Below are positions 1-33,217 of a stretch of 33,217 nt of DNA, piece after piece. The notes beneath the pieces were generated by a model that was not told the origin of the DNA, did no database searches, and worked only from the letters and a program-made list of their open reading frames with translations. The first letter of the stretch is position 1. Every line of letters begins with the position of its first letter. The stretch is from Opitutia bacterium (GTDB taxonomy: Bacteria; Verrucomicrobiota; Verrucomicrobiia; Opitutales; Opitutaceae). The stretch spans positions 1 through 33,217 of the forward strand of contig CANJCM010000051.1 of NCBI GenBank assembly GCA_947472765.1, given 5' to 3'. A program made the translations under genes and the position numbers.

Positions 1-1
1 A

Positions 2-86
2 TGGTGCTCAGGAAGGGACTCGAACCCTTACGCCTTACGGCACACGCCCCTCAAACGTGTGTGTCTACCAATTCCACCACCTGAGC
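2..86 (-). tRNA. tRNA-Leu(GAG), CCA encoded
   Basis: Read on the minus strand, the segment folds as a class II tRNA. The acceptor arm GCTCAGG pairs with CCTGAGC, the D arm has GGTGG...TTGGTAGAC, the variable arm is long (GCC GTAA GGC), and the T arm has GGTTCGAGTCC. The 3' CCA is encoded at 2-4. The anticodon stem CACGT/GCGTG closes on a loop TTGAGGG, giving anticodon GAG, which reads leucine CUC/CUU codons. The long variable arm fits leucine. pyrD lies upstream on the same strand. Confidence 0.95.
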
Positions 87-107
87 ATTTTTCCGAGAGG
101 AAGGCGG

Positions 108-136
108 ACTAAGAGACATCGCCCCAGCCTTGTCCA
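108..136 (-). promoter_or_regulatory. possible promoter of tRNA-Leu
   Basis: On the minus strand TGGACA (131-136) lies 17 bases before CTTAGT (108-113), about 22 bases upstream of the tRNA 5' end. The -35 match is good and the -10 match is poor, so this is a weak proposal. Confidence 0.22.
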
Positions 137-206
137 GCCCCGAAATCAGCAGCTAAAAATCCGGCACTTTTACTCCGAAAACCGAGGGAGCGCCGCGTAT
201 TTCCAG

Positions 207-1265
207 TCAGTGTACACGGCGATCCTGCAGTGCGTGGGCCAGCTCGGCGGGAAAGAAAGGCCCCCGGTAGATCATCCCGGTGTAGACCTGAATGAGCGTC
301 GCGCCGGCATCGAGTTTCTCCGCCGCGCTGTCGGCATCGGTGATGCCGCCCACCCCGATGATCGGAAGCCGGCCGCGCGTCGCGAGTGAGATGTACCGAA
401 TCACCCCGGTCGCCCGCTTCCGCAGTGGCGACCCGCTCAATCCGCCAGTTTGGTCCACCGTGGCGAAGAAACCCGGCCGCGCGAGCGTGGTATTCGTCGC
501 GATGATTCCATCGAGGCCGTATTCGGCAATCACACCCAGGACCGCGTCGATCTGCGGGAAGGTCAGATCCGGCGCGATTTTCAGCAGCACCGGCACCCGC
601 GGCCGGCCACTTGCCAGGGTCCGCTCGCGGTTCGCCCCGGTGATCGCACCGAGGAGTTCGCGGAGGCGGGCCTCGTCCTGCAGCTGCCGCAGATTGGGGG
701 TGTTCGGGCTCGAGACATTGAGGACCAGATAGTCCGCATACCCGGCGAGCCGGGCGAAGCTCGAAAGGTAGTCGGCCGCAGCCTGGTCAATCTCAGCGAC
801 CTTCGACTTGCCGAGATTCACGCCGAGCGGAATCCGGCGCGCCCCCGGCCCCGGATGATGGGATAGCCGCTCGGCCACCGCGTCGGCGCCATCATTATTG
901 AAACCCATCCGGTTGATCACCGCCTCCTCGGCGGGATACCGGAAAACGCGCGGCCGCGGATTGCCGGGCTGGCCCCGGGCGGTGACGGTGCCAATTTCAA
1001 CGTGGCCGAAGCCGAGGGCCGCGGCGGCCGGCCACGCGCGGGCGTTCTTGTCGAAGCCGGCCGCGAGCCCGATTGCGTTGGGAAAGGTGAGTCCAAAGGC
1101 CTGGACGGGGCGCATGCCGCCCAGCCGGTGCCAGCCCTCCAGCAGCCGGCAAACGGGCCCGAGCGCGCCGAGCAGCGCCATCGCGTCGACGCCGAACTCA
1201 TGCGCGCGCTCGGAGTCCATCTCGAACAACTTCGGACGGACGAGGCGCTCAAAATATTTTCCCAT
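207..1265 (-). CDS. pyrD: dihydroorotate dehydrogenase (quinone), class 2
   Basis: Oxidises dihydroorotate to orotate in pyrimidine synthesis, passing electrons through FMN to membrane quinones. The 352-residue protein has the class 2 N-terminal helix (about 1-40), the FMN/substrate region AIGLAAGFDKNA (64-75), NRMGFNN (118-124), GVNLGKSK (148-155), the NVSSPNTPNLR motif with the class 2 catalytic serine (183-193), the LLKIAPDL strand, and a C-terminal GVGGI phosphate loop (304-308). The open frame extends 46 codons further upstream, but MGKYFERLVRP at 1265 matches the usual class 2 start; no strong Shine-Dalgarno sequence is seen there. It is divergent from the acidic-protein gene at 1444. 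Confidence 0.96.
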   Translation of the reverse strand: MGKYFERLVRPKLFEMDSERAHEFGVDAMALLGALGPVCRLLEGWHRLGGMRPVQAFGLTFPNAIGLAAGFDKNARAWPAAAALGFGHVEIGTVTARGQPGNPRPRVFRYPAEEAVINRMGFNNDGADAVAERLSHHPGPGARRIPLGVNLGKSKVAEIDQAAADYLSSFARLAGYADYLVLNVSSPNTPNLRQLQDEARLRELLGAITGANRERTLASGRPRVPVLLKIAPDLTFPQIDAVLGVIAEYGLDGIIATNTTLARPGFFATVDQTGGLSGSPLRKRATGVIRYISLATRGRLPIIGVGGITDADSAAEKLDAGATLIQVYTGMIYRGPFFPAELAHALQDRRVH

Positions 1266-1443
1266 GTCGCAAACGCTGAAATCCCGCTGGAAACTTGGCA
1301 AGGACCGGCCGCCGATCCGCGTGTTTCGACCTTCTATTCGCCCTCGAAAAATCGCGCGCGGTCCCACGCGGAGCACGCGCAGCTTTTGTGCTTGTTTTTT
1401 CAACTTGCGCTCGCACGCTGCGCCAAAAATTCATCCCACCTAA

Positions 1444-2301
1444 ATGGCCAAGGCAATTTCCTCTCTAGATTGGTGCGTAGTTCGACTCGGGGACGATCAT
1501 AACTGGTGGGTGGCCGAAACCAGCGATCCCGTCCGTTGGGACGTCGACGGACTTAGCCTCATCGATCCCCGCCAGCTCGCTCACCTCATCGAACTCGTCG
1601 ATCCGCTCCGTGACTACGGTTTCGATCAGGACGTTTTCGAAGCGGCATTCATTCCCTTCCGCATCGACAAGGATCTCGGCGCGGGGAAGGTTCGGCTCAA
1701 GCGGATGAAGGAGTCGCTCTTCGAATCCGAGGAGAAGCTCTTCGCGCTGCCCGACATTCTCGACGAGGAAAACGGGCCCTACGCAGACCTGCTCGATCAC
1801 TTGACTCGCTGCCGGGTCAAGATGCTCAACGATCTCTTCAAGTTCGAGTCGAAGCTCTCCGTCGATGAAGTCGAAGACGAGATTCGCGAGGACCAAAACA
1901 GCAATTTCATCCAGGGCAAAGCGGTGCACACGTTCGAGGAACTGACCGCCATTCTGGATTACATGCCCGCCGGCTATGATGCCGACGAGGAAACCGCCGC
2001 CAAGGGCATCGAGGACGAAAACGACGACGAGTTGCCCGAACTCGATGAGGCGGAAGAGGAAAAACTGAAGAACGACGAGTCGCTCAAGTGGGACGAGGAT
2101 GAAGAGTCCGAGGCGGGCGAAGAGGGCAAGGAAGCCCCGAAGGGCGAAAAAAAGAAGGCCAAGGCCGGTGCCACCGCCGACGACGAGGATGATCTCGACG
2201 AAGACGATGAGGACGAAGACGACGAGGACGAGGATGAGGATGAGGACGCAGATGAGGACGACGGCGAAAAGCCGCGCAAAAAATCCAAGGGCAAGCGCTA
2301 G
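1444..2301 (+). CDS. unknown protein with very acidic low-complexity tail
   Basis: I do not recognise the family. The 285-residue protein has an ordered-looking N-terminal part (about 1-175), rich in W, F, D and R (for example LDWCVVRLGDDHNWWVAE and DYGFDQDVFEAAFIPFRID), then a tail made mostly of Asp and Glu (about 180-275), and ends with a basic patch KPRKKSKGKR. There is no signal peptide or membrane segment, so it is probably cytosolic. The acidic tail followed by basic residues would suit binding to a basic protein or competition with nucleic acid, but this is only inference. The stop codon lies inside a perfect 30-base palindrome. The start ATG follows a 178-base divergent gap shared with pyrD, with no clear ribosome binding site. 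Confidence 0.8.
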   Translation: MAKAISSLDWCVVRLGDDHNWWVAETSDPVRWDVDGLSLIDPRQLAHLIELVDPLRDYGFDQDVFEAAFIPFRIDKDLGAGKVRLKRMKESLFESEEKLFALPDILDEENGPYADLLDHLTRCRVKMLNDLFKFESKLSVDEVEDEIREDQNSNFIQGKAVHTFEELTAILDYMPAGYDADEETAAKGIEDENDDELPELDEAEEEKLKNDESLKWDEDEESEAGEEGKEAPKGEKKKAKAGATADDEDDLDEDDEDEDDEDEDEDEDADEDDGEKPRKKSKGKR

Positions 2302-2328
2302 GAATTTGGCGCTAGCGCCAAATTCCTA
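2299..2328. repeat. perfect 30-base palindrome overlapping the stop codon
   Basis: The two 15-base halves are exact reverse complements with no spacer (centre GGCGCT|AGCGCC). It begins with the TAG stop of the upstream gene. As RNA it would form a strong hairpin that could end or protect the transcript, but there is no T-run after it, so it is not a standard intrinsic terminator. Confidence 0.75.
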
Positions 2329-2330
2329 AC

Positions 2331-2345
2331 CGGCGCCAGGCGCCG
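2331..2345. repeat. short GC palindrome
   Basis: CGGCGCC and GGCGCCG flank a single A. It sits two bases after the 30-base palindrome, so the two would form adjacent hairpins at the 3' end of the acidic-protein transcript. Confidence 0.55.
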
Positions 2346-2379
2346 AGGAGATCGGTCCGGAGCCGTTGGGTTTTAATCC

Positions 2380-2404
2380 AGGGTTTCCGTGCAGCGGAAA
2401 CCCT
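2380..2404. repeat. 10-bp-stem hairpin before the export lipoprotein gene
   Basis: AGGGTTTCCG and CGGAAACCCT pair perfectly around a 5-base loop TGCAG. It lies 41 bases upstream of the ATG at 2446, in the likely leader. It could be a transcription-end signal of the upstream gene or a leader structure; no T-run follows. Confidence 0.6.
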
Positions 2405-2445
2405 CCGGTTGCCTTTTGGGTGCGTTTAACCCACGAAAACGCCGC

Positions 2446-3039
2446 ATGTTTCTTACTCGTTGGCCGCACTTCTCCTGTCTCCTCGTCGCGTTGGGCCTGG
2501 TGCTCGCCGGCTGCTCCACCGGAGGAGTTGGCACGGCTAATCCAAGTATTCCGGTCCCGGCCTCAACCGCCCAGCTCCGCCCCGGCGACAGCCTCACGGT
2601 CGCCCTGCAGGGCGTGCCCGATCCGAGTGTGAACCCGGTGCAAATCGATGAGCAGGGGCTGATCAGCCTGCCGTTCATCGGCACCCTCACCGCCGCCGGA
2701 GCCAGCACGGCCGAGCTTTCGCAGCGAATCCGCGAAACTTACCTCGCCAAAAAAATCTACACGACGGTCGATGTGAGTGTGACGGTGACGGAGCGCTACG
2801 TGTACGTCGGCGGCGAGGTGCAGCGTCCCGGCCGCATTATCTGGAGCCCCGATCTGACCGTCGCCAAGGCCATCCAGTCCGCGGGCGGCTTCAGCCTCTA
2901 CGCGAAGGAAACCGCGGTGAACCTCGTGCGTGAGAATCAAGCCTACCCCATCGACGTGAAACTGGCGCAGAAGAGCCCCACGCAGGATCCGCCGCTGATG
3001 CCGGGCGACTCACTGCAAGTGCCACGCTCTCCGTTCTGA
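2446..3039 (+). CDS. Wza-like polysaccharide export lipoprotein
   Basis: The 197-residue protein starts with a lipoprotein signal peptide ending in the lipobox LAGC (Cys23). A Poly_export region follows (LRPGDSLTVALQGVPDP...IDEQGLISLPFIGTLTAAG, about 42-90), then an SLBB-like region (VYVGGEVQRPGRIIW...TVAKAIQSAGGFS, about 125-155). Such proteins form or join the outer-membrane channel through which capsule or exopolysaccharide leaves the cell. At 197 residues it is shorter than classical Wza (about 380) and lacks the extra SLBB and the membrane-spanning C-terminal helix. The start at 2446 was chosen because the signal peptide begins there; the frame is open 19 codons further up. No chain-length Wzc, flippase or polymerase gene is near; the next gene is an unknown membrane protein in the same direction. 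Confidence 0.85.
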   Translation: MFLTRWPHFSCLLVALGLVLAGCSTGGVGTANPSIPVPASTAQLRPGDSLTVALQGVPDPSVNPVQIDEQGLISLPFIGTLTAAGASTAELSQRIRETYLAKKIYTTVDVSVTVTERYVYVGGEVQRPGRIIWSPDLTVAKAIQSAGGFSLYAKETAVNLVRENQAYPIDVKLAQKSPTQDPPLMPGDSLQVPRSPF

Positions 3040-3092
3040 TCGGTCGAAGCTCACGGGCCTGACTCCCCCAACCTCAGCCCCGTTCGATCGCG

Positions 3093-3791
3093 ATGTCACC
3101 GCTGACGTTCCAACCCGCCTCAGCAACTTCGATGGCCGCGTTCGGGGCTATCGTCTCGGCCGTGCTCGCGGCGTTCCTCGGCGGTATCCACCGGGCGTAT
3201 CGAGAAGAGGGCCGGGCGACGACGATGACACTCCGGGTCGCAGCGATTACCGCCTTTTGGCTTGGCCTTCTCGCCTTACTGATCGGGAGCGGCCGGCTCG
3301 CCACCCTGCCGCTGTCAGGCCTCCCTTTCTTCTTCGGGTCGGTGGCCGGCGTTTCGCTGCTGGTCGGACTCTCCCCGCTTGGTGGCAGACTCGCCGCCGG
3401 CGTGCCGCTGGCGGCGCTCATCGCCTTTCAGGCTTTTCGCCTGCCCCTCGAACTCGTGCTGCATGCGTGGGCAGCGCAGGGGACCGTGCCGGAGACGATG
3501 ACCTGGAGCGGCCGCAATTGGGACATCTTCAGCGGCATCGTCGCGCTCATGGCGTTTCCGTTTGGCACGAGGCACCGCAGCGTCGCCTGGGCCGCGAACA
3601 TAATTGGGTTCGCCCTCTTTCTTAACGTGATTCGCGTGGCCCTGCTGTCGTCCCCGGTCCCCTTCGGCTGGCACCTCGAGCGCCCCTTGCTTCTCGCGCT
3701 GCACCTTCCCTACGCACTGATTGGCCCCGTCTGCGTCGGCGGTGCGCTCATTGGTCACCTTGTGTTAACGCGGGCGCTGCTCCGGCACTAA
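3093..3791 (+). CDS. integral membrane protein of unknown function
   Basis: The 232-residue protein has about six or seven hydrophobic segments and no soluble domain. The recognisable part is FRLPLELVLHAWAAQGTVP, followed by MTWSGRNWDIFSGIVALM (about 115-155) and NIIGFALFLNVIRVALLSSP (about 169-188). I have seen this pattern in conserved bacterial membrane proteins without an assigned function, but cannot name the family. It lies 53 bases after the Wza-like gene on the same strand, so the two are probably co-transcribed; a link to envelope or polysaccharide is only inferred from that. An exosortase was considered, but the expected catalytic Cys/Arg pattern is not visible. It faces hemB tail to tail. 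Confidence 0.75.
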   Translation: MSPLTFQPASATSMAAFGAIVSAVLAAFLGGIHRAYREEGRATTMTLRVAAITAFWLGLLALLIGSGRLATLPLSGLPFFFGSVAGVSLLVGLSPLGGRLAAGVPLAALIAFQAFRLPLELVLHAWAAQGTVPETMTWSGRNWDIFSGIVALMAFPFGTRHRSVAWAANIIGFALFLNVIRVALLSSPVPFGWHLERPLLLALHLPYALIGPVCVGGALIGHLVLTRALLRH

Positions 3792-3827
3792 ACGCGGCTG
3801 CGACACTCCGCGACGACCACGCGGACT

Positions 3828-4838
3828 TCAGCGCAGCAGCGCCGCCATCTCCCGGGCGAAATAGGTCAGAATCATGTCCGCGCCGGCTCGCTTGATCGCC
3901 AGGAGCGACTCATGGCGACAACGGGCCAGATCGAGCCAGCCAAGCTGCGCCGCCGCGTGAATCTGCGAATACTCACCGGAAATCTGATACGCGGCGACGG
4001 GCTTGCGGGTCACCTCGCGGACGTCGCGGATAATATCAAGGTACAGTCCCGCCGGCTTCACCATCACGATGTCGGCGCCCTCGGCTTCATCGAGCAGGAC
4101 CTCACTGATGGCCTCGCGGCGATTGGCCGGGTTGAGTTGGTACGTTGCCTTGCTCAGCAAACGCGTGCCGGCGGCCTGGGCGCTGCCAACCGCATCGCGA
4201 AAGGGACCGTAGTAGGCCGAATTGAATTTCGCGGAGTAGGCCATGATCCCGGTGTCGGTGTAACCCGCGGCATCGAGAGCCTGGCGAATCGCACCGACGC
4301 GCCCGTCCATCATGTCGCTCGGGGCCACGAAATCGACGCCGGCCTTCGCCTGCAAAACCGCCATGCGGGTCAGCAGCCCAACGGTGTGATCGTTCGCCAC
4401 GTCATCGCCGGCCACCGTGAGCACGCCGTCGTGGCCATGGCTGGTGTAAGGGTCGAGTGCCACATCGGTCAGGATGGTCAGTTCCGGAACGGCCTTCTTC
4501 ACCGCACGCACCGCCCGAAGGACGAGCGCATCCTCGTTCAAGGCCTGCGAGCCTTCCTCGTCCTTGAGTTTCGGATCCAGCTTGGGAAACAGCGCGACCG
4601 CGGGCACGCCCAGTTTCGCCAGCGCGCGGCATTCCTTGACCAGGTCAGTGATTCCCAACCGGAACACGCCCGGCATCGACTTGATCGGATCCGGCGCGGC
4701 CCGTCCCTCGACGACGAAGAGCGGCGCGATGAAATCCGCCGGGCGCAGGATCGTTTCCTCAACCATGGCCCGACGGCTGGCGGTGCGACGGAGCCGCCGG
4801 GGACGTTGCGTCAGAGAAAGTTTGAAGAATTCAGCCAT
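3828..4838 (-). CDS. hemB: porphobilinogen synthase (delta-aminolevulinate dehydratase)
   Basis: Condenses two 5-aminolevulinate molecules to porphobilinogen in haem synthesis. The 336-residue protein carries both Schiff-base lysines: K204 in YSAKFNSAYYGPF and K261 in MVKPAG. The metal region reads DVALDPYTSHGHDG (125-138): the cysteines of zinc enzymes (usual form DVCLCxYTSHGHCG) are replaced by Ala, Asp and Asp. It is therefore the zinc-independent, magnesium- or potassium-using type known from Pseudomonas and Bradyrhizobium. The open frame continues 24 codons upstream, but MAEFFKLSLTQRPRRLR matches the family's start. It is divergent from the glycosyltransferase gene at 4951. Confidence 0.96.
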   Translation of the reverse strand: MAEFFKLSLTQRPRRLRRTASRRAMVEETILRPADFIAPLFVVEGRAAPDPIKSMPGVFRLGITDLVKECRALAKLGVPAVALFPKLDPKLKDEEGSQALNEDALVLRAVRAVKKAVPELTILTDVALDPYTSHGHDGVLTVAGDDVANDHTVGLLTRMAVLQAKAGVDFVAPSDMMDGRVGAIRQALDAAGYTDTGIMAYSAKFNSAYYGPFRDAVGSAQAAGTRLLSKATYQLNPANRREAISEVLLDEAEGADIVMVKPAGLYLDIIRDVREVTRKPVAAYQISGEYSQIHAAAQLGWLDLARCRHESLLAIKRAGADMILTYFAREMAALLR

Positions 4839-4917
4839 GGCTTGTGGTGGGAAACTAGAACAGGCGCCCGCAGCGGGCGGAAGTCCAATTCCCCGGGGCC
4901 CGTCGGACAATTAACTT

Positions 4918-4932
4918 CCGCCGGTCCGGCGG
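4918..4932. repeat. GC palindrome in the hemB/glycosyltransferase divergent gap
   Basis: CCGCCGG and CCGGCGG flank one T. It lies 18 bases before the ATG at 4951. It could be an operator or a leader hairpin, but palindromes of this kind arise easily in GC-rich DNA. Confidence 0.35.
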
Positions 4933-4950
4933 CGCCTTTTCACTGATCCC

Positions 4951-6486
4951 ATGATGCTTCCGGGCGCCACTCGCGGCCCTCGCCTCCCTTTTCTGGTCTG
5001 GGCCGCGGTGCCGGTGTTGCTCGCTGCCTGGCTGCGCCTGCAGGAGATCGGCACTCCGGAGCCATTCGTGGACGAAGGTGCGAATATTCTCACGGCGCTC
5101 GACCCACGCGTCCGCGCTGCGTTCGAACCGCTGGCGCAGGGCCGGCCATGGTTGGTCTACGCGTTCGCTCCCGCCGGCGCATTTCCCGGGCACATTCTCG
5201 AAGTCGCGCGCGCGATTTCCGCCGCCTGCGGTCTGGTCACCGTGATCGCGTTGGGGTGGACCTTGCACCGGCTGTCCGGCCGGCTGGCGGCCCTCTGCGG
5301 AATCTGGATCTGGGCCGTGCTGCCGCTGGCGGTGTTCCACGAACGTCTCGCCCTGCAGGATCCCATGGTCACCGCCGCGCTCGCCGGCAGCGCCGGGTTG
5401 GTCGCCGCCGGCATGGGTGCGACACTTCCACGGACCCGCCGACTCTGGTTCCTGGGTGCGGGCGTCCTTTTCGGTTCCGCGTTCCTGTTCAAAATTTCCG
5501 CGCTCTTCGCGCTGCCGTGGCTCGCACTGCTGGCCGTGGGGCTGCGGCGGCAACACCCCGGCACGCCCGGCTTCCCCGGACTGGGTTGGTTCGCGCTGGG
5601 CGCCTTGGCACCGCTTGCGACGCTCGGACGGGAAGTCCTGGAACTCGGTTCCCATCTTGGCCGCTACGGGGCTTTGCCGGCCGTGGCCGAAGCGGGCGAC
5701 GCGGCCGGCGGACTCGATCGATTGCAAACCTGGCTGGGCTGGTACGCGGGCTACGGCGGCTGGCCGCTCGCGCTCCTCGTGATCGCCGCGATCGTTTCAC
5801 GACCGCCAAATCTCGCACGCTACTTCGCGGCGGGCTGGCTGATCACACTGCTCGTTTCGGGCACGTTATATAACAACAGCTACGCGCGGTACGGGCTGCC
5901 CGACCACATTCCACTCGTGCTGGCGCTCGCGCTTTCGGCCGGGGGCCTTTTCCGGAACCCGAGCCGAATCCGACAGTGGACTGCGATCACCCTCATCACG
6001 CTCGGCTTGGGGCGCTGGACCTGGATTGCGGCGCGCATCGGCTCCGACCCCACCGCCGCGGCTATTCCGCGGTCGGAAATCGCGCAGTACTTCACTGGCC
6101 CCTGGGCCGGCGGGGGCACGCGCGCCGTCCGTGAATTCCTCACCGACCATGCATCACGCACCGGAACACGGGGCTTGGTCCTGACGCATCAGTTACTGCG
6201 CCCCGGCTGCTATGCGTTGATGCTGGCGGAGCGGGCCGATCCGCGGATCGGCGTGGTGCCGTTCACGGTCTATGAGCCCGCGGAGTTGGAGACTGCGCGG
6301 TCAGCCCTCGAACATGTCGCGGGCACCGCCTCGGTGTCGTTCTTTCTCCTCTACGAGGGCAGCCTGTATCCGCCTCCGCCCTGGCTCGATCGTCCGGGAT
6401 CGCCGGCGCGCCGGGTGTTGGTGGTCGATCGCGGCGGCGGCGAGAAATTCGTCCTCTACCAAATTGAGCGAAGGCCGCCGCGGTAG
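4951..6486 (+). CDS. GT39/ArnT-like membrane glycosyltransferase
   Basis: The 511-residue protein has about ten hydrophobic segments and a soluble C-terminal portion. The first loop holds the acidic pair FVDEGAN (D41, E42), the position of the catalytic Asp in the GT-C fold, and a second loop holds HERLALQDP (130-138), the Arg/Asp signature seen in GT39 (PMT/ArnT) enzymes. Such enzymes move sugars from lipid-phosphate carriers onto proteins or lipids on the outer side of the inner membrane. Donor and acceptor cannot be told from the sequence. ATG codons at 4951 and 4954 are both possible. It is divergent from hemB and faces the binding-protein gene tail to tail. Confidence 0.82.
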   Translation: MMLPGATRGPRLPFLVWAAVPVLLAAWLRLQEIGTPEPFVDEGANILTALDPRVRAAFEPLAQGRPWLVYAFAPAGAFPGHILEVARAISAACGLVTVIALGWTLHRLSGRLAALCGIWIWAVLPLAVFHERLALQDPMVTAALAGSAGLVAAGMGATLPRTRRLWFLGAGVLFGSAFLFKISALFALPWLALLAVGLRRQHPGTPGFPGLGWFALGALAPLATLGREVLELGSHLGRYGALPAVAEAGDAAGGLDRLQTWLGWYAGYGGWPLALLVIAAIVSRPPNLARYFAAGWLITLLVSGTLYNNSYARYGLPDHIPLVLALALSAGGLFRNPSRIRQWTAITLITLGLGRWTWIAARIGSDPTAAAIPRSEIAQYFTGPWAGGGTRAVREFLTDHASRTGTRGLVLTHQLLRPGCYALMLAERADPRIGVVPFTVYEPAELETARSALEHVAGTASVSFFLLYEGSLYPPPPWLDRPGSPARRVLVVDRGGGEKFVLYQIERRPPR

Positions 6487-6525
6487 ATTGACGCTGGCGC
6501 CGCCCCGCCATCAAACCCGGAACTC

Positions 6526-8211
6526 CTATTTGGCGGGCTCGAGCCAGATCTGGGTGTAGGAGTGCAAGTCGAGCAGGTTGGGCGTGAACCCGCGCACGCT
6601 GGGATGCAGCAGGTAGGAACGGTTGAGATGCCAGAGCGGGATGATGGGTTGATCGGTCGTCAGGAGTTTCTCCGCCTCGCCCAGCAACGCGTACCGGGCC
6701 GCCCGCTCGATGGTGAGGTCGGCGCGATCCAGGAGCCCGTCATACACGGCACTCTTCCAGTTCGTCCGGTTGTTGCCGCTGGTCGACCTCATCACACTGA
6801 GAAAAGTGTTCGGATCGATGTAGTCGCCGATCCACGACATGAAGCCAATCTGGTAGTCCCGCTTGGACAGGGTATCGAGGAACACCTTCCACTCCAGATT
6901 CGTCACCCGCACTTCGATCCCGAGTTCGCGCCGCCACATTTGTTGCATCGCCTCGAGGATCGTGCGCGCGGTGTCGGCCGTGGGATAAATTCCTTCAATG
7001 GGCGGAAACCCCGCGCCCCCGGGATAACCCGCCTCGGCGAGCAGCCGCCGCGCTTCCACCGGATCATAAACCGGCGCGGGCGGCGGTTCGAAGCCGGCCG
7101 TCCCCGGAGGCGTAAAGCTCCGGGCCGGCACCTCATTCCCGCGCTTGACGCGATCCACGATCGTCTGGCGGTCCAACGCGAGCGAGAGCGCCCGCCGCAC
7201 CCTCGGGTCCGTCAACGGAGCGCGATCGACATTCAGATTCAGGAAAGCCGTGCCGAGAAATGTTTGGGAGATGAAGTCCGGCCGCTTCGCTTCCCGGTAC
7301 ACGGCCAGCCGGGTCATCGGCAGGGTGTCCGTCACATGCACCTGACCGGCGCGGTAGCTCCGATCACCGGTGTCCGAGCTCTCCATCGGCATGAACTCCA
7401 CCCCATTCAGGCGAACACCTGCGACGCCGTGATAGTGCGGATTCTTGCGCGTCACGATCCGCTGGTTCGTCTGCCAGCTCACGAGCGCGAAGGGACCGTT
7501 GCCGACGAACACACCGGGCTTCGCCCACGGCGAGCTTCGGTCATCGAACTTTCCCGCCGCCTCCACCGTCCGCCGGTGCACCGGCATGTACGCTTGGTGG
7601 GTCAGCAGAGAGAGGAAGTACGAAGACGGATGTTCGAGCGTGTACTCGAGCGTCCTTGCATCGACCGCACGCACGCCAAGCAGCGCCGGATCCGCCAGCT
7701 TGCCCTCGTTGAAGGCGCGACCGTTCTTCAGGTAGTGCAGGAAGCTCGAATATTCGGCCCCGAGCGCCGGAGTCAGGATGCGACGCGCGCTATAAACGAA
7801 GTCTTCCGCCGTGACGGCGTCCCCGTTGGACCACCGGGCATTGGCGCGCAGCCGAAAGGTGTAAACCGTCCCGTCCGGCGAAATCTCCCATGACTCCGCC
7901 ACACCGGGTCGCGGTTCGCAGGTGACGGGATCCATCACCATCAAGCCCTCGAAGAGAGCGATGAAAACCTGATACTCGGGAAACCCCGTGGCGACGTGCG
8001 GATCGAGCGTCTGTGGATCCGCTGAAGTCACCATCAGGAAACGGCCCTCCCGCGTCGCGACATCGACCGCCATCTCGCGCTTGCCGCAACCGGCGAGCAA
8101 ACCGGCTGCCAGAACCACACTCGCGCCAATGAAACGACGCGCCAGCGAAGGTCGCAGGGTGCGGGAAATCATCCGAATTGAGACTCTTTCTGTCCGCCGT
8201 TCCTGATTCAT
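6526..8211 (-). CDS. OppA/DppA-family peptide ABC transporter substrate-binding lipoprotein
   Basis: Family 5 extracellular solute-binding protein, expected to capture oligopeptides in the periplasm. The N-terminal segment ends in lipobox LAGC (Cys42 counted from the start at 8211). Typical SBP_bac_5 features follow: DPQTLDPHVATGFPEYQVFIALFEGLM, the signature region ending in ESWEISPDGTVYTFRLR, then YSARRILTP, FVGNGPFALVSW, PLTDPRVRRALSLALDRQTIVDRV and QIGFMSWIGDYIDPNTFLSVM. The start at 8211 has a GGGAG six bases upstream. An ATG at 8172 would give a shorter, more usual signal peptide, and the frame is open to 8280. No permease or ATPase gene is adjacent, so the rest of the transporter must be encoded elsewhere. 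Confidence 0.92.
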   Translation of the reverse strand: MNQERRTERVSIRMISRTLRPSLARRFIGASVVLAAGLLAGCGKREMAVDVATREGRFLMVTSADPQTLDPHVATGFPEYQVFIALFEGLMVMDPVTCEPRPGVAESWEISPDGTVYTFRLRANARWSNGDAVTAEDFVYSARRILTPALGAEYSSFLHYLKNGRAFNEGKLADPALLGVRAVDARTLEYTLEHPSSYFLSLLTHQAYMPVHRRTVEAAGKFDDRSSPWAKPGVFVGNGPFALVSWQTNQRIVTRKNPHYHGVAGVRLNGVEFMPMESSDTGDRSYRAGQVHVTDTLPMTRLAVYREAKRPDFISQTFLGTAFLNLNVDRAPLTDPRVRRALSLALDRQTIVDRVKRGNEVPARSFTPPGTAGFEPPPAPVYDPVEARRLLAEAGYPGGAGFPPIEGIYPTADTARTILEAMQQMWRRELGIEVRVTNLEWKVFLDTLSKRDYQIGFMSWIGDYIDPNTFLSVMRSTSGNNRTNWKSAVYDGLLDRADLTIERAARYALLGEAEKLLTTDQPIIPLWHLNRSYLLHPSVRGFTPNLLDLHSYTQIWLEPAK

Positions 8212-8532
8212 GCGCGGCTCCCGTCTACGCGGCTTTCGGAACGACGCAATCCCCGCCACCACCCTCCTTGGCCGGCTCAAATCGGGCTTGAAGTCAGTTC
8301 GTGAATCGACGTTCGTCCTCCCTCTCGGCCATGTCCCCCGGTTTCCCCAGTTTTTGCACGGTGACGCGTCAGACTTCGACGACGCGAACTACCGCGTGCG
8401 GTCCCCGCGCTTGAAGCGGGTATCGACGGGCGCCTGACGCGCCTTCCGCCCCGGCTTGCTCCGGACGGCGTCCAAAAACTCGTTCCGCTTTCGCGGTAAC
8501 CCTGCCAGCCTCGACCTCTCTTTATTTCTTTC
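8212..8532. other. divergent intergenic gap, no gene seen
   Basis: A gap of 321 bases between the OppA-like gene and cysS, which are transcribed away from each other, so it must hold two promoters. Apart from the GGGAG noted separately, I see no clear -35/-10 pair, no T-box specifier structure before cysS and no convincing small reading frame. Confidence 0.5.
8218..8222 (-). promoter_or_regulatory. ribosome binding site of the OppA-like gene
   Basis: GGGAG on the minus strand, six bases before the ATG at 8209-8211. It is the reason this start was preferred to the ATG at 8172, which has no comparable site at normal spacing. Confidence 0.5.
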
Positions 8533-9921
8533 ATGGCCATCAAGCTCTTCGACTCCCTGACCCGTGAAGTCCGCCCGCTGCGGATTCCGTCGGCCGCCGA
8601 TCCGCAGGACGTCTTCAGCTTCTACAACTGTGGCCCGACGGTTTACGCGCCGGCCCACATCGGCAACTTTCGCACGTTCGTGATCAACGACGTCCTCCGC
8701 CGCCTGCTCGAACTCGAGTTGGGCGCCGGCAAGGTGCGGCATGTCCGCAACCTCACCGACGTCGACGACAAGACCATCAAGCGCTCGCGCGACGAGAACC
8801 GCCCTCTGGGCGACGTCACGCGGCAATGGACGGACAAGTTTCACGCCGATTGCGCCGCGCTGAATTGCCTCCCGCCGCACGACGAGCCCCGCGCCGCCGA
8901 TCCGAAGTACCTGCGCGAGCAGGTGAACATGATCGAGTGCCTGATGGAGAAGGGCAACGCGTACCGCGCCGCGGATGGCTCCGTCTATTTCAAGGTGTCG
9001 TCGTTTGCGGACTACGGCCGACTCTCCCGCGTCCGCGAGCGCGAGCTTCAGCCCGGCAGCGCCCTCAAGGCCCTCGCCGCCGATGCCGATGAGAAGGAAG
9101 ACGGCAGTGACTTTGCGCTTTGGAAAGCGTGGAAGCCGGACGACGGTCCGAACAAGTGGCCCGGACCCAAGGGCGCGGCGGAAGGCCGGCCGGGCTGGCA
9201 TATCGAGTGCAGCGCGATGAGCAAATCGCTGCTCGGAATGACCATCGATCTGCACACGGGCGGTGTGGACCTGCTTTTTCCCCATCACGAAAACGAGATC
9301 GCCCAGAGCGAGTGCTGCAATGGGACGACTTTTTCACGCCATTGGTACCACAGCGAACACCTGCTCGTGGACGGCAGGAAGATGAGCAAGAGCCTCGGCA
9401 ACCTGTACACCCTCGACGATCTCGCGGCGAAGGGCTTCTCGCCGATGGCACTGCGTTATGCGCTCCTGTCGGGACACCCGCGCAAGCAGCTCAACTTCAC
9501 GCTCGACTCACTGCACGCGGCGGAGAGCGCACTGCAGACGCTTCGCGGCTATCGTGCCACCCTCCCCGATGCCGGTGTGACCCACGACGTCTTCGGCCCC
9601 GTGCTGACCGCACTGCAGGATGATCTCAATACGCCCGCGGCCTTCGGCGCGCTGTTCACAGTCGTGAATCGCAAGGACGGCCAGGCGGACCGCGCATCCT
9701 TCGATCGCGTGCTCTTCGCGCTCGGGCTCAAACTCGACGCGCCTGTGGCTCCGAAGACCGAGATCCCCGCCGAAGTCCAACTGCTCGCCGATCGCCGCTG
9801 GTCCGCGAAACAGGCCAAGGACTTCGCGTCCGCCGACGCGTTGCGCAAGGAACTCGCCGCCGCCGGCTGGTCCATGCTCGATCGCAAGGACGGCTACTCG
9901 CTCGAACCGGCAAAAAAGTGA
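8533..9921 (+). CDS. cysS: cysteinyl-tRNA synthetase
   Basis: Charges tRNA-Cys. The 462-residue class I synthetase has the zinc and active-site Cys33 in FYNCGPTVY, the HIGN signature (42-45), the zinc ligands in WHIECSAMS and HHENEIAQSEC, and KMSKS at about 283-287. A DALR-type helical region and the short C-terminal tail (LLADRRWSAKQAKDFASADALRKEL) complete it, so the length is normal. The next gene, thrS, follows after 47 bases on the same strand, so the two synthetases are probably one transcript. The ATG has no clear Shine-Dalgarno sequence; the leader just before it is T-rich. Confidence 0.97.
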   Translation: MAIKLFDSLTREVRPLRIPSAADPQDVFSFYNCGPTVYAPAHIGNFRTFVINDVLRRLLELELGAGKVRHVRNLTDVDDKTIKRSRDENRPLGDVTRQWTDKFHADCAALNCLPPHDEPRAADPKYLREQVNMIECLMEKGNAYRAADGSVYFKVSSFADYGRLSRVRERELQPGSALKALAADADEKEDGSDFALWKAWKPDDGPNKWPGPKGAAEGRPGWHIECSAMSKSLLGMTIDLHTGGVDLLFPHHENEIAQSECCNGTTFSRHWYHSEHLLVDGRKMSKSLGNLYTLDDLAAKGFSPMALRYALLSGHPRKQLNFTLDSLHAAESALQTLRGYRATLPDAGVTHDVFGPVLTALQDDLNTPAAFGALFTVVNRKDGQADRASFDRVLFALGLKLDAPVAPKTEIPAEVQLLADRRWSAKQAKDFASADALRKELAAAGWSMLDRKDGYSLEPAKK

Positions 9922-9968
9922 ATCTACGCTGCGCTCGCACCCGTTTTCAGGGTCAAATAATTTAAGCC

Positions 9969-11882
9969 ATGTCGATGTCTCCCCTCGAAGAACTCCGTCA
10001 CTCGTGCTCGCACGTGCTGGCGACCGCGCTGCTTCGCGTCTTCCCCGACGCCAAACTCGACATCGGGCCGCCCACTGACACCGGCTTCTATTACGACGTC
10101 GACCTGGAGCACAAACTCACGACCGACGACCTGACCAGGCTCGAGGCGGAGATGAAGAAGGTCGCGGACGAGAATCAGCCTTTTTATCGCAAGGAAGTTT
10201 CCCGCGACGAGGCGGTCGAAATCATCCGCAAGATGGGTCAGGAGCGGTACAAGCTCGGCCGGCTGGCGGACATTCCCGCGGAAGAGAAGATTTCGTTCTA
10301 CCAGAACGGCGAGTTCATCGACCTCTGCGCCGGCACGCACGTGCGCTACACGTCGAAGCTAAAGGCGTTCAAGCTCCTCTCGATCGCCGGCGCGTATCAT
10401 CGCGGCGACGAGAAGAACAAGCAGCTGCAGCGTATCTATGGCACCGCCTTCCCGACCAAGGATGAGCTTGCGGCCTACCTCACGCAGATCGAACAGGCGC
10501 GGCTCCGCGACCACCGCAAGCTGGGTCGGGACCTGAAGCTGTTCCACATCGATGAGGACGTCGGTCAGGGATTGATTCTTTGGACGCCGAACGGCGCGGT
10601 CATCCGTCAGGAACTCCAGACTTTCATCAGCGAAGAACTGCGCAAGCAGGGCTATTCGCAGGTCTTCACGCCGCACATCGGCAAACTGGAGCTCTACAAA
10701 ACTTCCGGTCACTTCCCCTACTACAAGGAATCGCAGTTCACCCCGGTAATCGAGAACGAGTCCCTCGCGAAGGTCATCGCCGAGAACTGCCCCTGCGGCG
10801 AGGTCTTCGCCCGACTCGAGGCCGTCTCCGCGAATCTCCGCGACCAGATCAACGCCCGTACGGGGCGCGAGGCGATTACCCCTGATCGCGTCCTTCCGAA
10901 CGAGCAGTTGCTCGACGGCTTCATGCTGAAGCCGATGAACTGTCCGCATCACATCAAAATCTTCGCCTCGCAGCCGCACTCCTACCGGGACCTCCCGGTC
11001 CGCCTGGCGGAGTTCGGCACCGTCTACCGGTGGGAGCAGAGCGGCGAGTTGAACGGCATGACGCGCGTTCGCGGCTTCACGCAGGACGACGCGCATCTGT
11101 TCTGCACCGAGGAGCAGATCGCCGGCGAGGTGCTCGGGTGTCTCGCCTTGGTCAAAATCATCCTGACCACGCTCGGGATGCAGGATTACCGCGTCCGCGT
11201 TGGTCTGCGCGACCCTGACTCCAACAAGTACACCGGCGACGCAGCGAACTGGGACAAGGCCGAGGCGGCCTGCCGCGAGGCCGCGAAGACGCTCGGCGTC
11301 CCTTTCACCGAGGAGCCCGGAGAGGCGGCCTTCTACGGCCCCAAAATCGACTTTGTGATCAAGGACGTCATTGGGCGCGAATGGCAGCTCGGCACCGTGC
11401 AGGTCGACTACAACCTGCCCATCCGCTTCGACCTCTCGTACATCGGCGCCGACAATCAGGCGCACCGGCCGGTGATGATTCACCGCGCTCCTTTTGGCTC
11501 GATGGAGCGGTTCTGCGGCGTGCTGATCGAGCATTTCGGCGGCGACTTCCCGGCCTGGCTCGCGCCGGAGCAGGTCCGGATTGTGCCGATTAGCGACAAG
11601 GTCATCGACCATGCCCGTGCGCTGCTGGCCCGCCTGAAGGGTGAAAACCTCCGCGCCACCCTCGACGAACATAGCGACAAGCTCGGGGCCAAGATTCGGA
11701 GGGCGGAACTCGACAAGGTCCCCTACACTCTCGTCATCGGGCAGAAGGAAGCCGAGGCGAACAGCGTCTCGGTCCGCTCACGGGCCCGCGGCGACGAAGG
11801 CGTGATGACGACCGACGACTATGTCGCACGTCTCAAGGCCGAGGTCGTGACCCGGTCCCTGCCGAACAAGAAGGCGACCTAA
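9969..11882 (+). CDS. thrS: threonyl-tRNA synthetase lacking the TGS domain
   Basis: Charges tRNA-Thr. The 637-residue protein begins directly with the editing domain (H11-x3-H15 in RHSCSHVLA; C120 and H124 in CAGTH); the N-terminal TGS domain of E. coli-type enzymes is absent. The class II core has the zinc Cys325 in KPMNCPHH, motif 2 (YRWEQSGELNGMTRVRGFTQDDAH) and motif 3 (HRAPFGSMERF), followed by the anticodon-binding domain (VRIVPISDK...ATLDEHSDKLGAKIR...YTLVIGQKE). About 45 extra residues (roughly 265-312, with NCPCGE in them) sit between YYKESQFTP and FMLKPMNCP compared with the E. coli enzyme. Editing and catalytic residues look intact, so it should be active. Confidence 0.96.
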   Translation: MSMSPLEELRHSCSHVLATALLRVFPDAKLDIGPPTDTGFYYDVDLEHKLTTDDLTRLEAEMKKVADENQPFYRKEVSRDEAVEIIRKMGQERYKLGRLADIPAEEKISFYQNGEFIDLCAGTHVRYTSKLKAFKLLSIAGAYHRGDEKNKQLQRIYGTAFPTKDELAAYLTQIEQARLRDHRKLGRDLKLFHIDEDVGQGLILWTPNGAVIRQELQTFISEELRKQGYSQVFTPHIGKLELYKTSGHFPYYKESQFTPVIENESLAKVIAENCPCGEVFARLEAVSANLRDQINARTGREAITPDRVLPNEQLLDGFMLKPMNCPHHIKIFASQPHSYRDLPVRLAEFGTVYRWEQSGELNGMTRVRGFTQDDAHLFCTEEQIAGEVLGCLALVKIILTTLGMQDYRVRVGLRDPDSNKYTGDAANWDKAEAACREAAKTLGVPFTEEPGEAAFYGPKIDFVIKDVIGREWQLGTVQVDYNLPIRFDLSYIGADNQAHRPVMIHRAPFGSMERFCGVLIEHFGGDFPAWLAPEQVRIVPISDKVIDHARALLARLKGENLRATLDEHSDKLGAKIRRAELDKVPYTLVIGQKEAEANSVSVRSRARGDEGVMTTDDYVARLKAEVVTRSLPNKKAT

Positions 11883-12052
11883 GCAAACGAGATCGCCGTA
11901 CGGCGGGACCGAAGCACCGGCGCATTTCGCCCGTGTCGGGGGGGGGGATGTTGTTCGTTGCTGGACAGTAACGCTTCCTCGCGTCCAGCTGCGGCGAGTC
12001 CGGCTGGCTGAACCGGTAGCCCGCGAGGTTCCGGGTCGGAAATTCGGGCAAT

Positions 12053-12082
12053 AAAAAACCCCGCTCGGTGAGGAGCGGGGTT
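12053..12082 (-). terminator. intrinsic terminator of the rplY-ompH cluster
   Basis: On the minus strand CCCCGCTC and GAGCGGGG (12059-12066 and 12073-12080) form an 8-bp stem, extended by AA/TT, around a 6-base loop, followed at once by TTTTTT. It lies 18 bases after the ompH stop. The same hairpin may help stop thrS from the other side, where the T-run is broken (TTCAAACTTTT). Confidence 0.9.
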
Positions 12083-12099
12083 CAAACTTTTGACTTAGC

Positions 12100-12777
12100 T
12101 TACTTCTTCGGCGCGCCCGGGACGGTAATCGCCGGGGTACCAGCAGCCGGGGCCGCCGCGGGAGCTGCAGGAGCTGCAGCCGGAGCAGCGGTCGGGGCGC
12201 CCGCCGGACGATCCTTGTTCAGTTCCTTCATCACTTCCTCGGTGATGTCGTAGCTCGGCTCAGCGAAGACGATGCTCGAGATGCCGATCTGCGTCGGGCC
12301 CGCCTTGTCGAGAAGGAGGGTCGCGCCCTTGCGCTTGGCGACGTCGGTCGCGGTCTTGGAGATTTCCTCGAGCATCAGACTGCGGAAGGTCATCAACCGC
12401 TGCTGCAACGAGTTCCGGGTGTTCTGCACGAAAGTCTGAATTTCCTGCTGCTTGCGCTGGATCGACTCGAGCTTCTTCTGCGCCTCGGTCTGACCCTTGG
12501 ACTTGGCATCCGCGCTAAGCGCCGGATTGTTGGCCTGATCGTTGAGGGCCTTGTACTCCTCGACCAGCGAATTGCCTTCCTTGTTCATCCGGTCGACTTC
12601 CTCCTGCGCCTTCTGGTCGTCGGCCTGGATCTTGGCGTTCTGTTCAATCGTCTTGTAGTGATTGTCGTACAGCTTCGCCATGTCGACGATGTGAACTTTA
12701 ACCGCCTGTGCGTTCGCGGTGAGCGCGATTGCGCCAAAAGTCGCGATCGCGACAAGGGACTGGATGATTTTCTTCAT
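12100..12777 (-). CDS. ompH: OmpH/Skp-family periplasmic chaperone
   Basis: Holds unfolded outer-membrane proteins in the periplasm for delivery to the BAM complex. The 225-residue protein has a signal peptide MKKIIQSLVAIATFGAIALTANAQA (cleavage about 24/25), the Skp start VKVHIVDMAKLYDNHYK, a long charged helical hairpin (about 45-140) of the Skp tentacle type, and the closing strand GATLLLDKAGPTQIGISSIVFA. It ends in an Ala/Pro-rich tail (about 190-225) that is not part of the family core. The frame is open 19 codons further upstream, but the signal peptide fixes the start. It lies 40 bases after bamA, and a terminator follows. The lpxD gene often found next is absent. Confidence 0.9.
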   Translation of the reverse strand: MKKIIQSLVAIATFGAIALTANAQAVKVHIVDMAKLYDNHYKTIEQNAKIQADDQKAQEEVDRMNKEGNSLVEEYKALNDQANNPALSADAKSKGQTEAQKKLESIQRKQQEIQTFVQNTRNSLQQRLMTFRSLMLEEISKTATDVAKRKGATLLLDKAGPTQIGISSIVFAEPSYDITEEVMKELNKDRPAGAPTAAPAAAPAAPAAAPAAGTPAITVPGAPKK

Positions 12778-12817
12778 GGATAGTAGTGAGCGTGTAGAAA
12801 GAATTACGTGAACAGAA

Positions 12818-15196
12818 TCAGAACCGGGTGCCAAAGGAAAAATTGAACTGGTTGCCCTTCTTGTTCAGCCCATCGCCGGTCAGCGGCACACCCAGGTCGA
12901 GGCTCAACGGCGCGCCCGCCACAAACATGCGGATGCCAAAACCGAAGTTGTCGTTGAACTTGCCGGGGTTGAAATCATACGCGCCAGTGTTGACGAAGCC
13001 AAAGTCGTAGAAGATCGCAAAGCGGATCGGGCTCACGATATCGGCCGAGTATTCCACCCCGAAGAAGCCATAGCTCTTGCCGCCAATGGGCTCGTTGAAC
13101 TCATCGCGAGGGCTGACGTCGCGGAACTCGAATCCACGCAGATTTTGCGGTCCACCGAGGTATTGCTTCCGATAGTAAGGCACGTTCGCGCTGCTCCCGT
13201 AGTTCTGGATGACACCGCCGCGCGCAATCAGGCTCAGGACTTGGGCCTGAAAGTCGAAGAGCGGAAAGAACTGCGAGCCGCGAAATTCCAAGCTGTAGAA
13301 GTCATTCGTCGGGGCGCCGCCGAACGGACCGCCCGCGACATTCAGGTTAATCTCCACGCGGTTGCCACTGGTCGTGTTGATGATCTTGTCACGAGTGTCC
13401 CGAGTGAGCTGTACGCCCATCATCGAGAGGTTGTTATTACCCTCCAAGGCCTTAATCACCGCCGACGCCGATGAAGAGACGTTCTGGATGCCGATCGTTT
13501 GAAAGGTGTAGGTCAGGCGCCCCTCCCACAACTCGAAGAGCCGCTTGCGCAGGTAGACTTCGAAACCGGTCTCGATCTGGCTGTAATAAGTACTGTTGTA
13601 CTCCGAACTGGTCCGGAAAATACTGAAGCCAAGTCCGAGCTCTTTCTGGAAGAGCCACGGTTCCTCGAACGACATCACGACCTCGCTGGAAAGCGAACCG
13701 AGCTGCAGACGAAGCCGGAATTTCTGGCCATCGCCCTGGAAAAACGAGCGGCGGTTGAAGAGGTCGAAATTCGATTGCGAAACCTCGGCAAACAGCGAGG
13801 CACGTTCCAGTGAGCTGAAGCCCGCGCCAAACGTCAGGTTGCCGGTGCGGCCTTCCTGAATCGCGATCCGCAGATTACGACGGCCCGGGATGTTCGTCTC
13901 GTGCGGCGTTACGTTCACATCCTCAAAGAAACGGGTGTTCTCGAGGCGCAGCGTGCTCAGCTTCATCAGCACGGTGCTGAAAACGTCCCCGGGACCGAGC
14001 ACGAGTTCACGCAGGATCACCGTGCTCTTCGTCTTCGAATTACCCTCGATCTCGATCGATTCGACCGTGAATTTTTCGCTCTCGTGAATGCGGTATTCGA
14101 TGTCGATCGCGCCCGTCGCAACGTTGGGCTTGCGGAAGAGGCTGACGCGCGTGTCGAGGTAGCCGTCCTTGCCGTAAAAATCGGTCAGCCGCTCCACGTC
14201 CTTGTCGAGCCGTGACGGCATGAACGGATAGCCGCGCCGCATGCGGACGACGCGGTTAAGCAGGGCCACGTCGAAGAGATTGTTTCCTGTGAAAGCGACG
14301 TCACCGATGTAATAGCGTCGTCCCTCCGTGATACTGATCACAAGTTCGAGGCGATCCGGTTTGGGATAATTGAAAGTGACCTTGTCCTGCGGGATATCGA
14401 CATCGAGAAAACCCTGCTCGCGGTAAAAATCGCGCAGCTTGTCGAGGTCATCTTCAAACTGCTCATCCTTGAAACGGCCGGAGCCGGTGAGCCACGAGAA
14501 CATCCACCACTTCTTCGTCTCCAACACACCCCGAAGTCGCCGGGGGCCGACGAGGGTGTTTCCGACGAACTTGATGTTCGCGATTTTGACGCGTTCGCCT
14601 TCACGAATCTTGTACGTCACCGTGCCGAAGCCGCCGACCCGATCGCGTTCCACTCCATAAGTGACGGAGATCTGGTTGTAGCCTTCCTTCTGGTAGAATT
14701 CCCGCAGCTTTTCGGCGTCTTCCTTGATCTGGCGCTCGTCGAGGGCGTGGTTCGGACGGACCAAGGTCTCCTTCTCCAGCCGCTTCGTCTTTACCCGTCG
14801 ATTGCCTTCAAAATGCACCGCGAGCACGCGGAACTTGGGCGTTACTTCGACAACGAGGTTGTACACCCGGTCACCGGCCGTCTCGTGCTTAACCTCGATA
14901 AACTCGAATAGGCCGGTCCGGTACAAGGAGCGGATGTCGCGGTCGAGCGTCACTTCGTCGAAATCCGAGCCCTCGCGAATCTGCATATTCGCGCGGACAA
15001 TCTGCTCGTTAACGTTCGCAGTCCCGACGAAACGAATGCTGATCGACCCCACTTTGAAAGTTGGAGCCTGCTGCGACTGAGGATTTTGCGCTGGCTGCTG
15101 GCCCGAAACCGACACCGATCCCGCCATCACAAGCCAAAGAGACGCAATAAGGAGATGTGTGACCCTGCGCACAGGGTTACTGGTGAAAGTTTTCAA
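12818..15196 (-). CDS. bamA: outer-membrane protein assembly factor BamA
   Basis: Central barrel of the BAM machine that folds proteins into the outer membrane. The 792-residue protein has a signal peptide (about 1-33), a Gln/Pro-rich linker, five POTRA-type repeats (about 47-430; for example KVGSISIRFVGTANVNEQIV, KIANIKFVGNTLVG, YYIGDVAFTGNNLF and FTVESIEIEGNSKTKS), and a C-terminal Omp85 barrel with RGFEFRDVSPRDE in the region of the conserved barrel-lumen motif. It ends in FNFSFGTRF, with the terminal Phe expected of a barrel. The start codon overlaps the end of dnaB by 20 bases, which suggests translational coupling; ompH follows 40 bases later. Confidence 0.95.
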   Translation of the reverse strand: MKTFTSNPVRRVTHLLIASLWLVMAGSVSVSGQQPAQNPQSQQAPTFKVGSISIRFVGTANVNEQIVRANMQIREGSDFDEVTLDRDIRSLYRTGLFEFIEVKHETAGDRVYNLVVEVTPKFRVLAVHFEGNRRVKTKRLEKETLVRPNHALDERQIKEDAEKLREFYQKEGYNQISVTYGVERDRVGGFGTVTYKIREGERVKIANIKFVGNTLVGPRRLRGVLETKKWWMFSWLTGSGRFKDEQFEDDLDKLRDFYREQGFLDVDIPQDKVTFNYPKPDRLELVISITEGRRYYIGDVAFTGNNLFDVALLNRVVRMRRGYPFMPSRLDKDVERLTDFYGKDGYLDTRVSLFRKPNVATGAIDIEYRIHESEKFTVESIEIEGNSKTKSTVILRELVLGPGDVFSTVLMKLSTLRLENTRFFEDVNVTPHETNIPGRRNLRIAIQEGRTGNLTFGAGFSSLERASLFAEVSQSNFDLFNRRSFFQGDGQKFRLRLQLGSLSSEVVMSFEEPWLFQKELGLGFSIFRTSSEYNSTYYSQIETGFEVYLRKRLFELWEGRLTYTFQTIGIQNVSSSASAVIKALEGNNNLSMMGVQLTRDTRDKIINTTSGNRVEINLNVAGGPFGGAPTNDFYSLEFRGSQFFPLFDFQAQVLSLIARGGVIQNYGSSANVPYYRKQYLGGPQNLRGFEFRDVSPRDEFNEPIGGKSYGFFGVEYSADIVSPIRFAIFYDFGFVNTGAYDFNPGKFNDNFGFGIRMFVAGAPLSLDLGVPLTGDGLNKKGNQFNFSFGTRF

Positions 15197-16562
15197 AGCG
15201 AGTGATGTCCCGGAGGAAAGTAAGTCTCAATTCTCCTACCGGGCCGTTTCGTTGCTTGGCAACGATTAACTCGGCTGAGTCTGCAGCGACTTGGAATTTT
15301 TCGTCGGCGTCTCGGGGCCGGGCTAGCATAAGTACGACATCGGCGTCTTGTTCGATGGAGCCGGATTCACGCAAATCCGCCAGTTTGGGGACGCGATTCT
15401 CCTTCTCGGAAGAACGATTAAGCTGGGATAATACAATGACGGGAACGTCGAGTTCCTTCGCAAGTGACTTTAGGCCACGAGAAGCCTCTGCGACCTGCTG
15501 TTCACGGGGCACCTTGGAGTCGACCGGACTCAGTAACTGCAAGTAATCGACAACAATAAGCCCCAAAGGAGTCCGGGCATGGATTCGGCGCGCCTTGGCG
15601 CGGAGCTGCATGATCGAGAGCGCGCTCGAGTCGTCGATGAAGATGGGCGCCTTCGAGAATTGGTCCGCCGTCTCCACGAGGCGATTCTGCTCATCGCCAT
15701 TTTTTGAGAGCAATCCGTCGCGGAGGAGCTTCATGTTCACCCGGGCCCGGGAGCAAAGCATGCGCAAGGCGAGCTGAGCCGCGCTCATTTCCAGCGAGAA
15801 GACGAGCGTCGCGACCGGCGCGCCACCCTTCTGCGGCATCGCCGCCGCTTCGGCAAAGTTGAGCGCCAGCGAGGTCTTTCCCATCGAGGGTCGGGCCGCG
15901 AGCACGATCATTTCCTGCCGCTGAAATCCCCACATCAGGGCGTCGAGGTCCCGGAAGCCGGAGGTGACTCCCGTAAGCTCGCCCTTCTTCATCATCATCT
16001 TCGTGATGACGTTCATCGCCTCGCGGGTCGGTTCGCGCATTTGCTTGGCGCTCTCACTGACCCGATTCTGCGTGACCGTGAAAATCTTCTGTTCCACCTG
16101 ATCGACGAACTCATCGATTCCGCCCGAGAAATTGTAACAATCCTCGACGGCACCGGTGGCCGATCGAATAATCTCCCGCAGCAGACTCTGCTCCCTGACC
16201 CGCTCGATGAAATAGCTGGCCTGGGCGGTGGTGGGAATCCGGCTGCTGACCTGGCTCAGGAACGCGTAGCCGCCCACGGCATCAAGCTGGCGGGCGTTCT
16301 TCAGTTCCTCGGCCACGACCGACACTTCGATCGGAGCCTGTCGGTTGTAGAGGTCCAGCAAACGCTCGAAGATGATTCCGTGCTTCGGATCGTAGAAAGA
16401 TTCCGGACGCAGACGCGCCTCAAGGCAGCGCGAAACCACGTCAGCTCCATCGAGAAGACAGCACGACAGCAGGTACTCTTCCGCCTCCAGGCTGTGCGGC
16501 AGCGATCGGCCGGCAGGGCTCCCGGGGGCGCGGGACGCAGAGTTGGAGGTGTCTTGGACCAT
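15177..16562 (-). CDS. dnaB: replicative DNA helicase DnaB
   Basis: Hexameric helicase that opens the replication fork. The 461-residue protein has the N-terminal domain (about 22-125; PHSLEAEEYLLSCCLLDG), a linker, and the RecA-like domain from LTGVTSGFRDLDALMWGFQ, with Walker A ARPSMGKTS (223-231), the Walker B strand LGLIVVDYLQLLSP, the arginine-finger and DNA-loop region around LNRSSEKENRVPKLADLRESGSIEQDADVVLML, and KQRNGPVGELRLTF. No intein is present. It follows rplI after 209 bases that contain two hairpins, and its end overlaps bamA. The rplI-dnaB order is common in bacteria; bamA directly after it is unusual. Confidence 0.97.
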   Translation of the reverse strand: MVQDTSNSASRAPGSPAGRSLPHSLEAEEYLLSCCLLDGADVVSRCLEARLRPESFYDPKHGIIFERLLDLYNRQAPIEVSVVAEELKNARQLDAVGGYAFLSQVSSRIPTTAQASYFIERVREQSLLREIIRSATGAVEDCYNFSGGIDEFVDQVEQKIFTVTQNRVSESAKQMREPTREAMNVITKMMMKKGELTGVTSGFRDLDALMWGFQRQEMIVLAARPSMGKTSLALNFAEAAAMPQKGGAPVATLVFSLEMSAAQLALRMLCSRARVNMKLLRDGLLSKNGDEQNRLVETADQFSKAPIFIDDSSALSIMQLRAKARRIHARTPLGLIVVDYLQLLSPVDSKVPREQQVAEASRGLKSLAKELDVPVIVLSQLNRSSEKENRVPKLADLRESGSIEQDADVVLMLARPRDADEKFQVAADSAELIVAKQRNGPVGELRLTFLRDITRFENFHQ

Positions 16563-16643
16563 GCGCGAACGCGTCAGTCAGTCCGTCCCGCGATCAGCCC
16601 GCAACCATGGGTTTTGCACATTCTGTTCGCAGGGGGTCGAGAG

Positions 16644-16664
16644 GACTCCGGAGAAGCCGGAGTC
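16644..16664. repeat. 8-bp-stem hairpin between rplI and dnaB
   Basis: GACTCCGG and CCGGAGTC pair perfectly around AGAAG. It lies in the 209-base spacer of the leftward cluster, 81 bases before the dnaB ATG. There is no T-run. It could be a processing or attenuation structure that sets helicase output apart from that of the ribosomal proteins. Confidence 0.5.
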
Positions 16665-16693
16665 AGGCCGTTTGGGCCGGGCACACCAGCAGC

Positions 16694-16730
16694 GCGCCGG
16701 CCAGGCTGGTAAAAGCCAGCCGCCCGGCGC
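16694..16730. repeat. bipartite strong hairpin just after rplI
   Basis: GCGCCGG (16694-16700) pairs with CCGGCGC (16724-16730), and inside it GGCTGG (16704-16709) pairs with CCAGCC (16716-16721) around TAAAAG. On the minus strand it starts 41 bases after the rplI stop. No T-run follows, so it would be a weak terminator or a 3'-end stabiliser. Confidence 0.55.
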
Positions 16731-16771
16731 TCGTGGGCGCCGCGACGGGTATGCTTGAACCAGCGTAGAAC

Positions 16772-17323
16772 TTACTTCGTCTCCTTGCGCGGACGACGTT
16801 CGGTCCGTTCCGGCCGGCGTTCGCCTTTGTCGGCAGCCGGCGCTTCCTCAGCCACAGTCGGCTCGATCGGATTCTCGGAAACAACGTCGAAGCCCAGCTC
16901 CACACTGACATCCGCGTGCAACTTCACCTTCACGGTGTGCTTGCCGAGGGTCTTCACCGGGGTGAAAAGATGAATCTTCTTCTTGTCGATCTCGATTCCG
17001 GAGGCCACGAGCTTGTCGTGAACATCATTGGCGGTGATCGCGCCGAACATCTTGCCACCCTCGCCCGTCTTCACGGCGAACGCGAGGCTGGTGCGTTCCA
17101 GCTTCTTGGCCAACTCCTGCGCCGCGGTCAGTTCATCCTGCTCGCGCGTGGCCCGACGCTTCTTCAGCGCCTCAACCTGCTTGCGATTCGCCGCCGTCAC
17201 CGGGACAGCGATCTTTCGCGGCAGGAGAAAATTGCGAGCATAGCCCGCGCGCACTTTGACTTGATCGCCTTCGCCGCCGAGGCCTTCGACGGGTTTGACG
17301 AGGAGGATTTCACTATTGGCCAT
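16772..17323 (-). CDS. rplI: 50S ribosomal protein L9
   Basis: Large-subunit protein that binds 23S rRNA near the L1 stalk and reaches out as a strut. The 183-residue protein begins with the L9 signature: KPVEGLGGEGDQVKVRAGYA and then RNFLLPRKIAVP (10-41). A long central helix (about 45-75) and the C-terminal domain with GKMFGAITANDVHDKL and KKKIHLFTPVKTLGKHTVKVKLHADV follow. After the core (about 150) come roughly 33 extra residues with alternating charge (ERRPERTERRPRKETK). It lies 80 bases after ssb, and that spacer holds a small hairpin but not the usual rpsR gene. Confidence 0.96.
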   Translation of the reverse strand: MANSEILLVKPVEGLGGEGDQVKVRAGYARNFLLPRKIAVPVTAANRKQVEALKKRRATREQDELTAAQELAKKLERTSLAFAVKTGEGGKMFGAITANDVHDKLVASGIEIDKKKIHLFTPVKTLGKHTVKVKLHADVSVELGFDVVSENPIEPTVAEEAPAADKGERRPERTERRPRKETK

Positions 17324-17360
17324 CTGAGTTTTGAGTTAAAAGTTTAGGGATTACTGTGGC

Positions 17361-17378
17361 GAACGCCAAGGGGCGTTC
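17361..17378. repeat. 7-bp-stem hairpin in the ssb-rplI spacer
   Basis: GAACGCC and GGCGTTC pair around AAGG, with further GCG/CGC pairing possible outside. It sits in the 80-base spacer where rpsR would be expected, in the likely leader of rplI. Confidence 0.4.
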
Positions 17379-17403
17379 CCGCTTTCGCCATAACGGCGGA
17401 AAT

Positions 17404-17868
17404 TTAGAACGGAACGTCTTCGTCGAGATTCTCCTGCGCCGCCGGTTTGGCGCTGGATCGGGCCGGAGGAGCGTGACGCTCGGGCGAGCCGCCGCCCTCT
17501 TCCGAAGCGGGTTGGGGAGCGCCGCCTCCACCCCGGCTGTCGCCGAGGAATTGAAATTGTTCCAAGACCACCTTCATGCGGCTGCGTTTTTCCTTGGTGT
17601 TCTTGTCTTCCCACTGGTCGAGCCGGAGTCGGCCTTCGACGTAGAGCGGGCGGCCCTTGGTGCAATACTTGGCAATGGTCTCTCCTTGCTTCCCCCAGGC
17701 CTCGACATCGACGTAAATGACCTCTTCGCGAGTCTCGCCCGACTCCATCTTGAACTGCCGGTTTATCGCGAGCGAGAACTGGCAGATCGGCGTGCCCTTG
17801 GGCGTGACGCGCAACTCCGGGTCGCGCGTCAGATTGCCCATGAGCAGGACTTTATTGAGCGAGGGCAT
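17404..17868 (-). CDS. ssb: single-stranded DNA-binding protein
   Basis: Coats single-stranded DNA during replication and repair. The 154-residue protein starts with the OB fold (NKVLLMGNLTRDPELRVTPKG, CQFSLAINRQF, VDVEAWGKQGETIAKYCTKG, LYVEGRLRLDQWEDK; about 5-110). A Gly/Pro-rich flexible linker follows, then the canonical acidic tip DEDVPF, which recruits partner proteins. It lies 19 bases after rpsF in the same direction. Placing ssb between ribosomal protein genes is the common bacterial arrangement. Confidence 0.96.
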   Translation of the reverse strand: MPSLNKVLLMGNLTRDPELRVTPKGTPICQFSLAINRQFKMESGETREEVIYVDVEAWGKQGETIAKYCTKGRPLYVEGRLRLDQWEDKNTKEKRSRMKVVLEQFQFLGDSRGGGGAPQPASEEGGGSPERHAPPARSSAKPAAQENLDEDVPF

Positions 17869-17887
17869 GGCAGAGGAGCCCGGAACC

Positions 17888-18184
17888 TCAGGCTGACTGG
17901 ATGAACGTGCGGTAAACGCTGCCGTTCAACCGGAGGCGCTCGATCAACTGAGCGGGAGCCGCGGCGGGAGCCGAAAAGGATACATGCACGTAGGTCGCTC
18001 CGGTGAGCTTCTTGTCCGTGACGCGAATGAAGTCCTTCTTGCCGATGTTCTCGACAGCGGAGACTTCGCCTTGGACCTCGGCGATGACTTTCTTCACACC
18101 ATCAACGAGCTGTTCGATGGTTTCTTCGCGACCGCGGTTATCCATGATGAAGGTCGCGCGGTAATTGCGTTTGGGGGAGTTCAT
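17888..18184 (-). CDS. rpsF: 30S ribosomal protein S6
   Basis: Small-subunit platform protein that pairs with S18. The 98-residue protein has the S6 ferredoxin-like fold pattern: RNYRATFIMDNRGREETIEQLV, a GEVSAVENIGKKDF strand with a diverged form of the usual GRR.LAY region, and THVYVHVSFSA-like sequence (ATYVHVSFSA) near the end. Its start overlaps the pth stop as ATGA (18181-18184), so translation is probably coupled. Its usual partner rpsR is not in this cluster. Confidence 0.9.
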   Translation of the reverse strand: MNSPKRNYRATFIMDNRGREETIEQLVDGVKKVIAEVQGEVSAVENIGKKDFIRVTDKKLTGATYVHVSFSAPAAAPAQLIERLRLNGSVYRTFIQSA

Positions 18185-18762
18185 TTTGCGTCTCTACGGT
18201 TAAGTTGGTTCATGGCTGTCTCGACGCCGCGGGAGAGCAGCAATTCGAGTCCGGACACATGGGTTTCGAGTTGTTGAGTGAGAAAAGTGTGTTGTTCAGT
18301 TGTGAAATTTCCGAGGACAAAGTCCGTGAGTTCCATCGCCGCGGGCTTCGGGCCGATGCCCAATCGGTAACGGATGAATCCGTCGCCCAGATGCTCGAGC
18401 AAACTGGCCACCCCGTTGTGGCCACCGGCGCTTCCACTGACCGAGACCTTGATGAGGCCAAGATCGATGGTGAGATCGTCGTAGATCGCGACCACTTGCG
18501 GGACGTCCAGCTTGTAATAGCGCGCCACGGCACCGATAGCCCTGCCGCTTTCGTTCATGAACGTCTGCGGCTTGACCAACCAGCGGGTGCCTCCACCGGC
18601 GAGATTCCACCGGGCAACCTCCGCATTGAACTGGGGCGCTTGCTTCCAGGCCAGACCCCGCTTGCGGGCGAGGGCATCGAGCACAATCCAACCGTAATTG
18701 TGACGGTTGGACGCATACTCTCGGCCGGGATTGCCCAGGGCGGCAACCAGCGTGATGGACAT
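18181..18762 (-). CDS. pth: peptidyl-tRNA hydrolase
   Basis: Frees tRNAs from stalled peptides. The 193-residue protein carries the family motifs in order: GNPGREYASNRHNYG with the catalytic His (residue 21), KPQTFMNESG, YDDLTIDLG with the catalytic Asp, and GSAGGHNGVASL. The length is normal for bacterial Pth. It lies 63 bases after rplY and overlaps rpsF by four bases, so it is part of the leftward cluster. Confidence 0.97.
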   Translation of the reverse strand: MSITLVAALGNPGREYASNRHNYGWIVLDALARKRGLAWKQAPQFNAEVARWNLAGGGTRWLVKPQTFMNESGRAIGAVARYYKLDVPQVVAIYDDLTIDLGLIKVSVSGSAGGHNGVASLLEHLGDGFIRYRLGIGPKPAAMELTDFVLGNFTTEQHTFLTQQLETHVSGLELLLSRGVETAMNQLNRRDAK

Positions 18763-18825
18763 GACTCAAAGAACAATTGCCCGGCCCCGGCCGCAGGAAG
18801 CGGCTGGAGCGGCAAGGAAAACGGC

Positions 18826-19617
18826 TTACTTCTTCGCCGGGGCGGCGGGCTTGGCGCCCGCGGCCGGAGCAGCGGCCTTGGCACCGGCAGCGGGGGCCGC
18901 GCCGGGCTTGGCCCCAGCGGCCGGAGCAGCCTTGGCGTCGCCAGCGGCCGGGGCAGCTCCCGCAGCGGCGGCAGCGCCCTCGGCGGGTGCCGCACCAGGA
19001 GCGGCGGCAGCACCAGCGGCGGGCGTGGCGGCGACTTCCTGCACGATTTCGGCGACAGGCTCGACGCACGAAACGATCGGCTGGCCCTTGCCATCAAGGA
19101 ATTCGACGCCGGCGACCGGCTTGAGGCTGCTGACCTTAATCGTTTCGCCAACCTTCAACTCGGTGACGTCGACCTCGATGGCTTCCGGAAGATCCTTGGG
19201 CAAAACGCGAATGCGCAGCAGATGCGCGTTCATTTCGAGCACGCCACTCTGGTTTTTGACGCCGAAAGATTCCCCGACGACGTGGACCGGTACGCGGATT
19301 TCGAATTTTTCGTTGGCCTTAACCTCCTGCAAGTCGACGTGGAGGTACTTGTCGGTAATGGGATCCCGCTGAACTTCCTGAAGGAAGGAGAGCGCTTTCT
19401 CCGGCTTGTCAGCCCGCTCGAGCTCAACGAGCACAGCGCGATCGCCTACAGCCTTGAGAAGGCGGATAAACTCAGGCCCTTCGATGGAGAGCGACTCCGG
19501 ATTGGTATGCTTTCCGTAGAGAATCGCGGGGACGCGATTGGCTTTGCGGAGGCGGCGGGATGCACTGCGGCCCGTCTGGGCGCGCGACGCGACATTGAGT
19601 TTGAATTGATTAGCCAT
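18826..19617 (-). CDS. rplY: 50S ribosomal protein L25 (general stress protein CTC form)
   Basis: Binds 5S rRNA. The 263-residue protein has the L25 domain (about 1-95; LNVASRAQTGRSASRRLRKANRVPAILYG written across 7-35, then HVDLQEV) and the TL5/CTC C-terminal domain (about 100-195; RVPVHVVGES, EVDVTELKVGETIKVSSL). It ends in a tail of about 65 residues (197-263) built of Ala, Pro, Gly and Lys with APAAGAK-like repeats. The start at 19617 has an AGGGGG about 11 bases upstream; the frame is open 29 codons further but without similarity. It is the first gene of the leftward cluster, and the pth gene that commonly follows it is present. Confidence 0.93.
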   Translation of the reverse strand: MANQFKLNVASRAQTGRSASRRLRKANRVPAILYGKHTNPESLSIEGPEFIRLLKAVGDRAVLVELERADKPEKALSFLQEVQRDPITDKYLHVDLQEVKANEKFEIRVPVHVVGESFGVKNQSGVLEMNAHLLRIRVLPKDLPEAIEVDVTELKVGETIKVSSLKPVAGVEFLDGKGQPIVSCVEPVAEIVQEVAATPAAGAAAAPGAAPAEGAAAAAGAAPAAGDAKAAPAAGAKPGAAPAAGAKAAAPAAGAKPAAPAKK

Positions 19618-19643
19618 GGTTTTCGTTCCCCCTGTCACCCCGG

Positions 19644-19729
19644 AATTGGAGGCAGGCGTAATGGAAAAGAGGGTCAGGTGATACGGCGGACATCCCGAAT
19701 GCAATCAAAACTTGGGGTCACCTCCAATT
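19644..19729. repeat. inverted 9-base repeat upstream of rplY
   Basis: AATTGGAGG at 19644-19652 and its exact reverse complement CCTCCAATT at 19721-19729, with the match extending imperfectly on one side (CCGG/TCGG). The copies are 68 bases apart in the likely promoter and leader region of rplY, and could be paired operator sites or a long-range stem. Confidence 0.35.
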
Positions 19730-19834
19730 TTCGGTCCTCGGGCTGCTACCCCACTTCGACGGACCGCCGCTCAGCAGTGCGTCGACGAAGGGCCGACGCT
19801 CAGTTCGCCCGTTCCTTCATCGTTAGAAGGACAC

Positions 19835-19868
19835 AAAAATGGGCCGGCAGATCGAGATCCGCCGGCCC
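19835..19868 (-). terminator. intrinsic terminator of the DUF1592 gene
   Basis: GGGCCGGC (19841-19848) and GCCGGCCC (19861-19868) form an 8-bp stem around a 12-base loop. On the minus strand the stem is followed by ATTTTTG. It starts 17 bases after the stop of the DUF1592 gene. Confidence 0.8.
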
Positions 19869-19884
19869 GTCGAGAAATTTCAGC

Positions 19885-22653
19885 TTACTTGCTCAGGAAG
19901 AGATCGCTTTGCACGAGCTGATGCACGAGGTCGCGCACTCCGTACTGGCTCTTACTCGCGCCCTGCACGATCTGCTCGACCTTGTCGCGATCGCTGAAAC
20001 GGACCGGCGAGCCCGTGGCGAAAACCGACAATTGCCGGGCCACGTTGCGAGCAAGTTGAGCTTCGTCCTGGAGAAGGAGTTTCTTGAACTCGCGCACATC
20101 GTGGAAGGCGCGACCGTCAGAAAGCTGCCCACTGGCATCGACCGGCCGCGCGAGATAGAAAGAAAACGGCCAGCCGTTCTTGCCGAATCCGGCCACCGGC
20201 TCGGCATTGACCGCCATCGCTCGATAGCGATCACGCCAGCCTCCCATGACATCGAAGCTCTCGAGCGCAAAACCCGGGGGATCGATCTTGCGATGGCACA
20301 TGGCGCAGCTCTCGTCCGCCCGGTGCTTGTCGAGCTGTTCGCGAATGGTCGTCGCACCGCGAATGTCCGGTTCGACGGCAGGAACCGCGGCGGGAGGCAG
20401 CGGAATCTCGTAGCCCACGATGCGCTCCATGATCCACTTGCCGCGCAAAACCGGGGAAGTGGTGGTCCCGTTCGCCGTCACCTTCAGCACGCTGGCTTGG
20501 GTCATCAAGCCTCCGCGCACACTCCCCGCCGGCAGACCGACGCGACGCATCGCGACGCCCTCGACGCCCGGGATTTGGTAGTGAGTCGCCAGCCGCTCGT
20601 TGAGATAGGTGAAGTCGGAGTCGATGATGTTCCGGGTCGGAAGATTGGACCGCAGCAGGTCGGCAAAGAACAACCGGGACTCGTCGAGCGCCGCCTCAGT
20701 GAGCGAGTCGTCGAGGTAGTAATCATTATACAAGGTCGTGGAGGGGGTCGTGTCCTCCATCTTGCGGATATCGATCCAGTAATCGAGGAAGGCGGCCACG
20801 AACCGGCTCGAGCGCTCGTCCTTTAGGAGGCGTTCGGTTTCCGCACGCAGCACTTCGGGGCGATGCAGTTCACCCTTTTCCGCGCGTTGGCGGAGGATGG
20901 CATCGGGCTCGGAGTTCCAGAGAAACAGGGCGAGACGGGTCGCGAGGGCGGCGTCGTCCAACCGGCCGGGCTTTTCATCGAGATAAACAAACTGAGGCGA
21001 GGAGAGCACGGCCGTGTAGCCCGCGAGCATCGAGCCAGCGAAGCCCAAGCCCGCCTCCCGGCGCTTCTTGATCATGCTGAGGAACATCTGGACGTCGGCA
21101 TCCTGCACCTTCGTGCGGTAAACGCGCTGCATGAAGTTGCGAAGCAGCCGCTCGGCGTCGGCATCGGGATTCGTCGAGACAACCTCAACCTTCTGCGTAT
21201 CCGGGGGCATGCCCACCTGGGCACCGAAGCCACCGCCACCTGCGGTACGGCCGCCGCGACCGCGGCCACCGCCACCGGGGCTAATGGCCTCGACCGGAAT
21301 TCCAACCTCCGTCGCAGCCACCTTCTTCAGGGGGAGATCGCCAAACAGGAGGCGATAGCCGGCGTCTGTGGATTCATCGTAAAGCGGTCCTTCAACTTCC
21401 ATCCAGCGGAATGCGACACCAGGCATGCCGTCCTTTTGGGCCAGCGGATTGGTGAAACCACCGGCGAAACCAGTCGGGCGCGAGCGATAGAAACGAGAGG
21501 CGTCGGTCACGATGAATTCGTTGCCGAGCAGCCAGACCTCACCCAGTTCCTGCACGCCAGGTTCCGGATGAAGATCGATTCCGCCGAGCCGGCGGTTCGT
21601 CGCGGTGCCTTGAGAATAAACGGTAATGGGCTCGGAGCGACGGCCCTTTGAAATGTCATCGGCGTTGGGCCGGAACCAGTACGCCGGACCGGGCGAGCCC
21701 TCCTTGTCCTGTCCATTCTTGTAGCGCTGGCCGCGGCCATTGCCGCCGATCCACACGGTGTAGCCGCTAAAGGTGAAACGATAACGGCCGGCCACCGGGG
21801 CGCGGAAACTCCCCCAACGCGAACCGAATCCGGTGACATAGTTGCTCGACATCCAGGCGACCGCCTCGCGCTCGCGGACCGCGGGATCCGCCTCCCCGAC
21901 CGTCATCGGCGACTGGCGGGTGCGGACATCCGGCTGCGCGGTATAATCGAGAATCGGATATTTCAAACGGTCCGGGCCACCATTGAAGATGTTCGGGACA
22001 AAATTGGTCAGTGAGCCATCTTCACGCGCATAAAGACGCTTCTTGGTGGTCGGCGGCTGGGTCAGCTTCACGGCAATCGCCTGACGCATCGCGTAATCCG
22101 CTGCATCCATGTAACGCGCCATGTGCACGTAAGAGACGTCGAGCGCCGAACTCACCTTGTTGAAGCGAAACGCCTCACCGTCCTCCGGCAGCTGACTCTG
22201 CACCTGGAGCCAGGGCGCGTGGAGGATGTCCCGGAGCGCGCTCTCGTACTCCGAGCGGTTCAAGCGGCGACGGGTGACGCGGCCGTTGGTTTCCGCCGTC
22301 GTCTTTTCGTGGGCGATTAATTCGGCGCTGATGCCGCTCACGAAGGTGCGAACCTCGGACGGGTCGGGGCGCTTCTTGTCCTTCGGCGGCATGTCCCCCG
22401 ACTGGACCCGGTCGTGGACCTTCACCCACAGCGAAAAATTGGCGAGATCCGACGGATCGTACTTCAGCGACGTCAGGTCGAGACTGCCTTCCTTGTCGAC
22501 ATCGTTGTGACAACTCGAGCAGTGACGATCCGTGAAATCGGCGGTCTTCTCAGCGAGATCGGCCGCCCGCAGACTCGGCAGCGCGGCGAGAAGCCCGGCG
22601 ACCGCTACGACACGGGAGTGACGGGTGAGGAGGAAACCAAGCAGGGTGTTCAT
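19885..22653 (-). CDS. exported PSCyt1/DUF1592-family cytochrome-like protein
   Basis: A large exported protein of the kind expanded in Planctomycetes and Verrucomicrobia. The 922 residues show a signal peptide (about 1-30), a c-type haem motif CSSCH (45-49), DUF1587 (RRLNRSEYESALRDILH), an inserted carbohydrate-binding-like region with GRYRFTFSGYTVWIGGNG, a Gly/Arg-rich stretch, DUF1595/DUF1592 (RNFMQRVYRT...LDEKPGRLDDAALATRLALFLW), DUF1588 (LMTQASVLKVTANGTTTSP), a second motif CAMCHRKIDPPGFALE and DUF1585 at the C-terminus. The function is not proven; an oxidative role in polymer breakdown in the periplasm has been proposed for relatives. The usual DUF1552 partner gene is not next to it. 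No Shine-Dalgarno sequence is seen. Confidence 0.92.
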   Translation of the reverse strand: MNTLLGFLLTRHSRVVAVAGLLAALPSLRAADLAEKTADFTDRHCSSCHNDVDKEGSLDLTSLKYDPSDLANFSLWVKVHDRVQSGDMPPKDKKRPDPSEVRTFVSGISAELIAHEKTTAETNGRVTRRRLNRSEYESALRDILHAPWLQVQSQLPEDGEAFRFNKVSSALDVSYVHMARYMDAADYAMRQAIAVKLTQPPTTKKRLYAREDGSLTNFVPNIFNGGPDRLKYPILDYTAQPDVRTRQSPMTVGEADPAVREREAVAWMSSNYVTGFGSRWGSFRAPVAGRYRFTFSGYTVWIGGNGRGQRYKNGQDKEGSPGPAYWFRPNADDISKGRRSEPITVYSQGTATNRRLGGIDLHPEPGVQELGEVWLLGNEFIVTDASRFYRSRPTGFAGGFTNPLAQKDGMPGVAFRWMEVEGPLYDESTDAGYRLLFGDLPLKKVAATEVGIPVEAISPGGGGRGRGGRTAGGGGFGAQVGMPPDTQKVEVVSTNPDADAERLLRNFMQRVYRTKVQDADVQMFLSMIKKRREAGLGFAGSMLAGYTAVLSSPQFVYLDEKPGRLDDAALATRLALFLWNSEPDAILRQRAEKGELHRPEVLRAETERLLKDERSSRFVAAFLDYWIDIRKMEDTTPSTTLYNDYYLDDSLTEAALDESRLFFADLLRSNLPTRNIIDSDFTYLNERLATHYQIPGVEGVAMRRVGLPAGSVRGGLMTQASVLKVTANGTTTSPVLRGKWIMERIVGYEIPLPPAAVPAVEPDIRGATTIREQLDKHRADESCAMCHRKIDPPGFALESFDVMGGWRDRYRAMAVNAEPVAGFGKNGWPFSFYLARPVDASGQLSDGRAFHDVREFKKLLLQDEAQLARNVARQLSVFATGSPVRFSDRDKVEQIVQGASKSQYGVRDLVHQLVQSDLFLSK

Positions 22654-22673
22654 ACGGCAAACGAGTTTTGGGA

Positions 22674-22703
22674 TACTAACTCTGCACAGAAAAACTGATC
22701 CAA
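22674..22703 (-). promoter_or_regulatory. possible promoter of the DUF1592 gene
   Basis: On the minus strand TTGGAT (22698-22703) is followed after 18 bases by TTAGTA (22674-22679), about 20 bases before the ATG. The match is only partial at both boxes. The rest of the 22654-22926 gap shows nothing I can name. Confidence 0.22.
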
Positions 22704-22926
22704 GTGAAAGGAAGGTCCGCTAATTTCCAGAATCGTCAATCTCCCGGTCTGGCGCAGCGGCAGGTATTTCGAACCAAAAAGATGACTATCTGACCTACTT
22801 AAGCTGCGGACGAACCAGGAGCGAAAAGGTTTCAGGCGGAACCGCGGTGGGCCCGACGCGACAGCCATGGGCCAACGTCTCGAGCGTCCGCAGATGCCCA
22901 GATTGTGAGTCGGCACGATCTGGGAA

Positions 22927-23001
22927 TGGCTGCCCGGGTAGGGGTCGAACCTACGACCAAGTGATTAACAGTCACCTGCTCTGCCACTGAGCTACCGGGC
23001 A
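22927..23001 (-). tRNA. tRNA-Asn(GTT), CCA encoded
   Basis: On the minus strand the acceptor arm TGCCCGG pairs with CCGGGCA, the D arm reads GCTCAGTGGCAGAGC, the anticodon loop CTGTTAA gives GTT, and the T arm reads GTAGGTTCGACCCCTAC. The discriminator base is G and the CCA is encoded at 22927-22929. It stands alone between the DUF1592 gene and the M1 aminopeptidase. Confidence 0.96.
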
Positions 23002-23164
23002 ATTACATTCCCCGTAACGAATTAGGAACCAGCACGAGCCATCGCCCACTGTCCGGTCCTCCCTCGAAACGTCGGAGCGGTCATTACTACGGAACGTCCA
23101 CAAGCACGGGCAAGCAAAATGGTGTGTTTCTCAATTCTACCTCGGCCAGAACCTGTTTTCGCGG

Positions 23165-23722
23165 TCAGCGCGACGATTTCGCCGCGATCCAAGCGTCAAC
23201 CGCCGGCATCACGCGGGCCCGCAACTCCGCCTTGAAACGAATGTTCTCCGCCGACTTCGCTGCCTCGGACGCGCCCGCCGCCCCGACTTTAGCCGAGACG
23301 AGGGCCAAGAGCTCGTCAGCCCGGGTTTCGTCAGAGAAATTTTCCGCGATCGCCGGGAAGTAGGTGTTCCGCGTCAGAAACGCACCGCCGGCTGGAACCT
23401 TCGCCAGCAACGCAGCCGAGTTTTCGCGGGCAAAATTCCAGGCCAGTTCCGGGTGCCGTCGCGCCACATGAGCCACGAGGTTGAACCACTGCGCGAGTCC
23501 GCGCTCCTCGGACAAGGCCAGCGCCAGCGTTCGACGCGCCAGAGCCGGATCACGCACCTCCTCGAACGCCTGATAGTATCGATTTTGTTCCTCGGTGCTC
23601 GTCGCCCCGCGCGCAAGGACGTGGAGCTTCTCCCAAGTGGTGGCGTCAGCATACCAGCCGGCGATGCGACAAACCGCGGTCCGCAGATCTCCCGGCAATG
23701 AATCCGGTTCAAGGAGGAATCG
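23165..23722 (-). pseudogene. C-terminal part of the M1 aminopeptidase beyond the TAG
   Basis: It is in the same frame as the aminopeptidase and directly after its TAG codon; translation reads RFLLEPDSLPGDLRTAVCRI, then AGWYADATTWEKL and on to DAWIAAKSSR before a TGA. The pattern (AVCRIAGWYADATTWEKL, STEEQNRYYQAFEEVRDP, LARRTLALALSEE, HPELAWNFARENSAALL) is the end of the ERAP1_C domain. It has no start codon with a ribosome binding site, although an ATG at 23698 exists. It would be made only by readthrough, by internal initiation, or if the TAG is an error. Confidence 0.85.
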
Positions 23723-25810
23723 CTAAAAACGCCGCTTCGCTTCCGCGACAATTTCTGGATCCCCGAGGAGGCCCAGCGCCACGATCACTCGCGATCGCAG
23801 CACACCATCGTTCGAACGCTCGCCGGGCTTTGCCTGCCAGCCCAGTTGCCCGAAAGGTCCTCTCAGTCGCTCCGTCCACCACCGATCAAACGCCGGCTTG
23901 CCGGGCGTGCCGCGGGCGATTCTTTCGAGTCGGTCGAGGCTGCGGAGAATCTGCTCCCAGATCGCCAGCGAGGTCTCGCCCGCGGGCAGCCGTGCGACCA
24001 GTTCAAGATAACGACCGACCTCACCCCGGCCGGACTCAGTCAGCGCCCACGTGTCGGCCAGCAGGTTCACCCGATCGTCTTCCGAAAGGAGCGCGAAATT
24101 CCCTGCCAGGGCCTCGGCCAGCGGCGCGGAATACGAGGCGCGATAGTAGCCCGTGTTGCCGACGTTGATTTTAACCGCCGCGCCCGGTCGCAGCGGCAGC
24201 GACACCCGGGCCGGTTCGCCGGCCACGAGCACGGTTCGAGCGGGCACAGACTGGTCCGCCGGCGCGAGCGCCACGGGAATCTGCCAGGTCTGCGGTGCCG
24301 GCGAGGGATCGCCGACCGCAAAGCGCTCCTGCGTCAAAACGAGCTCAGTCCGGCCGTCCGCTTCCTGTGCGGAAACGTGCACGAGCGGAAACCCCGGCTG
24401 GGTGGTCCAGCCTTCCGCCAGCGTACGCACGGGTTTTCCCGACGCAGATTCGAGCGCGGTCCAGAGATCTGCCGTGGTCGTGTTGCTGTAGGCGTGCCGC
24501 TCGATGTAGCCGCGGATTCCGGCGCGAAAATCCGCCTCGCCGACATAGGACTCCAGCATGCGAAGAAACGCCTGGCCCTTGCTGTAGGTGATCTCGTCGA
24601 ACGCATCCGAGGCCTCGCCCTCCGTGAGTACCGGTTGCTGGATCGGATGAGTCGTACGGCGGGCATCGCGCCCCATCGCTCCTTCCTTGTCGTCATTGGC
24701 TCGCAGCCACACCTGCCAGGCCGGGTTGAAGTGATCCGTGGCCTTGGTCCCCATCCAGGACGCGAAGCCCTCGTTGAGCCAGAGATTGTCCCACCAAGCC
24801 ATCGTCACGAGATTCCCGAACCACTGGTGCGCGATCTCGTGCGCAATGATCGAGTAGATGCCTTCCTTCGTGCTCTGGGAGCTCGACGCCGGATCGAACA
24901 GGATCGCCGACTCGATGTAAGTGATGCCGCCCCAGTTCTCCATCGCCCCCGAAAATCCGCCCGGCACCGCAATCTGGTCCAGCTTGGGCAGCGGATAACG
25001 GGTGCCAAAGTACTCGTTGTAATAGCGAATGACCTGTTTCGTGACCTCCATCGCATACCGCGCCTGGGCGCTCACGCCCCGCCGGGTCCAGATCGCGAGT
25101 TGGACGCCATCGATCTCGTCGCGCAGCGCCTCGAGTTCCCCGACGCAGAGCACCATGAGATAACTGGACATCGCCGGCGTCGGGCCAAACGCCACTTCAC
25201 GCTTTCCACCCGCGACCGCGCGTTCCGAGGTGATCGGCGTGTTCGAGACGGCCGTCTGCGTTCCGGCGATCGTGACCGTCAATTGGAAGGTCGCGCGAAA
25301 GGCGGGCTCGTCCCAGCACGGGAACAAGCGTCGGGCCTCGGTGGGCTCCAATTGCGTGCCGAGAAAAATCCGTTCCCCGTCCGGCGTCTGATACTTCTCC
25401 GCGTAGAGTCCCGTCGCGTGCCGGGTGATCTTCCCGCGGAACGCCAATTGCAATTTGTGCCTCCCCGGGGCCAGCGGCTCCGCCAGCGCGAATGCGGCCG
25501 TCTGCGCGTCCAAATCCAAACGAGGCAGCGCCAGCGCCGCACCATCGACGGCCGCCGCCGTGAATTCCAAATCGACCGCGTTGAACGTCAGCGTTCGCAC
25601 GGGCTCGCTCACCTCGAGGTCGATGACCACGCTTCCCGTCGTGGAAAACGTCGCTGCGTCCGGTTCCAGCGTGATGGCGTAGTGGCGGGGCACGACGGTC
25701 TTCGGCAGCCGGCCCGGCGTGCTCGCGAACGAAAAGGGCGCCTCGGCCCCTCGCGCCGACATCAACGCGAGCACGCCCAGCGCCACGGCAATTTCCATTC
25801 TCCATCTCAT
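23723..25810 (-). CDS. M1 zinc aminopeptidase, cut short by in-frame TAG
   Basis: Removes N-terminal residues from peptides, probably in the periplasm. The signal peptide is MRWRMEIAVALGVLALMSARGAEA. The exopeptidase motif GAMENWG is followed by the zinc site H324-E325-x2-H328 and E347 (HEIAHQWFGN...LNEGFASWMG), and a family Tyr lies further on. The ERAP1_C helical domain starts at about 510. The frame stops at TAG (23723-23725) after EIVAEAKRRF, in the middle of that helical domain. The same frame then continues with matching family sequence down to 23165, which would give about 881 residues, the normal size. The 695-residue product would lack about a fifth of the protein. ATG at 25798 is a possible alternative start. 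Confidence 0.9.
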   Translation of the reverse strand: MRWRMEIAVALGVLALMSARGAEAPFSFASTPGRLPKTVVPRHYAITLEPDAATFSTTGSVVIDLEVSEPVRTLTFNAVDLEFTAAAVDGAALALPRLDLDAQTAAFALAEPLAPGRHKLQLAFRGKITRHATGLYAEKYQTPDGERIFLGTQLEPTEARRLFPCWDEPAFRATFQLTVTIAGTQTAVSNTPITSERAVAGGKREVAFGPTPAMSSYLMVLCVGELEALRDEIDGVQLAIWTRRGVSAQARYAMEVTKQVIRYYNEYFGTRYPLPKLDQIAVPGGFSGAMENWGGITYIESAILFDPASSSQSTKEGIYSIIAHEIAHQWFGNLVTMAWWDNLWLNEGFASWMGTKATDHFNPAWQVWLRANDDKEGAMGRDARRTTHPIQQPVLTEGEASDAFDEITYSKGQAFLRMLESYVGEADFRAGIRGYIERHAYSNTTTADLWTALESASGKPVRTLAEGWTTQPGFPLVHVSAQEADGRTELVLTQERFAVGDPSPAPQTWQIPVALAPADQSVPARTVLVAGEPARVSLPLRPGAAVKINVGNTGYYRASYSAPLAEALAGNFALLSEDDRVNLLADTWALTESGRGEVGRYLELVARLPAGETSLAIWEQILRSLDRLERIARGTPGKPAFDRWWTERLRGPFGQLGWQAKPGERSNDGVLRSRVIVALGLLGDPEIVAEAKRRF

Positions 25811-26135
25811 CGCCCCATGCTTGCGGGAGAGTTGGGACTGGCCAGCCGATTAACACCTCGCCCACGACACGTCTAGATCCGGAACCATTCATTCGGACGT
25901 CCGTTCACGACGGCGAGGAGGAACACCATAAGGTGTAGGGCTGCCGCTCGCCGGCAGGCCACGGTCTTCATTCGCGAAGCGGCCCGGCGGCGAGCGCCGG
26001 CCCTACATTTGACTGCTTAGTTCCGGCCAAATACCTCGCGAGCCAAACCCGGGCCGTGATTCAACCCGATGACGCGGCGCCGCGCCCTTTCGTTTGACGC
26101 GGTTGGCCCCGGAGCTTCGGCTGCTCCCCTACCCT
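25811..26135. other. divergent gap holding a REP pair
   Basis: A gap of 325 bases between the aminopeptidase and SDR genes, which diverge. It holds the paired hairpin unit at 25934-26007, listed separately. I see no clear promoter boxes and no believable small gene in the remainder. Confidence 0.5.
25934..26007. repeat. REPIN-like unit A (two inverted REP arms, heads outward)
   Basis: The left arm (25934-25960) begins TGTAGGGC and folds TGCCG-CTCGC-CGGCA. The right arm (25981-26007) is its inverted counterpart, ending GGCCCTACA. The arms match at about 22 of 27 positions and are 20 bases apart. A GTAG head in front of a short stem-loop is the hallmark of REP sequences. Confidence 0.8.
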
Positions 26136-26921
26136 ATGAATTCCGCCCCCTCCCGCCGCGTTGCAGGCAAAGTCGTTCTCATCACCGGAGCCGGTGCCGG
26201 CATTGGCGCCGCCTGTGCCTCCCTCTTCGCCCGGGAAGGCGCGACCATTGCCGTGGCGGATCAGTCGCTCGCGGCGGCGCAACCCGTGGTCGAGGCCGTC
26301 CTCGCCGAAGGCGGCCAGGCCGCGGCGTTCACCTGTGACGTCGCGAATCGCGCGAGCGCAGAAAAACTGATTCCCGAAGTCGTCGCCCGTTTCAAACGCG
26401 TCGACGTGCTCATCAACTGCGCCGGTGTCACCAACCGCAACGCGCCGCCCGACTGGGATTGGGAGAAAGTGTGGGACTTCGTCATGGCCGTGAACATGAA
26501 GGGCACGTTCCTGCTCTCGAAATTCGCGGTGGAGCAAATGGTCCGCCAGGGCGGCGGCGCGATCGTGAACCTGTCCTCAATCTTTGGACTCGTGGGCCGG
26601 CCCGCCGGCATCGGCAACGGCCTCGATGCCTATCTGCACAGCAAGGGCGGCGTCGCCCAGCTGACCCGCGACATGGCCGTCCATTTTGCCAAGGACCACG
26701 TCCGCGTGAACGCCCTTTGCCCGGGCTTCGTCTACACGGCCCTGACGAAGAAGCTCACCGACGATCCCGCGACGCTGAAGTATCTCGAGGACCGCCATCC
26801 CATGGGCCGCCTCGGCCGCCCCGAGGAGATCGCCCGCGCCGCGCTGTTTCTCGCGTCCGACGAAGCGTCGTACATCACGGGGGCCTGCCTGCCGGTCGAC
26901 GGCGGCTACACCGCGCAGTAA
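26136..26921 (+). CDS. SDR-family NAD(P)-dependent oxidoreductase
   Basis: A classical short-chain dehydrogenase/reductase of 261 residues. It has the cofactor loop TGAGAGIG (17-24), the NNAG-equivalent NCAG (94-97), the catalytic Ser in NLSSIFG (145-151), Y166 and K170 (YLHSK), and the C-terminal PVDGGYTAQ. ADQ at the end of the second strand (Asp42) suggests NAD rather than NADP. Relatives act on sugars, sterols or 3-oxoacyl compounds, and the substrate cannot be told. The ATG at 26136 was preferred to an upstream TTG start because residue 10 onwards (AGKVVLITG) matches the family start. It faces the binding-protein gene tail to tail. Confidence 0.92.
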   Translation: MNSAPSRRVAGKVVLITGAGAGIGAACASLFAREGATIAVADQSLAAAQPVVEAVLAEGGQAAAFTCDVANRASAEKLIPEVVARFKRVDVLINCAGVTNRNAPPDWDWEKVWDFVMAVNMKGTFLLSKFAVEQMVRQGGGAIVNLSSIFGLVGRPAGIGNGLDAYLHSKGGVAQLTRDMAVHFAKDHVRVNALCPGFVYTALTKKLTDDPATLKYLEDRHPMGRLGRPEEIARAALFLASDEASYITGACLPVDGGYTAQ

Positions 26922-26960
26922 AGCGGTTGGCGTTGTGGCGTAGCGACGATGCGTCGCGGG

Positions 26961-27028
26961 CGCGCACGAGGCGCGCCCCTACGAAAGGCGCAGCGTTCTC
27001 CCCGTAGGGGCGGGGCTCGTCCACGCCC
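26961..27028. repeat. REPIN-like unit B (two inverted REP arms, heads inward)
   Basis: The left arm (26961-26983), read on the minus strand, starts CGTAGGGGC and folds CGCGC-CTCGT-GCGCG. The right arm (27003-27028) starts CGTAGGGGC on the plus strand and has the loop CTCGT. The two GTAG heads face each other across 19 bases. Its left arm shares 26 identical bases with unit F. It lies between two convergent genes. Confidence 0.8.
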
Positions 27029-27061
27029 GCTCGACTCCGCCCTCTCCACGGTCCCCCGCGC

Positions 27062-28681
27062 TCAACTCCCGCCGCGTGCGATGCGTTCGGCCGCGGCGTA
27101 ATTGGCGCGGAGGGCGTCGCCGAGTTCCTTCGCCAGGCGCACTTCGTCGACCTTGTTCTTCGAGGTCATGGCGCGCCGGACGACGTCGCCCACTCGTTCG
27201 TAGTCGATGAGCTTGAGATCCTGCAGCCGGGACATCGCCTGCGTGCGGGCCGGCTCCGGCGCCGCGAGAATGGCGCGCCAGGCGGAGACGAGTTCCGGGT
27301 GCGTGTCCTGGCACATCACGCGAATCACGAAAGCCATCTCGCGAAAGATCCGGCCGGTCCACGCTTCCCGATAGACGAGCGGTTCGCGCTGTTCGTAAGG
27401 CGATTCCTCGGGATCACTGAGGAACGGCTTCCACTCGGAATGGGCATAGAAGTCGCGACGCACCGGCAGCCGCCGCAGGGCAAAACGTTCAGGGCCACCC
27501 GGCGTCCCCACCTTGAAGTTCCACAACTTCTGACCCTCCATCGACAGCACATACTCGATGAAGAGCACCGCGGCGTCGCGATGGCGCGCTCCCCGCAACA
27601 GCCCGATCGGATCGACCGACGCGACGGAGCCACCGGGCGGCGAAACATAGCCAATTCGCTCGGACCGGTCGCGCCGGCGGACAGCCTCCTGCTGCTGGCG
27701 GCCGTAGAAATCGATGCACAGGCCGGCGGCACAATTCCCGGTCGCAACATCGATGGGCGGCTTTTGCGAGCTGTCCGTGAAGTAGCGGCTGTTGGCCCCA
27801 ATCAACTGGAGCAGCTTCATGCCCTCGAGCCAGCCCTCCCGGACGGCCCGCGCCTCGCGTTCGGCCGGGGTCCCCGCGGACGCGTCGGCCTGCAGCGCTT
27901 GAAAGCGCCGCTGCATCTGTTGCTGCACGATGTTCTCAAAGGCCTTGGCGACCGATCCGCTCTTCGTCGGATCCGCGAGCGCCACTTCCCCAATCAATCG
28001 CGGGTCGGCGAGATCGGTCCACTGCGTCGGCTCGCGCTCAATGCCCAGACGACGGAGAGCGTCGCGGTTGAAGATGATGCCGTACGAACTGAGCACGGCG
28101 CCAATCCAGAGCCCATCGCGATGCCAGTAATCCTCCCCGCCGTAACTCCGCGGAATCACATTGGGCGAAAACCAATCCGGGTGCGCCTTCACGACCCCGG
28201 AATCCACCAGCCGGCCGGCCGTCGCCTGGCGCTCGAAGTCGAAGGTGCCGCCGCCAAAAAACAAATCGATGCCGCAACTGACCTCCGACGCGAGGAACGC
28301 CGCGCGGGCCTCGCGCACAAGCGCCGGCGCATCGGCCGGGAGACGCGCATTGTGAAACCCAGCCTGCACTTCCGCGCTCCACGGTTTGCCCAGGGTGCGG
28401 CGCCAGTGGTTCTCGAACGCCGCGACGTACTCGCCCTCAAGAAAGCGGGCAATTTCGCTTGTGCCGCCGAGCACGCGCCAGTCGATCGCAACGGTGCGGC
28501 CGGTCCGCGCCTTGTACCAGTCGGAAAACCCGCGGGCGTACTCGTAACGGATCGCCTCGTTGTGCGGCGTGACAATCGCGACCGTGTCGTCCGCCTGCGC
28601 CGCGCTTTCCCGCTTCGGCCGCAGGATAAACGGCAGCGCCACGACGGCGAGGAGCGCGAAGACGATGGCGAAACGCTTCAT
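27062..28681 (-). CDS. ABC transporter substrate-binding protein, iron/thiamine/polyamine type
   Basis: Family 1 extracellular binding protein, 539 residues, longer than the usual 330-360. It has a signal peptide MKRFAIVFALLAVVALPFIL without a lipobox Cys, then the typical first strand TVAIVTPHNEAIRYEYARGFSDWYK, DLFFGGGTFDFERQATAGRL, a domain cross-over around VLSSYGIIFNRDALRRLGI and PTQWTDLADPRLIGEVALADPTKSGS, and later GYVSPPGGSVASVDPIGLLRGARHRDAAVLFIEYVLSMEGQKLW. The C-terminal 130 residues or so are an extension without recognised motifs. It follows the ABC ATPase by 82 bases on the same strand; the expected permease gene is missing. The ligand is unknown; Fe(III) is one possibility. Confidence 0.88.
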   Translation of the reverse strand: MKRFAIVFALLAVVALPFILRPKRESAAQADDTVAIVTPHNEAIRYEYARGFSDWYKARTGRTVAIDWRVLGGTSEIARFLEGEYVAAFENHWRRTLGKPWSAEVQAGFHNARLPADAPALVREARAAFLASEVSCGIDLFFGGGTFDFERQATAGRLVDSGVVKAHPDWFSPNVIPRSYGGEDYWHRDGLWIGAVLSSYGIIFNRDALRRLGIEREPTQWTDLADPRLIGEVALADPTKSGSVAKAFENIVQQQMQRRFQALQADASAGTPAEREARAVREGWLEGMKLLQLIGANSRYFTDSSQKPPIDVATGNCAAGLCIDFYGRQQQEAVRRRDRSERIGYVSPPGGSVASVDPIGLLRGARHRDAAVLFIEYVLSMEGQKLWNFKVGTPGGPERFALRRLPVRRDFYAHSEWKPFLSDPEESPYEQREPLVYREAWTGRIFREMAFVIRVMCQDTHPELVSAWRAILAAPEPARTQAMSRLQDLKLIDYERVGDVVRRAMTSKNKVDEVRLAKELGDALRANYAAAERIARGGS

Positions 28682-28763
28682 GGGTGCCGCGACGATTCCC
28701 GGGCCCGGAGCCGGGTTGGCCCTGCCTCTCCTCCCCGCGTTGACCGCAGCACGCCCATGAAAA

Positions 28764-29834
28764 TCACTCGACCAGCACGACGACGTCCTCGGGAGCGACG
28801 CTCGCGTAGACTTCGCCGCGGTTCGCGCGCTCGAGGAAGCGCGGATTGAGTTCGAGAATCTTAAGCTTCTGGCTCCCGGCGACGAGTTCGTACTGGGCGA
28901 GTTCGCCGAGGTAAATTGCCTCCCCGATCCGGCCCTTGACCGCGTTGCGCGGCGGCGCGTCGTGGCTCAGCACCCAGCACTCGGGACGAACCGACACCGT
29001 CACCTTGGCCCCGGGAACCGGAACGACCGCGGGATTGCCGAGAACGCCATCGAAGCGACCGATCTCGGTTTCCACGACCACCGCCTGCACCGACGCACTC
29101 ACCACCGTGCCGGCGATGAAATCAGTTTCACCAATAAAGTCTGCGACGGTCCGGCACGTGGGCCGGCGGTAAACGTCACGCGGCGACCCAACCTGCAGGA
29201 TGCTGCCGCGATCGAGGATCGCCATGCGATCGGAGATCGAAAGCGCCTCCTTCTGATCGTGGGTCACGTAGACCGTCGTCAGTTTGAACTCCTTGCAGAC
29301 GCGCCGAATCTCCATCCGCATTTCGAGCCGCAGCTTCGCGTCGAGATTCGAAAGCGGCTCGTCGAGGAGCAGGCAGCGCGGCCGAATCACGAGGGCGCGG
29401 GCCAGGGCCACGCGCTGCTGCTGACCGCCGGAAAGCTGGTTGGGACGTCGCTCCGCATACGGCGCCATCCGCACCGACTCGAGGGCCTCCGCCACGCGGC
29501 GCTTCGTTTCGTCCTTCGGCACCTTTCGTTCCTCGAGCCCGAAGGCGACGTTCTCGGCCACCGTCATGTGCGGCCAGAGCGCGTAACTCTGGAACATCAT
29601 GCCGGTGTTGCGCCGGTGCGGCTCGAGTTTCGTGACGTCCTCGTCCCCGAAGAAAATGTTTCCACCGTCCGGGATGTAGAAACCCGCGAGGCTGCGGAGC
29701 AGCGTGGTCTTGCCGCACCCACTGGGGCCGAGCAGGAAGAACAGCTCTCCGGGTTGAATCGTGAGATCCAGATTCTGCAACGCGGTGACCGTTCCGAAAC
29801 GTTTCGTCAGTTGCTGGATGCGGATCGAAATCAT
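28764..29834 (-). CDS. ABC transporter ATP-binding protein, FbpC/PotA type
   Basis: Drives import across the inner membrane. The 356-residue protein has Walker A GPSGCGKT (36-43), a Q-loop at Q82, the signature LSGGQ (134-138), Walker B CLLLDE (154-159), the switch His192 in THDQKEAL, and a C-terminal TOBE-like region (about 240-356) usual in the iron, spermidine and maltose subfamily. The start at 29834 was chosen because MISIRIQQLTKRFG is the family's first strand; the frame is open 72 codons further upstream into the hpt promoter region. It is the first gene of a two-gene unit with the binding protein, and is divergent from hpt. Confidence 0.93.
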   Translation of the reverse strand: MISIRIQQLTKRFGTVTALQNLDLTIQPGELFFLLGPSGCGKTTLLRSLAGFYIPDGGNIFFGDEDVTKLEPHRRNTGMMFQSYALWPHMTVAENVAFGLEERKVPKDETKRRVAEALESVRMAPYAERRPNQLSGGQQQRVALARALVIRPRCLLLDEPLSNLDAKLRLEMRMEIRRVCKEFKLTTVYVTHDQKEALSISDRMAILDRGSILQVGSPRDVYRRPTCRTVADFIGETDFIAGTVVSASVQAVVVETEIGRFDGVLGNPAVVPVPGAKVTVSVRPECWVLSHDAPPRNAVKGRIGEAIYLGELAQYELVAGSQKLKILELNPRFLERANRGEVYASVAPEDVVVLVE

Positions 29835-29932
29835 GGAGTTTTTGCGCTGCAAAAACCCGAGGAGGCAAGGATCGGGCCGGGACTGAGTCAAAGGGATAAC
29901 CATCTTGCGGCGAAAGTGCGGCGTCTCTCGGC

Positions 29933-30002
29933 TGTAGGGCTGGCGCTTGTCGCCATGCCACTTCCTTCGTGGAGCGGCGCGTCGGCCAGCGACAGCCCTT
30001 CC
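29933..30002. repeat. REPIN-like unit C (two inverted REP arms, heads outward)
   Basis: The left arm (29933-29959) begins TGTAGGGC and folds TGGCG-CTTGT-CGCCA. The right arm (29976-30002) is a more diverged inverted copy ending CAGCCCTTCC, where the GTAG head has decayed. The arms are 16 bases apart. It lies between the divergent ABC ATPase and hpt genes, so it is in or near their promoters. Confidence 0.65.
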
Positions 30003-30082
30003 CTCAAATGAGTCGATCAGGCTTATCCCGGCAACGCATGGTTGCCTCAAACGCCCCGCGTTGTCTCGCTGCCAGCCCAGCC

Positions 30083-30664
<582 letters not shown>

Positions 30665-30671
30665 GCTTTTT

Positions 30672-30748
30672 TGTAGGGCCGCCACTTGTCGGCGGGCCTC
30701 ATCTGTAGATCGAAACGTCCGAGGCCTGCCGGCGAGCGGCAGCCCTAC
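30672..30748. repeat. REPIN-like unit D (two inverted REP arms, heads outward)
   Basis: The left arm (30672-30698) begins TGTAGGGCC with a stem GGCCGCC...GGCGGGCC around an ACTTGT-type loop. The right arm (30723-30748) is inverted, folds TGCCG-GCGAG-CGGCA and ends GCCCTAC. Its right arm is nearly identical, as reverse complement, to the left arm of unit A 4.7 kb away. Confidence 0.8.
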
Positions 30749-30765
30749 GATGCAGTTCTGTCTGA

Positions 30766-30837
30766 TGGAGGGCGGATGCCCTCATCCGCCAAATTCGTTT
30801 CGAAGGGCTGGTGGCCGGTGGGGGCACCGGCCCTCCA
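30766..30837. repeat. REPIN-like unit E (GGAG-headed variant, heads outward)
   Basis: The left arm (30766-30790) begins TGGAGGGC and folds CGGATG-CCCT-CATCCG. The right arm (30813-30837) is inverted, folds CGGTG-GGGG-CACCG and ends GGCCCTCCA. The arms are 22 bases apart. The head is GGAG rather than GTAG, the other head known for REP families. Confidence 0.72.
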
Positions 30838-30860
30838 GGTTCGGAGTCGGCCGACTGAGG

Positions 30861-30929
30861 CGCGCACGAGGCGCGCCCCTACGAAAATCGTGACGTCGCG
30901 ACTTGTAGGGGCGTGGCTCGTCCACGCCC
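30861..30929. repeat. REPIN-like unit F (two inverted REP arms, heads inward)
   Basis: The left arm (30861-30883), read on the minus strand, starts CGTAGGGGC with stem CGCGC-CTCGT-GCGCG. The right arm (30904-30929) starts TGTAGGGGC and folds CGTGG-CTCGT-CCACG. The heads face each other across 20 bases. It is the third of three units packed between hpt and uvrB. Confidence 0.8.
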
Positions 30930-30937
30930 AATCTCGT

Positions 30938-30955
30938 TACGCCTTTCCTGGCGTA
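30938..30955 (-). terminator. weak hairpin just after uvrB
   Basis: TACGCC and GGCGTA pair around a 6-base loop, two bases after the uvrB stop. There is no T-run, so if it ends transcription it does so poorly or with Rho. Confidence 0.3.
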
Positions 30956-30957
30956 GC

Positions 30958-33006
30958 CTACTTCAGCCGCTTCGGGCCGCGCACCGCCGCAGCCGTCTTC
31001 TTCGCCAGCGGATAATTCGTCTTCGTGTCCTTCCGGGGAGACCGGAAGTTGCCGCTCTTCAACGCATCGATCTGATCGCGCAACACCGCGGCCCGCTCGA
31101 ACTCGAGCCGATCGGCCGCACCCTGCATCTCTTCCTCGAGCTCGGCCACGACAGCCGCGACATCGTCGACGTTTTCCGCCAGCGCCGCCTCCGCCCCACC
31201 CCGATCGCCGGAACCGTCGTACACATGCAGGCTCGACTGCGCCCCGCGCTTCACGCTGCGCGGCGTGATCCCATGCTCCTGATTGTAGGCGAGCTGCTTC
31301 GCGCGCCGGTAAGTGACCGCTTCCATCGTCTTGCGGATCGATTCCGTGATCACGTCCGCATAAAAAATCACGCGTCCCTTTTCGTGCCGCGCCGCGCGTC
31401 CGGCGGTTTGGATGAGCGAGGTTTCGCTCCGCAAGAACCCTTCCTTGTCGGCATCGAGAATCGCGACGAGGGCAACCTCGGGAAGATCGAGGCCCTCGCG
31501 CAGGAGATTGATGCCCACGAGCACATCGAAATTGCCAAGCCGCAAGTTGCGCAGGATCTCGACGCGCTCGATGGCATCGATGTCCGAGTGCAGGTATTCG
31601 ACGCGGATCTTCGCCTCGCGCAAATGGCTCGTGAGGTCCTCCGAAAGTCGTTTCGTCAGCGTCGTCACGAGCACGCGCTCGCCGGCGGCGGTCGCGGCCT
31701 TGATCTCCGCAATCAGGTGCTCGACCTGTCCTTTCGTCGACCGGATGACGATCTCGGGATCGAGCAGGCCGGTTGGCCGCACGAGCTGTTCCGCGACCAC
31801 GGCAGAACGCTCGATCTCGAACTTCGCCGGCGTCGCGGACACGTAGACGGTCTGACCGGTCACTTGTTCGAACTCCGCATAACTCTGCGGCCGGTTGTCG
31901 AGCGCCGACGGCAGCCGGAAGCCGAAGTTCACCAGCGTCTCCTTCCGGGCCCGGTCCCCGTTGAACATGCCGCCGATCTGGGGAATCGTGGCGTGGCTCT
32001 CGTCGACGATCACGAGGTAGTCCTTGGCAAAGAAATCGAGCAGGCAAAACGGCCGCTCCCCCGGCGTGCGGCCCGTCAGGTGCCGCGAGTAGTTCTCGAT
32101 GCCGTTGCAGAATCCCATCTCCTGCAGCATCTCGAGATCGTAGTTCGTCCGCATCCGGATGCGCTGCGCCTCGAGATACTGGCCATTCTTTTCGAAAAAC
32201 GCCACGCGTTCATCGAGCTCCTTGCGGATGGCAATGATGGCCGGCTCGAGCTTGCCGCGGCTTGTGACGTACTGGTTCGCCGGATAAAGATCGAACTGGT
32301 CGAGCGTGCGAATCACCTCGCCCGTGAGCGGATCGAACTCGCTCAACGCGTCGATCTCGTCGCCGAAAAATTCCACGCGCAAGCCGTGCTCGAGATACGA
32401 CGGCATGATGTCGACCACATCGCCGCGCACCCGGAAGCGGCCGGGCTTCAATTCATAATCGTTTCGGTCGTAGATGTTGTCCACGAGCCGCTCGAGCAGC
32501 TTTTGGCGCCCGAGTTGCGTCCCACGGCGCAGCGGAATCCGCATCGAGGTGAACTCCTGCGGCGAGCCCAACCCGTAGATGCACGAAACACTCGCCACCA
32601 CGATCACATCGCGCCGCGACACGAGCGAACTCGTCGTCGACATCCGCATCCGCTCGATCTCCTCGTTGATGGACGAGTCCTTCTCGATGAACGTGTCGCT
32701 CGAGGGAATGTAGGCCTCGGGCTGATAGTAGTCGTAGTAGCTGACGAAGTACTCGACCGCGTTCTCGGGGAAGAAATTCTTGAACTCGGAGTAGAGCTGC
32801 GCGGCGAGGGTCTTGTTGTGCGAGATGATCAACGCGGGCCGTTGCACCTGCTGAATCACGTTCGCCATCGTGAACGTCTTCCCCGAACCCGTGACCCCCA
32901 GCAGCGTCTGGTAGCGGTTCCCGGTGCGCAGCGACGCCACCAGCTTGTCGATCGCCTGCGGCTGATCGCCGGTCGGCTGGTATTCGGAATTGAGTTTGAA
33001 ATCCAT
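30958..33006 (-). CDS. uvrB: excinuclease ABC subunit B
   Basis: Helicase-like damage verifier of nucleotide excision repair; UvrA loads it and UvrC cuts on it. The 682-residue protein has Walker A GVTGSGKT (37-44), the beta-hairpin region YVSYYDYYQPEAYIPSSDTF-like sequence (SYYDYYQPEAYIPSSDTFIE), the Walker B/DESH box VDESHAT, helicase motifs LREGLDLPEVALVAILDADK and QTAGRAARH, and a C-terminal UVR motif (LEEEMQGAADRLEFERAAVL) for UvrC contact. The length is normal. About 24 bases upstream on the same strand another reading frame appears to end. Confidence 0.97.
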   Translation of the reverse strand: MDFKLNSEYQPTGDQPQAIDKLVASLRTGNRYQTLLGVTGSGKTFTMANVIQQVQRPALIISHNKTLAAQLYSEFKNFFPENAVEYFVSYYDYYQPEAYIPSSDTFIEKDSSINEEIERMRMSTTSSLVSRRDVIVVASVSCIYGLGSPQEFTSMRIPLRRGTQLGRQKLLERLVDNIYDRNDYELKPGRFRVRGDVVDIMPSYLEHGLRVEFFGDEIDALSEFDPLTGEVIRTLDQFDLYPANQYVTSRGKLEPAIIAIRKELDERVAFFEKNGQYLEAQRIRMRTNYDLEMLQEMGFCNGIENYSRHLTGRTPGERPFCLLDFFAKDYLVIVDESHATIPQIGGMFNGDRARKETLVNFGFRLPSALDNRPQSYAEFEQVTGQTVYVSATPAKFEIERSAVVAEQLVRPTGLLDPEIVIRSTKGQVEHLIAEIKAATAAGERVLVTTLTKRLSEDLTSHLREAKIRVEYLHSDIDAIERVEILRNLRLGNFDVLVGINLLREGLDLPEVALVAILDADKEGFLRSETSLIQTAGRAARHEKGRVIFYADVITESIRKTMEAVTYRRAKQLAYNQEHGITPRSVKRGAQSSLHVYDGSGDRGGAEAALAENVDDVAAVVAELEEEMQGAADRLEFERAAVLRDQIDALKSGNFRSPRKDTKTNYPLAKKTAAAVRGPKRLK

Positions 33007-33030
33007 GCGACGAGTGGCGGATCGGGTCCG

Positions 33031-33162
33031 TCACCTAGATGACTCGGATCCGGATTTCCGCAAGGAAGCGTCCCCGGCGGGTTGAGCCTGAAGCCAGGAA
33101 TCCAGGAAACGATCCGCGGAGGCGGCAAGCCACTCGTTACGGCCATGGCGTCTCATCCGGGC
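33031..33162 (-). CDS. possible C-terminus of a gene upstream of uvrB (partial)
   Basis: An open frame enters from the unreadable G/C-rich edge and ends at TGA (33031-33033), 24 bases before the uvrB ATG. It reads HGRNEWLAASADRFLDSW and continues with LQAQPAGDASL, a plausible charged C-terminal helix. Only about 43 residues are available, so I cannot name it and it may be chance. Confidence 0.28.
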   Translation of the reverse strand, partial: ARMRRHGRNEWLAASADRFLDSWLQAQPAGDASLRKSGSESSR

Positions 33163-33217
33163 GTGGGGGGGGGCCCCCCCCCCCCACAAAGTGATGGGGG
33201 GGCGCGGGGGGCGCCCC

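Follow-up and report, generated by a model that had tools for sequence, protein, structure and literature searches.

A probable recent nonsense mutation in the only detected M1 aminopeptidase gene of an Opitutia bacterium

Introduction

What does a single in-frame TAG mean in a gene that otherwise appears whole? The question is raised by a gene on the minus strand of a draft assembly of an Opitutia bacterium, in a stretch of 33,217 nucleotides that is called the window below. The gene would encode an M1 aminopeptidase, and its reading frame goes on for 185 codons past the stop. An earlier note on this DNA had left three choices, namely a recent nonsense mutation, a base-calling error, and functional readthrough by a suppressor tRNA. 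We have followed these choices through the protein family, the nearest relatives of the gene, the use of TAG in the same genome, and the state of the sequence beyond the stop.

Results

The interrupted frame and its domains

Reading of the minus strand from 25810 to 23165 gives an ATG (25808–25810), 695 codons in total (23726–25810), a TAG as codon 696 (23723–23725), another 185 codons (23168–23722) and a final TGA (23165–23167). The frame is not shifted anywhere along this path, which agrees with the description in the earlier note, and neither a second stop nor a frameshift was found elsewhere in the gene. The base directly 3' of TAG is C, again as noted before, and the first base of TAG is the last of a run of five T. 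The source assembly is a draft of 157 contigs, 95.89% complete, and the window contains no N.

The product was compared with the Pfam families Peptidase_M1_N (PF17900), Peptidase_M1 (PF01433) and ERAP1_C (PF11838), and all three matched over their cut-offs. The first two cover residues 40–218 and 252–468. The piece of ERAP1_C before TAG, residues 546–695, corresponds to profile positions 2–153, and the 185 residues after TAG, taken alone, match positions 163–313 with an E value of 1.4e-15, so that the tail picks up the profile where the preceding piece leaves off. The stop thus falls within the helical domain and is followed by ERAP1_C-like sequence, both of which had been claimed from the sequence of the window. 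With TAG entered as X, there is a single ERAP1_C match over residues 546–854 and positions 2–313, scoring 179.6 bits, in comparison with 105.7 and 58.0 bits for the two halves scored separately. The continuity of ERAP1_C over TAG is far beyond chance.

A GAMEN at residue 288 and an HExxH-18-E at residue 324 are present, which we take to be the motifs of an M1 aminopeptidase. The top-scoring solved relative is the puromycin-sensitive aminopeptidase 8sw0, whose alignment to residues 33–864 spans the TAG column. Four NCBIfam families were matched, all under their cut-offs: two PepN families, leukotriene A4 hydrolase and, weakly, flagellinolysin. Judged by sequence, the gene is predicted to encode an M1 aminopeptidase of the puromycin-sensitive or ERAP-like kind. 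It shares with the M1 enzymes puromycin-sensitive aminopeptidase and ERAP1 (PDB 8sw0, 7z28) the order Peptidase_M1_N, Peptidase_M1, ERAP1_C as well as the GAMEN and HExxH-18-E motifs. All the domains and motifs of the family are therefore present; what sets the window gene apart from these enzymes is that its frame is interrupted, by the stop at codon 696 within ERAP1_C.

The TAG column in relatives

Genome contigs were scanned for relatives of the gene, which gave at least 572, and the best 80 of these were aligned. The TAG column was aligned in all 80 and holds a sense codon in every one of them and a stop in none. The position is variable, with Ala in 26 of these best 80 of at least 572, Glu in 20, Gln in 15, Lys and Asp in 8 each, and Thr, His and Asn in one each. 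Ala or Thr is found in the five nearest relatives among the 80, so these data do not point to any one codon as the one that TAG replaced. A gene split at this point as a feature of the family was rejected on the same count (a stop in 0 of the best 80).

The nearest relative among the best 80 of at least 572 is L051, a metagenome-assembled genome contig labelled 'Opitutus sp. GAS368', with 70% identity over residues 13–881. Its gene is open over the TAG column and terminates with TGA. A tRNA-Asn(gtt) lies downstream of the aminopeptidase in both L051 and the window (22927–23001, minus strand). The 880 bases 5' of the L051 gene gave no tblastx match to window positions 25812–33217, so the sharing of the locus is supported on the downstream side only. 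When window 22927–23170 is set beside L051 3494–3788, inspection by eye shows similarity around CACCATTTTGCTTGCCCG and GGACGTTCCGTAGTAAT, whereas much of the gap between the aminopeptidase and the tRNA-Asn outside this stretch differs. The similar stretch is perhaps the promoter region of the tRNA.

How widely is the gene distributed? In its own genome it is the only match to Peptidase_M1. The tail was matched in none of the 26 other genomes of the genus, and the first part in 15 of them, at 36–37% identity in the best two (G013 and G018) and more weakly in the rest. The other genus genomes searched thus hold more distant M1 relatives and no close copy, the M1 gene is patchily distributed within the genus, and the lack of a close copy makes loss plausible. 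Among 372 genomes drawn from the order, the tail was matched in 11, that is, in its own genome, in eight of the same family (41–46% identity) and weakly in two; none of the 10 other matching genomes has a stop inside the tail match.

Use of TAG in this genome

With Rfam, 42 tRNA places were located in the genome; ARAGORN was run on them, on the window and on a further 0.8 Mb, and none of the 40 anticodon types obtained reads a stop. A tRNA with the CTA anticodon, which the earlier note had proposed to look for, is thus absent from a set that is itself incomplete: Ile-gat, Ala-tgc and Ser-gct are missing from it, and Arg-tcg was found only upon scanning the extra DNA of the genome, so a suppressor tRNA could have escaped. 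The genes for tRNA-Ile(gat) and tRNA-Ala(tgc) typically lie within rRNA operons, which draft assemblies often lose. Nine places match the tRNA-Sec family, the best with 47.2 bits for a cut-off of 47; that place is a tRNA-Ser(tga) by ARAGORN, and the family also has matches in all 14 controls, over the cut-off in five; nothing came of this lead.

A predicted prfA gene, for release factor RF1, matches with 470.6 bits (cut-off 423.25) over positions 12–358 of 361 and has no internal stop. Pyrrolysine is a known system for decoding TAG; the best match to the C-terminal profile of PylS, PylS_Cterm, reaches 24.1 bits, far below its cut-off of 178.15, and pyrrolysine was rejected on this ground.

Stop usage was sampled in 833,217 bases of the genome, about one sixth of it. 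The 392 largely non-overlapping frames of at least 300 codons end with TGA in 212 cases, TAA in 93 and TAG in 85, and two run to the end of a stretch; the 85 include the first part of the gene under study, and some may be spurious. With the putative RF1 present and TAG ending 85 of 392 long frames, a change of the genetic code was rejected. The junctions between neighbouring coding stretches in the same frame (n = 61) are formed by TGA in 28 cases, TAA in 24 and TAG in nine, without an excess of TAG.

One of the nine TAG junctions is that of the aminopeptidase. The earlier note had asked for other genes interrupted in this way, and at the eight other same-frame TAG junctions in the 833,217 bases no Pfam domain could be seen extending over TAG, which led us to reject a general pattern of TAG-crossed genes. 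Domains lie on both sides in five of the eight and on one side in three. The Pfam check covered the TAG junctions and displayed the best stretch of each family only, so two of the eight were rescanned with each side apart; in both, one between Mur ligases and one between an aminotransferase and an EngA-like GTPase, the domains lie on separate sides of TAG. Among the one-sided junctions, one has a PRC barrel and a BON domain seen after TAG only, the best stretch lying wholly after TAG, although leaving out the part before TAG lowers the score for PRC from 46.7 to 27.4 bits; the other two have domains before TAG only, and the part after it has no match. TAG looks like an ordinary terminator in this genome.

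Genomes in which TAG is recoded resemble this case in having an in-frame TAG within an otherwise coding frame; a screen of genetic codes is PMC8629427. The window genome differs from them, and from pyrrolysine users, in keeping a predicted RF1, in lacking a CTA tRNA among those found and a PylS over the cut-off, and in terminating about a fifth of its long frames with TAG.

State of the tail

Identity between the window gene and L051 is 74.1% over residues 25–545, 66.7% over residues 546–695 and 65.4% over the tail; the corresponding values between L051 and L052, the genes of which are both open, are 72.3%, 57.3% and 56.7%. With L052 as the outgroup, changes specific to the window at codon positions 1, 2 and 3 number 52, 30 and 121 in residues 25–545, 20, 10 and 37 in residues 546–695, and 19, 16 and 36 in the tail. 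The ratio of positions 1 and 2 to position 3 is 35:36 in the tail and 30:37 in the part of ERAP1_C before the stop (Fisher p 0.61, with low power). Against the N-terminal part, the tail gives p 0.21, also with low power, and against the tail of L051 itself p 0.35. None of these differences is significant, and the three odds ratios (1.2, 1.4 and 1.5) all lie slightly toward relaxation. Other outgroups give tail changes of 23, 17 and 33 (L053) and of 2, 5 and 8 (L054, which ends early at a contig end). Third-position GC is 0.818 in residues 25–545, 0.727 in residues 546–695 and 0.731 after the stop.

There is thus no clear sign of decay in the tail, which is as conserved as the part of ERAP1_C before the stop. 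About 79 random changes would have to fall in the 555 bases before a second stop became 95% likely, so the lack of one means little and the decay test is weak. Since the tail is conserved to the level of the ERAP1_C sequence before the stop, the stop would be young, or an error of the draft assembly, or read through. An old pseudogene would look different, and a young one, an error and a working readthrough would all fit the constraint on the tail.

Discussion

The best explanation, to which we give a probability of roughly three in four, is that a recent nonsense mutation in this lineage truncates the only M1 peptidase detected in the genome. RF1 would stop translation at codon 696, and the resulting product of 695 residues would keep the catalytic site and, of the C-terminal helical domain, only the first half; it would probably be inactive or unstable. 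That the tail has not yet decayed would reflect the youth of the event. Genuine nonsense pseudogenes are common in bacteria, and some bacterial pseudogenes are reportedly expressed, as described in a proteomic study of 'pseudo-pseudogenes'. Ordinary single-stop pseudogenes of bacteria (a review is PMC11078800) share with this case one premature stop, here in the only detected member of its family in the genome, and open relatives. In contrast with them, this gene has no further lesion and a conserved tail, which would make it a young case or an error.

An error is the main rival to the recent mutation, because a single base in a draft assembly decides the case and that base stands last in a run of five T. 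The TAG would then be a wrong base, or the consensus of a minority strain, and the gene would be intact in the organism. The draft state of the assembly, the tail without clear decay and a gene with no other stop or frameshift all speak for this reading. Sequencing errors are indeed somewhat likelier in runs of a base, but these are mostly insertions or deletions, whereas the frame here is intact. No positive sign of an error was met in the window, with its lack of N, and the frequency of real nonsense pseudogenes also counts against it; we consider it unlikely, though by no means negligible.

Could the full-length enzyme be produced in spite of the stop? Readthrough of TAG at a useful frequency, by a near-cognate or suppressor tRNA, would yield some of it and would account for the conserved tail. 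It may be helped by the C directly after TAG, and the variable residue at this column in the best 80 of at least 572 relatives suggests that many residues would be tolerated there. The stop is, however, seen in none of these 80, the genome has a predicted RF1 and uses TAG as a terminator in the usual way, no domain could be seen crossing the eight other TAG junctions, no PylS match exceeds the cut-off, and the incomplete set of 40 anticodon types holds no tRNA for a stop. Readthrough is accordingly very improbable, and the same slim chance is given to a narrower form of it, in which the stop is genuine and maintained in the species, with near-cognate readthrough yielding enough full-length enzyme for the tail to stay under selection. 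Still less credible is an enzyme of two pieces, in which a separately started C-terminal piece would bind the 695-residue part. In-frame starts do exist among the first 66 codons after TAG, a TTG as the 9th codon and a GTG as the 56th, the latter directly preceded by GAGGAG. However, no evident Shine-Dalgarno-like stretch is present in the 20 bases 5' of the TTG, the purine run abuts the GTG itself, a piece begun at GTG would lack what the tail's first 55 codons encode, and the column is without a stop in the best 80 of at least 572 relatives. For both readthrough and two pieces, the conserved tail is the only positive support, and mutation and error explain it equally well.

Among the three choices left by the earlier note, the recent nonsense mutation therefore fits the observations, and readthrough by a suppressor tRNA found no support. 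The note had also described a simple pseudogene as one in which the relatives carry a sense codon and the genome has no suppressor tRNA; within the limits of a draft assembly and an incomplete tRNA set, this is the situation here. Among the titles listed in a literature search, none concerned this aminopeptidase gene. A young nonsense mutation, or an error, would be of little importance past the annotation of this genome, in which the locus should be entered as one interrupted gene and not as two genes; wider importance would require evidence that the full-length protein is produced.

Other open frames and genes

Two open frames on the plus strand of the window gave no Pfam match. One, at 23846–25876 (676 residues), is antisense to the aminopeptidase, and the other, at 18205–20826 (873 residues), is partly antisense to a minus-strand gene at 19885–22653 that encodes a Planctomycete-cytochrome/DUF1592/DUF1588 protein. 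Both are probably spurious, of the antisense kind that arises in GC-rich DNA. A second Planctomycete-cytochrome/DUF1592/DUF1588 protein is encoded elsewhere in the genome (L177:6420-10841), where it is followed by a TAG and then, in the same frame, by a DUF1552 (HXXSHH) gene.
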